This document shows positions 1 to 49,893 of a DNA stretch of 49,893 nt, piece by piece (position 1 is the first letter of the stretch; each line of letters begins with the position of its first letter). Source of the stretch: a virus; IMG/VR virus record IMGVR_UViG_3300017605_001164, positions 1 through 49,893 of that record, one strand, 5' to 3'. The position numbers and the translations under genes are program-made. The notes under the pieces are model-generated. The model saw only the letters and a program-made list of their open reading frames with translations. It searched no databases and was not told the origin of the DNA.

Positions 1-1662
1 CGCCTCGATCTCGATCAGTTCGTCCGGCTGGACGTAACCGCGCTTTGACACTTCATCGTCAAGCTTGACACGGTCCGTCTCAACCCAGACTTCCTCCCCC
101 TGGGGTCCGGTCGGATCGAGCGCCACCTGGCCGGGCGCGGCCGGATACGGGGAGGGGCTGACACCTTCCCCGGTGATACTCCGCAGGCCCAGGTGGGCGG
201 TCACCGCCACCACGTGGTCATTCGGCGCGGCCTGGCCGTCCTGAGAGCGCTCTCCCGCGGCCAGGTGGTGCTGCTTCAGCCGGGTCACGCCGAGCCGGTC
301 GTGGAAGACCGTCACCGGCTCCAGCGTCCCGTCAGCCACCAGAGCGTCGATGGCCTGCGCCACGCCGGGGTAGCCCGGGTTGACGTAGTCGTCCACCGCG
401 ATAGTCGCGCCCGGCGCCAGGTGCGGCGCCCAGGCCCGCACGTCCCTGGTGGCGCCTTCAAAGGTGTGATCGCCGTCGATGAACAGCAGGCCGATGCGAC
501 CGCGAAGGTTCAGATCCTGTGGGGCTGTCTCCCACTCCGCTGCGGCATCGTGGCTGAACGCCTGCACCAGGCGGATCTTGTTCGAGTAGCCCAGGCCGCG
601 GACCCAGTACCGGGCCCAGGCCCGGGCACCGGCCAGGTCGCCCATCTCGTCGCCGTAAACGTTGCCGTCCAGCTCCCAGGGGTCGATGCCCGTGACGTGC
701 GCGCCGTTGCCCTGCTGCGCTCCCCAGGCCATGATCAGCGTGGTCCGACCGTGGTAGACGCCCAGCTCAACGATCTCCTGGTCGGCCGGTACGCCCATAG
801 CCAGGTCGGCCAGGGTCAGTGCGATCTCGTTGGGCGTGACGGCCTTGACCTGCTTGAACGATGCGGGGAAGGGAAACCTGTTCATGCTCGGCTTGCTCCT
901 TTGCCGGGTCGGGGTGGCCGGGCGGCCCGGCCGGAGGGACTTGATCGTGGCGATGTCAGCCAGCCGCTGGCCGTTCTTCCACGACTCGTAAGCGGCCCGG
1001 TCCTTCTTGAACTGCCCGGACGAGTTGACCCGCTTGTACTGGTCATCGCTCTCGGCCTTCCCCGCGATCGGGTGCATGTGCTCGATCCGGATGGCCGGGA
1101 GGTGCTTGAGCGCACCGGCCCCCTCGAACAGGTCCATGATCGCGTTGTCGCAGTACATGTGATCGACCGGCGCCGGGACCATCTTGCCCAGCGCCCGGAC
1201 CGCGTCCGCCGTGATCGCCCACTCGGTGCTCAGCTTCCGGCCCTGGTATCCGTCGTCCCCATAGACCATGCCGGTGCCGAGCGCGCGCAGCTCACTCAGG
1301 TAGGTCTTGGCCCAATTAATCGTCTGGGGGAGGTGGTCATCCCCGGCGAAACCGAGCGCGAAGTACTCGGCCTCATCGGCCAGCATCACGGCGGTGGCAT
1401 TGAGCTTGGTCACCATCGGCTGCCAGCCGGGGAAGGTGACCGTCCGAATCAACGGTTCGCCAGTGTCCGGGTTATCGGTCTCGGCCACCACGTCCCGGTA
1501 GCCCTGGATCTCGGGGTCGTCCGCGTCCACAGCCAGCACCAGGTCGGCCACGTCCCAGGCGTTGGTGAAGTCCCAGGCGGAGATGACCTTCCGGATGTTG
1601 TCCGGGCGCCCGCGGGTGGGGACGATGACGGCGAGACGGTCGGACATGAGGCGGTCAGCCAC
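1..1662 (-). CDS. Glycosyltransferase-methyltransferase fusion (partial, runs off left edge)
   Basis: One uninterrupted frame of 554 codons has no stop before the window edge, so the C-terminus is missing. Residues 1-250 look like a GT-A glycosyltransferase: an N-terminal VIVPTRGRP strand, a DADD acid cluster, and GDD pairs in GFAGDDH and VYGDDG that could bind metal and nucleotide sugar. From about residue 256 a class I SAM methyltransferase of the Methyltransf_24 type follows, with ELGVYHGRTT as the SAM loop and FIDGDHTFEG as the acidic motif. The GTG start at 1662 has GGAG upstream and overlaps the stop of the preceding glycosyltransferase gene; ATG 1647 is an alternative. An in-frame ATG at 885 with GGAG upstream could start a separate methyltransferase. 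A role in decorating virion or host glycans is inferred from the pairing with a second glycosyltransferase. Confidence 0.8.
   Translation of the reverse strand, partial: MADRLMSDRLAVIVPTRGRPDNIRKVISAWDFTNAWDVADLVLAVDADDPEIQGYRDVVAETDNPDTGEPLIRTVTFPGWQPMVTKLNATAVMLADEAEYFALGFAGDDHLPQTINWAKTYLSELRALGTGMVYGDDGYQGRKLSTEWAITADAVRALGKMVPAPVDHMYCDNAIMDLFEGAGALKHLPAIRIEHMHPIAGKAESDDQYKRVNSSGQFKKDRAAYESWKNGQRLADIATIKSLRPGRPATPTRQRSKPSMNRFPFPASFKQVKAVTPNEIALTLADLAMGVPADQEIVELGVYHGRTTLIMAWGAQQGNGAHVTGIDPWELDGNVYGDEMGDLAGARAWARYWVRGLGYSNKIRLVQAFSHDAAAEWETAPQDLNLRGRIGLLFIDGDHTFEGATRDVRAWAPHLAPGATIAVDDYVNPGYPGVAQAIDALVADGTLEPVTVFHDRLGVTRLKQHHLAAGERSQDGQAAPNDHVVAVTAHLGLRSITGEGVSPSPYPAAPGQVALDPTGPQGEEVWVETDRVKLDDEVSKRGYVQPDELIEIEA
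45..62. promoter_or_regulatory. Palindromic operator-like site 1
   Basis: TTGAC-N8-GTCAA, inside the glycosyltransferase-methyltransferase gene. It belongs to the 15-copy family with dyad consensus TTGACWCTTRAGWGTCAA. Confidence 0.55.
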
Positions 1663-2335
1663 GGTCGCTCCAGGTGAAGTGCGGGTGATCGACCTGCGGG
1701 CGCTGGCCGGTGTGGATCCGGGCAGAGGTCTGCCAGCGGGATCCCTGGCCGGGCTTGCGGCTGGTCGAGTAAAGGTAGTGGTACATGATCCGGCTGACGG
1801 TCACCTCGGACTTCAGCAGACCCCCGCGGCGCAACTGGGTCACCCAGGCCCGATCCTCGGGCGCGCCCGGCCGGGTCTGCCGGAAGTCGGCCGTCTTGGC
1901 AATCTTGGTCCTCATCGGGTTGATGTGCGAGATGTCGCGCAGGTACCGATCGGGGAGGTTGATCCAGCCGCCGTGCTCCAGCGCGTGGTATGCCACCGCG
2001 GTAGGCCGGTTGTCGGAGTAGCACTGGACCTGGAAGCCAACGTAATCCGGCCAGAGGTCGAGCGCGCTCATCACCTCATCGACAAAGTACGGCGCCACCA
2101 GGTCGTCATCATCGACGAACGAGATGTAGTCGGACTCAGCCTGCTCCACCAGCCGCTGGCGGATCGCGGGGAGCGAGGGCCTGCCGTTGTTGAACCAGCC
2201 GCGGACGGTGACCCGGCCTCCCCAGGCATCGGTTTGCGGGAGCAGGCCGCCCATGAGGCTGCTGAACAGCACGCTGCGCTCGCCCAGGGTCGGCACCAGA
2301 ATGGTCCACGTTGGCGGCATGGCTGTCATGTCCAC
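1655..2335 (-). CDS. Glycosyltransferase, GT2-like
   Basis: 226 residues. The N-terminal TILVPTLGER strand and FVDDDDLVAPYF (the DXD metal and sugar-nucleotide motif, near residue 75) are typical of a family 2 GT-A glycosyltransferase. The first codon is GTG at 2335. An in-frame ATG at 2329 sits 7 nt below a TAGCTT hexamer on the coding strand and may be a leaderless start. The gene lies directly downstream of the palindromic element at 2369-2521 and overlaps the next glycosyltransferase gene by 8 bp, so the two are probably co-expressed. The sugar and acceptor cannot be read from the sequence; phage glycans on tail or capsid protein are plausible. Confidence 0.8.
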   Translation of the reverse strand: MDMTAMPPTWTILVPTLGERSVLFSSLMGGLLPQTDAWGGRVTVRGWFNNGRPSLPAIRQRLVEQAESDYISFVDDDDLVAPYFVDEVMSALDLWPDYVGFQVQCYSDNRPTAVAYHALEHGGWINLPDRYLRDISHINPMRTKIAKTADFRQTRPGAPEDRAWVTQLRRGGLLKSEVTVSRIMYHYLYSTSRKPGQGSRWQTSARIHTGQRPQVDHPHFTWSDRG

Positions 2336-2368
2336 AAAGCTACCAGATCGAGGGCGACTCAGAAACTT

Positions 2369-2521
2369 GTGATCGGACGGTCACTCTCTGGACCGAGGGG
2401 AGCTGTCGGACTTCCCTACGCGTGCGCGGGCAGGCGCGCCCCCGCCCAGATCTACAGAGAACTTTTTCCGACGTGCGTAGGGTGAGAAGGTCCGATCACT
2501 TCCCCCGGTCCAGAGAGTGAC
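2369..2521. repeat. Palindromic element E1, arms in crossed order
   Basis: Arm A (2369-2378) pairs with 2490-2499 over 10 bp. Arm B (2380-2395) pairs with 2506-2521 over 16 bp. The order is A-B-A'-B', so the two helices cross like a pseudoknot rather than nest. A third pair, 2414-2421 with 2475-2482, lies between them. The core holds CTACGCGTGC (2416) and TTTTCCGACGTGC (2464), both also found in element E2 near 31.5 kb. It fills most of the 197-bp gap between the tail-fibre gene and the glycosyltransferase gene. Confidence 0.8.
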
Positions 2522-2532
2522 GACTCAGTTAC

Positions 2533-3225
2533 TCAGGCAGCACGAGCGAGGCAGTGCAGCACGCCCGACCCCAGCGTGAGCAGGGCGTTGTTGGTGTACT
2601 GGATGGTGAAACCTGTGGTGGTCTTGCTCCCCGATTTGACCGCGAACACGTAGGGCGTGCCGATGGTCAAGGTGTTGTCCGTCAGGAAGTCCACCTCGTA
2701 GTCGGCGGTCGGTAGCGTCCGTCCCCACGAGAAGGCCAGCTCACGCGTTCCAGCGGAGATCAGCGCCACCGCGGGGATGGTCGCCGTCTTGCCCGCGAAG
2801 TACCCGGCCGGTCCGGGTGCCCCGGTGTCGCCCTTCACGCCCTGGGCACCCGTGTCACCCTTCAGACCGGTGTCGCCCTTGACCCCCTGAGAACCCTGTG
2901 GACCCGGCTCACCCTGAGGTCCCTCCTCCCCTTGCGGACCCGGCTCACCCTGCGGTCCGGGGTCGCCGGTGTTCGGGGTCATCGAGGCGATCGGGAGGTA
3001 GTTCTTGGTGAAGTTCTCCTCCAGCCACGGACCGGCAAACGTGCTGAAGTAGTCGCCCAGGTTGAACGTGAAGGCCACCTCGTGGGTGACCGGTTCGAAC
3101 GACACCTGGAGCATGACCCCGGTGTCGGTGACGACATGGGCGCCCATGTAGTCGGCCATCTCGGTGCCGTTGGTGCCGTCGTACTGCATGAAATCCGTGA
3201 TCGCGAAGTACTGCTCAGCGGGCAT
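2533..3225 (-). CDS. Minor tail protein, collagen-like fibre
   Basis: 230 residues from the ATG at 3225, which has AGGGGG upstream; a longer frame begins at 3249 but has no better ribosome site. The N-terminal ~90 residues form a unique domain that may attach to the tail. Next come about 17 Gly-X-Y triplets ([16 protein letters not shown] type) that should fold as a collagen triple helix, and then a C-terminal ~85-residue beta-rich domain that could be a trimeric tip. Collagen-like repeats are common in actinophage and other siphovirus tail fibres. It is the last structural gene before E1 and the glycosyltransferases, so it may be a substrate for them; that is a guess from position. Confidence 0.85.
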
Positions 3226-3301
3226 CGCGTTCCCCCTCAAATCCGGCATCAGCCTTATCAGGCTGGCATAAGGGGAGGTGGGGAAGATATGGCCCGAATG
3301 A

Positions 3302-3991
3302 TCACCAGGTAGTGACTCCGGGATACGCGGTCACATCGCCCACGTCGTAGACCTCGATGTTGCGGTACGTCCCCGACGCACCCTGATGCGCGCCACCGCT
3401 CGCCGTGCTGGCCGCCGCATACAGCGCCACCGCACCGGACACGTCCGCGGTCGGTGTGAAGTAGATGCCGGACCCGGTCGCGTTGACCACGATGTTGGCC
3501 ACCGGTGTCGGGTACCGGAAGAACTCCCCCAGCAGGGTGGCCGGTCCAGCCCGGTAGGCCCGCAGGTCGGCGTAGCTGTTGGAGTTGCTGTTGGTCACCC
3601 CGCCATGCGTGCGCACCTCGTAGACCCGGTTCGCCACGAACGTCACCGTGTTGGTCACCAGGACCGATGCCAGGCCCGCGGTCAGGCTGGACGATCCCTG
3701 GGTCTGGCCGCGAGCCCAGATGCCGAGCCCGGCACTCTGCGAGCCGGTCGCTGCCCGGCCGATGATCATCAGTGACCCGCGGTAGGACAGCATCTGCACG
3801 ATGGCGCCGACCGAGACCGACGCTTCCTGAAGCCGCGGGACCTCGGGCACGGTGACCCCGGCGACCGTGACATCGCAGGTGCCATCGGCGTTGACCACGG
3901 TCACGATGCCGACCCGCAGGCGCAGGACGTCCTGACCGTCCTGCTTCCCCAGGAGATCCTGCTTGATCTTGCTGAGCCGCGCGGTGTCCAT
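3302..3991 (-). CDS. Minor tail / baseplate-associated protein
   Basis: 229 residues. The N-terminus ([29 protein letters not shown]) reads like the OB-fold start of phage baseplate proteins, followed by a Ser/Thr/Gly-rich beta domain such as a receptor-contacting tip would have. Its ATG overlaps the stop of the upstream gene (TGATG), so the two are translationally coupled. No catalytic motif is visible. Function is assigned from position and composition. Confidence 0.65.
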
Positions 3992-5061
3992 CAGGAGATC
4001 TCCCGGACTTGCAAGCTGGTGTCACCGGTCAGGTCCAGGGTGACCGCGTCCACCACCAGAGTCAGCCCCCGGACGCTGACCACGTCGCCCGCGGTGATGG
4101 TCGGGTCGTAGGGGACGGTCAGGGTATAGGTGGCACCGGCGCCGACATTCTCGGCCAAGATCGTGTTCGCCGCACTCTGTGCCATGGCCACGGTAGTCAG
4201 CAGCGGTGACGAGTAGAACCGGGTGACCCGGCCGTAGGGGCTCGTTCCCGGCCCGGTCCCGGCGTAGGTCGGGGAGCCGGGGTCGGTGTCGATGGCGACC
4301 GCCTGGACCGGCGGCACACCGTCCTGGCCCTCCCCGCGGGCGACCACGACGTTGGGCGGCTTGCTGTCGTAGTTCGCCGACAGCGAGGCGAGCGACAGCG
4401 GGTAGGCCGATGTCGGGTCCACGCCGGTCGATCCGACCAGGATGTGGCCGACCCGGTCGTACCACGCGGTCCGGCTGAACCCGGAGAGCACGTCGAGCAG
4501 TTCCTCCCAGGGCCCGGTTTCGGTGTCCAGGCCGAACGTCCGTACGGCGCCCAGCTGAGATCCGGTGACGGCCACGCCGGGGTTGATACCGGTCCGGCTG
4601 ATCACCACGGCATTGATCATGTCGGCCAGGTCCTGACCGACCGCGATACTCAGCGAGGTCTCGAACCGGTAGCGGTCGACGATGCCGCTGACGTCAGCCA
4701 TCGAGACGTCGACAACACGCTGGCTGGCGGAGGTGGAGGTCTTGACCGCGGTGATCTCGTACGTCCCGTACGGGACAGTTGACACTGAACCGTCAAGCAG
4801 CTCGATCCCGAGCGTCGCCGTGATCCGGGTGCCGAACGGGGTCAGGATGTCGCCCGGCCGGGTCGGTAGCAGCGAGCTGCCCGAAAACGTCATGCGCCCG
4901 TCCCACCGGCCGTTACGGCGGGAGTCCTGGGTCAGCGAGCCGGAGACCGGCTCCAATGACACCGTCTCCCCGGCGCGGCTCGCGGTGAACGACATGAATC
5001 GCCGGTAGGCGGTCGGCGTGCTCAATGCCTCCTGGTGCCGAGCGCTTGTGAATGGATTCAC
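3991..5061 (-). CDS. Minor tail protein, DUF5047-like hub component
   Basis: 356 residues with a GTG start at 5061 that overlaps the previous stop (GTGA). The composition and the phrases LLDGSVSTVPYGTYEIT and WYDRVGHILVG resemble the DUF5047-type minor tail proteins of actinophages, which sit at the tail tip as a hub between tube and fibres. No transmembrane segment or enzyme motif is seen. An operator-like site (4779-4796) lies within the coding sequence. The family call is from memory of the pattern, not a search. Confidence 0.65.
   Translation of the reverse strand: MNPFTSARHQEALSTPTAYRRFMSFTASRAGETVSLEPVSGSLTQDSRRNGRWDGRMTFSGSSLLPTRPGDILTPFGTRITATLGIELLDGSVSTVPYGTYEITAVKTSTSASQRVVDVSMADVSGIVDRYRFETSLSIAVGQDLADMINAVVISRTGINPGVAVTGSQLGAVRTFGLDTETGPWEELLDVLSGFSRTAWYDRVGHILVGSTGVDPTSAYPLSLASLSANYDSKPPNVVVARGEGQDGVPPVQAVAIDTDPGSPTYAGTGPGTSPYGRVTRFYSSPLLTTVAMAQSAANTILAENVGAGATYTLTVPYDPTITAGDVVSVRGLTLVVDAVTLDLTGDTSLQVREIS
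4779..4796. promoter_or_regulatory. Palindromic operator-like site 2
   Basis: TTGAC-N8-GTCAA inside a minor tail gene. Confidence 0.55.
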
Positions 5062-7850
5062 AAGTACACCTCCGGGGAGTCGACGTCAGGCCAGGGCTGA
5101 CGGACCATCGAGACCTGAACGACTTTCACATCGGGCGCCGCTGGCCGGACCGTCCATCCGGCCGGAGCGAACCAGCCGGGTTTGCCGATGGCCGGGGAGT
5201 AGTAGAGCCGGTCGGACGCCAGCAGCTCCTCCAGCGCGTTGATCGCGGGCATGCCCTGCACCGCGATGGTCAGCGCCATCTCGTCCCCCTGGGCCGTGCT
5301 TGACACCGTGTGCAGGCCACCGTCCAGCGGGGTGGAGTCGGCGACCAGCTTGGGGTATGAGTCGGTGCGATCGGTGACGACCGTCATGGTGGTCGTCAGG
5401 CTGGCCAACCGGTCCAGGCCGTCGTGGTAGGTGAAGCTGGGGACCGTCGTGCTGGCGTAGTCGGTGGTCTTCAGCTCGGGCACGGGGAGTGGGCCACCGG
5501 ATATGGTGCCGTCCAGCCGGACGAAGTGGACCTCCTTGTAGACCGGGGTGTGGTCGGCGCTTCCGCTGGTCCCGGCCCCGGCCGCGCTGACCGGCGGGAT
5601 CGCCGTCGCCGTGTTCGCGCTCGTGTGATCGTGGCCCGTGGTCGGCGAGCTGCCCAGGTCCCCGGAGGATGGCGCTTCGAAAGATCCGGTGGTCGAGGTC
5701 AGCACGTTGGTCGTGTGCGCGTGCGTCGGTAGATCGTGGTCGTGGTTGGGCAGCGAATGCGTGTGCGTGGCCGAACCGCCGGTGCTGTTGACCGAGTCGG
5801 ATCCAGAGTCCCGGCAGAAGTAGCTGCGCATGTCCGGCGTCCCGTTGGTGCCGTCGCAGAGGGTCAGCAGCGGATCCAGCGAGCCGACCGCCCCGGTGTA
5901 GAGCCCGATGATCCGGGTCTGTGTCCCGCCCCCGGTGTTCCGGAGCACGCGCAACCGCCGGTGGATCGGCTCCAGGGTCGAACTCCCGGTGACCCCGGGG
6001 ATGGACGCTGCGAGGTTGCCGGTGGAGTTGGCGCCGATGTCCATCGGGTGCGTGTGCCGGGGGAGCCACCGCGGGGTGCTGGATCCGAACCCGGCCTCGG
6101 TCGAGCTGGCCGGGTTGCTCAGACCGGTAGCCGCGATCGAGTGGTCATGGGTGCCGCCGGTGTGGGTGTGCGCGTCCACCGAGTGGGCGTGTGAGTCGGC
6201 GCCCGCCGTCCCGCCGCCGTTCCCCGCGGCCGCCGCGCCGCGCAGGTAGCGCCCGGTGGCCAGAGCGTAAGTGCTCCAGCCGGACACGCTCTCGGTCGCC
6301 CAGCCAACAGCACCCGCCGGGTAGGCAGGCTGCGAGCCGGTCGACTTGATCCAGATGACGTCCAGTAGAGGTGGCGTGTTGGCTGCCGGGCTGGTGAATG
6401 CCTGAGTGTTGCCGGAGGCGAACGATGCGCTGGCCCCGGTCGCGCTGGGCCGGGTGTGCGAGTGCGGCTGGTCCGCCTGCGGCTGGCTGGCGCCGTTGAA
6501 CCGGGCAGAGGTGGTGCTGGCGTTACTCGTCCCCGTGGACCCGCCGACGGTGTGGCTGTGCGAGCCGACGGTGTGCTGGTGGAACGGCGTCGAATGGCTG
6601 TGCGACGTGGCTCCGCCGGTGGCGCTGGGCGCGCCGGTACCGGTCGCTCCCCGGGGGAAGTAGCCGTCCAGCGCGGTGACCCGGCTCCAGCCGCTAGGGA
6701 TCGTGCCGACGGTGCCCGGCCAGCCCAGGATCAGGTCGGCCGGGATCGTGCTCGGCAGTTCCACCGAGGTCGAGACGTAGCCCCAGTACCGCACCCGGTA
6801 GGTGATGTCGCAGGACAGGCTTGACACTGCACAGTCAGGACCGAGTTCGTTGTCCAGCTGCGGGATCGCCAGGTCGAGGTAGGAACCGTTGAGCCCGTCC
6901 GGGACGACAGCGATCCGCTGTGACGTGGCGCAATCCTCGCGCCAGACCTCGGCTACCACGTAGTCGTTGTCCCAGGTCTGGCCGCCCGGATTGACCCAGC
7001 TGACCCGGTACCCGCCGAACTCCGGGGTCACGGTGATCAGGGGAGGCGACGGCGGCGGCACGGTGTTGGCCAGCGTGAAACTGACCGTGGTCGTGTGCTC
7101 GAACGGGTCGCTTCCCCGGATCGTGGACCGCACGGTGAAGGTCGCCGTGTAGGCGCCGTTGGCCAGGTTGTCCGTGACCGGGACCGAGGTCGGCGCGGCC
7201 CCCATCCCCGAGGCACTGAACGCGCCGACACTCACCGACCAGTCGAGTGGGGGAAGACCGTCGTAGTCCACACCGCCCAGGTAGAGCGTTGGCTGGGTGG
7301 TGTCGGTGACCGTGCCGCCCGACTGGTTCGCCCCCGCGGCGTCGCGGACCTGTGGGGAGAAGTCAGGCCGCTCCCGGCAGTCGATGTCGACGTAGACCTC
7401 GGAGGTGCGCAGCTGGCTGGCGCCGTCGGTCCAGTTCGCATATCCGCCACCGAGGTTCAGGTCGGCCAGCGCGCCGGAAGTGGCCAGCCCGTAGGCCGAG
7501 TCCTGGAACCACGGTGTGCTCTGCTCGGTGAACGTGGTGCTGACCGGCACCGTCGCATACTCGATGTACTCCGAGGTGCCACGGCCCAGGTCGATATCCT
7601 CGCTCGTGTCGCCCGCGTCGCACCGGATCCTGACCCGGCCCCGGATCCGGTGGCGCTGGTGGTTGGCGGGCGGGGTGTGCGAGCCCAGGCGCAGCGACCA
7701 GTTGTCGCCGTTGTCGTTGATGATGTCGAACGCGATGTAGGTCGAGTCGGAGTTGTCCGAGGTGACCCCGTGCAGCGTCCCGGACGGGGTCGCGACTCCA
7801 GCCCCGGCGTCGTTGGTCGATACCGGGCGGAGCACGTCAGTCTGTGACAC
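5058..7850 (-). CDS. Large tail fibre with three tail-collar-like domains (candidate receptor binder)
   Basis: 930 residues, GTG start. Residues 1-230 share phrases with the minor tail gene at 11231 (TLHGVTSD-NDSTY and PQV-D-GA...PTL...DGLP), so the two are paralogous there. A fibronectin-like stretch (PPSPPLITVTPEFGGYRVSWVNPGG) follows. Then three successive Gly- and His-rich modules appear, each with Phage_Collar-type features: a WxxxxGxVPSGW or DGTNGTPDMR phrase, then alternating His motifs such as HSHSTPFHQH and THTHSLPNHDHD. In known collars such HxH motifs bind metal in the trimer core. The C-terminal ~150 residues are a separate domain. Most likely this is an adhesion fibre. Operator-like site 3 is inside. 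Confidence 0.8.
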   Translation of the reverse strand: MSQTDVLRPVSTNDAGAGVATPSGTLHGVTSDNSDSTYIAFDIINDNGDNWSLRLGSHTPPANHQRHRIRGRVRIRCDAGDTSEDIDLGRGTSEYIEYATVPVSTTFTEQSTPWFQDSAYGLATSGALADLNLGGGYANWTDGASQLRTSEVYVDIDCRERPDFSPQVRDAAGANQSGGTVTDTTQPTLYLGGVDYDGLPPLDWSVSVGAFSASGMGAAPTSVPVTDNLANGAYTATFTVRSTIRGSDPFEHTTTVSFTLANTVPPPSPPLITVTPEFGGYRVSWVNPGGQTWDNDYVVAEVWREDCATSQRIAVVPDGLNGSYLDLAIPQLDNELGPDCAVSSLSCDITYRVRYWGYVSTSVELPSTIPADLILGWPGTVGTIPSGWSRVTALDGYFPRGATGTGAPSATGGATSHSHSTPFHQHTVGSHSHTVGGSTGTSNASTTSARFNGASQPQADQPHSHTRPSATGASASFASGNTQAFTSPAANTPPLLDVIWIKSTGSQPAYPAGAVGWATESVSGWSTYALATGRYLRGAAAAGNGGGTAGADSHAHSVDAHTHTGGTHDHSIAATGLSNPASSTEAGFGSSTPRWLPRHTHPMDIGANSTGNLAASIPGVTGSSTLEPIHRRLRVLRNTGGGTQTRIIGLYTGAVGSLDPLLTLCDGTNGTPDMRSYFCRDSGSDSVNSTGGSATHTHSLPNHDHDLPTHAHTTNVLTSTTGSFEAPSSGDLGSSPTTGHDHTSANTATAIPPVSAAGAGTSGSADHTPVYKEVHFVRLDGTISGGPLPVPELKTTDYASTTVPSFTYHDGLDRLASLTTTMTVVTDRTDSYPKLVADSTPLDGGLHTVSSTAQGDEMALTIAVQGMPAINALEELLASDRLYYSPAIGKPGWFAPAGWTVRPAAPDVKVVQVSMVRQPWPDVDSPEVYL
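6821..6838. promoter_or_regulatory. Palindromic operator-like site 3
   Basis: TTGAC-N8-GTCAG inside the collar-fibre gene. Confidence 0.5.
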
Positions 7851-7877
7851 AGGACCCCCTCATTACAGGCACGACTG

Positions 7878-10604
7878 TCATACTCCCACATCGGCGTGCT
7901 GAGCTTGGGGTTGCGGACCAGTAGCGATGAAGTCCGCGGTGACCTGGGTGATGTGGCCGATCTTGACCACCCGGATCGAGCTGGCCACCGGCGCAGCCCA
8001 GACCTCATCAGCGTCACTCGGGGAGACAAGAACCAGTGGGCGGCTCAGCATCATCTGGAGGGACGCCAGGTGATCGACGCTGTCCACCGCGGCGGACAGG
8101 TGCAGGTTGCGGCCGCCGGGCGGGGCGGACGTGATGAACTGCCCCCCGGAGACACCCTGGGCGTAGGTGAACGGCCGGTCCCGGTCCCAGTTGAAAAGGC
8201 CGCCGACCCCGGTCCAGACCGGGTCGCCGAAATTCTGGCTGCGGATCAGGTGCTCATTGAGGTCCCAGGTCAGGCATACATCGCTGCCTTCCATCTGGAC
8301 CCAGTCGCTGACCAGCAGGGACCCGTCCTGCCGGGCCACCGTGCGCACCTCGTAGTAGGAGCAGCAGGGGTCCGGGTGGTAGTCGCAGCTGGATCCGATA
8401 CCGGTGCGCGGGACCGACCAATCGACGTACGAGGTGCACTCGCCGGTCTCCAGCGGCCCGACGATGGCCACGGTTGTCAGCTGCTGTGAGCTGACTATCC
8501 GGGCGGCACTGCTGACTGTCCAGAACTGTCCGACTCCGTCATAAAACCCCTGGGTGCCGGACGGCCAGATGGTGAAGTCCGGGGAGGCGAGGATCGCGCC
8601 GGACCGGCCGTCGCGGATCTGGGCGTAGTAGACCCTCCCCTTGAAGTGGCCCTGAGTGCCGTCCTCGCGCGCGCCGATCTCGTAGTCCTCGACGCTGGCC
8701 GGGTGGTAGATCGAGGTGGTCGGGGTTCCGCTGATCACGTTGCCCAGCTGGATCCAGTTGCCATTCTGGTCCTGGGTCTCGAAGGTGACCGACCACCCAC
8801 CCGCCCCGTTGTTCGTGTCCAGGAAGACCCGGAGCGTGACCGTGCCGAGCGGGTCGACTGGCGGTCGCGCGGTGGAGCGCGCCTCGATCTGATCCACCTG
8901 GTTGCCGGTCGGCGTCCAGGCCAGCACCGGGCGCCCGGCCAAGGCCGGGTCCCCTCCGCCGTCGGCGTCCACGTAGACGAACCAGGACCGTTTGCCGTCG
9001 GTGTTGCCCTGCTTAGAGATCAGGATCTGGTCCCCTGCTGGCCGCCAGTCGTCATCGCGCCGGGCCTGGATGGTGATCTCCAGGTCGGTCGGCCCGGTGG
9101 GGTGCAGGTCCGGGGACCAAACGTAGTTGGCGCCGTCGCCCGAGGTGGAGCTGGCCCGGGCAGTCAGGGTCATCTCGGCTCGGCTGGCCACCGTCCGGTT
9201 GGTGCTGCTAGCTGCGCTGGCCGACAGCGTCATCTCACCGGTGCCGGTGACGGTCCGGTCGTTCAGGCTGTTGCTGTGCGTCTCGCTGGTGCTCAGCGTC
9301 ATCTGAGCGGTGGCCGCAACGGTGCGGTCGGTGGTCTTGGTGGCGCTGGCGTCGAGCGACATGCCGCCGCTGGAGGTCTTCGTGCGATCGGTCGTGTTGG
9401 TCGCGGTGGCGTCGAGCGTCATGCCGCCGGTGCCGGTGACCGGGTGGTCGTTGGATGAGGGGACGAATTCGACCAGGGCCCAGATGGTGCTGATCCGGCG
9501 CGAGGTGGTCTGAGCGACGTTGCCCCGGTACCCGATCTGCATCGAGTCGAGGGTGGTCGGTGTCCAGGCGGTCGAGGTCTGTGGATTGGTGTACGCGGTC
9601 AGCTTGTAGGTGTACGGGGATGCCAGCGCGTGGGTCCGGAAGCCGTTCACGTTGACGGGCAGCGAGGCACTCTCGGTCGTCGTCCCCGATGCCTGGCCCT
9701 TGATCCGGGTGACGATGCTGGCCGTGGTGGCAGCGTTCGATCCCATCCGCTGACCGACCTGAACGAGCGTTACGGTGTCGCTGGATCCGATCCCGGCTGA
9801 CGCTGAACTGTCAACGTTGAAGTCATCGATGGTCGTCGTTCCGGTGACCGTCGTGTTGTTGTACGTGGTGAGGTCGTCCGGCGTGGTCTCGCTGACCCGG
9901 GTGTAGTTGTTGGCCGCCCCCGCTGTGCCGCCGACCGCGGTGGCGAACCCACTGTTGTCGCCCGCGGCATTGGGCTTCAGGTGCACGATCGACCCGGCTC
10001 CGGGCAGGCCGTTCTGGACCGAGCCGCTGTTGTCGTTGACCGCGATGTCGTCGAAATACACGTCGGCCGTGCAGGAGTCGAACAGGCCGAACATCGCCTG
10101 GGTCCCGCCGAACGTGTCGGCGCCGGACAGCGTGCAGGCCGAGACTCCGTCCACGTAGCAGGTGGCCAGGTCGGTGCCGTCGTCATAGTCCAGCTCGATG
10201 CGGTACCACTGACCAGTGCTCAGCGTGATCGTGCTGGCCGTGCCGATCAGCACGCTGTTGGTGCCGCCGATCGCCAGCTTGCCGTCGGTCCGCAGGCGCA
10301 CTCCGTAGCCGAACGGGGAGGTATCGATCCAGCCCATCAGCATCGTGTTCGCCGACGGCAGGGTGGCGATGTAGACGTAGGCCCGCAGGTAGACGTGAGC
10401 ACTGGTGGTCGTGCCGGTCATCAGCGAGTGGCGCAGGTAGGCGCTCGCCGCGGTGGGGTTGCAGCGCAGCGACGCAGCACCGGTGCGCTTGGTCGTCGTG
10501 TTGATCGACGGGGAGCCAACCGTGGTCTCCCACTCCCCAACACTGCCGCCACCCGCCGATCCGACGGTTTGCAGCTCGAAACCACTGGACCACAAGCGGG
10601 CCAC
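7878..10604 (-). CDS. Minor tail protein with lectin-like (LamG/concanavalin) domains
   Basis: 908 residues. The first ~190 form a jelly-roll lectin pattern (GQWYRIELDYDDG, ADVYFDDIAVND). A linker leads to five degenerate ~21-residue repeats near residues 390-500, built on GTGGMTLDATATNTTDR. A second lectin-like domain follows (GHFKGRVYYAQIRDG), and then a Cys-rich C-terminal part (SSCDYHPDPCCSYYEV). Such proteins bind carbohydrate at the cell wall. The repeat block probably acts as a spacer and may vary in length between relatives. An operator-like site lies at 9797-9814. Confidence 0.75.
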   Translation of the reverse strand: MARLWSSGFELQTVGSAGGGSVGEWETTVGSPSINTTTKRTGAASLRCNPTAASAYLRHSLMTGTTTSAHVYLRAYVYIATLPSANTMLMGWIDTSPFGYGVRLRTDGKLAIGGTNSVLIGTASTITLSTGQWYRIELDYDDGTDLATCYVDGVSACTLSGADTFGGTQAMFGLFDSCTADVYFDDIAVNDNSGSVQNGLPGAGSIVHLKPNAAGDNSGFATAVGGTAGAANNYTRVSETTPDDLTTYNNTTVTGTTTIDDFNVDSSASAGIGSSDTVTLVQVGQRMGSNAATTASIVTRIKGQASGTTTESASLPVNVNGFRTHALASPYTYKLTAYTNPQTSTAWTPTTLDSMQIGYRGNVAQTTSRRISTIWALVEFVPSSNDHPVTGTGGMTLDATATNTTDRTKTSSGGMSLDASATKTTDRTVAATAQMTLSTSETHSNSLNDRTVTGTGEMTLSASAASSTNRTVASRAEMTLTARASSTSGDGANYVWSPDLHPTGPTDLEITIQARRDDDWRPAGDQILISKQGNTDGKRSWFVYVDADGGGDPALAGRPVLAWTPTGNQVDQIEARSTARPPVDPLGTVTLRVFLDTNNGAGGWSVTFETQDQNGNWIQLGNVISGTPTTSIYHPASVEDYEIGAREDGTQGHFKGRVYYAQIRDGRSGAILASPDFTIWPSGTQGFYDGVGQFWTVSSAARIVSSQQLTTVAIVGPLETGECTSYVDWSVPRTGIGSSCDYHPDPCCSYYEVRTVARQDGSLLVSDWVQMEGSDVCLTWDLNEHLIRSQNFGDPVWTGVGGLFNWDRDRPFTYAQGVSGGQFITSAPPGGRNLHLSAAVDSVDHLASLQMMLSRPLVLVSPSDADEVWAAPVASSIRVVKIGHITQVTADFIATGPQPQAQHADVGV
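9797..9814. promoter_or_regulatory. Palindromic operator-like site 4
   Basis: CTGAC-N8-GTCAA (a full TTGAC half on the minus strand), inside the lectin-like tail gene. Confidence 0.5.
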
Positions 10605-10615
10605 GGTCTACCTCC

Positions 10616-10852
10616 TTACGGCTCTTCAGGGAAGGGGTATTCGGCCTCTTCTAGATTGACCTGCTTGCAATTGGCCCACACGACACGATTGTCTTCCGAC
10701 AATCCGGCCAAGATCTGCCTGACTACGTCCCCGCTGGTCTGGCCGTTGTCCCCGCAAATCAGAATGTTCGTTCCGCCTTCAGGGAGTGAAAGCTGGATCC
10801 GAAAAGCTGGGTAGTGGTAAAGGAGGTTTGACTCCTCGTCAAACAATGGCAT
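10616..10852 (-). CDS. Small acidic protein, unknown, low GC
   Basis: 78 residues (MPLFDEESNLLYHYPAF...) from the ATG at 10852. The gene is clearly poorer in GC (about half, by eye) than its neighbours and uses A/T third positions freely, including its upstream CTAACCAGAAAGGG stretch. This suggests recent transfer into the tail operon. No known domain is recognised; the C-terminus is Glu/Pro-rich. It lies between two minor tail genes on the same strand with short gaps. Confidence 0.7.
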   Translation of the reverse strand: MPLFDEESNLLYHYPAFRIQLSLPEGGTNILICGDNGQTSGDVVRQILAGLSEDNRVVWANCKQVNLEEAEYPFPEEP

Positions 10853-10869
10853 TCTTTTACCCTTTCTGG

Positions 10870-11211
10870 TTAGTCGGCGTCGAGCGTGGCGGTCAGCTTC
10901 AGGTTGCCCGCCGAGCCGAACACCTCGGACGCGCTCAGCGCGAACCCGCCGTAGAACGTGCCGCCGCTGACCGCGGTCCAAAGACCCCAGTGCGTGACCG
11001 TGGTCCCGGCCGGGATCGGGATGGTGACCTCGGTGCCCGTGGTGTCGCCGGAAGTGGTGCTGCCCCAGGTGGTCGCCTGGCGCGCGTACGAGCCGCCGAC
11101 CACCTCGTTGGAGCCGGAGCTGTTGGACAGCACGGTGTGCGCCGACAGGTAGACCGCGGCGCCCTTGACAGCGTTGATCGCCGTGTTGAGGGCGGTATCG
11201 GTGAAGGCCAT
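10870..11211 (-). CDS. Minor tail protein / tail fibre component
   Basis: 113 residues, beginning MAFTDTALNTAINAVKG, rich in Gly, Ser and Thr. The pattern GTEVTIPIPAGTTVTHWGLWTA...GGFALS is typical of short fibre or fibre-base proteins found beside the tail tip of actinophages. AAGGAG lies at a good distance from the ATG. No enzyme motif. The role follows from fold pattern and position. Confidence 0.65.
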   Translation of the reverse strand: MAFTDTALNTAINAVKGAAVYLSAHTVLSNSSGSNEVVGGSYARQATTWGSTTSGDTTGTEVTIPIPAGTTVTHWGLWTAVSGGTFYGGFALSASEVFGSAGNLKLTATLDAD

Positions 11212-11230
11212 GATTCTTGCTCCTTAAGTG

Positions 11231-12145
11231 TCAAGCTCCCGGCAGGTCCAGGTACCCGCCGTACGCACAGTCGGCCCGCCGGATCTCGACCCACACCTGA
11301 TCATTGTCAAAGTCCTCGGCGTCCGGCGCGCACACCTCGATCTCGTAGAACGGGGTGGCGGGCACCTGGTTGACCACCGGCGCGTCCGGCGGGGGCACGG
11401 TGCCGACGGCCACGATGAAGGCGAGAGTCTCCTCCTCGCTGCCGTACGAGATGCTGCCGCTCAACGTGGTCCAGATCAGCATGTGCGCCACGTAGGAGCC
11501 ATTGCTCAGTGCCACGGTCTGCCGGTCGGCCGGGGAGCCACTGACCACGCCGGTGTCCCAGACGATCGCCCCGTCCTGGGTCACCCAATAGCGGTACTGC
11601 CGGGTCGGCAGGCCGTCCAGGTCGATGGCGCTGGGGTGCAGCGTCGGCGCAGCCGTGTCGCTGACCGTGGTGGTCGAGGCGCCCGAGCCGTCCAGCACCT
11701 GCGGGGTGAACTCGGGTGGCAGCCGGGAGTCCACGTCGAGGTACAGCTCTTCGATCCGGACCCCGGTGCTCTGCCCGTCCACGTAGGCGGACAGGATCGT
11801 GGCCCCGTCGATCGGCGCACCGAAGCCCCAGGACCCGGTGACCGTCGTGGGCGACGCGGGGAAGGCCGTCGAGGCACCGGCGATCAGGCTGCCGCTGGCC
11901 AGTCGCACCGCCCACCAGGCGCTGCCGTCCTCCCCGCGGGCGCGCAGGCGCACCTGGTGACGGCGCTCGCCGACCGGCGGTGAGTCCACCGGCGTAGCCA
12001 GGATCATCGGCGAGCCGGACCCGCCCCAGGTCGCATACGTGCTGTCGTTGTCGTCCGAGGTCACCCCGTGCAGGGTTCCGGTGCTCGGGGTCCATCCCGC
12101 TCCCGAACTGGTGGCGCTCGGCCGGAGAGTCGTAATCGTCGCCAT
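11231..12145 (-). CDS. Minor tail protein
   Basis: 304 residues. Most of its length parallels the N-terminal third of the 930-residue collar fibre: the TLHGVTSDDNDSTY opening, PPEFTPQVLDGSGAS, and DLDGLP followed by a beta-sandwich. The match suggests both use the same docking fold on the tail tip, with this copy lacking the collar domains. The start is ATG at 12145, two bases after the tape-measure stop. Confidence 0.7.
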   Translation of the reverse strand: MATITTLRPSATSSGAGWTPSTGTLHGVTSDDNDSTYATWGGSGSPMILATPVDSPPVGERRHQVRLRARGEDGSAWWAVRLASGSLIAGASTAFPASPTTVTGSWGFGAPIDGATILSAYVDGQSTGVRIEELYLDVDSRLPPEFTPQVLDGSGASTTTVSDTAAPTLHPSAIDLDGLPTRQYRYWVTQDGAIVWDTGVVSGSPADRQTVALSNGSYVAHMLIWTTLSGSISYGSEEETLAFIVAVGTVPPPDAPVVNQVPATPFYEIEVCAPDAEDFDNDQVWVEIRRADCAYGGYLDLPGA

Positions 12146-12147
12146 CG

Positions 12148-14967
12148 TCAGCCCTGCGCATTCGCGAGCGCTTCGAGGATCGCTTCGGCCGCTTCCTGCC
12201 CAGCCGCCGCGCCACCGCCCTGGATCACGATGGCTCCCGGCGCGATGCTGAGGTTGACGCTGCGGCCCGGGCTGGCCATGCTCGCGCCGTCCCCGCCACG
12301 AACCCCGCCAGCGGGGAAGCTCAGGCCGCCGATGTCGCCCGCGGCCGCCGCCACTTCCCGGCCCAGGGCATTGCGCCGCTCGGAGACACCCTTGGCGATG
12401 CTCTCCATCATGTGCTGGCCGGAGTACCGCAGGTCACCGCTGCCCGAGAGCGGGCCGATCTTGGCCGGGCTGAACGGCCAGTGGTCCCTCACGAATCCGG
12501 CCGCGTTGCTGATCGTGGCGCTTAGCGCGCCGAGCTTGGACTTGATGCCGTCGATCAGACCCTGGATGATCTTGGCGCCTGCGCTGGTCAGCCAGGAACC
12601 GGCCGACGAGAAGGCGCCGGTGATCGCGCTCTTGATCGACCCGATCGCGCTCTTGGCCCTGCCCACCCCGGCCGAGATCAGGGAGGAAGCAAACCCGACC
12701 ATCAGCTTGACTGCGGCCGCCGCGAGGCTGCCCGCCACCTGGAGCACGCCCATCACCATCGCCGCGTTGATCCGGGCGATCGCCGACAGGATCGACGGCA
12801 GGGCCCGGACCAGAGCCATGGCGAGCGCGGCCATCAGCGTGTTGGCCGCGCTGATCAGCTGGGGAGCGTTGGCGATCAGCGCGTCCACCAGCTTGGGGAT
12901 CAACGTGCTGGCTGCGAACTCGGTGATCTTGGTGGAGGCGTTGATCAGGCCGGTGACGATCGTAACGATCATCTCGATACCGGATTGGATCAGGCCGGGG
13001 TTGTTCTGAATGAACGAAGTCAATTGCGGGATCAGCGTTCCGCTGATGAACGTGCTGATGACCCCGATATTCTGGACCATTCCGTCGGTCAGTTTCTGGA
13101 GAATGGTCAGACCGGCCGCAATGAACTGCGGGGCATTCTGGAACAGCTGGGTAATAGCCGGAATGATCACCGTGGAAAGCGTGGTGATGATCGTCCCGAT
13201 ATTGTTGACCATCCCCTGCATGATCTGCTGGATGGCGTTGACCCCGGCCTGGAGCAGCTGTGGCCCCTGGGTCGTCAGCGTGCCCAGGATGGCCGGGATC
13301 ACCTCCCCCTGGATCGCGGCCACCAGTTGGGGCATGGCCTGACCGATGCCCTGGATGATGGCGACCAGCAAGTTGCTGCCCAGCAGGATCAGCTGCGGGA
13401 TCGCGTTCAGCAGCGCCATGATGATCTGTGGGATCGCCTGCACCAGTGCGGTGGCGACCGTCGGCAACGCGGTCAGGATCCCGGTGATCAGACCCTGGAT
13501 CAGTTGCAGGCCTGCCGAGATCACCTGCGGGATCAGGTTGATCACCCCGGTGACCAGGGTGGTGATGATCTGCACCACGGCCGGGATCAGCGTAGGCAGC
13601 GCGTTGACGATGCCGTCGGCCAGCGCGTTGACCAGGGCGCCCGCAGCCTCGACGATCCGGGGCGCGGCAGAGACCAGCGCGTTGACCAGCTTGGTGACCA
13701 GGTCGACGATGCCCGCGACGATCTGGGGGACCAGCGATGGCAGCGCGTCGGCCAGGCCCATGGCCATCTGGATGACAGCGTCGGTGACCTGCGACCGGAA
13801 CGCGATGATCCGGTCGATGATGGTCGGCAGGTTGGCCGCCAGGTACATCAATCCCTGGGTCACCAGGTTCTGGATCATGTCGATCCCGAACTGGAATGCC
13901 TCTCCCCAGGAGTCGAATCCGGTAATGAAGTTCTTGACCGCGATGTAGGAGTTGGTCAGCCAGCCGATGAACTCACCCAGCCACCGGATTACCTGGCCGA
14001 TACCTTTGATGAAGTCCTGGAAAAAGATCGTTGCTGCTGGCCCGCTGGCCGCGATGTTGCCGAAGAAATTACCGATCGACTGACCGAGACCGGGAAGGAC
14101 GTCCGCCATCCCGCGCAGGAACGGGTCGGCCGCCCGGATCAGATCCCGGAACCCGGGCAGCGTGTTCTTGACCAGGCCCGCCAGCCCGGTGGCGAACGGC
14201 TCGATGGCGGGCGCTACGTCCTTGAACGCGCCCTTGATGTCCGGGCCGATCTCCAGCACCAGGTCGCGGAAGATCCCCAGCGAGTTGATCAGCGGTTGCA
14301 GGATCGGCTGGGCCGCATCGCGGAACGTGCTCTTGGCCGTGTCAGCCAGCTGCTTGGCCGCCGCCTTCAGGCCCGGCTCTTCCTTCAGCAGCATGGCGCC
14401 GAACCCGATGAACCCGAGCCCGCCACCGGCCAGCACCGAGGCGGCGATCAGGCCGCCGATCGCCGGGCCGACCACGGCGGCCAGGCCCGCAGCGATTCCG
14501 AGCCCGGCCGTGACCAGCGCGGGCGTGATTAGTTTGGGCAGGATCTTCAGGCCCGCGCCCAGGGCGTTGGCGAACAGCGTGGCTGAGTCGGTGCCGGTCC
14601 GGCCGAACAGCCCGGCCAGGAACCGCCGGATGCCGTTGCCGTCGGTGTCCTTCTTGATCGCCCGGCTGAAGCCCTTGCCCGCCGAGCGCCCGGCCGCTTC
14701 GCCTGCTTCCTTGCCCGCCTTATCGAAATCCTTGACGAACTTGCCCTGTGCGTCACGCAGCTTGCCGTCAGCGCCGCGCCTGACGCCCTCCCCCAGCTGC
14801 TCGCCCGCTTCCTCACCGGCCTTGCGCGCGCCGTCCTTGTCGACAGGGATCTCGACCGGGTCAATATCCATATCGGACAGAGCGGCATTGAGGTCCCGCT
14901 TGGTCTGGCGGGCAAAGTTCCGGACGTCGCCGGTGACCTCTACGCGGGCGGAGCCGACATCTGTCAC
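12148..14967 (-). CDS. Tape measure protein
   Basis: 939 residues, the second longest product here, as expected for the ruler that sets tail length. The N-terminus is charged and helical (KRDLNAALSDMDIDPVEIPVDKDG). Hydrophobic membrane-like segments lie near residues 145-185. The middle is a long series of amphipathic repeats (ALPTLIPAVVQIITTLVTGVINLIPQ type). The C-terminus is Gly/Ala-rich. The start is GTG at 14967, six bases below a TAGGCT hexamer, and has no ribosome site, so the mRNA may be leaderless. Confidence 0.92.
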   Translation of the reverse strand: MTDVGSARVEVTGDVRNFARQTKRDLNAALSDMDIDPVEIPVDKDGARKAGEEAGEQLGEGVRRGADGKLRDAQGKFVKDFDKAGKEAGEAAGRSAGKGFSRAIKKDTDGNGIRRFLAGLFGRTGTDSATLFANALGAGLKILPKLITPALVTAGLGIAAGLAAVVGPAIGGLIAASVLAGGGLGFIGFGAMLLKEEPGLKAAAKQLADTAKSTFRDAAQPILQPLINSLGIFRDLVLEIGPDIKGAFKDVAPAIEPFATGLAGLVKNTLPGFRDLIRAADPFLRGMADVLPGLGQSIGNFFGNIAASGPAATIFFQDFIKGIGQVIRWLGEFIGWLTNSYIAVKNFITGFDSWGEAFQFGIDMIQNLVTQGLMYLAANLPTIIDRIIAFRSQVTDAVIQMAMGLADALPSLVPQIVAGIVDLVTKLVNALVSAAPRIVEAAGALVNALADGIVNALPTLIPAVVQIITTLVTGVINLIPQVISAGLQLIQGLITGILTALPTVATALVQAIPQIIMALLNAIPQLILLGSNLLVAIIQGIGQAMPQLVAAIQGEVIPAILGTLTTQGPQLLQAGVNAIQQIMQGMVNNIGTIITTLSTVIIPAITQLFQNAPQFIAAGLTILQKLTDGMVQNIGVISTFISGTLIPQLTSFIQNNPGLIQSGIEMIVTIVTGLINASTKITEFAASTLIPKLVDALIANAPQLISAANTLMAALAMALVRALPSILSAIARINAAMVMGVLQVAGSLAAAAVKLMVGFASSLISAGVGRAKSAIGSIKSAITGAFSSAGSWLTSAGAKIIQGLIDGIKSKLGALSATISNAAGFVRDHWPFSPAKIGPLSGSGDLRYSGQHMMESIAKGVSERRNALGREVAAAAGDIGGLSFPAGGVRGGDGASMASPGRSVNLSIAPGAIVIQGGGAAAGQEAAEAILEALANAQG

Positions 14968-14973
14968 GTGACC

Positions 14974-15033
14974 AGCCTAGATGGCCGCCGGGCGTCACGG
15001 TAACTCTGGGCGGGGGGACATCTCGCGTAGGCT
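14974..15033. promoter_or_regulatory. Divergent leaderless promoter pair
   Basis: Two TAGGCT -10 hexamers face outward: 14974-14979 on the minus strand and 15028-15033 on the plus strand. Each lies exactly six bases before a start codon (GTG 14967 and ATG 15040). No clear -35 is seen for either. Confidence 0.55.
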
Positions 15034-15039
15034 GGCCGG

Positions 15040-15510
15040 ATGAACGTCTCAGATGCCCAGCTGGCGAACATCGGGGACACGGTGGTCCTGGACGACCCCT
15101 CGTTCCCCTACCGGGTCCAGGTGCGTCTGTCTGGCGATGCCGACCGGCCCGCGGTAACGGAGCTGATCGTCCGGTCCCGCTCGGGCGACCCGATCACCTC
15201 GGCCGTGCTGGCCCAACTGCCGGTGCGGCAGATCGCCGGTGTGGCGGCCAGCGCCATGGCCGGGGAGGCTGAAGCGCAATACCGGATGCTCGCGCGCCCG
15301 CGCCCGCACGGGGTCCGCAGCTGGCCGGACGACCACTTCTATCGGGTTGCCCGGGTCGCTAGCTGGGCCCGGCAGATTGGCCGGGCCGGGGGCGCTGCCG
15401 GGGCCGTGTCCGAGTTCTGGAACGTGCACCACCGGACAGCGCGGCGATGGATTTCTCAGGCACCGGGGCTGGGGCCGGGCGCGGCCCGGCCATCGTCTCG
15501 AACTCCGTGA
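15040..15510 (+). CDS. Putative helix-turn-helix DNA-binding protein (moron)
   Basis: 156 residues on the strand opposite to the tail operon. Residues ~95-140 (DDHFYRVARVASWA...AVSEFWNVHHRTARRWIS) match the actinobacterial pattern of a helix-turn-helix that ends in TARRWI, often found in small DNA-binding proteins. The first ~85 residues are a beta-rich unknown domain. The ATG follows a TAGGCT box by six bases, so the gene is probably leaderless and expressed on its own. Its last ~150 bp overlap the 3' end of the oppositely oriented chaperone gene. A regulatory role is inferred. Confidence 0.65.
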   Translation: MNVSDAQLANIGDTVVLDDPSFPYRVQVRLSGDADRPAVTELIVRSRSGDPITSAVLAQLPVRQIAGVAASAMAGEAEAQYRMLARPRPHGVRSWPDDHFYRVARVASWARQIGRAGGAAGAVSEFWNVHHRTARRWISQAPGLGPGAARPSSRTP

Positions 15511-16006
15511 CGACCCGTTCCGATGGGACCTTGGCCTTCCCCGGGGTGCTCAGGCTTTCGTTCTCCAGCAGCGCCAGGAACTTGGTCTGGCCGTCCTTGT
15601 CCATCCCCTCCATGGCCACCAGGTAAATCGCATCCAGGGCAGCGCCGATCGGCATGATGTCCCAGCGAAATCCGCTGCGGGCCAGGTGACCGCCGATAGC
15701 GTCCCAGCGGTGGTTTGCGATCGCGACCAGGACCAGCGCGGCGTGCATGGACCGACCGGTGACCTCCCCAATCACCTCGATCAGGACGTCCTCCAGGTCC
15801 TGGATGCTGGCCGTGCCGTCCAGCAACATCGCGCTGAGCGGGTCGTCCGGTCCTGACTTCAAGAAGTCAACCAGGTGAGCGCCGGAGGGGTCGGTCAGCA
15901 CCGGCCACCAGTCGGCCGCGGGCATGGCCGGGATCTCGAACTCCCGGCCACCCAGCGCCACTGTGACGGCCCAGCACCGCATCGAGGCGAGTGGGTCGAC
16001 ATCCAT
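15359..16006 (-). CDS. Tail assembly chaperone-like protein
   Basis: 215 residues. The opening DPLASMRCWAVTVALGGREFEIPAMPAADWWPVL and the mid phrase GFRWDIMPIGAALDAIYL are the pattern of the actinophage protein encoded just before the tape measure and taken as a tail assembly chaperone. The C-terminus is Arg/Pro-rich and low in complexity, and lies in the part that overlaps the convergent HTH gene. The ATG overlaps the upstream stop (TGATG). No slippery heptamer joins it to the other chaperone gene, which is two genes away. Confidence 0.7.
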   Translation of the reverse strand: MDVDPLASMRCWAVTVALGGREFEIPAMPAADWWPVLTDPSGAHLVDFLKSGPDDPLSAMLLDGTASIQDLEDVLIEVIGEVTGRSMHAALVLVAIANHRWDAIGGHLARSGFRWDIMPIGAALDAIYLVAMEGMDKDGQTKFLALLENESLSTPGKAKVPSERVVTEFETMAGPRPAPAPVPEKSIAALSGGARSRTRTRPRQRPRPGQSAGPS

Positions 16007-16446
16007 CAGAACACCGGGTCGTCAGCCAGCAGACGCGCCAGTTCGAGCATCCGGGCCACCGAGTCGTCCGGGGTGGAACCGTCCCACTTGGGTGCGTGCT
16101 CCCGCTCAGGAACCGCTCGGAAGTCCTCCCAGTGCTCCATCTCGTAGTGGTACGTGACCGGGCCGTTGGGGAAGACGATGCCGACGATGAAGTACCCGGG
16201 GAACATCGGGCCGTCGTCCGGGTGATGTGCCTTGCTGCGCCACGAGTCACCCGCGGTAGCAGCGGCCGCTGCCAGCACCGCGGTCAGCGCCCGGCGATGC
16301 GCATACAGCTCGCCGAACGTGTGGTGGCCATCGCTGACCTCATCAGGGTTGACCGCTACCTCCGCCACCCCGAAGTGCGTCCCGTGCTGGATGCACCCGT
16401 ATACGGTGGCTCCCGCTTCCTCGCACGTCTCCAGCACCCGGCTCAC
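16006..16446 (-). CDS. Conserved phage protein, unknown function
   Basis: 146 residues from a GTG at 16446 that overlaps the previous stop (GTGA). The phrases GELYAHRRAL, SWRSKAHH, GYFIVGIVFPNGPVTYHYEMEHWEDF and WDGSTPDDSVARMLELARLL belong to a protein type seen in many unrelated phages, usually outside the structural genes. A small mixed alpha/beta fold is likely. Its position between two chaperone genes is odd and suggests an insertion. Confidence 0.7.
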   Translation of the reverse strand: MSRVLETCEEAGATVYGCIQHGTHFGVAEVAVNPDEVSDGHHTFGELYAHRRALTAVLAAAAATAGDSWRSKAHHPDDGPMFPGYFIVGIVFPNGPVTYHYEMEHWEDFRAVPEREHAPKWDGSTPDDSVARMLELARLLADDPVF

Positions 16447-16844
16447 GATTCGGCCTGCTTCCCGAACGCCGGGCCCTTGAGGTCCGGGTGATTGGGGAGG
16501 CTGAACGCCGGGGGCTTGACGACCTCCTGCGGCCGGGGCACGGACCCGGCCCGGCCGGTGTCGCTGCGGATACCCGCACGGACCGCCCAGTCTTTGGCGT
16601 CGGTCAGGGTCTTCAGCGTGTGGGTCAGCTCGGGCACATCCTTGATCGAGTTGATCACCTCGACCGCGGCTACGTAGAACGGTCTGGCGTAGTTCTGGAG
16701 CGCCTCGGGGAGGTGAGCGAAAGTCAGCCACTGGAGGGCGTCACGCACCGCCTGGTGCCGCCCGGTGGTGATCACCTGGGCATGCTCCCGGGTGCCGACC
16801 ACAGTCGAGGGGTCCTGGCCCCGGCCCAGATATTCCATGGTCAC
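16443..16844 (-). CDS. Conserved phage protein, unknown function
   Basis: 133 residues, GTG at 16844 overlapping the chaperone stop; ATG 16838 is an alternative. The centre (LQWLTFAHLPEALQNYARPFY and LKTLTDAKDWAVRAGI) matches a helical protein family common in phages and often found with the WDGSTPDD-type neighbour. The C-terminal 35 residues are Pro-rich and may be disordered. No catalytic residues are evident. It is probably not structural despite its location. Confidence 0.7.
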   Translation of the reverse strand: MTMEYLGRGQDPSTVVGTREHAQVITTGRHQAVRDALQWLTFAHLPEALQNYARPFYVAAVEVINSIKDVPELTHTLKTLTDAKDWAVRAGIRSDTGRAGSVPRPQEVVKPPAFSLPNHPDLKGPAFGKQAES

Positions 16845-17245
16845 GTCGTCGCCTTCTTTCGGGCCGCCTTCTTTACGGCGCGCTTGGCCTCACGGTTCGG
16901 GGCATTCTCCCCGGCCGCTGCGGCGAACCCCTCCGCTACCTGGGTAAGGAACGGGGTGAGCAGCTCGAAGCTGAGCGTGCCGTCCAGGAACTGCTCATCG
17001 ATCCACGTCACGTCCGCTTTGTTGACGATGATCGAGTCAACGATCCTGCGCAGCCGCTCCAGGGCCGCCATCACCTCCGACCCGGTCCAGCCTGTGCCCA
17101 TCGGAGCGTTACTCAGGTTGTCCAAGGTGCGCTGCCAGACCAGCAGCTGCTCGGGCTTGGGCATGTGCACGTAGATCTCGCGGTCGAGCAACGGCACTGG
17201 GATCTCGGGGACGACCACCACTTCGTCCTGTTGCTGTTCGGTCAT
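16841..17245 (-). CDS. Tail assembly chaperone-like protein
   Basis: 134 residues: an acidic N-terminus, a helical core (LERLRRIVDSIIVNKADVTWIDEQFLDGTLSFELLTPFL) and a Lys/Arg/Ala-rich tail. Size, position just upstream of the other chaperone-like gene and tape measure, and composition fit the first tail chaperone. The ATG at 17245 lies six bases below TACAGT on the coding strand and has no ribosome site, so the start is probably leaderless. Confidence 0.6.
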   Translation of the reverse strand: MTEQQQDEVVVVPEIPVPLLDREIYVHMPKPEQLLVWQRTLDNLSNAPMGTGWTGSEVMAALERLRRIVDSIIVNKADVTWIDEQFLDGTLSFELLTPFLTQVAEGFAAAAGENAPNREAKRAVKKAARKKATT

Positions 17246-17277
17246 GGTGCCACTGTAACCCAGACTCAGAGGGCATC

Positions 17278-17691
17278 TCAGCCGATGCTGACCCGGAAGC
17301 CCTCGGCGGTGGCCACCTCACGCAGCGCGGTGGCCAGGTAGGGCCGCCCGGCACGCGCCTTCTGGTGGACCTGCCGGGCGTAGACCGTCCGGCCGTCGAC
17401 GGTGAACTTCAGCCGCCCGTTGCCCTTGGCCCGGATGGTCAGCGCGCGGCGCCCGTTGTGCACCGCGGCCGCATAGCGCGCGTCGTAGACCACACCGCCG
17501 ACAACGACCAGGCCGTGAACGGTGGCCGGTTCGATCCGGCCGGTGGACCGCAGCAGGCCCGTATTCACCGGGACCAGGACCTGCGATCGGGCGTGCGTGC
17601 GCCGGATCACCCGGTTAACCTTCTTGCGCGCCTCACGGAGGCCGACCGCGTTGAGCTGCGCTTCATCCACTCGGAGTGTGTGCCGGGCCAT
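17278..17691 (-). CDS. HK97 gp10-like head-tail (neck) protein
   Basis: 137 residues. The layout is that of HK97 gp10-like proteins: a basic helix (REARKKVNRVIRRTHARSQVLVPVNTGLLRST), a beta core (VVVGGVVYDARYAAAVHNGRR) and a C-terminal RPYLATAL helix. These sit at the junction of head and tail. GGAG lies before the ATG. Immediately upstream on this strand is the non-coding RNA island. Confidence 0.8.
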   Translation of the reverse strand: MARHTLRVDEAQLNAVGLREARKKVNRVIRRTHARSQVLVPVNTGLLRSTGRIEPATVHGLVVVGGVVYDARYAAAVHNGRRALTIRAKGNGRLKFTVDGRTVYARQVHQKARAGRPYLATALREVATAEGFRVSIG

Positions 17692-17707
17692 GACTCCAGG
17701 ATACGGC

Positions 17708-17736
17708 TTGACACCTCCCCGGCGCGCCGGTAAGGT
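17708..17736 (+). promoter_or_regulatory. Promoter of the structured RNA
   Basis: TTGACA (17708), 17-bp spacer, TAAGGT (17731). The spacer start CCTCCCCGGC and the downstream TTCATCTCG are shared with the promoter at 43846-43874. Transcription would start near 17743. Confidence 0.8.
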
Positions 17737-17742
17737 TCATCT

Positions 17743-18424
17743 CGTTCAGCCGAAGCGGAGTCAGGGAGTAGTCCCGTCGCCCGGCACTACCTGCGGAGTG
17801 GGCGTACCGACCGATCTCCGTGCACTACCAAAGGGCAATCGGTTGACTGCCGTGAATAGAGCGGTGGAGGGGTAGGGGCCAAGCGATGAGCCGTCCCGAG
17901 CATCACGCCCATCCGGGGAGTCGGCCCACCAGAATCCGGCTGGCGCGAGGGCGTGATCGAAAGATCACGGGGGGCTGCCCGAAGTTCCCTCGCGTCGCAC
18001 CAAAGGGGTGTAGCTCAGTCTGGACAGAGCACCGCCTACCTGCCGCAAGTCACAGGGCCGTTGATCAGGCACCGACTTGCGACCAGGCCCGGCCTGTACA
18101 ACCGGGAAGCTCAGGCGGAGGTCGGGGTGTTCAAATCCCCCCACCCCTACGAAGCGGGGTAGAGGTTCGCTGTCCCCCGCTGGTGGGCGATGCTGGGGCC
18201 GGGAGCGCGGTCCACCCGGAAAGGCCGGGCGTCCTAGGGGGCAACCCCAGCAGCTAAGACGGTCCGGGATCGAGCGACAGCCAGCAGGCGCGCTGACAAG
18301 GCGGCTCTTTCCCGGATCACCGATCACCGGCCGGGGCCTGTCTCCGGTAAACCGCGCACTCGTCTGGCAGGCCCGTGACGCGCTCCACGCCGCAGCCAGG
18401 AGCTTGGCCGGTGATCGGGTCTGA
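17743..18424 (+). ncRNA. Large structured non-coding RNA with embedded tRNA-like domain (novel candidate)
   Basis: An 822-bp gap between connector genes holds no convincing gene but many perfect helices on the plus strand, behind its own strong promoter. Pairings read by eye: 17944-17951 with 17987-17994; 17952-17958 with 17963-17969, closing a GAAA tetraloop; the tRNA-like domain at 18004-18149; 18153-18159 with 18175-18181; 18191-18198 with 18245-18252; 18263-18269 with 18310-18316; 18320-18332 with 18406-18418 (13 bp); and inside the last, 334-340 with 368-374 and 382-386 with 399-403 (add 18000). These nest without conflict. Size, phage setting and the attached tRNA-like part recall the ornate large RNA classes GOLLD and ROOL, but identity is not established. 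The 3' end is uncertain; it could reach 18504. Confidence 0.75.
18004..18149 (+). tRNA. tRNA-like domain with a 70-nt insertion in the anticodon arm
   Basis: The acceptor strands AGGGGTG and CACCCCT pair perfectly. T8-A9, a D-arm (GCTC, AGTCTGGACA loop, GAGC), the anticodon stem CCGCC (18032) with GGCGG (18114), a T-arm with loop TTCAAAT and discriminator A149 are all in place. The T-stem has one mismatch and CCA is not encoded. Between the anticodon strands lie 77 nt instead of 7. They form an 8-bp helix (18044-18051 with 18074-18081) whose loop GGGCC (18055) can pair with GGCCC (18086) as a pseudoknot. No U33 or anticodon can be assigned, so a translating tRNA is unlikely unless the insert is removed. 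Confidence 0.5.
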
Positions 18425-18477
18425 CCCATTGCGATCATGCCAGCGATCGCTGTAAGGTCACGGAAGAGGATATGCGT

Positions 18478-18504
18478 GGGCCCCCCGGCTCAGAACCGGG
18501 GGGC
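18478..18504. terminator. Strong GC hairpin
   Basis: GGCCCCCCGG and CCGGGGGGCT-type arms enclose CTCAGAA. There is no T-run on either strand, as is common for actinobacterial terminators. It could end the minus-strand connector transcript (stop at 18514) or the plus-strand RNA. Confidence 0.5.
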
Positions 18505-18513
18505 TCACTGCTG

Positions 18514-19065
18514 TCAGGATGAGGTGGGGCCTGCGTCCGCGCAATCACATGCCGGACCGCGGAGCGTCACCGGCAACACCCCGCCGACGCAACCACCCTC
18601 GACCGCGACCGGCTGCCACAGGCCGGGGAGAACACGCTGCTTGCGGTTGACCGGGTCAGCGTCGATGAAGCAGCAGATCGCCCGGCGCATCGCGGCCGCA
18701 GCGTCCATCACGCCCTGGGTCACCTCCATCCAGGCGGTCTGTGACGGGATCGCATTCTCGTCCGGGGTCGGCGAGCAGCGGACGATGCCCAGCTCCAGCG
18801 TGACCGCCCAGCCGAGCGTGCCCTGCTTCTGGGCCGCTTCGTCCTGGGCCGGGAACACGGTCGAGCTGGGGTAGAACGAGGCGGGCCGGATCCAGGCCAG
18901 GCCCTCGCAGCACTCGTCGTCCGAAGTTGACAGCAGGAAGTCAACCACGGTGCCGGGCCGGACCCCGACATGCAGCGGAGGGTTTTCCAGCTTGACCAGC
19001 TCCTGCTCGTAGCAGTCGAGCAGCTCCAGGACCAGTGGCATCACGAGCGGGTCAGAGATCGGCAT
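18514..19065 (-). CDS. Head-tail connector (head closure or tail terminator type)
   Basis: 183 residues from the ATG at 19065, which overlaps the adaptor stop (TGATG). The opening LVMPLVLELLDCYEQELVKLENPPLHVGVRPGTVVDFL and the many paired Cys fit a small connector protein in the actinophage neck gene group. Which ring of the connector it forms cannot be told. Operator-like site 5 (18927-18944) is inside. The non-coding RNA island lies just downstream. Confidence 0.6.
   Translation of the reverse strand: MPISDPLVMPLVLELLDCYEQELVKLENPPLHVGVRPGTVVDFLLSTSDDECCEGLAWIRPASFYPSSTVFPAQDEAAQKQGTLGWAVTLELGIVRCSPTPDENAIPSQTAWMEVTQGVMDAAAAMRRAICCFIDADPVNRKQRVLPGLWQPVAVEGGCVGGVLPVTLRGPACDCADAGPTSS
18927..18944. 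promoter_or_regulatory. Palindromic operator-like site 5
   Basis: TTGAC-N8-GTCAA inside a connector gene. Confidence 0.5.
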
Positions 19066-19874
19066 CAGCTGCCCGCCCCGATGACGGTGTAGCGGTCGCA
19101 GACGTCCAGGTCCGGCGACATCACCCGGGGAGGCGACTTCAGCCTCCCCGGATTGAGAGTGGTGATCACGTCGTCCACCATCTTGATCCCGGTCAGGCCG
19201 TCGGCCGGAGCCGGAGGTGACACCTCGACCTCGACACCCTGGCGGCTGAGCCGGGTCATCTTGGCCGGGAGGGAGCACCGGCCGCCCGAGAGCTGCTTGC
19301 CGTACTCACAGGCCAGCAGGCCCGCGGCAGTGGCCAGCGCGTCCGGGACATCTGAACCGATCGAGTAGGTGACTTCAAAAGTCCCCGGCTCTGTGGTGGC
19401 CGACTTGAAATCCTGGCAGACCGGCCAGCACTCGCCGTCTACCCGGACCAGTAACCACGCACCGGGAGCGACGTCGACCCGGTAGGCGCTAGGCGGTACG
19501 ACGTCTCCGTCTACCAGGACTTCGTCGATCGAGGCGACCGGACCGCGCAGCTCGATCGCGCACAGGCTCGCACCACAGCAGGCGGTCACGCAGCCCGAGT
19601 TGAACCAGCGGCCGCCGAACAGGAACGGACCGCCCGGCTGGCCCAGGCCCTCAGCGCCGGGCAGCACCGGGAAGTCCTGGTAGACGATCTCGGCCCCCTG
19701 CGGCCCCTGCGCCGGGCGCACGGTGACCGGGCACGCGCCGAACCGTCGGCCGGTCGCGCCCCAGAGCCAGAGCACAGAGAGCGAGACCGCCTGCTCCTGG
19801 ACGGTCGGCGTGTAGCCGTTCCAGTCTGAGCAAACGTCAGACGGATCGATGTTCCAGTTGCACGGTCCTGCCAT
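19065..19874 (-). CDS. Head-tail adaptor protein
   Basis: 269 residues. The phrases GECWPVCQDF, GTFEVTYSIGSDVPDALATAAGLLACEYGKQL and LSRQGVEVEV...GLTGIKMVDDVITTLNPGRL are those of the actinophage head-tail adaptor, which binds beneath the portal. Cysteines are frequent. The ATG at 19874 lies six bases below TAAGCT, so it is probably leaderless, with a -35-like TGGAAA at a 17-bp spacing. It starts 43 bp from the diverging moron promoter at 19917. Confidence 0.75.
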   Translation of the reverse strand: MAGPCNWNIDPSDVCSDWNGYTPTVQEQAVSLSVLWLWGATGRRFGACPVTVRPAQGPQGAEIVYQDFPVLPGAEGLGQPGGPFLFGGRWFNSGCVTACCGASLCAIELRGPVASIDEVLVDGDVVPPSAYRVDVAPGAWLLVRVDGECWPVCQDFKSATTEPGTFEVTYSIGSDVPDALATAAGLLACEYGKQLSGGRCSLPAKMTRLSRQGVEVEVSPPAPADGLTGIKMVDDVITTLNPGRLKSPPRVMSPDLDVCDRYTVIGAGS

Positions 19875-19880
19875 GTGACC

Positions 19881-19909
19881 AGCTTACGGTGTCGGCTGCA
19901 AAGTTTCCA
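19881..19909 (-). promoter_or_regulatory. Leaderless promoter of the adaptor gene
   Basis: Reads TGGAAA, 17-bp spacer beginning CTTTGCAGCC, TAAGCT, then six bases to the ATG. The spacer motif TTTGCAGC is shared with the promoters at 23645, 24347 and 37396. Confidence 0.6.
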
Positions 19910-19916
19910 GCCGATG

Positions 19917-19945
19917 TTGACACTTAGCAGTCAAGCCGGTAAGGT
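19917..19945 (+). promoter_or_regulatory. Moron promoter overlapped by operator-like site 6
   Basis: TTGACA (19917), 17 bp, TAAGGT (19940). The palindrome TTGAC-N8-GTCAA at 19917-19934 covers the -35 box and spacer, so a bound protein would block RNA polymerase. Confidence 0.8.
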
Positions 19946-19986
19946 AGTTCCTGTGAGGCGGAGGGACCGCTTCCAGGGAGGACATC

Positions 19987-20175
19987 ATGACCGCGATCGC
20001 CACCATTACCCCCAACTTCTCCCCGATCAATATCGTGCTGATCGATGGTGGCGGTATCGGTGCCACCGGCACCATCATCGATCGCACAGATGAGACGGTG
20101 TGCATTCGTTGGAACCGGGGCGGAAAGTCGTTCTGGTACAGCCAGGTCATCCTGTCCCGGGTCCGCACCCTCTAA
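19987..20175 (+). CDS. Small protein of unknown function (moron)
   Basis: 62 residues (MTAIATITPNFSPINIVLIDGGGIGATG...), opposite in strand to the head genes. AGGGAGG precedes the ATG. The sequence is beta-rich and ends basic (RWNRGGKSFWYSQVILSRVRTL). No family is recognised. Its own operator-covered promoter and terminator make it a self-contained unit that could be expressed from a prophage or early in infection. Confidence 0.8.
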   Translation: MTAIATITPNFSPINIVLIDGGGIGATGTIIDRTDETVCIRWNRGGKSFWYSQVILSRVRTL

Positions 20176-20184
20176 GCACGAAAG

Positions 20185-20213
20185 AAAACCCCCGCCGGTT
20201 CGGCGGGGGTTTT
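20185..20213. terminator. Bidirectional terminator
   Basis: AAAACCCCCGCC and GGCGGGGGTTTT arms with a 5-nt loop; T-runs on both strands. It lies between the convergent moron and tail tube genes. Confidence 0.9.
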
Positions 20214-20214
20214 C

Positions 20215-20232
20215 TTGACTCTTACGTGTCAG
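20215..20232. promoter_or_regulatory. Palindromic operator-like site 7
   Basis: TTGACTCTTACGTGTCAG, directly beside the terminator at 20185-20213. It is identical in its first 18 bases to site 13 at 36334. Confidence 0.65.
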
Positions 20233-20918
20233 CTGCTCAAACTTTGGCAGCCACACTCCGCCACCGGCGGTGCGAGCTGGGTCCAGATCGGCAGGTGGTG
20301 CGTGTCGGTCGGGATCTCGGTGAACAGCGGCGCCGGGTCGCCACCCTGGTCCACCACCACGTCGTAGGGGCCTTCACCCCAGGGCGTGCCCTTACGGGTC
20401 CGGCCGACCACCGTGAAGGTGATCAAGTCGTTGGTGATCACGATGTCCTCGACCAGCGCGCCCTCAGTCACCCAGGGGAGCAGGTTGTACCCGTAGAACG
20501 GCAGTGACCCGGGAAGGCATGCCTCCTCGGCGTTGCCCATCCACAGCTCCAGCGCGAAGTTTGCGGTAGCGAACTCCGACTCCGTCACCGGGAAGCCGAT
20601 GACCCTGTCCTGGTCGTCCATGTACGGGTTGAGCCCGGTCAGGATGGTGAACAGCTCCGGGTCGACCTCCTGGAACTCAATCTGGACGTCGTACCAGTTG
20701 AGGATCGGGCGGCCACGCTGGTTGATGATCGCGGCGCCGTTGGCCGTGCGCTGGAGGAAGCGCTCGCCCTCCTCGGTGTTCGGCGTGATCGTCGCTGACA
20801 CGTAGCCGTCGGAGACGGCGAAAGCGCACTCCCCGAACTCGGGGTTGCCGCACTCGTCCAGCCGGGTCACGCGCAGCGTGGACCCCTGGAGCGGCTTAGC
20901 GCACAGAAGATTGGTCAC
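20229..20918 (-). CDS. Major tail (tube) protein, putative
   Basis: 229 residues from the GTG at 20918 overlapping the previous stop (GTGA). The pattern VTRLDECGNPEFGECAFAVSDGYVSATITPNTEEGERF...ANGAA and FQEVDPELFTILTG is that of the actinophage major tail protein, the tube subunit. Its place before the adaptor and connector genes is unusual, since tube genes normally follow them. The last codons overlap operator-like site 7. Confidence 0.65.
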   Translation of the reverse strand: MTNLLCAKPLQGSTLRVTRLDECGNPEFGECAFAVSDGYVSATITPNTEEGERFLQRTANGAAIINQRGRPILNWYDVQIEFQEVDPELFTILTGLNPYMDDQDRVIGFPVTESEFATANFALELWMGNAEEACLPGSLPFYGYNLLPWVTEGALVEDIVITNDLITFTVVGRTRKGTPWGEGPYDVVVDQGGDPAPLFTEIPTDTHHLPIWTQLAPPVAECGCQSLSS

Positions 20919-21730
20919 GGTGAAGTCACCTCCAGAGGGTCGAACTCTGCCCGGCCCGCGAGGCAGTCGAACGCGACGGCGTACGCCCGTTCGGCGACCA
21001 GGAGCCGCTCGTTGGTGGTCTGGTCGAACGCGTCGTACTGCTGCACGTCGCCCCGCCAGACAGTGGTTTGGCCGGTCACGATGACCGACCCGGCCGGGTA
21101 GGCGCCGAACGCCCACACGCTCCCCATCGGCGTGACCTTGCGGTTGCCGTCGGGGACGATAAGACCGGCCCTGGCCGCAGCAGCTGCGACCTCGATCGGC
21201 GCGTGGATGTAGGCGTTGTAGCCGTACCCCTGGTCGGTGTAGGCGTAGCGCTCCAGGGCGCCGACCACGTCCGCGATCGAGCCCGGGTCGTACCCGGCCG
21301 GGATGTTCTCTGCCTCACCGTTGAGAGTGAGGATGTCGAGAGACTCACCCTCCAGGTCCAGGCCGGACCAGAGAGCGGACTCGACCGCGCCCTGTTCAGC
21401 GGTCTCCAGACGGCGCCGGACCTTGGCCCGATACTCGTCCAGGGTGTAGCCGACGGCTCCGCAGTTGAGGGTGGAGAGCACGACGAAGACACCGGTCGAG
21501 ACCTCAGCAGCGTCACCGTCGAGCGGCTTGTCCGGCGCCGGGTTGCCGCCGCCGTAGCACGTCACGCCGTAGGCGTAGGCCGCGCCACAGGTGTCCGGGA
21601 CATACCGGATGCCGCCGCCCTCCCCGTGTTCGGGCAGGTCGAGCGGTCCGCTGGCCGCTGCGAACAGGCCGTAGCGCTGACGCAGTGGTTCGGGTGGCGT
21701 TACCGCCACGCCGGGGATTAGTGGTGCCAT
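20915..21730 (-). CDS. Structural protein, possibly HK97-fold
   Basis: 271 residues. The run YGLFAAASGPLDLPEHGEGGGIRYVPDTCG, then TLDEYRAKVRRRLETAEQGAVESALWSG and the C-terminal TVWRGDVQQYDAF...ERLLVAERAYAVAFDCLAG, resembles a recurrent actinophage protein whose second half reads like a capsid-fold P-domain. It follows the capsid gene directly. It may be a minor capsid, decoration or connector protein; the sequence does not decide. Confidence 0.55.
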   Translation of the reverse strand: MAPLIPGVAVTPPEPLRQRYGLFAAASGPLDLPEHGEGGGIRYVPDTCGAAYAYGVTCYGGGNPAPDKPLDGDAAEVSTGVFVVLSTLNCGAVGYTLDEYRAKVRRRLETAEQGAVESALWSGLDLEGESLDILTLNGEAENIPAGYDPGSIADVVGALERYAYTDQGYGYNAYIHAPIEVAAAAARAGLIVPDGNRKVTPMGSVWAFGAYPAGSVIVTGQTTVWRGDVQQYDAFDQTTNERLLVAERAYAVAFDCLAGRAEFDPLEVTSP

Positions 21731-21822
21731 GCGATCACCTCCTTCAAGGTGTTGGGCCCGGCCGGGCCGTCGGGTAATGCGCGTCCCTCGTGTCCACGCG
21801 GCCGGGCTTCCTCAGGAGGGGA

Positions 21823-23517
21823 TCAGGCGCAGCACAGACCGTTGGGGTCGAAGCCGACGGTGTAGAGGCGCGAGTCGGTGCACATCTTCAGGACGTTGAA
21901 ACCGTCCTCAGCGAAGAGGGCGGTGAACTGGTTCTGGGTCAACATCGCGTTGTCGTAGATGGTGTCCAGGTTGACCACCGAGCGGACCGCCTTGACCCAG
22001 GTGCCCGCCGGGTAGGCCAGGAAGCTGATGTCGGTCGGGAAGGCGGTGATGCCCGCGGCCCGGCCCGGGCCGGTGGACAGACCGCTGAACGCGTCCTGCC
22101 AGTCGTACACGAAGTGCGGGACGACGTGACGCGTGGTGAACGCGGCCAGGATCTCCGAGTCGGAGACGTCCCACTCGGAGACACCACGGCGGCGGGCCAG
22201 CGCGGCGCGCATCGGCGCGATCGCCCAGGCGGGGAGAACGACCTCGATGGTCGCGCCCCGGCCCATGCGGTTGCGGTACTTGATGTCCTCGGCCGCCACC
22301 TCGACCGCCGAGAGCAGCTGGGACACGGCGTCGTCGCCACCGGTGTTGTCCGGGATCGTCCGCGGGGCGCCCGACTGGGCCACCATGCGGGCGATGACCG
22401 AGGCGTTCACCTTGTGGTCCAGGCCGATCAGGGCGCCCTGGCTGAAGCGGTTGACCGCCTCGGGGTAGCCCCGGCGCTGGAGCAGCGAGCCGGTGATGCA
22501 GAGGTAGGCGACGTCCAGGCGGACCTCGACGAAGTCCGGGCAGGGGATCTCGACACAAATCTTGTCGGTGCCCTGCTGAACCTCGTATTCGGTGAGGATG
22601 ACCTCACCGTCGTCACCGATCGACTCGTAGATCGAGGCGAAGTTCGGGCCGCCGTCCTCCGGGATCTGGAAGCCGCCGCGGGCCGCCTCGACCTCGGGGA
22701 GGTCCAGCATGCCGTCGCGGGTCTCCAGCATGCAGAGGTCATAGATGGTCTCGGACGGCGCACACCAACCGGCGGCGGCAGTCAGCGACCGGCCACGCTG
22801 TTCCAGCTGGCGCTCCATCGAGGCGATCAGCGAGCCACCGGGGAGGCGAGACTGCCGTCCGGCGTACTCCAGAACGCTCATGGCGCTGTTGTTGTCGCGG
22901 ATCTGGAGCGCCTCGGGGAAGCGCCGGGTGATCGCGACGTTGCCGTGGCGGGTCATCGACCGGCCGCCGACCGCGAACGCCTGGCCGCCGATGTGCAGCG
23001 GGCCGCGGGCGCCGGGGCGCGGGGTGCCGCCCTGCGGGTAGGTGGACAGACGGCGCTCCAGCAGCTGGCCGACCTCGGCGAAAGTCAGCTCACTGCCGAC
23101 ATTCGGCGCGTCGCTGGAGGCGAGCAGGACCGCGTACTGCTCGGCCGGTGCGTCCGGCGGGGTGTCCAGGGTGCCGGTCGGCGGGACAGCTGCGGGGACC
23201 GGCGGGGCGCCCTCCGGTGCGGGGGCCGGGACGGTCGGCGCCGGGACCGGGGCGGGCTCCGGGGTCGGCTCGGGGTCGAGGGTCAGACCGGCCAGCTCCT
23301 GGCGCGCGGTGGCAGCCTGCGCGGCCAGCTCGGTCCGGGAGGTCTCCTCGCCGGTGATCTGGTTCAGCAGGTCGCGGTAGGCGACCAGGGAGTCGTTGGG
23401 GGTGTCCTCGGCGGCCAGGGCCTGACGGGCGTGGTCACGAACCAGCGCAGCGAACGCCACGAACTCGTCAGCGCTGAGCGCGGACAGGTCGGCCGGGACC
23501 TCGAACGGAAACAGCAT
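21823..23517 (-). CDS. Major capsid protein with N-terminal scaffold domain
   Basis: 564 residues from the ATG at 23517. Residues 1-75 are helical and acidic, like a delta or scaffold domain that the prohead protease would remove. Residues 80-115 are a Pro/Ala/Glu linker. The rest is the capsid subunit, with IEVVLPAWAIAPMRAALARRRG and FVYDWQDAF...AYPAGTWVKA near the C-terminus, and it ends in LCCA. Gene order (portal, MuF, protease, capsid) supports this. A 200-bp leader separates it from the plus-strand morons; no consensus promoter is seen for it. Confidence 0.88.
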   Translation of the reverse strand: MLFPFEVPADLSALSADEFVAFAALVRDHARQALAAEDTPNDSLVAYRDLLNQITGEETSRTELAAQAATARQELAGLTLDPEPTPEPAPVPAPTVPAPAPEGAPPVPAAVPPTGTLDTPPDAPAEQYAVLLASSDAPNVGSELTFAEVGQLLERRLSTYPQGGTPRPGARGPLHIGGQAFAVGGRSMTRHGNVAITRRFPEALQIRDNNSAMSVLEYAGRQSRLPGGSLIASMERQLEQRGRSLTAAAGWCAPSETIYDLCMLETRDGMLDLPEVEAARGGFQIPEDGGPNFASIYESIGDDGEVILTEYEVQQGTDKICVEIPCPDFVEVRLDVAYLCITGSLLQRRGYPEAVNRFSQGALIGLDHKVNASVIARMVAQSGAPRTIPDNTGGDDAVSQLLSAVEVAAEDIKYRNRMGRGATIEVVLPAWAIAPMRAALARRRGVSEWDVSDSEILAAFTTRHVVPHFVYDWQDAFSGLSTGPGRAAGITAFPTDISFLAYPAGTWVKAVRSVVNLDTIYDNAMLTQNQFTALFAEDGFNVLKMCTDSRLYTVGFDPNGLCCA

Positions 23518-23644
23518 GTCTAGTCCTCTGTCTCTGAGAAGGCGTGGTGACCAGCCGGTTCGAAGCTCAGCGCTGGTACATCTGCGCGTGATCGTACACG
23601 GACAGACGGCCATTTCAGCTGGGCCGCCCCTCCCCGCCTGAGAG

Positions 23645-23672
23645 TTTACTTTGCAGCAAAGCCTGGTAAGCT
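23645..23672 (+). promoter_or_regulatory. Moron promoter
   Basis: TTTACT, 16-bp spacer with TTGCAGC, TAAGCT. It lies 46 bp before the GTG of the secreted protein gene. Confidence 0.65.
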
Positions 23673-23718
23673 AGACCACGGACCCCCGGCCGGGGGTCCG
23701 GATCAACCTGGAGGATCT

Positions 23719-24300
23719 GTGAAGAGGATCTATGCGCTGCTCGCGGCGCTCGCCGTCCTGGCGGGGCTGACCCTGGCCGGTTCGCCCGCCCAGGCTTCGG
23801 TGCCGGAGTGGGACAAGGGTGGCACCGTCCACTCGGCCGCGGAGTGGGAGTCGATCAAGACGGTTGACCAGAACTTCGCGCACAACCTGCCCGCCTCGCG
23901 CGAGGCTGTCATGCGCAAGATCGCGGGCGACTGCGTGCCTCGGCCGCCGGTCGGCCCCAAGGAACACCTGTGCCTGTGGAACGGCTGGTCGTACAACGGC
24001 ACGATGTGGGACATCCCGCTGTCCTGGCTTCAGACTGCGTCGGTCGGTCCGAACAACGGGATCAGCTTCACCGGCAGTGGCATCAACAACGCCAGCAAGG
24101 GTTGGTGGAACCGGACCTACCAGAAGATCACGCTGTACGACAACGAGAGTTGCCAGAACTCCGGGTTCATCCGGGACATGGTCGCTGAGCAGTTCGCGGT
24201 CAGCGACAACGCGGCGAGCAACGACTGGGAGAACCTCTTCGGCTCTGCCTCGTTGTTCATCCTCAAGGGCACGTACTGCTACCAGGACCCGAACCAGTAG
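23719..24300 (+). CDS. Secreted protein, peptidase-inhibitor I36 (crystallin-like) type, moron
   Basis: 193 residues; the GTG start is preceded by GGAGG. An N-terminal signal peptide (KRIYALLAALAVLAGLTLAG, likely cut after AQA) directs export by Sec. The mature part has HLCLWNGWSYNG, ASKGWWNRT and Cys pairs, matching the beta/gamma-crystallin-like I36 inhibitors of Streptomyces secreted metalloproteases. Promoter, terminator and opposite strand set it apart from the head operon. It may act outside the infected cell, for example against host proteases or as an envelope factor. The I36 call is by pattern only. Confidence 0.75.
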   Translation: MKRIYALLAALAVLAGLTLAGSPAQASVPEWDKGGTVHSAAEWESIKTVDQNFAHNLPASREAVMRKIAGDCVPRPPVGPKEHLCLWNGWSYNGTMWDIPLSWLQTASVGPNNGISFTGSGINNASKGWWNRTYQKITLYDNESCQNSGFIRDMVAEQFAVSDNAASNDWENLFGSASLFILKGTYCYQDPNQ

Positions 24301-24314
24301 CACTCGGCAGGTCA

Positions 24315-24342
24315 AGGCCCCGGCTGTCGGCCGGGGCCTTTT
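24315..24342 (+). terminator. Terminator of the secreted-protein gene
   Basis: AAGGCCCCGGC/GCCGGGGCCTTTT hairpin, followed by T-residues, 15 bp after the stop codon and just before the next promoter. Confidence 0.9.
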
Positions 24343-24346
24343 CCGG

Positions 24347-24375
24347 TTGATACTTTGCAGGCACTACGGTAAGGT
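24347..24375 (+). promoter_or_regulatory. Leaderless moron promoter
   Basis: TTGATA, 17-bp spacer CTTTGCAGGCACTACGG, TAAGGT, then seven bases to the ATG at 24383. Confidence 0.8.
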
Positions 24376-24382
24376 AGGCAGT

Positions 24383-24772
24383 ATGGACATTCAGGTCGGA
24401 TCGATAATCACTAATGGATCACGAGCGGTCCGGATCACCGAGCGCATCCAAGGGGACCGGGGGATCGTCTGGAAGGGCGCGCACATCTCGCTGGACCAGT
24501 TCGAGGTCGGCACCGGAACGACGACGTTCCTGGCCGAGGTGACCCTCCAGGAGTGGCGGCACGTGCCGTTCGAGTGGCGCGCGGTGGTCGGCGGCCAGCT
24601 GGAAGAACGCTACGTCTGGGGGGAGGGCTGTCGCTGGCTTCAGCGCGAGGTGCGCCGGGTCGAGAGCGAGTTCGAAGAGGCCGAGGACCTGCTGGAATCT
24701 CTCAGCGAGATGCACGACTCCGGCATGTGCATGCTCCCCGCGTGCGGTTGCTCGGGGCCTTCTCACGCATGA
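24383..24772 (+). CDS. Small acidic protein of unknown function (moron)
   Basis: 129 residues. The first ~75 are beta-rich (VGSIITNGSRAVRITERIQGDRGIVWKG), followed by an acidic coiled-coil (LQREVRRVESEFEEAEDLLESLSEMH) and a Cys-rich end (CMLPACGCSG). The ATG is seven bases from the -10 box with no room for a ribosome site, so translation is leaderless. A perfect hairpin terminator follows. No family recognised. Confidence 0.8.
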   Translation: MDIQVGSIITNGSRAVRITERIQGDRGIVWKGAHISLDQFEVGTGTTTFLAEVTLQEWRHVPFEWRAVVGGQLEERYVWGEGCRWLQREVRRVESEFEEAEDLLESLSEMHDSGMCMLPACGCSGPSHA

Positions 24773-24786
24773 CACTCAAGAGTCAG
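24769..24786. promoter_or_regulatory. Palindromic operator-like site 8
   Basis: ATGAC-N8-GTCAG, overlapping the stop codon region and abutting the terminator hairpin. Confidence 0.5.
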
Positions 24787-24812
24787 GGCCCCGGGATCTG
24801 ATCCCGGGGCCC
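24786..24812 (+). terminator. Terminator hairpin
   Basis: 12-bp perfect stem GGGCCCCGGGAT / ATCCCGGGGCCC with a CTG loop; no T-run beyond CTTCC. Confidence 0.8.
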
Positions 24813-24819
24813 TTCCGCA

Positions 24820-24878
24820 TCTCCGCACCGTCGCCCCCAGCTGGACCGCGACGTCGTGTTAGGTCGGCCGGTGCGGAG
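24820..24878 (-). terminator. Long hairpin below the small Cys-rich gene
   Basis: CTCCGCACCG pairs with CGGTGCGGAG across 39 nt. It may end or attenuate the minus-strand head transcript before the plus-strand morons. Confidence 0.4.
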
Positions 24879-24893
24879 CCGTACCGCCTGAGA

Positions 24894-25040
24894 TCAGGCG
24901 GCAGCCTTGGAGACCGTCGCGCCGGGGTGCTTGGCAGCGAACGACATGGCCTCGGTCTCGCTGTTCTTGGTGATCTTCAGACCGCCTGGCAGCTTCACCG
25001 TGAAGCGGTCCACCTTGCCCTTGTTGCAGCCGCAGCCCAT
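24894..25040 (-). CDS. Small Cys-rich head-region protein
   Basis: 48 residues beginning MGCGCNKGKVDRF. Short MGCGC-type peptides are regularly encoded between the protease and capsid genes of actinophages; their role is unknown. The ATG lies one base after the protease stop, with GGAGG upstream. The C-terminus is Ala-rich. Confidence 0.75.
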   Translation of the reverse strand: MGCGCNKGKVDRFTVKLPGGLKITKNSETEAMSFAAKHPGATVSKAAA

Positions 25041-25041
25041 C

Positions 25042-26535
25042 TCAGCCCTCCCCGAGCACGGCGGCCAGCTCCTGGCGCGCCTGGTCATCTTCCGCCTTGA
25101 ACATTACCGCCAAGGCTGCACGCGCGTCACGCGCGGCCGCCAAGGCTGCACGCGCGGCCGCCTGGCGTTCCTGCTCTTCGCGCTCGGCAGCAAACGCCCG
25201 GCGGACCGCGCCCTCGATGTCGATGCCGCCGGTCCGGAACGACGTGCTGACGTCCTCGGGCCCGAACGACGCGGTCAGCGCCAGCTGGCGGCCACCGCGC
25301 GAGTAGGTCTCCGCCACCGGGAAGCCCGGCTCGCTGTGCGCCCGCGGACCCGGGGAAAGGGCCAGCACCTCGACCAGCGCCAGGTTGCCGCCGATCTCGC
25401 GCCAGTCACCCGAGACCTTGCGGCGATCCAGGACCGCCCGGTCCGCACCGGACAGGCCCGGCCGGATCACACCCGCGACCACGATGCCGTGCTCATCCTC
25501 GTACGCCACGACATCGGCAGCGACCGTCTTGTCGTCGTAGGCGGCCATGGCCGACGAAGCGCTCAGCGCCAGGCCTGCGTGCCGCCCACCCAGGGTGAGG
25601 CGGCCCGCGGCGATCGTGCCACCGTCGGCGGTCTCCACCGAGAACCGGTTGAACCAGGCGTAGCCCGCCGCCTGGTCCGCATGGGGAGGCGTGACACAGA
25701 CATCCCCGTAGCCAACGTGGCAGGTCCGCCAGGTCGCGATGTGGCCGAACACCCGGCCCGCGTCCCAATCCCAGGTGATCGGCGTCGGGCCGTCCAGGGA
25801 CGGTCGCACGAACTGCGCGACCAGCGGCCGGTCGGCGCCCGCGGCCGCCGCGGTCAGTGCCGACATGGCGGCGATCGACTCGTCCCGCTCCCGAGCCCAC
25901 TGGCCGATCAGGTCCGGGTTCTCGGAGGCGGCCAGCGCGAGCGCGTCGGCGTCCTGCTCGATCAGCTCCAGCGGGCGCGACGTCTCGGAGAACGCCGGGA
26001 TAGAAACGAGCGTGGCCGCCCGCACCCGGCCCTGGGTGATCAGCAGCTCGATCTCCGGCTCGGCGCCGTCATGCTCGTCCATGTACTGCTCGATGTCGTC
26101 CCAGGTCAGCTCTTCATCGGAGCCTGCCATCACGGGGATGGCCTGGAACGAGTCGAGATCCACGCTCGGGCCGAGCGTGCCGTTGGTGATCAGGTGCGTC
26201 GCCTCGGCGACGTCCTCGGCCAGGCGCGGCATCTGCTCGCGGTCCACGTCGTCGTACAGCTCGCCCCGGCCGAAGACCGCGGTGCTGGCCGCGTCGAGAC
26301 CCTTGACCGCGTCGGCCGAGATCCAGTCGCCCTTAACCGCGTCGGCCACCGTCATCACGGCAGCCTCCTGGATCGTGCCGATGCTGACCGCACCGTCGTG
26401 ACCGCCCTCGCGCGAGCGCGCCCACTCGAACGGCATCGGCAGGTCGGCGAGCGAGATGCCGCCTGCCTGGAACCGGCGGCCGTCGCCGGTGCTCACGCCG
26501 ATCGGCGCCAGCAGAGTGCGGAATTTGGTGCCCAT
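25042..26535 (-). CDS. Capsid maturation (prohead) protease, putative
   Basis: 497 residues. The layout follows actinophage prohead proteases: an N-terminal GDGRRF...EWARSREGGHDGAVSIGTI strand region, then TLGPSVDLDSF with Ser and Asp in the active-site neighbourhood, and a long C-terminal part with a Cys/His segment (HIATWRTCHVGYGDVCVTPP). It ends in an Ala/Glu-rich coiled-coil that could act as scaffold. It lies between MuF and capsid, start overlapping the MuF stop. The catalytic triad is not proven here. Confidence 0.75.
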   Translation of the reverse strand: MGTKFRTLLAPIGVSTGDGRRFQAGGISLADLPMPFEWARSREGGHDGAVSIGTIQEAAVMTVADAVKGDWISADAVKGLDAASTAVFGRGELYDDVDREQMPRLAEDVAEATHLITNGTLGPSVDLDSFQAIPVMAGSDEELTWDDIEQYMDEHDGAEPEIELLITQGRVRAATLVSIPAFSETSRPLELIEQDADALALAASENPDLIGQWARERDESIAAMSALTAAAAGADRPLVAQFVRPSLDGPTPITWDWDAGRVFGHIATWRTCHVGYGDVCVTPPHADQAAGYAWFNRFSVETADGGTIAAGRLTLGGRHAGLALSASSAMAAYDDKTVAADVVAYEDEHGIVVAGVIRPGLSGADRAVLDRRKVSGDWREIGGNLALVEVLALSPGPRAHSEPGFPVAETYSRGGRQLALTASFGPEDVSTSFRTGGIDIEGAVRRAFAAEREEQERQAAARAALAAARDARAALAVMFKAEDDQARQELAAVLGEG

Positions 26536-27392
26536 CAGCGTCCCCTCATCTGTCGATTGCTCAGGTCTACGGTCTCACCCTGTTCCACCAGCAGGCTTAC
26601 GCACCGGCATTGAATCACTTCCTGGGGAGGACCGAGCGGGTCTCCGGGGAAGCGCAGCTCGAATCCGCCGACCAGGAACGGTGCGCCGATCGGGACCCGC
26701 TGGCCGTCGGCTCCACCGATCACCTCTCCCGTAGCCAGCGTCGTCCCGCGACCGTGTGTCGGCCGGGTGCGGCTGTCGTCGGTGGCTAGCCAGATCCGCT
26801 CGAACACGGTCTCGGGCTCTTCCTCGGCGAGCGCGTTGAAAGCGTCGTGCCGACCGGCGTTGAGCGCGCCCATGGTCTCGGTTCGCGCGATCACCGTGGC
26901 CCGGTTGCTCCAGCGCGCCGTGCCCGTCGTTGACAGGACAGTGTCAATGCGGTCGCGCAGTTTGGCGATCCCCTCCCCGAGGTTGACCCCCACAGCCACC
27001 TCGTGGGCCACCAGGTCGAAGACTTCCTCGGGCACCCGGACCAGCCGGTTACGCACCTCGGTCAGGTAGCGCGTGACGAACACCCGCTGGTCCCAGGCGA
27101 ACGTGTCGCCGAGCAGCTTGCGGAAGGCCACGCCGATCGCCTTGAAGATCTCGCCTTGGATGACCAGATCGACCGCCTCGCGCCACGCGGGCACCCGGGC
27201 CCACACCGCGCTCGGGTCCGGCCGTCCGCCGTCGCGCAGCACGGCGCGCGACGTCTCCACGAGCCAGCCGGACAGCTCGGCCCAGAACGCACGCCGGATG
27301 TCGCGCTCATGCTGCGCCGCCTCCAGCCGGGCATCCAGGCGCGCGGGGAGCCACGGGTCCTTCCCCTGGCCGTTCCATACCGGGCCGGTCAT
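26535..27392 (-). CDS. MuF-like minor head protein
   Basis: 285 residues. The C-terminal third carries the MuF signature: RTETMGALNAGRHDAF, DSRTRPTHGRGT, GAPFLVGGFELRFPGDP and the end Cys motif EVIQCRC. MuF proteins enter the head with DNA or help assembly. Coupled by overlap to the genes on both sides. Operator-like site 9 lies inside at 26930-26947. Confidence 0.9.
   Translation of the reverse strand: MTGPVWNGQGKDPWLPARLDARLEAAQHERDIRRAFWAELSGWLVETSRAVLRDGGRPDPSAVWARVPAWREAVDLVIQGEIFKAIGVAFRKLLGDTFAWDQRVFVTRYLTEVRNRLVRVPEEVFDLVAHEVAVGVNLGEGIAKLRDRIDTVLSTTGTARWSNRATVIARTETMGALNAGRHDAFNALAEEEPETVFERIWLATDDSRTRPTHGRGTTLATGEVIGGADGQRVPIGAPFLVGGFELRFPGDPLGPPQEVIQCRCVSLLVEQGETVDLSNRQMRGR
26930..26947. 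promoter_or_regulatory. Palindromic operator-like site 9
   Basis: TTGACAGGACAGTGTCAA inside the MuF gene. Confidence 0.55.
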
Positions 27393-27679
27393 CAGTGCAC
27401 ATCGCAGTGGGCCGGGTCAGCGCAGGGCTCATCTCGCGCCTGAACTCGTGACGGCACGCGATCGCTCGACTTGGCCAGCACCCGGGACAAGGCGCTGAGC
27501 TCGTCAGCCACCCCGGCCGCCAGCTCGGGCGTGTCGAACAGGCCGACCAGCGTGCCGCCGTAGTAGAGCCGGTGACCAGTGGCCCGGTAGCGAGCGACCT
27601 CGTGGGCGTCCTGCCGCTCGCACCGGCGGGGAGCAGGACCGCGCTGGTCCTCCCCACAGCTCCCGCACGGCTGGCTCAT
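27392..27679 (-). CDS. Small Cys-containing protein, unknown
   Basis: 95 residues from the ATG at 27679 (ATGA overlap). It starts MSQPCGSCGEDQRG and ends CADPAHCDVH, giving two possible metal-binding ends around HRLYYGGTLVGLFDTPELAAGVADELSAL. No family recognised. Confidence 0.7.
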   Translation of the reverse strand: MSQPCGSCGEDQRGPAPRRCERQDAHEVARYRATGHRLYYGGTLVGLFDTPELAAGVADELSALSRVLAKSSDRVPSRVQARDEPCADPAHCDVH

Positions 27680-27855
27680 CGGACGGCCACCAGGGTCGCG
27701 TAGGCGCTGAAGGTCGCCCACATCGCGACGTAGACCACCGCGATCAGGACATCCTCGGTGGTCAGCGACAGGCCGCGCCGGTGGCGGCCCCGGCCGGTCC
27801 GGGTCAGGGTCCCGCGCAGGCTCCAGCTCGCGCGCGGCTCCAGCAACGCCATCAT
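27676..27855 (-). CDS. One-helix membrane protein
   Basis: 59 residues: a basic front half (RTGRGRHRRG), then one transmembrane helix (VLIAVVYVAMWATFSAYATLV). Start ATG 27855 (or 27852) overlaps the previous stop. Confidence 0.65.
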   Translation of the reverse strand: MMALLEPRASWSLRGTLTRTGRGRHRRGLSLTTEDVLIAVVYVAMWATFSAYATLVAVR

Positions 27856-27989
27856 CCGAGGTCCCTCCGCCAGGCAGCGCGCTCGCGGGCGCGGCCGATC
27901 CGTCGACTCAGGCGCGCCTTGATCGGCAGGCCGCCGACGCACGGCCCCCGGTGGGCGTGCAACTGGCCGGACAGCGACAGCATCCTCAT
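27852..27989 (-). CDS. Very small basic protein
   Basis: 45 residues, MRMLSLSGQLHAHRGPC..., very Arg-rich toward the C-terminus. Both ends overlap neighbours as ATGA, and this tight coupling is the main reason to accept it. Confidence 0.55.
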   Translation of the reverse strand: MRMLSLSGQLHAHRGPCVGGLPIKARLSRRIGRARERAAWRRDLG

Positions 27990-28165
27990 CCGAACACCAC
28001 CGCCAGCACCAGGGCCACGATCGAGATCGTGACGATCACCAGGACAAACGCCGCGTAGGGCGCGGCCAGCTCAGCCTCGGTCTTGCCGTGGCACGAGCAG
28101 CGCTCATCGCTGACGTGCGCCGCAGCGTGGCTCGCTGGCCGGTCCTCGTACGGGTCGCCGATCAT
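27986..28165 (-). CDS. One-helix membrane protein with Cys pair
   Basis: 59 residues from the ATG at 28165 with GAAGAGG upstream. A polar front with CSCHG precedes a C-terminal transmembrane helix (AAFVLVIVTISIVALVLAVVF). Confidence 0.65.
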   Translation of the reverse strand: MIGDPYEDRPASHAAAHVSDERCSCHGKTEAELAAPYAAFVLVIVTISIVALVLAVVFG

Positions 28166-28284
28166 GCGGTCCACCTCTTCCCGCACCGGGTGCAGTGTGG
28201 ACCAGGACCGCACACGAAGCACACGACGTGGTGACCCCGGACACGGCACTTCCACCAGATCTTCCACTTCCACCAGATCTTCAT
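28162..28284 (-). CDS. Tiny zinc-ribbon-like protein
   Basis: 40 residues: a repeated KIWWKWKIWWK start, then CFVCGPGPHCTRC with four Cys placed to bind zinc. Overlaps the portal stop and the next start as ATGA on both sides. Confidence 0.6.
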   Translation of the reverse strand: MKIWWKWKIWWKCRVRGHHVVCFVCGPGPHCTRCGKRWTA

Positions 28285-30209
28285 ACCGCCACCAGCCCCC
28301 GTCCCCGGTTCGCCATGTTCAGCGCGGCGAACAGCAGGTCGTCGTGGTGCGGCATGCCACGGGTCAGCAACTCCAGCACGTAGCCCTCCAGCAGCGCGCG
28401 CAGGTCTCCCGCGTCCACCCCGAGATCGGCCGCGGTGACCGCGACGTGGTTCCAGGCGCCCTCGGTCACCTTCAGCGCCTTGTCCCGGGTGATCGGGCCG
28501 ACGCGGGAGTGCAGCTCGTGCCGGGCCACATCACGCCACCGGCCCACCCGCTCCTGCGGCGTGGCCAGCCGCCCGCCCGCCAGCTCCAGGGCGCGGTAGA
28601 CCATCAGCTTCGCCGCCGCATTGAAGACCGCCTCCGCCGACGGCAGGGCGGGCAGCGACGGGGAGGCGAGCGCCAGCCGCCGGTTGAGCGCCTCGGTCAG
28701 CGCCCGGCTGGAGCCCGGGTCCGCATCGTCCGGCGCCGCGCCGTCGTTGGGCGGCCCGTCTGCCTCGTCGTCCTCCGGGTCGGCGCCGTCGGCGTTCTGG
28801 TCGGCGGTCGGCGGCAGGCCGACGCTCTTGATCGGAGGCAGGCCGAGAACCCGCTGAACCTCAGGGTCCAGGGCGAGATCGGGCTGGCTCTGGACCAGCT
28901 TCAGCACGATCTGGTAGATGCGATTCTCCGGGTTGGGCATCTGCGCCTCATCGAACGCGCCTGCCCTGACCGTCTCCTCATCGCTGAGCAGGAACAGCTC
29001 CCGCAGCTTCAGCGCGTCATCGAGCCGGTTGGGCCGGGCGGCCAAGCTGGAGACGTCGAACGCAAACGCGTACCGCTCAGGGTCCTTGACGCCCATCGAG
29101 GTCAGGGCCAGGTGCAGGAACGAGCGGGTCAGCGCGTCGGCCACCAGGCCCAGGTAGCCCTTGATCCAGCGGGTGCCCTCCTCGCTGATCAGCCAGGCGG
29201 TCCAGTGGTTGGCATCGCCGATGCCGGTCAGCACCTCGGCCGGGATCTCGGCGCTGCTGGCCACGCGCAGGATCGCCTTGTCCTTCATCGGCGAGATCTC
29301 GGCGGACAGCTCGGACCAGAAGGTCAGCGGCCGGATCTTGTCGATGTGCTCCAGCATCTGGTCGGGGAGCGTGGCCATGATCGGCACCATGGCGTTGGCG
29401 GTGCTCTGGTCCCGCAGGCTGGCCGCAGCCGCGCGCTGGACGTAGGCCATAAAGCCCGCGATCCCGGCCGGGTCGCTCTCCTCGCGAGGGAAGTCGACAC
29501 CCTCGGGGAGGAACATCAGGCCCGCGCCGGTCAGGCGCGAGTCCAGCTCGGCGAACTCCCGCTTGGTCAGCAGCTCGATCTCGCGCAGCGGCACGATCGC
29601 CGAGCGGGTGAACGAGTCGGCCTGGTCGACATCGTTGGGGTGCGGGCGCCAGCAGCGGATCAGGATGTCGACGCCATCGGTCAGGGCCAGATCGGATCCA
29701 CCGAGGACCTTGGGGCGCTTGACGCTGACGACGTCGCCGGTCTTCTTGAAGGCCGCCCCGGTGACCACGAACCAGGCGCCGGTCGCCTTCTCGGGGCTCG
29801 TGGCGGCACCCTCCCCGACGATCCAGCATTCGCCGCCGACGGCCAGGTCGATCCCGGCCAGGCGCAGGCAGTCGTCGCGCTGACTGCCGGTGCCCAGTGG
29901 CACGGCGGCCAGTCGCCTGATCGCTTCGTCCTTGACCTCGCCGGTCTCCTCGCCGGTGTCGTCGACCTCGGTCACGTAGAGGCGCGCCTGGGCCAGCGAG
30001 TCGCCGATGCGGCCGGACAGCTTGTGCAGCTCGGGGATGATGTCGTAGAGCCGCCAGGCTTCCTTCTGCCAGTCGACGTTGCCGAACTTCCATGTCTTCC
30101 ACGACGACGTGCCGTCGAGGGTGACGACAGCGGTGGCACCGGCGAGCGCGGCCGGGGTGCGGCGCGGCTCCAGCGCAGTGCTCAGCAGGCGGGGCTTGCG
30201 CAGGGCCAC
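28281..30209 (-). CDS. Portal protein
   Basis: 642 residues. The core phrases IIPELHKLSGRIGDSLAQARLYVTEVDD, GGECWIVGEG, SSAEIPAEVLTGIGDANHWTAWLISEEG and IKGYLGLVADALTR are those of actinophage portal proteins, the dodecameric ring for DNA passage. An acidic, Pro-rich linker near residues 470-510 separates a helical C-terminal domain, longer than usual. It starts within the 3' end of the preceding small gene. Confidence 0.92.
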   Translation of the reverse strand: MALRKPRLLSTALEPRRTPAALAGATAVVTLDGTSSWKTWKFGNVDWQKEAWRLYDIIPELHKLSGRIGDSLAQARLYVTEVDDTGEETGEVKDEAIRRLAAVPLGTGSQRDDCLRLAGIDLAVGGECWIVGEGAATSPEKATGAWFVVTGAAFKKTGDVVSVKRPKVLGGSDLALTDGVDILIRCWRPHPNDVDQADSFTRSAIVPLREIELLTKREFAELDSRLTGAGLMFLPEGVDFPREESDPAGIAGFMAYVQRAAAASLRDQSTANAMVPIMATLPDQMLEHIDKIRPLTFWSELSAEISPMKDKAILRVASSAEIPAEVLTGIGDANHWTAWLISEEGTRWIKGYLGLVADALTRSFLHLALTSMGVKDPERYAFAFDVSSLAARPNRLDDALKLRELFLLSDEETVRAGAFDEAQMPNPENRIYQIVLKLVQSQPDLALDPEVQRVLGLPPIKSVGLPPTADQNADGADPEDDEADGPPNDGAAPDDADPGSSRALTEALNRRLALASPSLPALPSAEAVFNAAAKLMVYRALELAGGRLATPQERVGRWRDVARHELHSRVGPITRDKALKVTEGAWNHVAVTAADLGVDAGDLRALLEGYVLELLTRGMPHHDDLLFAALNMANRGRGLVAV

Positions 30210-30379
30210 GTTGGTCCCTCCATGATCTCGGACAAGGTGGTGACCGGGTGCGGGTCGAAGCCGAACGGGGAGCGATCCCGGCAGGCCTGGAGATCCGGTG
30301 CCGGGGCGGCCATGTCCCAGGTCATCTCGGGGCAGGTGCAGAACGGTGGCTTGCCCAGGAACCGGTCGACATAGCTCAT
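30182..30379 (-). CDS. Small Cys-rich protein, unknown
   Basis: 65 residues from the ATG at 30379: MSYVDRFLGKPPFCTCPEMTWD... ending CASPAC. It overlaps the portal start by 28 bp and the upstream peptide by ATGA. Confidence 0.65.
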   Translation of the reverse strand: MSYVDRFLGKPPFCTCPEMTWDMAAPAPDLQACRDRSPFGFDPHPVTTLSEIMEGPTWPCASPAC

Positions 30380-30474
30380 CGCCACACGTCCTTGAAGTAC
30401 CAGACGGCCCAGGCGTAGATCAGGGCTGCGGCGAGCAGCATGCCACCAGCAACGGCGATCAGGATCTTGATCAT
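30376..30474 (-). CDS. 32-residue membrane peptide
   Basis: MIKILIAVAGGMLLAAALIY... is almost entirely one transmembrane helix ending in KDVWR. ATGA overlaps on both sides. No function can be given. Confidence 0.6.
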   Translation of the reverse strand: MIKILIAVAGGMLLAAALIYAWAVWYFKDVWR

Positions 30475-30791
30475 CGGCCCACGCTCGCAACCATGCCGGT
30501 CACCTGGCTGAAGGCCAGGGCCAGCGCCGGGATCAGCAGCCAGGGAGAGTCACCGAGGAACCAGACCAGGGGAGCGGCGATCAGCGACACCCACATGCCC
30601 GCGCACCAGGGGCAGGTGATGAGGGTGGCGATCGCCGCGCCGAGTGTCTTGGGCCGGTCGTCCAGCCAGCCGATGAGGGCATCGCGGGCGGGCTCGGTGA
30701 TGGAGTCGGACACGATCAGCCCCGTCACGCGTGCGACCGCGAGCGTGTAGATGATCAGCGTGACGCTGACGGGGACGGTCATGGCGCTCAT
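30471..30791 (-). CDS. DUF1360-like membrane protein
   Basis: 106 residues, two to three hydrophobic segments. RVTGLIVSDSITEPARDAL and TCPWCAGMWVSL match the DUF1360 pattern found in phages and sporulating bacteria. Likely inner-membrane; function unknown. An operator-like site lies upstream at 30830. Confidence 0.75.
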   Translation of the reverse strand: MSAMTVPVSVTLIIYTLAVARVTGLIVSDSITEPARDALIGWLDDRPKTLGAAIATLITCPWCAGMWVSLIAAPLVWFLGDSPWLLIPALALAFSQVTGMVASVGR

Positions 30792-30829
30792 GCTACGTGA
30801 CCAGGGGGCATCTCGGCGTGGACGTCACG

Positions 30830-30847
30830 TTGACAGTGCAGCGTCAT
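30830..30847. promoter_or_regulatory. Palindromic operator-like site 10
   Basis: TTGAC-N8-GTCAT in the gap upstream of the DUF1360 gene, overlapping the stop of the gene before it. Confidence 0.55.
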
Positions 30848-31110
30848 GACTCCGCCTTGATCTGAAACCAGTTACGACAGTTGAGCCCCTCGGGGGTCAC
30901 GTACCAGATCTTGGCGCCGTGCCTCAGACCGGCGGTCTCCACACAGGTCTCCTGCGCCAGCGCCTCTCCAAGCTGCTTGGCATCGACCGCGGGCTTCCCC
31001 TCCTTCTCCGCCCAAGCGAGGTAGGCCGGGAGAAGTTCGCGTGTGGCGTAGTCGCCAGGGGGGACGGTCATCAGCGCGTTTTTCAGGTCATCCCAACTCG
31101 GGCGCGGCAT
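30844..31110 (-). CDS. Small winged-helix-like protein (paralogue A)
   Basis: 88 residues from the ATG at 31110. PSWDDLKNALMTVPPGDYATRELLPAYLAWAE...KQLGEAL...YVTPEGLNCRNWF parallels the next gene along its whole length. The helix-helix-beta pattern suggests a small winged helix. Start overlaps the neighbour's stop (TGATG). Confidence 0.7.
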   Translation of the reverse strand: MPRPSWDDLKNALMTVPPGDYATRELLPAYLAWAEKEGKPAVDAKQLGEALAQETCVETAGLRHGAKIWYVTPEGLNCRNWFQIKAES

Positions 31111-31379
31111 CAGACGATCCAGCCCTTCACCATGAACCCAGGACGACGACCGTTCGTACGGGTACGGCTCCCGTCCCACTTAGCCTTCCGGATCGCACCG
31201 TACTCCCGAAGCACCTGGCCCAGCCGGATCACGTGCATGGGCTCCCGATCGTCAGCACGCGCCAACATCCGATGTTGGCGGTAGATGGTCTCGGTTGCGA
31301 AGTGACCGCTACCCAGATTCGCCAGAGCGGCGCGCAGGTCGGCCATCTCTTGATCAGTAACAGGTTGAGCAGAAGACAT
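31110..31379 (-). CDS. Small winged-helix-like protein (paralogue B)
   Basis: 89 residues. DLRAALANLGSGHFATETIYRQHRMLAR...RLGQVLREYGAIRKAKW aligns by eye with its neighbour, so the pair arose by tandem duplication. The ATG at 31379 lies seven bases below TAGTCT, a possible leaderless start. Element E2 begins 43 bp upstream. Confidence 0.7.
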   Translation of the reverse strand: MSSAQPVTDQEMADLRAALANLGSGHFATETIYRQHRMLARADDREPMHVIRLGQVLREYGAIRKAKWDGSRTRTNGRRPGFMVKGWIV

Positions 31380-31421
31380 GCCGACCAGACTACCAGACTG
31401 CCTGACCCCCAGACTTCTCGG

Positions 31422-31645
31422 CCCACAAGTTGATCATGGGGGGGACCGGCGGTCTGGTTTTCTCCGAGCCCCGCCAAAAACACGTCCCTCGGGGAAGAGT
31501 GACGCCGGAGTCACTACGCGTGCACGTGCCCTCGCGTGCGCGTGCACGCTGCGTGCACGCGCGCTCACGCGAATCAGAGAGGCATGTTTTCCGACGTGCA
31601 TAGCGAAAACCAGACCGCCGGTCCCCCCCATGATCAACTTGTGGG
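31422..31645. repeat. Palindromic element E2 with 41-bp perfect inverted repeat
   Basis: 31422-31462 and 31605-31645 are perfect reverse complements over 41 bp, with a 142-bp interior. The interior holds an AGTGAC/GTCACT hairpin, a GTGCACG-rich stretch, CTACGCGTGC (31514) and TTTTCCGACGTGC (31587), the last two shared with E1. The ends show no clear target-site duplication and there is no gene inside. Confidence 0.9.
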
Positions 31646-31894
31646 GCCGGGGGGTCTGGTCACAATCCCATCCCCCGTGACCAGGACCGCTGTGAGGTTC
31701 CAAAATCGCCCCATGGGTCACCCCCTAGGCAAGGTGGGTAGGGGTTCTCATATGCACGAATCCGCATGCGTCACCCGGTCGCCAACTCCTTGGCCGCGGT
31801 GTAGACACATGCGGAAACGTTGCAGTATGCAAGTATCTCCGCAGGCACTCTGACCTGCTGTAGCATCGCCTGCGAAGTCGGACTCTCGATTAAC
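31646..31894. other. Non-coding stretch rich in hairpins
   Basis: No supported gene in 249 bp, and GC is lower than around it. Hairpins include 31656-31663 with 31677-31684 (8 bp), TTGCA-GTA-TGCAA near 31821, and GCAGG/CCTGC near 31844. Together with E2 this is the longest minus-strand gap in the small-gene region. A replication origin or regulatory region is possible. Confidence 0.4.
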
Positions 31895-32062
31895 TTAGAA
31901 CGTCAGGGCGTACACGATCAGGGCCACGGCCACCGGCAACCCGATCATCACCGCGACGAACACCGTGAACAGCAGCACGATGTCCCCGGCCGCCGAGCCC
32001 CAGAACCGCAGGGCCTTCTTGCGGCCCCTGCGACGCCTCCACCGGCGCGCCGGGTCGCTCAT
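31895..32062 (-). CDS. One-helix membrane protein
   Basis: 55 residues from the ATG at 32062 (TGATG overlap). A very basic front (ARRWRRRRGRKK) precedes a long hydrophobic end, IVLLFTVFVAVMIGLPVAVA. Positive-inside topology would put the N-terminus in the cytoplasm. Confidence 0.65.
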   Translation of the reverse strand: MSDPARRWRRRRGRKKALRFWGSAAGDIVLLFTVFVAVMIGLPVAVALIVYALTF

Positions 32063-32322
32063 CACGCGCCCTCCCACTCGCGCAGCGCCGCTGCCACCGC
32101 CTCCTGCCGGGGCGCCGACAGCAGCCCCATGCTCGCGGTGGCCCCGATAGCCCGCCTGACCTGCGCAGACAGCTCATACCAATGCCCAGCGCAGCAGAAC
32201 AGCTGATCACTGACCTGCAACCCGCAGGTCCGGCCCGGGCACTCGTGCTTTCTCACCTCCCGCCGCGTTTCCGCAGGTGGGGGGACCTCGGGGGGACCTT
32301 CGTCGTAAGAACCGGTCGTCAT
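32062..32322 (-). CDS. Cys/His zinc-binding protein
   Basis: 86 residues from the ATG at 32322. HECPGRTCGLQVSDQLFCCAGHWYELSAQVRRAI contains four Cys and two His in a pattern seen in small actinophage proteins. Zinc binding is likely; function unknown. Confidence 0.7.
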   Translation of the reverse strand: MTTGSYDEGPPEVPPPAETRREVRKHECPGRTCGLQVSDQLFCCAGHWYELSAQVRRAIGATASMGLLSAPRQEAVAAALREWEGA

Positions 32323-32504
32323 GCTCCTGCCTTCCTCTCCGGGTGGACCTTCTTGATCGGTACCACCTGCCATCTCAGCTCCCGCGTGCACCGCCAGCCG
32401 GGTGCCGCCCCGCAGACAGGGCAGCGTTCCCGCAGGTCAGGGTCGTTACCAGCACTGCTCAGACGCTTGGTCACCCTCCCCCTGCGAGGGCTGGGCGTGG
32501 CCAT
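32319..32504 (-). CDS. Small zinc-finger protein
   Basis: 61 residues. ERCPVCGAAPGWRCTRE followed by KVHPER is the common actinobacterial CxxCGAxPGxxC...H motif. Overlaps both neighbours by ATGA or TGATG. Confidence 0.7.
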   Translation of the reverse strand: MATPSPRRGRVTKRLSSAGNDPDLRERCPVCGAAPGWRCTRELRWQVVPIKKVHPERKAGA

Positions 32505-32794
32505 CAACGGCACACCTCCTGCACCATCCGGCGCCACGTCTCGTAGTCCATCTGATTCACCACCCAGATCCTCAGCCGCACGCACGGCCGGGTGCTCAGG
32601 CCGTCCAGCCACCCCGGGGGGACCCCGTCGGAGGTCCCCCCGCGGACCGATTTGACAGCCCCGATAGGATCAGCGACGGAGTCGCTGTTCTGCTCCAGGA
32701 CCTGCCGGGGGGACCTCCGGAAGGTCCCCCCGTAGCTCGATTTGACCCGCCCGGTAGGGTCAGCGACGGAGTCGCTGCGGTGGCCGGTGACCAT
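32504..32794 (-). CDS. Small protein with duplicated peptide, doubtful
   Basis: 96 residues from the ATG at 32794. A 23-residue unit occurs twice, 30 residues apart: SDSVADPTGRVKSSYGGT and SDSVADPIGAVKSVRGGT. The DNA behind it is a direct repeat with strong hairpins, so the reading frame may be incidental. Overlapping stop/start pairs at both ends argue for translation. The last ~18 residues (MDYETWRRMVQEVCR) alone could be the real product. Confidence 0.45.
   Translation of the reverse strand: MVTGHRSDSVADPTGRVKSSYGGTFRRSPRQVLEQNSDSVADPIGAVKSVRGGTSDGVPPGWLDGLSTRPCVRLRIWVVNQMDYETWRRMVQEVCR
32616..32777. repeat. Two direct repeats of ~71 bp with hairpins
   Basis: Copies at 32616-32687 and 32707-32777. 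Each begins with a GGGGGGACC...GGTCCCCCC hairpin, continues GATTTGAC, a CCGGTAGGGTCAG-like segment, and ends with the palindrome CAGCGACGGAGTCGCTG. Confidence 0.8.
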
Positions 32795-33027
32795 CAGACC
32801 CGCCCCCGCAGTCGCTTGTTCGGTCGTTTGCCGGACCGCTTGCGGGTGATCAAGTAGTTGCCGGACCGGCCGACATGCCACCCGAGACACTGGTCGCAGC
32901 GGTAGACGCTCACCGCGTCCTTGCGCAACCGGTAGTGCTGGCACAGCGCGTTGCGCCCGCGGTCGGCCCGGTCGCTGCTCTCGTACCTCTTCTTTCCGGC
33001 GCAGCGCCGCAGGTACCCGGCGCTCAC
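32794..33027 (-). CDS. Zinc-ribbon phage protein
   Basis: 77 residues from the GTG at 33027 (GTGA overlap). CAGKKRYESSDRA...CQHYRLRKDAVSVYRCDQCLGWHVGR is a frequent phage zinc-ribbon pattern; the C-terminus is strongly basic (RKRSGKRPNKRLRGRV) and may touch nucleic acid. Confidence 0.7.
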   Translation of the reverse strand: MSAGYLRRCAGKKRYESSDRADRGRNALCQHYRLRKDAVSVYRCDQCLGWHVGRSGNYLITRKRSGKRPNKRLRGRV

Positions 33028-33119
33028 GTCAGTGCCAGGGCCAGCATCAGCCCGCTCAGTGCCCAGTAGGGCAGCGCCCAGATCGCGCCGTCGAGCGCGG
33101 CCTTCACCATCGTCTTCAT
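33024..33119 (-). CDS. 31-residue membrane peptide
   Basis: MKTMVKAALDGAIWALPYWA... is one hydrophobic helix. GGGGAG precedes the ATG and a promoter (33149-33176) lies 30 bp upstream, so it is the first gene of its operon. Confidence 0.65.
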   Translation of the reverse strand: MKTMVKAALDGAIWALPYWALSGLMLALALT

Positions 33120-33148
33120 CTGCTCCCCTTGATCTCGGATACCGTCTC

Positions 33149-33176
33149 AGCTTACCAGTCATGGCTGCGAAGTCAA
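33149..33176 (-). promoter_or_regulatory. Promoter of the small-gene operon
   Basis: TTGACT, 16-bp spacer with TCGCAGCCATG, TAAGCT. Confidence 0.7.
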
Positions 33177-33214
33177 TGCCGGAAGAGGGCCGCCCCTGGG
33201 GAGGAACGACCCTC

Positions 33215-33232
33215 TTGACCTTTACTTGTCAC
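33215..33232. promoter_or_regulatory. Palindromic operator-like site 11
   Basis: TTGAC-N8-GTCAC between two minus-strand operons, beside an AGAGGG...CCCTCT hairpin. Confidence 0.55.
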
Positions 33233-33252
33233 CCATCTACCTGTCCCTCCTC

Positions 33253-33366
33253 TCAGGGTGTCGTCGCCGGTACCACGAGGATCAGGACCCCGCAGAAGAC
33301 CAGCACCAGGACCAGGCCGATCAGCGCAGCGCCCAGCTCGATCGGGGTCAGCGGCCGCCGCATCAT
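33253..33366 (-). CDS. 37-residue membrane peptide
   Basis: MMRRPLTPIELGAALIGLVL... is one long transmembrane helix with a basic N-terminus. ATGA overlap with the gene before it. Confidence 0.6.
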   Translation of the reverse strand: MMRRPLTPIELGAALIGLVLVLVFCGVLILVVPATTP

Positions 33367-33719
33367 CGGGGCAGTACCAAACCGTGCCGGACACGTGTGT
33401 GGACATCCATCGCGGCCTGACTCATGGTCGCCCCGTGGCATCCCTCTACCGGGCACTCGATCAGGTTAGGACCACCGGCCCGCTGCTCGGCGATCTCCCG
33501 CCCGTACCGGCTGCGCAGCACCTGGCCCACCGTCTGCCCGGCCATCATGACGGTGGCCAGCGCGCCGAGCGTGACGCCCGTGGCCTGGGTGACCCGCTCC
33601 CCGGGGTTCAGGACGATGACCACCGTCCCCAGCGCAGCGGCCGCGGTCACTGCCGCGCCGGTGATGATCGATGCCGTAGTGGGCTGTCCCGCGGTATGCT
33701 GCTTACGCTGTTCGATCAC
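33363..33719 (-). CDS. Membrane protein with C-terminal zinc finger
   Basis: 118 residues, GTG start with AAGGAAG upstream. Two hydrophobic segments (residues ~16-40 and 45-65) are followed by CPVEGCHGATMSQAAMDVHTRVRH, a C2H2-like finger. Expressed from the minus half of the divergent promoter pair at 33782-33816. Function unknown. Confidence 0.7.
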   Translation of the reverse strand: MIEQRKQHTAGQPTTASIITGAAVTAAAALGTVVIVLNPGERVTQATGVTLGALATVMMAGQTVGQVLRSRYGREIAEQRAGGPNLIECPVEGCHGATMSQAAMDVHTRVRHGLVLPR

Positions 33720-33741
33720 GTTCTTCCTTCCTGTTGCGCGG

Positions 33742-33767
33742 CGGGCCCCCTGGTTCCAGGGGGCCCG
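33742..33767. terminator. Leader hairpin
   Basis: 12-bp perfect stem CGGGCCCCCTGG / CCAGGGGGCCCG with a TT loop, in the leader of the minus-strand membrane gene. It may attenuate that gene or stop plus-strand read-through. Confidence 0.6.
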
Positions 33768-33781
33768 TTTCGTTGTGCTGC

Positions 33782-33816
33782 TTGCTACCTTACCGCCATA
33801 GCTGCTATGTTAGCAA
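33782..33816. promoter_or_regulatory. Interleaved divergent promoters
   Basis: Plus strand: TTGCTA (33782), 18 bp, TATGTT (33806). Minus strand: TTGCTA (33816-33811), 18 bp, TAAGGT (33792-33787). The -35 of each lies next to or within the -10 of the other, so the two cannot fire at once. Confidence 0.7.
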
Positions 33817-33836
33817 CCTACGGCAAGGGAGGAAGC

Positions 33837-34199
33837 ATGAGAGCACAGGTGGCGAAGGACCAGACGGTCCGCACCATCAGCGTCGAGGTCACCGGCGCAC
33901 CGGACCTGGACGTCGCCAGGGATTGGCAGGTCCTTCAGCGTCTCATCAAACCGGAGTGGATCATGATCACCCTGGTCGGGGAGAAGTTCCAGAAGGTCCA
34001 GGTCCGCGGTCCGCTGATCCTGAAGAACGGCAAGGTCGGCAAGACCCGGGGCGACTTCACCTGGTACACCGACGACAGCGTCCTCCATCACCGGGAGAAA
34101 CTGAGCCGCTCCCCGCAGTGGATCCGGGACCTGGTGCAAAACACTCCGCACGGCCTGACCGCGTTCAGCTGGCCGGATCAGAGTCCTCGCGATGAGTAA
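33837..34199 (+). CDS. First gene of plus-strand operon, unknown
   Basis: 120 residues, beginning MRAQVAKDQTVRTISVEVTG. GGGAGG precedes the ATG. DWQVLQRLIKPEWIMITLVGEKFQKVQVRGPLILKNGKVGKTRGDFTW suggests a small alpha/beta fold. No family recognised. It leads five short genes coupled by overlaps. Confidence 0.75.
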   Translation: MRAQVAKDQTVRTISVEVTGAPDLDVARDWQVLQRLIKPEWIMITLVGEKFQKVQVRGPLILKNGKVGKTRGDFTWYTDDSVLHHREKLSRSPQWIRDLVQNTPHGLTAFSWPDQSPRDE

Positions 34200-34419
34200 G
34201 AAGGGGTCGAGAGGTCCTGGCCAGCAGGGTCCACCGGGACGCCGGGGCCGGGGAGGATCCGGCCCGGTCGGGCCCTACCGCACCGGGGGAGGCAACACCG
34301 GCGGCGGATCCAAGCACACCACCGGCGGCTGCATGCTGGCCAAGGCGGTCGGCGCGGTCATCCTCGGGTTCATCGCGGCCAGCACCGCGGCCACCTTCCT
34401 GTCCCTGGTGGCCGGGTGA
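34192..34419 (+). CDS. Gly-rich membrane protein
   Basis: 75 residues: a Gly/Arg-rich, probably disordered front (GSRGPGQQGPPGRRGRGG) and a C-terminal transmembrane helix (VGAVILGFIAASTAATFLSLVA). Overlaps the upstream gene by 8 bp. Confidence 0.7.
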   Translation: MSKKGSRGPGQQGPPGRRGRGGSGPVGPYRTGGGNTGGGSKHTTGGCMLAKAVGAVILGFIAASTAATFLSLVAG

Positions 34420-34556
34420 TCCCCGGATCCGGCCCGGGCCGGGGTGTCCCGTGGTGGCGCCAGGCGGTTCTCCTGCGCCTGCGTCCTGACTTCGGCGTGC
34501 CCGAGCCGGTCGGCCTTCCCCGTGAGGGCCGCACGGTCGCGGTGATCCGGCGGTGA
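34416..34556 (+). CDS. Small basic protein
   Basis: 46 residues from a GTG in a GTGA overlap: MIPGSGPGRGVPWWRQAVLLR... No domain seen; coupling to both neighbours supports it. Confidence 0.55.
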   Translation: MIPGSGPGRGVPWWRQAVLLRLRPDFGVPEPVGLPREGRTVAVIRR

Positions 34557-34732
34557 GGCGGCCGCGCTGGCTGGCGATGTTCACTCTCAGTGCCGTGATC
34601 GGCATCTGCGTGCTGATCTTCCGTCACGTGCAGGCAGGCGCGAACGCCGAGCTTTACTGGCACCCCGCCCCGGTCCGGGCCTTGCTCGCAACCGCTCGTG
34701 ACCACGCCGACGAATACGCAGGCATCCCGTGA
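34553..34732 (+). CDS. One-helix membrane protein
   Basis: 59 residues, GTG start (GTGA overlap). Hydrophobic LAMFTLSAVIGICVLIF helix near the N-terminus, then a soluble ~35-residue tail. Confidence 0.6.
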   Translation: MRRPRWLAMFTLSAVIGICVLIFRHVQAGANAELYWHPAPVRALLATARDHADEYAGIP

Positions 34733-34848
34733 GGTATTGGCGCTGGAGACTGGCCTACCACCTGAACCAGGCCCGCTGGCATTTGACACGTGACCGTCAC
34801 GACTGTAAGGTTAAGGTTCCAGCAACGGAAGGGAGCCACCATGGCTAA
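34729..34848 (+). CDS. Very small basic protein
   Basis: 39 residues, GTG start (GTGA overlap), Trp/Arg/His-rich. Its second half coincides with the next promoter and ribosome site, so it may be a leftover frame. Confidence 0.4.
   Translation: MRYWRWRLAYHLNQARWHLTRDRHDCKVKVPATEGSHHG
34783..34811 (+). promoter_or_regulatory. Promoter overlapped by operator-like site 12
   Basis: TTGACA, 17 bp, TAAGGT. The palindrome TTGAC-N8-GTCAC at 34783-34800 covers the -35 and spacer, as at 19917. Confidence 0.8.
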
Positions 34849-35020
34849 GCACCGCGCCCCCTACACCGGGGACGGCCGGACCCGCGGCCCGAAGATCGGC
34901 AAGGCCGAGTTCGACGTCAAGCGCCCCGACGGATCCTCGATCCTCGGAGCGGCATTCGCCTACTGGACCAACCGGCCCAAGAAGAGGATCACCGGCAAGG
35001 TGACCAAGAAGAGCAAGTAG
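34841..35020 (+). CDS. Small basic protein, unknown (moron)
   Basis: 59 residues, MAKHRAPYTGDGRTRGPK..., with a very basic end (KKRITGKVTKKSK). GGAAGGGAG precedes the ATG. It has an operator-covered promoter and a bidirectional terminator, like the 62-residue gene at 20 kb. Nucleic-acid binding is possible from charge alone. Confidence 0.8.
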   Translation: MAKHRAPYTGDGRTRGPKIGKAEFDVKRPDGSSILGAAFAYWTNRPKKRITGKVTKKSK

Positions 35021-35030
35021 CCAGGACAGC

Positions 35031-35061
35031 AGAAAGCCCCGGGGGTCACCCGGGGCTTTCT
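35031..35061. terminator. Bidirectional terminator
   Basis: 13-bp perfect stem AGAAAGCCCCGGG / CCCGGGGCTTTCT between convergent genes. Confidence 0.9.
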
Positions 35062-35084
35062 GCGATCAAGGAAGGTAGCCCATC

Positions 35085-35444
35085 CTACCGGATGTTGCCG
35101 TTGGCAGGCGAGATCGGAACCGCATCGGCCTTGGGCGTCACCTGCGGCCGGATGCCGAACAGCGCGAACCCGGCCAGGATGATCGAGCCCAGGCTGGCCA
35201 CCGACGAGTCGGACCAGTGCAGGCTGTACTCACCGATCAGGGCAGCCGCCGCCGACAGCGCGCCGACATAGAGCGCCGGGGCGACCGGCCGGGTGGTCCA
35301 CGCGATCACACCCGCCGTGATGGCGGTGACAGCTGCGGTAGCCTGCCCGGCGTTGAGCCACTCGATGCCGACGCCACCGGCCCAGGCGAACAGCGCGCCG
35401 ATCAGTGCCAGCCACAGGGCCGGTTCGCGTCCCAGGATCTTCAC
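35085..35444 (-). CDS. Holin
   Basis: 119 residues with about four hydrophobic segments and a polar C-terminus, coupled by overlap to the endolysin. LWLALIGALFAWAGGVGIEWLN and ATAAVTAITAGVIAWTTRPVAP are typical of actinophage holins placed next to the lysin. It would open the inner membrane at lysis. Confidence 0.8.
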   Translation of the reverse strand: MKILGREPALWLALIGALFAWAGGVGIEWLNAGQATAAVTAITAGVIAWTTRPVAPALYVGALSAAAALIGEYSLHWSDSSVASLGSIILAGFALFGIRPQVTPKADAVPISPANGNIR

Positions 35445-36247
35445 TGGTCCTCCCCGAGAGCCATCTGCCGGAACGCCTCGACGATGACCTCCGGGGTCAC
35501 CTGGGCACCACTGGGCAGCAGAGCTGCCAGCAGGGGAGCGAGAGCCGCAGCCAGGGCCTGCTCATCGACCGTGTCCCGGGTGGCCAGCGAAGCCAGCACC
35601 GGCCCCATGGCCAGCACCGCCTTCTCGGTCACGAGGGTGTGGAAGTAGGTGTTGGTGATCGCCTCCCCGAGCTTCAGCTTCGGGTTGGTCCCCCGGTCGT
35701 AGGCGTTGGACGGATTGTCGATCACCCCGTCGGTGGTGAGCAGGACCTTGACGTCGTTGGCGTCCACAGCCTCCTCCATTCCCGGGGCATCGCCCCGATT
35801 GATCTCGATGGCGAACGCACGGACCGCAGACGGACCGGCGTCGATCTCCCAGTGCATGACGTCCTTGCGCCCGGAGTACGTGCCACCCCAGCGCAGTACC
35901 CGGCCGGACTCCCGGACGATCTGCTTGCACGCGGCGATCTTGGCCTCGCTCATCACCGCCGACGGCTCGGCACCCAGCGGGTACTTGTCGGCGTTGATGT
36001 CCCACGCGGTGGCGCTGGCGTGGTTGCTCTTGGTCGTCGCTCCCCGGATGGCCCGGTCGAACCAGCCCCAGCAGCTGCCCTGCTTCAGCGGCTCGACCAG
36101 CTGGCGGTACCGCATCATCTGCCAGCGGGCGACGGTAGCCACGTCCCCGGCCAGGATCCCGTTGGGGAAGGTCACCCCGAAGAACGGTCCCTGATCACAG
36201 GCACCCTTGCCGACCACTGGCCACTGGTTCTGTGAGTACTCGGTCAC
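35441..36247 (-). CDS. Endolysin, M15-type peptidase
   Basis: 268 residues, GTG start after AGGAGGGG. Residues ~75-135 carry the M15 zinc ligands: HASATAWD (H-x6-D) and DVMHWEI (His). This class cleaves peptide cross-bridges of the wall (L-Ala-D-Glu or D-Ala-D-Ala type). The C-terminal ~110 residues (DANDVKVLLTTDGVIDNP...) are helical and probably bind the wall or assemble the enzyme. No signal peptide, so it relies on the holin. Confidence 0.88.
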   Translation of the reverse strand: MTEYSQNQWPVVGKGACDQGPFFGVTFPNGILAGDVATVARWQMMRYRQLVEPLKQGSCWGWFDRAIRGATTKSNHASATAWDINADKYPLGAEPSAVMSEAKIAACKQIVRESGRVLRWGGTYSGRKDVMHWEIDAGPSAVRAFAIEINRGDAPGMEEAVDANDVKVLLTTDGVIDNPSNAYDRGTNPKLKLGEAITNTYFHTLVTEKAVLAMGPVLASLATRDTVDEQALAAALAPLLAALLPSGAQVTPEVIVEAFRQMALGEDQ

Positions 36248-36302
36248 GATGCATCCCCTCCTACCTCACAGTAGCAGCTTCAATGCTCGCGCCGGGCACG
36301 GA

Positions 36303-36335
36303 AAAGCCCCGCCCGGATCTCTCCGAACGGGGCTT
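36303..36335 (-). terminator. Terminator before the lysis genes
   Basis: AAGCCCCGTTCGG...CCGGGCGGGGCTTTT on the minus strand, ending in T4. Confidence 0.85.
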
Positions 36336-36351
36336 GACTCTTACGTGTCAG
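36334..36351. promoter_or_regulatory. Palindromic operator-like site 13
   Basis: TTGACTCTTACGTGTCAG, identical to site 7 and again touching a terminator. It overlaps the stop of the 44-residue membrane gene. Confidence 0.65.
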
Positions 36352-36482
36352 AGGTGGGTCAGCCAGTTGATCCCAGCAGCGAGCAGGACGAGCAGGAACC
36401 CGCCTGCGAACATGGCCACGATGAAGGTGAGGATCGCGGGCAGCGTGCCCTCCCAGATCCAGCGGGTGAACCGGTCCCTCAT
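36348..36482 (-). CDS. One-helix membrane protein
   Basis: 44 residues: a short charged front (MRDRFTRWIWEG), then a transmembrane helix (LTFIVAMFAGGFLLVLLAAG). Its place next to the lysis genes, past a terminator, would fit a small lysis accessory, but nothing proves it. ATGA overlap upstream. Confidence 0.65.
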   Translation of the reverse strand: MRDRFTRWIWEGTLPAILTFIVAMFAGGFLLVLLAAGINWLTHL

Positions 36483-36880
36483 GACGTCCGCTTCCCTCCG
36501 GTGATCAGGTCGGCCAGCTCCACGATCCGCTCGCGCCAGGGGGAGGAACTGTCCAGCCGGATCCCGTTCTCTCCCAGCACGCTGATCGCCCAGGCCTTAT
36601 CCTGGTCCCACGCGTACTGATCCAGGGTGAAGAAGCTGGCGTTGTTCCCGGAGTACTCCGTGCCCTCATCCTGGGTGTCGCGACGCATGCGCCAGGCCCG
36701 GTGCCCGATCTGCTTGGGCTCGAAGTCCGCGGTCTCCAGATCGATCCAGACCCGGTTGACCTTGGTCACCACGGCCGGGATCCAGAGACCCTCAGGCTCG
36801 CGACCACGGGAGTCGTTGCTGCTGCGCCGGACCATGACCCGCTGCCCGGTCGTCAGCTCCCCCAGTTCCGGCCGGGTCAC
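36479..36880 (-). CDS. Conserved actinophage protein, unknown
   Basis: 133 residues, GTG start (GTGA overlap). RVWIDLETADFEPKQIGHRAWRMRRDTQDEGTEYSGNN...FTLDQYAWDQ is a recurring actinophage pattern: a beta-barrel followed by a Trp/Arg segment and a helical end. Function not known. Confidence 0.75.
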   Translation of the reverse strand: MTRPELGELTTGQRVMVRRSSNDSRGREPEGLWIPAVVTKVNRVWIDLETADFEPKQIGHRAWRMRRDTQDEGTEYSGNNASFFTLDQYAWDQDKAWAISVLGENGIRLDSSSPWRERIVELADLITGGKRTS

Positions 36881-37182
36881 GGCTTCCCCCGGACCAGCAG
36901 ACCGGGCAGCTTCAGATCCCTGGCTGCATCTTCGATCATGGTCAGGATGTCGGAGACAACGAACGTCTGCTCGCTCACCGGCTTGGCCGCACGATTCGAC
37001 CCGCTGGCCGCGTCGTTCTCAGCAGCCCCCCGGGCCCACTGCTCGGCCACCTCCTGCATGGCGACCAGCGCCTCGATCTGGCCGGTCATCCGGGACCCGT
37101 GGACCACCAGGGGCGCGGCCGCGCGACGGACCAGTTCGTCCCGCACGTCGCCCAGCGCCTTCATCATCTCGCTGTCGTTCAT
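36877..37182 (-). CDS. Helical protein, unknown
   Basis: 101 residues, mainly helical (MMKALGDVRDELVRRAAAPLVV, MTGQIEALVAMQEVAEQWARG). ATGA overlaps at its start, GTGA at its end. No family recognised. Confidence 0.7.
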   Translation of the reverse strand: MNDSEMMKALGDVRDELVRRAAAPLVVHGSRMTGQIEALVAMQEVAEQWARGAAENDAASGSNRAAKPVSEQTFVVSDILTMIEDAARDLKLPGLLVRGKP

Positions 37183-37388
37183 CGCTGCGCCTCTCGCTCG
37201 ATGACTTCCTCGGTCACGGTCCGCTTGATCACCCGGTAGAGCCGGGTCTTGGGCTTGCGCGTGGCATCGATTGCCTTGAATGCCGCTTCAGCAGTGGCGT
37301 GCCAGGGCCCGGCCTGGTCGTTCCACCAGGCGTCCGAGTCCTCGATGTGCCTGCTCTGCACGACGTATCGGTACGAGGTGTTCTTCAT
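37179..37388 (-). CDS. Small basic protein, unknown, leaderless
   Basis: 69 residues from the ATG at 37388: a beta start (SYRYVVQSRHIEDSDAWW), then WHATAEAAFKAIDATRK and a charged end. The ATG is seven bases from TAATGT, so no ribosome site exists and translation must be leaderless. It heads the operon that reaches the lysis terminator. Confidence 0.75.
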   Translation of the reverse strand: MKNTSYRYVVQSRHIEDSDAWWNDQAGPWHATAEAAFKAIDATRKPKTRLYRVIKRTVTEEVIEREAQR

Positions 37389-37395
37389 GCCCAGT

Positions 37396-37424
37396 ACATT
37401 ACCGCCATGGCTGCAAGGTGTCAA
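37396..37424 (-). promoter_or_regulatory. Leaderless promoter below the terminase gene
   Basis: TTGACA, 17-bp spacer CCTTGCAGCCATGGCGG, TAATGT, seven bases to the ATG. Confidence 0.8.
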
Positions 37425-37428
37425 GCGG

Positions 37429-38904
37429 TCAGCGGCTGAGCGGCCCCAGGCCGGTCACCGGCATGACGCCGACCGGCGCGGCGAAGTTGCCGGTGCCCTG
37501 GTGCCGGTCGGCCCAGAACGCCATCACGATCGAGTCACCGCGGTCCGGGGAGCGGCCCAGCCGCTCGACCACCTTGTCCTTCTGCTCGACCTGATACTTG
37601 GGCGGCGAGCCGCTGGTGATGTCCCACCGCGGAGTGGTCAGGTCGCTGATCATCAGGTCGTCCGGGGGCAGCGCCAGCATCGGCTCGTACGCCGGGTCGA
37701 GCAGCTCGCGCATGTTCCAGTACGCCGCGCTGCGGACGTTGACGAACCCGTACTTGCCCGACCGGTCGCGCACGGTGGTCCGGGCCGAGCCTACGTACGC
37801 CAGCGGCTTGGTATGCGTCTCCCGCAGCCGGTCGTACACCCCGGCGCCGACGCCCACCGCGTCGATGATGGGGCGCCCGTCGTGACCCTGGACCAGCGCG
37901 ACCGTGCTCATGGTGTCCCGGATCCTGTTGCCCTCCAGCACCACGGACCAGCCGTCGCGGTGGGCCAGGATCGTCTCGTCGCCTCCCCGGCCGACGTCGA
38001 CGCCGGTCCAGAGCGGGCCACCCGGGGAAGGGCGACCGGCCCGGTCCCAGACGTGCCACCGCTCGATCGCCGCCTCCAGCCAGGACAGCGGGATGACGCT
38101 CTCCTCATCGCTGGCGTGGAACTCACCGAGCACGCGGTTGTGGTAGATCGCGCTGTCCGCTCCCCACTGGAGCTTCCGCTGATCGGCCCACTGCCGGGAG
38201 ATCCTGCCCCCCTCGATGGCCTCCTGGAGCGTGACGTGCCGGACGTGCCAATCCTCGTAGCCGGGCGCCCGCCGGTGGATGTCGTAGAACCGGCCGCTTG
38301 GCGGCCCCGGCGTGCTCATGGCGAACGCATAGGCGTTGTCGAGGGTGTCGGCACCGGCGTTGGAGAACGCGCCCTCGATGGAGTCCCAGGTAGCCGGAGG
38401 GATGATCTTTGCTTCGTCAAGCAGGTACAGCAGCTCGACCGCGTGCGCGCCCTCGATCCGCTCGGGCTGGTTGCTGGCGACCGCGGTGGCCGCGCCGTGC
38501 CGCAGCTTCAGGCGCAGGTCCAGCAGCTCCGACCGCGGGCTGTAGGGCTTCATCCCCAGGATCTCGAAGTCGATCTTCCCGGCCCACTTGTGGATCTCGG
38601 GCCACAGGTAGACCTCCAAGTGGCGCCAGGCGCTGGCTGTCGTGATGATCTTCCAGTCAACCCCGCGCATGTCCCGGGTGGTCGCGAACCAGTTGACCAG
38701 CCAGGCGCCGGTGAAGCTCTTCCCCAGACCGTGCGGGCCGCGGACCGCGACCCTCTTCTTGACCGGCAGCAGGTCCCCGATCTCCTGCTGATACGGCGCG
38801 AGCTTCACCCCGGGGAGGCAGTCATGCGCCCAGGCGACCGGCGAGTTCCACCACCGTTGCAGCCGGGTCCGGCTGATCACCTTGGCCGCCAGGTCGACGA
38901 TCAT
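37429..38904 (-). CDS. terL: Terminase large subunit
   Basis: 491 residues. The ATPase half has Walker A GPHGLGKS (56-63) and Walker B LLYLLDEA (about 160). The nuclease half shows GVDVGRGGDET, a central Asp (IIDAVGVG) and the late SPDRGDSIVMAF Asp. It drives DNA into the portal and cuts the concatemer. Coupled by ATGA to the 63-residue gene upstream. Confidence 0.93.
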   Translation of the reverse strand: MIVDLAAKVISRTRLQRWWNSPVAWAHDCLPGVKLAPYQQEIGDLLPVKKRVAVRGPHGLGKSFTGAWLVNWFATTRDMRGVDWKIITTASAWRHLEVYLWPEIHKWAGKIDFEILGMKPYSPRSELLDLRLKLRHGAATAVASNQPERIEGAHAVELLYLLDEAKIIPPATWDSIEGAFSNAGADTLDNAYAFAMSTPGPPSGRFYDIHRRAPGYEDWHVRHVTLQEAIEGGRISRQWADQRKLQWGADSAIYHNRVLGEFHASDEESVIPLSWLEAAIERWHVWDRAGRPSPGGPLWTGVDVGRGGDETILAHRDGWSVVLEGNRIRDTMSTVALVQGHDGRPIIDAVGVGAGVYDRLRETHTKPLAYVGSARTTVRDRSGKYGFVNVRSAAYWNMRELLDPAYEPMLALPPDDLMISDLTTPRWDITSGSPPKYQVEQKDKVVERLGRSPDRGDSIVMAFWADRHQGTGNFAAPVGVMPVTGLGPLSR

Positions 38905-39092
38905 CGCAATCCCACCTGTCGCTTCAGCTGTTCCATCTGCGCGTCGCGCTCGGCCTTGGCCCGGGCACGCTCCCGGTTGCGCGCGCCGGACGCCCGGCCA
39001 CCGGTGACCCGCAGCGGCCGCCAGTGCTCACACCCGTTCGGCATCGGGACCAGTTCGCCGCAAGCCCCGCACGGCCGGTGTGTCAGGGTCAT
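38901..39092 (-). CDS. Small Cys-containing basic protein between TerS and TerL
   Basis: 63 residues. CGACGELVPMPNGCEHW looks like a metal knot; the rest is a basic helix (NRERARAKAERDAQMEQLKRQ). ATGA overlaps on both sides tie its synthesis to both terminase subunits. It may modulate packaging, by context only. Confidence 0.7.
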   Translation of the reverse strand: MTLTHRPCGACGELVPMPNGCEHWRPLRVTGGRASGARNRERARAKAERDAQMEQLKRQVGLR

Positions 39093-39802
39093 TCCTTCTC
39101 TCCCCCGTCGTCGCTGACACTGTCGACGTCGATCGACCCCAGATGCTTGTGCAGCAGCGACGGGACCTTGACCGCCTGGTCCGGGGTCAGCTCCAGCTCA
39201 TCCAGCATGACGCTGATCCGGGCCGCCACCAGGTCGCCCCAGCGCTCGGCCAGCGAGGTCAGCCGCTCGCTGATGCCCATGTCGTGCGCGGTCTTCGCGT
39301 ACCTGACGACCCGGTCCCGCTCTTCAGCCTCCAGCCTGACCAGCGCCCGGACCTCTTCGGATTGGACGTAGATCACGCCATCCTTGCCCGCGGCTCCGTA
39401 GCGGAACCCGATCAGGCCGCTGGCCTCCGGCACGCTCTCGTCGGCGGGGTTACCGGATACCTCCGGGGAGGCGAAGATCTGCTGGCGCAACTGGTCCGAG
39501 ACCCAGGCCAGCCGCAGCCAGGACATCTGGAGCACGCCCATGACAGCCATGCCCGCGTTGATGTTGCGGCGCTTGCCGAGCGGGGACCAGGCGGTGATGC
39601 GCGCCTCCCCCTGGGCCTTGAGCACCTCGCGCTTGTAGCCGCCGTGCAGGAAGCAGGCGTTGGTCCCCCGGACCGCGGCCTGATGACAGGTGCCCCGTCC
39701 TTTGGTCCGGTGCTTGGTGCACTCCAGCCGGGAGTGTTCCAGGCAGTGCCGGGCCCCACCGGGGTTGTCCTCGGGATGCACGGAAGGTGGCTGCTTGGGC
39801 AT
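39089..39802 (-). CDS. terS: Terminase small subunit, putative
   Basis: 237 residues. The N-terminus has CTKHRTKGRGTCHQAAVRGTNACFLHGG, a Cys/His pattern typical of actinophage TerS. The middle is helical (RLTSLAERWGDLVAARISVMLDELELTPDQAVKVPSLLHKHL). It recognises the packaging site and loads TerL. The ATG is six bases from TAGGGT and has no ribosome site, so it is probably leaderless. Confidence 0.8.
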   Translation of the reverse strand: MPKQPPSVHPEDNPGGARHCLEHSRLECTKHRTKGRGTCHQAAVRGTNACFLHGGYKREVLKAQGEARITAWSPLGKRRNINAGMAVMGVLQMSWLRLAWVSDQLRQQIFASPEVSGNPADESVPEASGLIGFRYGAAGKDGVIYVQSEEVRALVRLEAEERDRVVRYAKTAHDMGISERLTSLAERWGDLVAARISVMLDELELTPDQAVKVPSLLHKHLGSIDVDSVSDDGGEKE

Positions 39803-39870
39803 AGCGCCACCCTATCCTGAATGACGGGGACATCCCGAACCTGCCCGGCATGACTGTGATCTGGACAGCA

Positions 39871-39908
39871 CAAAGCCCCTGGACCACGGGGGTAATCCAG
39901 GGGCTTTG
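39871..39908. terminator. Bidirectional terminator
   Basis: 13-bp perfect stem CAAAGCCCCTGGA / TCCAGGGGCTTTG, downstream of the LPXTG gene and upstream of terS. Confidence 0.9.
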
Positions 39909-39924
39909 CAGGGGGCACTGTGTG

Positions 39925-40782
39925 TCAGACCTCGAAGCCCACCTTACGGCGGCGGGCCAAGAAAGCAAGCCCCCCGCCCGCGGCCAGCACCAGCGCGCCA
40001 CCGGCGGCCAGCCAGCCGATCGACGGGCCGGTGACCGGAAGGCCGCCGCCGTCCGACACGTTGGTGGTCGTCACACCGCCCGGAGCCGGGCTGCTCGTGG
40101 TGGCCGAGCCGGTCGGCCGGGTGGTCGGCTTGCTCGTGATCGTCGGCTTGGTGGTCGGGCCGGTCGTCGTCCCCGTGGTGGGAGCGGTGGTCGGCGGGGT
40201 GGTCACCGGCGGCTTGCAGGTCAGCGGGTAGGTCTTGCCGTGGAACGTGATCGAGCTGACCACCGTGCTGCCCTCGGTGACCCAGTAGCCGACGCCGAAC
40301 GTGACCACCATGCTGGCCGAGGTGTAGGTGGCCTTACCGGGCTTGGTCGGCTTGCCCACCAGGTCCGAGTACTTCGCGACCGGGTGGCCCTGGCCACCGT
40401 CCTGGTCATACGTCATGGCGGTGGACCACAGCTTGCCGTCGGCGTTGGTGATCACCGTCGAGTACGGGGAGGAAGTCTCGACCTTGAAGACCACCTTGCC
40501 CGCGGTGCTGGCGTCGAACGAGTAGTTGACCCGATCCATGTCGGCCAGATCGATGCCGCCGACCGCGTGGTGGATGAGGTCACGGTCCTCGAACAGCAGC
40601 CCGGCCTCGGTCGGGGTCGGCAGGTCGCCCTGCTCATCCGGGTTGGCATACCAGTTCGTCAGGTTCTTACAGGTCTCGAACGACGGGCCCGGGGTCTGGC
40701 TCCCCTCGGTGGCCAGAGCCGGAGTACCGAGATAGAACCCGGCGATGATCGAGGTGGCAGCGACGATAAGCGCGCGTCTCAC
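39925..40782 (-). CDS. Cell-wall-anchored (LPXTG) surface protein
   Basis: 285 residues, GTG start after AGAAGGAG. A signal peptide (MRRALIVAATSIIAGFYLG, cut near TPALA) leads a ~170-residue beta-rich ectodomain. A Thr/Pro stalk follows, then the sortase signal: LPVTG (248-252), a hydrophobic helix (WLAAGGALVLAAGGGLAFL) and a basic tail RRRK. Host sortase should link it to peptidoglycan. It is expressed by the infected cell, not part of the virion. Superinfection exclusion or altered adhesion are plausible roles. The leader holds operator-like site 14 and C-rich repeats. Confidence 0.85.
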   Translation of the reverse strand: MRRALIVAATSIIAGFYLGTPALATEGSQTPGPSFETCKNLTNWYANPDEQGDLPTPTEAGLLFEDRDLIHHAVGGIDLADMDRVNYSFDASTAGKVVFKVETSSPYSTVITNADGKLWSTAMTYDQDGGQGHPVAKYSDLVGKPTKPGKATYTSASMVVTFGVGYWVTEGSTVVSSITFHGKTYPLTCKPPVTTPPTTAPTTGTTTGPTTKPTITSKPTTRPTGSATTSSPAPGGVTTTNVSDGGGLPVTGPSIGWLAAGGALVLAAGGGLAFLARRRKVGFEV

Positions 40783-40796
40783 GTGTCTCCTTCTTG

Positions 40797-40814
40797 TTGA
40801 CAGTTAAGAGTCAG
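40797..40814. promoter_or_regulatory. Palindromic operator-like site 14
   Basis: TTGACAGTTAAGAGTCAG, 15 bp upstream of the LPXTG start codon. Confidence 0.65.
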
Positions 40815-40818
40815 GGCC

Positions 40819-40887
40819 GTCGGTTGAGACCCGGGCTGGGGTGGCATGTCGGGCTGGGTGGGAACGAAGCGGGATGGGTAGTCAGAG
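40819..40887. repeat. Degenerate GTCGG repeats, array 1
   Basis: Units begin at 40819, 40848 and 40881 (29 and 33 bp apart). The transcript strand is C-rich. Leader of the LPXTG gene. Confidence 0.5.
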
Positions 40888-41097
40888 CGGGATGATGAAG
40901 TCGGGTTCGAGGTAGATCCTCAGGGCCATGACCACCTCCGGGCCCAGGGTGATCCTGCACTCCCCACCATCCGGCCCCGTCATCGTCACCGCCTGACAGC
41001 CATCCGGTCCGGCTTGGAGACTCAGCGTGGTCCCGTCCGGATCCTCGATGCTGATGGTCTCGGGCTCACCGCCAACGACGGTCTTGACGATCATCAT
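40882..41097 (-). CDS. Small beta-rich protein, unknown
   Basis: 71 residues from the ATG at 41097; a TTG at 41103 overlapping the upstream stop is an alternative. Acidic, with repeated DPDGTTLSLQAGPDG and GPDGGECRITLGPE turns that suggest a small beta sandwich. Co-transcribed with the membrane protein gene. Confidence 0.65.
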   Translation of the reverse strand: MMIVKTVVGGEPETISIEDPDGTTLSLQAGPDGCQAVTMTGPDGGECRITLGPEVVMALRIYLEPDFIIPL

Positions 41098-41099
41098 CG

Positions 41100-41801
41100 T
41101 CAAGATCCCAGGGCGGGGATGGTGATGCCGACCGCGGCGCAGCCCCCGGCCAGGCCGGTGTACGCCTCGGTAATCGGCGCAACGTAGGTCAGGGCCGCCA
41201 CCAGGTCGGTGGACTCCAGGCCCTGCACCTGCCAGGCCAGATCGACCATGCGCACCCCGTTGTCCCGGATGGCCCGGTAGCTGGAGTCGGCGAACACACC
41301 GCGGATCTCGCGGTACTGGTCGGGAGTCATCGCCTCCCCGGTCCGACCGCCCATCTTCTCGCCCTTGGCGATCGACTCGCAGGCCGCGATACCGGAGTCC
41401 TTGCCGATCAGCGGCACGCTGGCGGGGAGCAGGTTCAGCCGCTGCACGGCCAGGCCGACCACGGTGGCCATCGCGAGCAGGATCACCGAGAGGACCAGCA
41501 GGATGGTCCAGTTGCGGCGGACCTCCTGGTTGCCCGGGTCGCTCCAGCCGTGCTGAGCGGCCAGGTACGTCTCGTTCGGCTGCATCGGCGCCGGGGTGCT
41601 CGGGTAGTGGCCGACCGAGGAAGGCCGGTTCTCCCAGTCACTGCTGTTGACAGAGTGGTGACTGACCGAGGAAGGCCGGTTCTCCCAGTCTGTGCCGTGG
41701 TTCACGTAGGGCGGCCAGGTGGGCGGCGGGGTGGAGGGCACGTTGCGGCCGGGGATGATCGGCGGCGGGGTCAGCCGCTCGGTAGCCGGGTCGATGGTCA
41801 T
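41100..41801 (-). CDS. Single-pass membrane protein with disordered N-terminus
   Basis: 233 residues from the ATG at 41801, which has GAGGAG upstream. The frame is open to 41918, but that part carries the leader repeats and lacks a ribosome site. The front ~95 residues are Pro/Ser-rich with a tandem WENRPSSV unit. One transmembrane helix (WTILLVLSVILLAMATVVGLAV) is followed by a ~110-residue domain with two Cys, probably outside the cell. Function unknown. Confidence 0.7.
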   Translation of the reverse strand: MTIDPATERLTPPPIIPGRNVPSTPPPTWPPYVNHGTDWENRPSSVSHHSVNSSDWENRPSSVGHYPSTPAPMQPNETYLAAQHGWSDPGNQEVRRNWTILLVLSVILLAMATVVGLAVQRLNLLPASVPLIGKDSGIAACESIAKGEKMGGRTGEAMTPDQYREIRGVFADSSYRAIRDNGVRMVDLAWQVQGLESTDLVAALTYVAPITEAYTGLAGGCAAVGITIPALGS

Positions 41802-41829
41802 GGCGGGTTCGGTCTCCTCGTGCAGGGTG

Positions 41830-41957
41830 GTCGGTTCGTATGGGACGGGTTCGGGGTGGCTCGTCGGTATGGACAGGGATGTAACGGGCCGGATCGGGTA
41901 GTCGATGGGGGCAGGCATGTCGGTGTGGCGTGGCCCGGATGGTCTCGGCCTGTCGGG
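41830..41957. repeat. Degenerate GTCGG repeats, array 2
   Basis: Units at 41830, 41863, 41901, 41919 and 41952; GTCGGTATGG and GTCGGTGTGG are the best copies. Lies between promoter 41963 and the membrane protein start. Confidence 0.55.
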
Positions 41958-41962
41958 GCGGA

Positions 41963-41992
41963 ACCTTACAGCAGTGCCGGGGAGGTAGTCAA
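41963..41992 (-). promoter_or_regulatory. Promoter of the membrane protein operon
   Basis: TTGACT, 18-bp spacer ACCTCCCCGGCACTGCTG, TAAGGT. Confidence 0.75.
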
Positions 41993-42016
41993 CTCCCCGG
42001 CACCTGATCGACCGAC

Positions 42017-42682
42017 CTAGATCTCGTCCCAGCGGGTCACGTCGTATCGGCCGTAGCCCTGCGACCGGGAGGCGCCGATGCCCTGCTGCTCCCCGGAGGT
42101 CCAGATCGCGGCCCAGTCGCCCGGTTCGAACTTGTAGTCGGCAATCACCGTGAAGTCGATGACGGCATCCGTCACAAACTCTTCGTACTGAATGCCGGAG
42201 CCGCGGAACGTGTGCACAAACTTCTGGTTGACGCCGGTCGCCTCGGTCACCCCGAGATAGAGCTTCTCCTCGACCACGAAGACGTGCTCCGCCATGAAGT
42301 TGAGCAGACCCTTGTTGGTCTTCCCCCAGCCCTTCGACTTCAGCTTGTCGACGGCCATAGCGCAGGAGGCAGCCTCTTTCAGCGCCGCCTTCAATTGACG
42401 ACCCTCGATATACAGACCCTTCTCGTCCTTCTTGAACCCGTTCAGGTGCTGGTTCAAATTGACAATTTGAGTGGCCTCCGCGGCAGTCACGCCGCGCTCC
42501 ACCATGACCTCGGCAACCATCTCGCGGATGCGGTCGTCGGTGCCGCCGAGCTTGGTACGGAGCCAGCCCTCGGCCACCTTGGGATCGGTCGGCGTGCCGC
42601 CGACGATCGTGCCGACGGTGAGCTGGCCGGAGAACTTATAGGGGAAGAGAGACTGCTTGGCCTGGGCGAAGACGCTGGTCAT
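42017..42682 (-). CDS. RAMP-like (Cas7-like) putative nucleic-acid-binding protein
   Basis: 221 residues, AGGAG before the ATG at 42682. The N-terminal FSGQLTVGTIVGGTP, central YIEGRQLKAALKEAASCAM and C-terminal GIGASRSQGYGRYDV recall RAMP-superfamily proteins, where a conserved LKxAL helix and a Gly-rich loop near the end contact RNA. There is no CRISPR array or cas gene nearby. It is a conserved type in phage replication regions as far as I recall. The likely job is binding single-stranded nucleic acid during replication. Degenerate ~33-bp repeats flank it on both sides. Confidence 0.55.
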   Translation of the reverse strand: MTSVFAQAKQSLFPYKFSGQLTVGTIVGGTPTDPKVAEGWLRTKLGGTDDRIREMVAEVMVERGVTAAEATQIVNLNQHLNGFKKDEKGLYIEGRQLKAALKEAASCAMAVDKLKSKGWGKTNKGLLNFMAEHVFVVEEKLYLGVTEATGVNQKFVHTFRGSGIQYEEFVTDAVIDFTVIADYKFEPGDWAAIWTSGEQQGIGASRSQGYGRYDVTRWDEI

Positions 42683-42683
42683 G

Positions 42684-43022
42684 GTCGGTTTCTCCTTGAT
42701 CGGGGTTGTCGGGTGGGATGGGGTTGGAAGGGATTGTCGGGAGGGAACGGGCCGGGAGGTCGGTATGGGGGCGGATTTGGGATGGGTCGGGCCGTCGGAT
42801 GGGGCGAGTTGGGTTGTCGGTGCGGGTTGATGCGGGCGGGTAGGGCTTGTCGGTATGGAGGTGTGCGGGGTGGTCCAGGGTCGTCGGATCGGGAAGACAC
42901 GGGTCGAGACGGGCAGTCGGGCTGGTAGAGATGTGGAACGGGCTGGGGAGTCGGGCCGGGCTGGTGCGGATTGGGGCGGCATGTCAGGCGCGTAGGGGCC
43001 AGGAACGGGTTGGATTGTCAGC
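42684..43022. repeat. Degenerate ~33-bp repeats, array 3
   Basis: GTCGG-type units at 42684, 42708, 42736, 42759, 42794, 42816, 42849, 42883, 42917, 42950, 42983 and 43018. The last seven are 33-35 bp apart. The plus strand is about half G and very poor in C, so the minus-strand leader RNA is C-rich and G-poor. No gene lies here. Confidence 0.7.
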
Positions 43023-43533
43023 CGCGTAGGGACTTGCGCATCTCGTCCAGCTGCTCGCTGGTGAAGTGCTCCGCCACGGTGCCGGTGCCGACCTTCTTGG
43101 CCAGCGCGGCGAAGAACGCACTCTCCATGGCGGCGTCCTCGGAGCGCTCGCGGTATCGAGCGGACACGAAGGTGAGGTCGGACGCGTTCATCAACGCGAG
43201 CTGCTTGCGCATCATCGACGCGTCCACCACGTAGTGCGTGGCCAGCAGGCCGGTCAGCTCGGCGGTCTCCCCGCGTTCCGCCTTCTCGGCCGCCTGCCGG
43301 AAGACCGAGCGCGGGCCAGCGGTCCGGGCGTGCGTCCGGCGGGAGCGGTCCCGCTCGTTGATCGCCTGGTGGACGAGGGTCACGGCGGTCTGTTCCAGCC
43401 ACCCGGCCAAGAGAGCAGGGTCGTTGGCCTGAAGCTTCTCGACGATCTCTCGGGCCACGACGGCGGCGACGTATTCGCCGGTGGCTTCCTGGTCGATGAC
43501 GGCGCGCATTTCAGCGACGTAGTCACGGGTCAT
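43018..43533 (-). CDS. Helical protein of the replication region, unknown
   Basis: 171 residues, AAGGAAGG before the ATG. Almost all helical (RDYVAEMRAVIDQEATGEYVAAVVAREIVEKL), with a basic middle (DRSRRTHARTAGPR) and the end AEHFTSEQLDEMRKSL. Placed between the replisome gene and the RAMP-like gene, with repeat arrays on both sides. No family named with confidence. Confidence 0.75.
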   Translation of the reverse strand: MTRDYVAEMRAVIDQEATGEYVAAVVAREIVEKLQANDPALLAGWLEQTAVTLVHQAINERDRSRRTHARTAGPRSVFRQAAEKAERGETAELTGLLATHYVVDASMMRKQLALMNASDLTFVSARYRERSEDAAMESAFFAALAKKVGTGTVAEHFTSEQLDEMRKSLRG

Positions 43534-43571
43534 GTTCGGGCCCTTCCTTGATCAGGTTGGTCGTTCGGAGT

Positions 43572-43835
43572 GTCTCGGGCCGGGCGGGCGAGTCGGTGTG
43601 GATCGGGATGGCTTGGTCAGTCGGTGCGGTCGGATCTGGGATGGCGCGATCTGTCGGTGCGGGTCGGGTTGGATGGGGTAGGGCCGGTGGGTCGGTGCGG
43701 GTTGAGGGGTGCCGGGTTGGGTAGTCGGTGCGGACGGGTCAGAGCCGGAAGGGGTAGTCGGTATGGGAAGGGCGGTGCCGGGAAGGACCGGGTTGGGTCG
43801 TCGGTATGGGCAGGGCGGGTCGGGCTTGTCGGTGT
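43572..43835. repeat. Degenerate ~33-bp repeats, array 4
   Basis: GTCGGT(A/G)(T/C)GG units at 43592, 43620, 43653, 43691, 43724, 43757, 43800 and 43829. Most spacings are 28-38 bp and three are exactly 33. G-rich on the plus strand. It fills the leader between promoter 43846 and the gene at 43533. Confidence 0.7.
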
Positions 43836-43845
43836 TGCGAGATGA

Positions 43846-43874
43846 ACCTTACCGCCATGCCGGGGAGGTGTCAA
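43846..43874 (-). promoter_or_regulatory. Promoter below the replisome gene
   Basis: TTGACA, 17-bp spacer CCTCCCCGGCATGGCGG, TAAGGT. The start of the spacer and the downstream TTCATCTCG match the promoter of the structured RNA. Confidence 0.85.
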
Positions 43875-43896
43875 GGCAACTCCCCGGCATGATCGA

Positions 43897-46800
43897 TCAG
43901 CCCTTCTCGTAGCACTTGCTCCAGTCGGTGCCCGGCCGGGAGACATCGGCAGTGATCGGGACGCCCTTCCACTCGAAGGACAGCGCCTCGACCACCACGC
44001 GGCCGATCTCTTCGGCGTCAGCGGCGGGCACCGAGAGCACCACCTCGTCATGGACCTGCGCCCGCAGCATCGGAAGGATTTCGGAAGGCAGCCGAAGTAG
44101 GCCCTCCATCATCAAATCCCGGGCCGCGCCCTGGCCCATCAGCGCCGGGCCCTGGGTGTGCGCCCGCTGAGGGTCAGGCCGCATCGACCTGCCAAAGCCG
44201 TTATCCAGCAGCGCTCCCGAACTGGCAATAGCCCGCACTTCCTCGCGCCACTCGACCAAGCGGCCGAACCGATCCCGCATCGAGCGGTCGAACTGCATGA
44301 CCAAGTCAGCGGGGATCTCGTTGTCCTCGCTGATGCGGCGCAGCGACTCGCCGTAGTTCCAGCCGTGACCGATCGCTTTGGCCGACTCCCGGAACTTGGC
44401 GTCGCCGAACAGCGCGATGGCCAGATCGGAGTGCGGATCCTCGGATCGGAGCATCGAGATGTAGGCCTGGTCCTGCGAGAGCCCGGCCACCGCACGCATG
44501 TCTACCTGCGAGAGGTCTACCGCGATCAGCACCTCCCCGGGATCGGGGAGCAGGACCGCCCGCTCGACGTGGCGGCCACCGCGCTTGCCCATCACGGTCA
44601 GCCCGGGCTTGGTCAGTGACCACCGGCCGGTCGCCTGCCGGAAGTCCACGCTCGGGTGCACCCGGCCGTCCGGCATCATGTTGCTCCGGATCGTTTCGTA
44701 GACCGTCCGGCTGGAGACGATGCGCCACACCGCCCGGGCGATCGCCCGCACGCCCGGCTTGTCGGCATACTCCCTCCCGTAATGCAGCATGGCGTCGGCG
44801 CTGACCTGAAGATCCTTCGCCTTCTCGGTCTTCCACAGCGACTTGGGCGGGACCCCGGCATCGATCAGAGCCTGCTCCAGCGCGAGCTTGCCCGCCTTGC
44901 TGGCCAGCGGCGCGAGGTAGGGCCGCCCCTTCTCGTCGTGCGTCGGCACCCCGTACTCACCGGACAGGGTGGCCATGGCGTCGGCCTTACGCTGCTCGAT
45001 CTCGGCGATCCGCTGGCCGAGCAACTGCTGGTCCACCAGGAAGCCGTTGACTGAGATCTGGGCAGCGATGGCGGCCACCCGGTGCTCGCGCTTCAGGTAG
45101 ACCAGGTCATCCCCGTTGTTGGCCAGCCGGTGGTTCAACTCGTGGTAGAGCCGACGGCTCAGCTCGACGTCCTGGCACATGTACGCCTTGAACGCCCGGC
45201 CGTCCTCGGAGTCGTCGATCGGGATCTTGTCCCAGCCGCCGTACCGCTTGGCCAGCTCCTTGCTGACGTCGCTGAGCTTTTCGCCCAGGCCGTACCGCTC
45301 CCCCATCGGGCCGAGACCATAGCGCCGGGTCACGTCCACGCCCTTGTCGCGGGCCATCGGCGGGTCGAGGTAGCGACCGGCGAGGATGCCGTCGAACAGG
45401 CGCCCCTCAGCGGCCAGATGGTGGATCTCGGGCATGGTCATCACGCCCTCGCGGACCAGCACGGGGAGATCGAAAGCCATGATGTTGTGGCCCGTGATCA
45501 CCCGGCCGCGCCGGATGTCGTCGCGCACCAGTTCGGGCACGGTCTGAGGCCAGGTGTCGTCGTAGTCGATGACCGGCCCGTCATCGCTGGCCGTGGCCCC
45601 GATGCGGGTGTAGCCCGGGCCCGGGTGCCGGTACTGGTCGCCCGCGTCACCGGTCTCCAGGTCGAACGCGACCACGCTGGGGCTTTCGTCCCCGCCGATC
45701 GTGTCCCGGTCGTCGCGCTCGCGCGGGTCGCTGGCGCTCAGCGTCTCGTGCGGGCGCTCGATGGCGTCCAGCGCTTGTTCCATCTCACCGAGCCAGCCCG
45801 GCGCGCCGTCGTGCACGATGGCTGCTCTGTCCACAGGGTTGTCCACAGGTTCCCCTTCCTTTGACTCTTGAGTGTCAAGGTCCGGGCATCCCAGCCGATG
45901 GTTCATCGGCCAATCCGGACCTTGACTCGGGATCAGGCAGTGCGGGCACACCGGACCGGGCACCGGCGGCTCGGGGTCAGTCAGCCCAGGGGGAGGCGGC
46001 AACTCGTCCTCGGAGTGCACCTGCCACTGGCTGACGTGACCGTGTGCGGCCGAGACCCGCTCCAGCCAGTACCGGCCATACCGGCGGCTGCGGATCCGGC
46101 TGTACGCCTCACCGAGCGCCTTGCCGTAGGTCTTCTCGGTCGGGTCGTCCAGCCGGGGCGGAGCCTCGTAGAGGTCGGTGCCCAGGGTGAGCGCCTTGGT
46201 CTTGACCTCCCCGGTCTTGAAGGCGCGGCCGCCGAACTGCTCGAACAGCCATGCCAGGTGGCTGGTCCAGTACTGGCTGTCGAAGTCGCTCTCGGAGCGC
46301 CAGACCTTGAGGTTGTCGAGGAACCCGGGCAGGCCCGCGGTCTCGACGATCCCGCCGACGATGCGCTCCCAGACCTCGAACGACCCGAACGACACGCCTC
46401 GCTTGGGGGTCGGCGACCCGATGGCGAACCACGCCCGGACCACGGTGAGGATCGCCGTCATCAGCTCGCGCCGGTGGACCTTGGTCCAGCTGGCCAGGTC
46501 CATCCCGCTCTGCCCGGGGTGCCGGAAGCTGGACGCCGGGCGGTCCTGCGGGTTGGCGTACCGCGGGCGCAGGGCCACCCGGTAGACCCGGCGGGTGATG
46601 TCTCCCCGGACGTTGACGTTGTTGCCCAGCGACAACCAGGTGACCCGGTTGGGGAAGTTGGCCATGGTGCTGACCCCGAGCACCCGGTCCTGCCAGGTCT
46701 CGGCGGTCAGCGCCTGCGCCAGCGGCGCTCCCTCCAGCACGTGCGCCTCATCGAAAACGAAGAATTGCTTGCCGGTCCGGAAGGCCGCGGTGATCTGCTT

Positions 46801-48270
46801 GCGCAGTTCGTCCGGCTCCGAGACCCAGTTCATCGGCTCGGCGGCCCGGCCGGTGTAGACAGTCAGCAGCGAGTCGGCCAACAGGTTCTTGCCGACACCC
46901 ATTTGGAGACCGTCGATCACTGCCATCGGGACCCGGGGAGCCATGCCCCGGATCGCCGGGGTGACCAGCAGGGCCAGCAGGTTGGCCCGGTCCGGCTCGC
47001 CGTCCAGGGGGAAGTCGCCCAGCCACTCGGTCAGCAGCAGCTGGACCGCGGCCCGGATCTGCTCCGGGCCCGGGCTCTCGGGAACGGTCAGGCCGTCGAA
47101 CACCGGGTCCGGCACCAGCAGGGTCCGGGTCGCCGAGTCGTATCCCGGCTCACTGACGATCGACCCGTCGGGCCGCACGAACGGCGCGTGCGCTATCCGG
47201 TCGAGGGCGGCGAACCGGTCGGCCCGGCTCATCACCGACTTCATCGTCCCTGCGTCGGGCCAGCCGAACGTGTAGGTCGTCCCCTGGGCGCCCTCGTTCT
47301 CGCTGACCGTCTTGGCCGTGTTCTGGATGATGTCGTGGAACTGACCGCTGTCGACCGGCGCCATTGCGGCGTTGTCGCCCAGGCGGCTGATCACCCCGCC
47401 GTGGTTGAACAGCTCGCGCTCGTTCCACCGCTTGAGCAGGGCCGCGGTCAGGTCGTTGATCACCTCGAAGCGATCCCGGTTGATGATCACCGTGGTCCGG
47501 TCCCCGTCATCGTCCGGCGCCTCCCCGTTCTTGCGTTTGCGGACCGGCGCCTTGTCGGCGGGCTTGGGCCGGGCACCGGTGATCAGTCGCTCGATGAACT
47601 GGGTCCGGCGGCGGGTGGGCCGGGTAGCCAGGATGTCGTCGAGACCGGCTTTGTCGTCCCCGCCGGGCAGCCGGGAGAAGAGCACCTTCTCGGCGCCCTC
47701 CATGGCCAGCGCGTTGCCGAGCGCTACGCCTGCCTCGTAGACCTCAGGGTTGGTGGCCGCGTCGGCATCGAGCACCACGACGGTCAGGTGCCCGTCCACC
47801 ACCTGAAGATCGGGGATGGGCTGCTTGTTGATCTGCCACATCCGGCACCCGGCGATGCCGTAGACCGAGACGTCCGGCGGTGCGTTGGTGGCGGCGGCCA
47901 GGGTCTGCTTGGTGCCCTCGACGATCAGGACGGCGCGGGGGTTGCGGACCACCCGCACGGCCCACAGCACCGGGACCATCTCCTTGGCGAACACATACTT
48001 GCGCGGCCGCTTGCCGGACGGCCCGGTGGTCGGGTCGTCCGGCCGGACTTGGTACTCGATCCGGCCGTCCTCGTTGGTCCAGGGGAACAGGATCGCGGGG
48101 TGGTTGGCCCAGTTCGGCCAGACCCCCTCCTGCGGGTTGTCGGCCCGGCTGGTCAGCGATCGGACGCCTAGCGACTCGGCCAGGTCGGGGTCGACGGCAT
48201 GGGCGCGCAAATACTCCCGGTGCGCCTCGGTCAGCCCATATGAAATCTCAGGGCTGGTATCGTCGGCCAC
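43897..48270 (-). CDS. Primase-helicase-exonuclease-DNA polymerase I fusion
   Basis: 1457 residues, GTG start with AAAGGA upstream. Residues 1-240: Toprim primase domain (VLIVEGTKQ with E118; VVVLDAD with D168 and D170). Residues 400-580: AAA+/SF3-like helicase, Walker A GL...GVGKN (454-462), Walker B FVFDEAH (504-510), arginine finger GDITRR. Residues 775-795: CPHC...HRLGC zinc site. Residues 865-1040: 3'-5' exonuclease with D870/E872, N929/D934 and Y1030/D1034. Residues 1080-1457: family A polymerase, motif A DLSQVDMR (D1252), O-helix RESAK...YG (R1294, K1298), motif C QVHDEV (H1407, D1408). Where most Pol I enzymes have Phe/Tyr in the O-helix, this has His1302. All catalytic residues appear intact. 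Confidence 0.9.
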   Translation of the reverse strand: MADDTSPEISYGLTEAHREYLRAHAVDPDLAESLGVRSLTSRADNPQEGVWPNWANHPAILFPWTNEDGRIEYQVRPDDPTTGPSGKRPRKYVFAKEMVPVLWAVRVVRNPRAVLIVEGTKQTLAAATNAPPDVSVYGIAGCRMWQINKQPIPDLQVVDGHLTVVVLDADAATNPEVYEAGVALGNALAMEGAEKVLFSRLPGGDDKAGLDDILATRPTRRRTQFIERLITGARPKPADKAPVRKRKNGEAPDDDGDRTTVIINRDRFEVINDLTAALLKRWNERELFNHGGVISRLGDNAAMAPVDSGQFHDIIQNTAKTVSENEGAQGTTYTFGWPDAGTMKSVMSRADRFAALDRIAHAPFVRPDGSIVSEPGYDSATRTLLVPDPVFDGLTVPESPGPEQIRAAVQLLLTEWLGDFPLDGEPDRANLLALLVTPAIRGMAPRVPMAVIDGLQMGVGKNLLADSLLTVYTGRAAEPMNWVSEPDELRKQITAAFRTGKQFFVFDEAHVLEGAPLAQALTAETWQDRVLGVSTMANFPNRVTWLSLGNNVNVRGDITRRVYRVALRPRYANPQDRPASSFRHPGQSGMDLASWTKVHRRELMTAILTVVRAWFAIGSPTPKRGVSFGSFEVWERIVGGIVETAGLPGFLDNLKVWRSESDFDSQYWTSHLAWLFEQFGGRAFKTGEVKTKALTLGTDLYEAPPRLDDPTEKTYGKALGEAYSRIRSRRYGRYWLERVSAAHGHVSQWQVHSEDELPPPPGLTDPEPPVPGPVCPHCLIPSQGPDWPMNHRLGCPDLDTQESKEGEPVDNPVDRAAIVHDGAPGWLGEMEQALDAIERPHETLSASDPRERDDRDTIGGDESPSVVAFDLETGDAGDQYRHPGPGYTRIGATASDDGPVIDYDDTWPQTVPELVRDDIRRGRVITGHNIMAFDLPVLVREGVMTMPEIHHLAAEGRLFDGILAGRYLDPPMARDKGVDVTRRYGLGPMGERYGLGEKLSDVSKELAKRYGGWDKIPIDDSEDGRAFKAYMCQDVELSRRLYHELNHRLANNGDDLVYLKREHRVAAIAAQISVNGFLVDQQLLGQRIAEIEQRKADAMATLSGEYGVPTHDEKGRPYLAPLASKAGKLALEQALIDAGVPPKSLWKTEKAKDLQVSADAMLHYGREYADKPGVRAIARAVWRIVSSRTVYETIRSNMMPDGRVHPSVDFRQATGRWSLTKPGLTVMGKRGGRHVERAVLLPDPGEVLIAVDLSQVDMRAVAGLSQDQAYISMLRSEDPHSDLAIALFGDAKFRESAKAIGHGWNYGESLRRISEDNEIPADLVMQFDRSMRDRFGRLVEWREEVRAIASSGALLDNGFGRSMRPDPQRAHTQGPALMGQGAARDLMMEGLLRLPSEILPMLRAQVHDEVVLSVPAADAEEIGRVVVEALSFEWKGVPITADVSRPGTDWSKCYEKG
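45861..45878. promoter_or_regulatory. Palindromic operator-like site 15
   Basis: TTGACTCTTGAGTGTCAA, the best palindrome of the family. It lies in the linker between the zinc site and the exonuclease part of the replisome gene. Confidence 0.65.
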
Positions 48271-48300
48271 GTTCGGTCATCCTTTCTATGGGTTGATCTA

Positions 48301-48330
48301 CTGGGCCGGTTCCCTCGGGGACCGGCCCAG
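48301..48330 (-). terminator. Hairpin between coiled-coil gene and replisome gene
   Basis: 10-bp perfect stem CTGGGCCGGT / ACCGGCCCAG; no T-run. Eight bp after one stop and 31 bp before the next start, so it may attenuate rather than terminate. Confidence 0.5.
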
Positions 48331-48338
48331 CTCCTTGC

Positions 48339-48992
48339 CTAGCCGTTGACGATGCTGGTGATCTCGCGGACCAGCAGGTTGCCGTCCGGATCGTCGGCGT
48401 GCTGGGTGATCAGCCGCTGGACCTTGGCCAGCCGCGCCGATATATCCGCGATGACCTGGGCCTGGGACTCGGTCACCTGCCGCTGCTCGGACAGCAGATC
48501 CTCTGCCTTCTCCGCCCACCTGCGGTTCTCCCCGGCACGCCTGCGCTCGGCCCTGGCCACGCCATCGACCATCTCCTTGGCATTAATCACCTGAACCAGC
48601 CTCGTGTTCGTGTCCTCGAACTTGGCCCGCCACTCGTCCCGGCTGGCCCGGAGCGACTCCTGGTGCGCCTCCAGTTCCACGGCGTTCTCCACCCGGCGGC
48701 TGATGTCCGCTTCCAGGTCGCCGATCCGACCGCGTAGACCCTCGATCGTCCCGGCGTCACCGGCCGCCTGGGTCTCCAGCTCCTCGATCTCCGCGACCCT
48801 CAGAGCAAGCGAATGCTCCAGCTGGTGGACTTTGTCCCGGAGCCGATCCGCTGCCCAGTCGCTCGACGAACCCTGGACCTGTGCCTCGACCTGATCGCGC
48901 AGCAGCTCCAAGATCTGGGACCGGTCCGCCTTGATCTCGATCGTCACGTGCGCGTCGCGGAACTCCTCCGCCGTCTTGATACTGACCTGCAT
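48339..48992 (-). CDS. Coiled-coil protein, unknown
   Basis: 217 residues from the ATG at 48992 (MQVSIKTAEEF), with GGGAG upstream; the frame is open further but without a start site. Residues ~30-200 are nearly continuous heptad-like coiled coil rich in Glu, Arg and Leu. No enzyme motif. It precedes the replisome gene and might be a structural partner; that is only inferred. Confidence 0.75.
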   Translation of the reverse strand: MQVSIKTAEEFRDAHVTIEIKADRSQILELLRDQVEAQVQGSSSDWAADRLRDKVHQLEHSLALRVAEIEELETQAAGDAGTIEGLRGRIGDLEADISRRVENAVELEAHQESLRASRDEWRAKFEDTNTRLVQVINAKEMVDGVARAERRRAGENRRWAEKAEDLLSEQRQVTESQAQVIADISARLAKVQRLITQHADDPDGNLLVREITSIVNG

Positions 48993-49054
48993 CGATGTCT
49001 CCCTTCCCGGAGAGATCGAGCGAGGAAGCCACCGCTTCCCCGCTCGGGATGTGG

Positions 49055-49084
49055 ACCTTACAGCTATGCCGGAGAGGTGGTCAA
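49055..49084 (-). promoter_or_regulatory. Promoter of the coiled-coil and replisome genes
   Basis: TTGACC, 18-bp spacer ACCTCTCCGGCATAGCTG, TAAGGT. Overlaps the stop of the upstream gene. Confidence 0.75.
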
Positions 49085-49317
49085 CCGGTCTCGACAATTC
49101 GTGCTTCAGAGCGCCAGCCGAACACTCGTTGGGGCTCTCCGTTCTTCCACCGCTCTCCGTACTGGTCGTGGTGCCATCGAAAGTTCAGCCCGTAGTGCAT
49201 GGCGAATCTGATCACCGAGTCCCGAGCCGCATTCCGTACATCTGCGTCTTTGGGGCACCGGTCTTCCCAGGCCGTACGGACGATGTATCGGTCTCCGTCC
49301 GGCCCCTCCTGAATCAC
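49081..49317 (-). CDS. Small basic protein, unknown
   Basis: 78 residues from a GTG in a GTGA overlap with the upstream gene. The core AARDSVIRFAMHYGLNFRWHHDQYGERW is rich in aromatic and His residues. No family recognised. Confidence 0.65.
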   Translation of the reverse strand: MIQEGPDGDRYIVRTAWEDRCPKDADVRNAARDSVIRFAMHYGLNFRWHHDQYGERWKNGEPQRVFGWRSEARIVETG

Positions 49318-49883
49318 CGGCTCAACTTCCGTACGGCGCGCCGTCCCTGGATCCGGGTCACCAGATCCGCGGCATCGCCACGGCTCTTGATCCGCGGCAG
49401 TTTGTCCGCGGGCAGACCCTCCCGGAGCAGGCGCGACAGCTGGGCGTCGGTCGGCCGGAGCCTCAGCCAGCTGGCCGAGCGCTCGACCAGTTTCTGGAAT
49501 GCCTTGGCCCGGTCCTCCCCGATGCCCATGGCCCAGTCGCTCGGGATCTCGTCCTGGAGGACAGTCAGCTTGCCGCCCTCGTAGGCGGCCAGCTTCCACG
49601 TGTCGGTGCCGACCGGCACCATCACAACGATCTCCTTGCCCGCACCCAGGCACCAGCCGTCCTCCACGGGGAGCCAGCGCAGCCGTGAAGACCCGAAGAC
49701 GTCGACCTTCCCCGCTTTGCCCGCCTGGCAGTTCTCGTGCCGGGTGCCGCCCTTCAGTGCGATCCGCGCGGGCAGGTAGCGGTGACAGAGCGCGCAGCGG
49801 TGCTCGGCGAACTCGCACGGCACGCCGCAGGACGGGCACGCCGCTTCCTCGCCGGGCTCCTTCTTGTCCCGCTCGGCGTCCAT
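49314..49883 (-). CDS. Zinc-ribbon protein, N-terminus near window edge
   Basis: 189 residues from the ATG at 49883; the frame stays open to the edge, so the true start may lie outside. CPSCGVPCEFAEHRCALCHR gives a zinc ribbon near the N-terminus. The middle is beta-rich, and the end (LRLRPTDAQLSRLLREGLPADKLPRIKSRGDAADLVTRI) is a conserved helical module seen in phage replication proteins. Nucleic-acid binding is likely; function not known. Confidence 0.65.
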   Translation of the reverse strand: MDAERDKKEPGEEAACPSCGVPCEFAEHRCALCHRYLPARIALKGGTRHENCQAGKAGKVDVFGSSRLRWLPVEDGWCLGAGKEIVVMVPVGTDTWKLAAYEGGKLTVLQDEIPSDWAMGIGEDRAKAFQKLVERSASWLRLRPTDAQLSRLLREGLPADKLPRIKSRGDAADLVTRIQGRRAVRKLSR

Positions 49884-49893
49884 GTCCAGCCCC

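Follow-up and report, generated by a model that had tools for sequence, protein, structure and literature searches.

A conserved phage RNA joining a two-stem module to a tRNA-derived domain without an anticodon loop in a head-tail gene cluster

Comparison with related phages shows that the 822-bp gap at 17692–18513 of a viral genome contains a structured RNA with demonstrated conservation over about 235 nt (17915–18149), composed of a two-stem module and a tRNA-derived domain lacking an anticodon loop. Assignment of the rest of the ~765-nt RNA to the same fold is a folding prediction. All coordinates refer to the window, i.e. the whole 49,893-nt stretch analysed (IMG/VR record IMGVR_UViG_3300017605_001164). 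This combination and both covarying families appear to be undescribed, having no counterpart in Rfam or in the literature searched, which left subscription journals mostly outside.

The gap, its promoter and its transcript

The gap is located inside the head-tail gene cluster between two minus-strand genes, one (17278–17691) assigned to the PHROG neck1/tail completion and the other (18514–19278) to phrog_810. Relatives, e.g. phiAsp2, suggest actinobacterial hosts. No credible protein gene is present within the gap in the ORF list, as had been stated in an earlier reading made from the letters and ORFs of this DNA (the sequence-only reading), and the ORFs that cross it (up to 123 aa on the plus strand and up to 157 aa on the minus strand) had no counterparts in the homologous gaps of relatives.

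A perfect promoter, TTGACA-N17-TAAGGT, is found at 17708–17736 on the plus strand, opposing the direction of the late genes. The same reading had called it a consensus promoter, with the head and tail genes on the other strand, and motif counts agree with this: allowing up to 2 mismatches, 7 sites are present in the window, compared with 0.66 expected from shuffled sequences. A near copy is located at 43846–43874 (-), where a 38-bp region (43838–43875, -) is 92% identical. Behind two of the phage promoter copies, at 43550–43845 (-) and about 41990 (-), are long leaders, rich in C and poor in G, in which ACCGAC is repeated and which resemble Rho-utilisation sites.

Judging from the promoter and a hairpin at the 3' edge, the predicted transcript spans 17743–18507 (+, ~765 nt). 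The hairpin (18474–18510, +) is strong, GC-rich and terminator-like with no U-tract, and upstream of it lies a second promoter-like site (18429–18458, +), positioned at the edge of the slot as in relatives. This pair (18429–18510), in which the hairpin follows within about 20 bases, recurs at the slot edge of several relatives. In the 3' region (18150–18428, +), a 13-bp helix (18320–18418) is predicted by folding alone. The stretch 18168–18257 resembles the leader of a protein cargo gene in L003/L004 (about 6650–6745, -), with a local score of 40 versus 32 for the best of 500 shuffles; these 90 nt, ending in CAGCUAA, are possibly a further shared RNA module. An HDV-like ribozyme considered for the same stretch was dropped, since one required helix fails to form in the window.

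Relative to shuffled sequences, the folding energy gave z values of -4.8 for the plus strand and -4.1 for the minus strand. Since the minus strand folds nearly as strongly, thermodynamics alone is no proof of an RNA, and the RNA gene was accepted because of the comparative evidence, i.e. covariation.

The tRNA-derived domain

The domain (18004–18149, +) is arranged in the order acceptor, D arm, anticodon stem, helix Pa (18039–18087, +), helix Pb (18088–18106, +), T arm, acceptor and N73. It retains a 7-bp acceptor (AGGGGTG/CACCCCT in the window, with CGA, not CCA, after N73), the D arm, a 5-bp anticodon stem, the T arm and the elbow. In place of the anticodon loop are UA, Pa, Pb and AAGCUCA, forming a conserved three-way junction; in the window this insert is 77 nt. 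Eight members were identified in distinct phages and several contexts (window, L009, L021, L038, L040, L055, L077 and L123), all those outside the window being IMG/VR contigs, mostly metagenomic. U8-A9, A14, GG or GGT in the D-loop, TTCRA in the T-loop and the C preceding the T stem are kept across members, and a 7-nt anticodon loop with U33 is absent from all eight. The acceptor and the discriminator differ freely between them, making charging by one synthetase unlikely.

A BLAST search of the gap against relatives matched L009 (80% over 153 bp) and, over shorter lengths, L038, L040 and L021, and L055 and L077, with different gene contexts, came from pattern scans. In a blind test, a pattern restricted to the 5' half detected L122/L123, which are identical over the stretch read, and the unsearched 3' half of L123 scored 106 bits on the covariance model. 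With this model, the six aligned sequences scored 120–142 bits and L021 scored 31 bits. Because ordinary tRNAs from two actinobacterial genomes also reach up to 61 bits, a threshold was set for membership, either more than about 100 bits or, for L021, inserted arms read by eye.

A MAFFT alignment of six sequences has 97.7% of its pair cells paired over 29 pairs. Changes on both sides were found in 11 of these pairs, compared with 4.8 in shuffles (reached by 0 of 500), and slid versions of the structure were just 32–50% paired. Adding L123, L021 and one more tRNA-like match raised the number of such pairs to 17, a count leaning towards the model, to which this alignment was fitted. Compensatory changes occur in all six helices and the junction bases are invariant. 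The anatomy described is very probable on comparative grounds, and the tRNA-like domain noticed in the sequence-only reading proved correct, with its limits at 18004 and 18149.

Acceptor, D, anticodon and T stems are present together with the elbow bases, and the predicted minimum-energy fold of the isolated window domain is nearly the cloverleaf-plus-insert structure. The Rfam tRNA model accepts the domain of L021 (36.5 bits), and that of the window falls below recognition. When the fetched loci were scanned for a simple tRNA shape, about 20 matches were obtained in the real sequences and 1 in shuffled sequence. In the window the Pb loop contains UGUACA, and in L021, L038, L040, L055 and L123 it contains UGAUCA, both palindromic; L077 and L009 have no palindromic hexamer there.

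The two-stem module

The module (17915–18003, +) begins with GGGG, followed by stem 1 of 6 bp (17919–17924/17936–17941, +) with the loop CCCACCAGAAT (17925–17935, +), a longer, variable stem 2 (17942–17996, +) and the tail GCACCAA (17997–18003, +), which adjoins the tRNA-derived domain. Ten members were collected (window, L021, L033, L078, L080, L094/L106, L103, L105, L108 and L109), giving the consensus GGGG (GGG in L033), loop CCYACCAGAAU and tail GYACCAA. L021 shares with the window an identical stretch of 28 nt directly upstream of the tRNA-like domain. In the window, L033 and L105, no bases separate the tail from the tRNA or tRNA-like domain that follows it; in L021 and L080, a few bases intervene. 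In L078, L080, L105 and L106 the module is situated in an apparent gene leader at a different genomic location.

With the middle of stem 2 excised and a 4-base spacer put in, 98.7% of the cells are paired, and both sides have changed in 11 of the 15 pairs. As the loop sequence was what retrieved most members, the invariance of the loop partly reflects selection of the sequences, the stem covariation being unaffected; L033, found independently of the loop, has one loop change. Three further matches to the two-stem pattern (L104, L107 and L110) were discarded as they have no second stem and no tail. The sequence-only reading had proposed that its helices be examined for covariation in homologues, and covariation was found for both the module and the tRNA-like domain. 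Its GAAA hairpin (17952–17969) is part of a conserved stem, of which it forms the distal, non-conserved part. Searching the window for sequences with which the loop CCCACCAGAAT might pair in trans gave no match except the loop's own complement.

Homologous slots in relatives

Related IMG/VR phages were gathered through the two flanking proteins. The slot is nearly empty (12–115 bp) in nine loci, including phiAsp2 (L014), and is occupied in L015/L016 by an antisense ORF of 288 aa for a secreted-type protein. Longer slots rich in tRNA-like sequences are present in the window, L021, L022, L025, L030 and L033–L040, some of them also with protein ORFs, and homologous slots differ considerably in their arrangement. 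In the 11 RNA-filled slots, 15 perfect T-arm hairpins were counted on the promoter strand and 0 on the opposite strand, against a background of 0.03 per kb in the remainder of these loci; some of the loci are close relatives and the events are not all independent. The RNA lies on the same strand as in the window. Each filled slot read starts with the same promoter type, and several have a promoter-like site and a hairpin at the far edge. The earlier likening of the promoter to those of morons is supported, as the slot in relatives can contain a protein gene as cargo, preceded by a promoter of this type.

Searches for known families

No Rfam family matched the window at the gathering score, and matches up to E = 10 were at chance level; Rfam searches at relaxed thresholds returned nothing beyond chance-level matches and plain tRNA. 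The sequence-only reading had taken the gap for a large non-coding RNA of the GOLLD or ROOL kind or of a new class. Its structured RNA is upheld by covariation, whereas neither the GOLLD nor the ROOL covariance model matched at the gathering score or up to E = 10, and the tmRNA and group I intron models, which it had also named, found nothing either. A tmRNA was rejected because ARAGORN calls none and pair 3-70 is G-C in the window, not G3-U70; a group I intron in a tRNA, because there is no Rfam match and the 77-nt insert cannot leave a U33 loop; and a decoding tRNA, because the 7-nt U33 anticodon loop is absent in all members. A 91-nt tRNA-Gly called by ARAGORN at 34237–34327 (-) overlaps an ORF and is probably a false positive.

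By DNA similarity, the gap matched named phages only in short tRNA arms and unrelated sequences, and matched nothing in plasmids. The RNAs of the homologues likewise gave no named isolate with the element in the collections searched. A scan of genome contigs with the tRNA-like motif gave 20 matches, 0 of them in a tRNA-like context. No strong match to the model or the two-stem pattern was found in 396 actinobacterial genomes, weak evidence as only 8 candidates per genome were scored on the model.

Possible functions

RNase P, RNase Z, the CCA-adding enzyme, EF-Tu and tRNA nucleases recognise features that the domain retains. As far as can be read from its conserved pairs and bases, it keeps the parts gripped by tRNA-handling proteins (acceptor helix, elbow, T and D arms) and is without what decoding needs (7-nt anticodon loop, U33). 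The explanation that we tentatively put forward is that of an RNA cargo gene, or 'RNA moron', with a non-translating tRNA mimic as its product. The gap, a slot of variable content flanked by two connector genes, would be such a gene; its own promoter would drive the ~765-nt transcript against the direction of the late genes, the core being the module joined directly to the tRNA-derived domain. Since the acceptor and T stems are intact, processing by RNase P and RNase Z is proposed: a cut by host RNase P near 18003/18004 is somewhat probable, and the 3' end would likely be trimmed by RNase Z or exonucleases.

The product would be a stable mimic that ties up a host factor with affinity for tRNA, the most plausible candidate being an antiphage effector that cuts tRNAs. 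Defences that target tRNA, and phage tRNA counter-measures, are established, and their known breadth is the reason for favouring them as the target (PMC10264068, PMC11555353, PMC13096335, PMC12851939). A decoy function is nonetheless doubtful. Nucleases directed at the anticodon loop would miss a domain without one, so that only factors directed at the elbow, variable loop or tail fit a decoy, and nothing like the two-stem module occurs in known tRNA decoys. The location of some members in the leaders of protein genes (L009, L123 and possibly L077) also counts against it and suits a role in cis. That the RNA represents a new modular phage class of tRNA mimics disarming tRNA-targeting immunity, maybe as a dimer through the palindromic loop, is unlikely.

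The main rival, which we consider rather improbable, is a processing or leader element acting in cis, the domain serving as a cut site for RNase P/RNase Z or a site for a regulatory protein and thereby maturing or protecting the RNA or controlling the gene behind it. This would fit L009, where a gene for a secreted protein has the domain in its 5' leader, L123, where its position in a gene leader is like that of the module in L078, L080 and L106, and L077, where a Shine-Dalgarno-like GGAGG abuts it. However, in the window, L021, L038 and L055 the RNA is followed by a hairpin and no evident same-strand protein gene, and a plain cutting site needs no conserved three-way junction. The palindromic Pb loops of the window and five other members could instead kiss copies together in a scaffold or RNA-only assembly, with the tRNA-like part as a structural or displayed element, and GOLLD and ROOL do form homo-oligomers (PMC12286853). 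Such an assembly seems quite unlikely, as L077 and L009 do not have the hexamer, UGAUCA may be merely inherited, and there is no fold in common with GOLLD/ROOL.

The odd tRNA-like arrays of some phages (L097, L098 and L033) might point to decaying tRNA genes or array remnants without present function, an explanation largely refuted, and very unlikely, given the compensatory changes in six of six helices, the invariant junction bases and the identical plan of inserted helices in distant phages. Although the insert is at the tRNA intron position, a working tRNA from which it is spliced out is highly improbable: joining the flanks (U-A ... A-A-G-C-U-C-A) never yields a 7-nt U33 loop, the stems of the insert are conserved, and no group I intron matches. 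It is scarcely credible that the gap has no functional RNA and is a spacer rich in GC or a protein gene that escaped detection. The opposite strand also beats shuffles and ORFs reach 157 aa, but this leaves the covariation and the strand-specific T-arms unexplained, and insertions between homologues are not multiples of three.

Relation to known systems

Neither large phage RNAs nor tRNA mimics are new in kind, and the reason for the presence of tRNA genes in phages has been under debate for decades. The tRNA-like structures of plant RNA viruses are cases of viral tRNA mimicry; the window domain differs in being internal, encoded by a DNA phage and provided with a classical cloverleaf top half, and is not situated at a genome 3' end. 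As in tmRNA, a tRNA-like domain has its anticodon arm replaced by other structure, but it has no G3-U70 and no tag reading frame is called, it has a full D arm with a D stem and the 77-nt insert, and it is called by neither ARAGORN nor Rfam. Messenger RNA leaders that mimic tRNA exist, e.g. the E. coli thrS operator, which resembles L009 and L123 in having a tRNA-like fold in a leader, whereas no same-strand gene follows the domain in the window.

Like the window RNA, GOLLD and ROOL are large structured phage RNAs of unknown function, and tRNAs are sometimes found within GOLLD linkers (PMC12286853); here there is no covariance-model match, and the conserved core is a tRNA-like domain without an anticodon loop. 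Phage tRNAs that evade defences are also phage-encoded tRNA folds and a possible answer to tRNA-cutting immunity, but they decode, with altered loops (PMC10264068, PMC11555353), which the window domain cannot do. As the tRNA fold is under selection after loss of the anticodon loop, decoding cannot be its purpose, and recurrence of the design in unrelated phages suggests, on comparative evidence, that tRNA look-alikes are used beyond translation. Non-translational use of phage tRNAs thus becomes directly testable. Two covarying RNA families are added that have no match in the Rfam release searched and are missed by standard tRNA finders, and cargo slots in phage structural operons can carry RNA in place of protein genes.

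Other elements in the relatives

Small secreted-type proteins are encoded behind RNA elements in the same slot in L009 (4670–5175, -) and L022 (about 3120–3545, -). A tRNA-like array surrounds the L077 domain in L097 (1677–2700, G009), where ARAGORN calls two only. Two more enlarged tRNA-like genes, both missed by ARAGORN, are present in a 94-kb phage contig (L098, 1178–1477, G017), one with an anticodon arm of ~50 nt and the other with enlarged anticodon and variable arms. The motifs CCAGAGGG...GGAUAGACG, GAGGCWGGAMCACGUCGUCAC and GGUUUCGCGGUC recur in L033, L034, L035, L078, L080, L099 and L108, where they are situated in leaders and slots.
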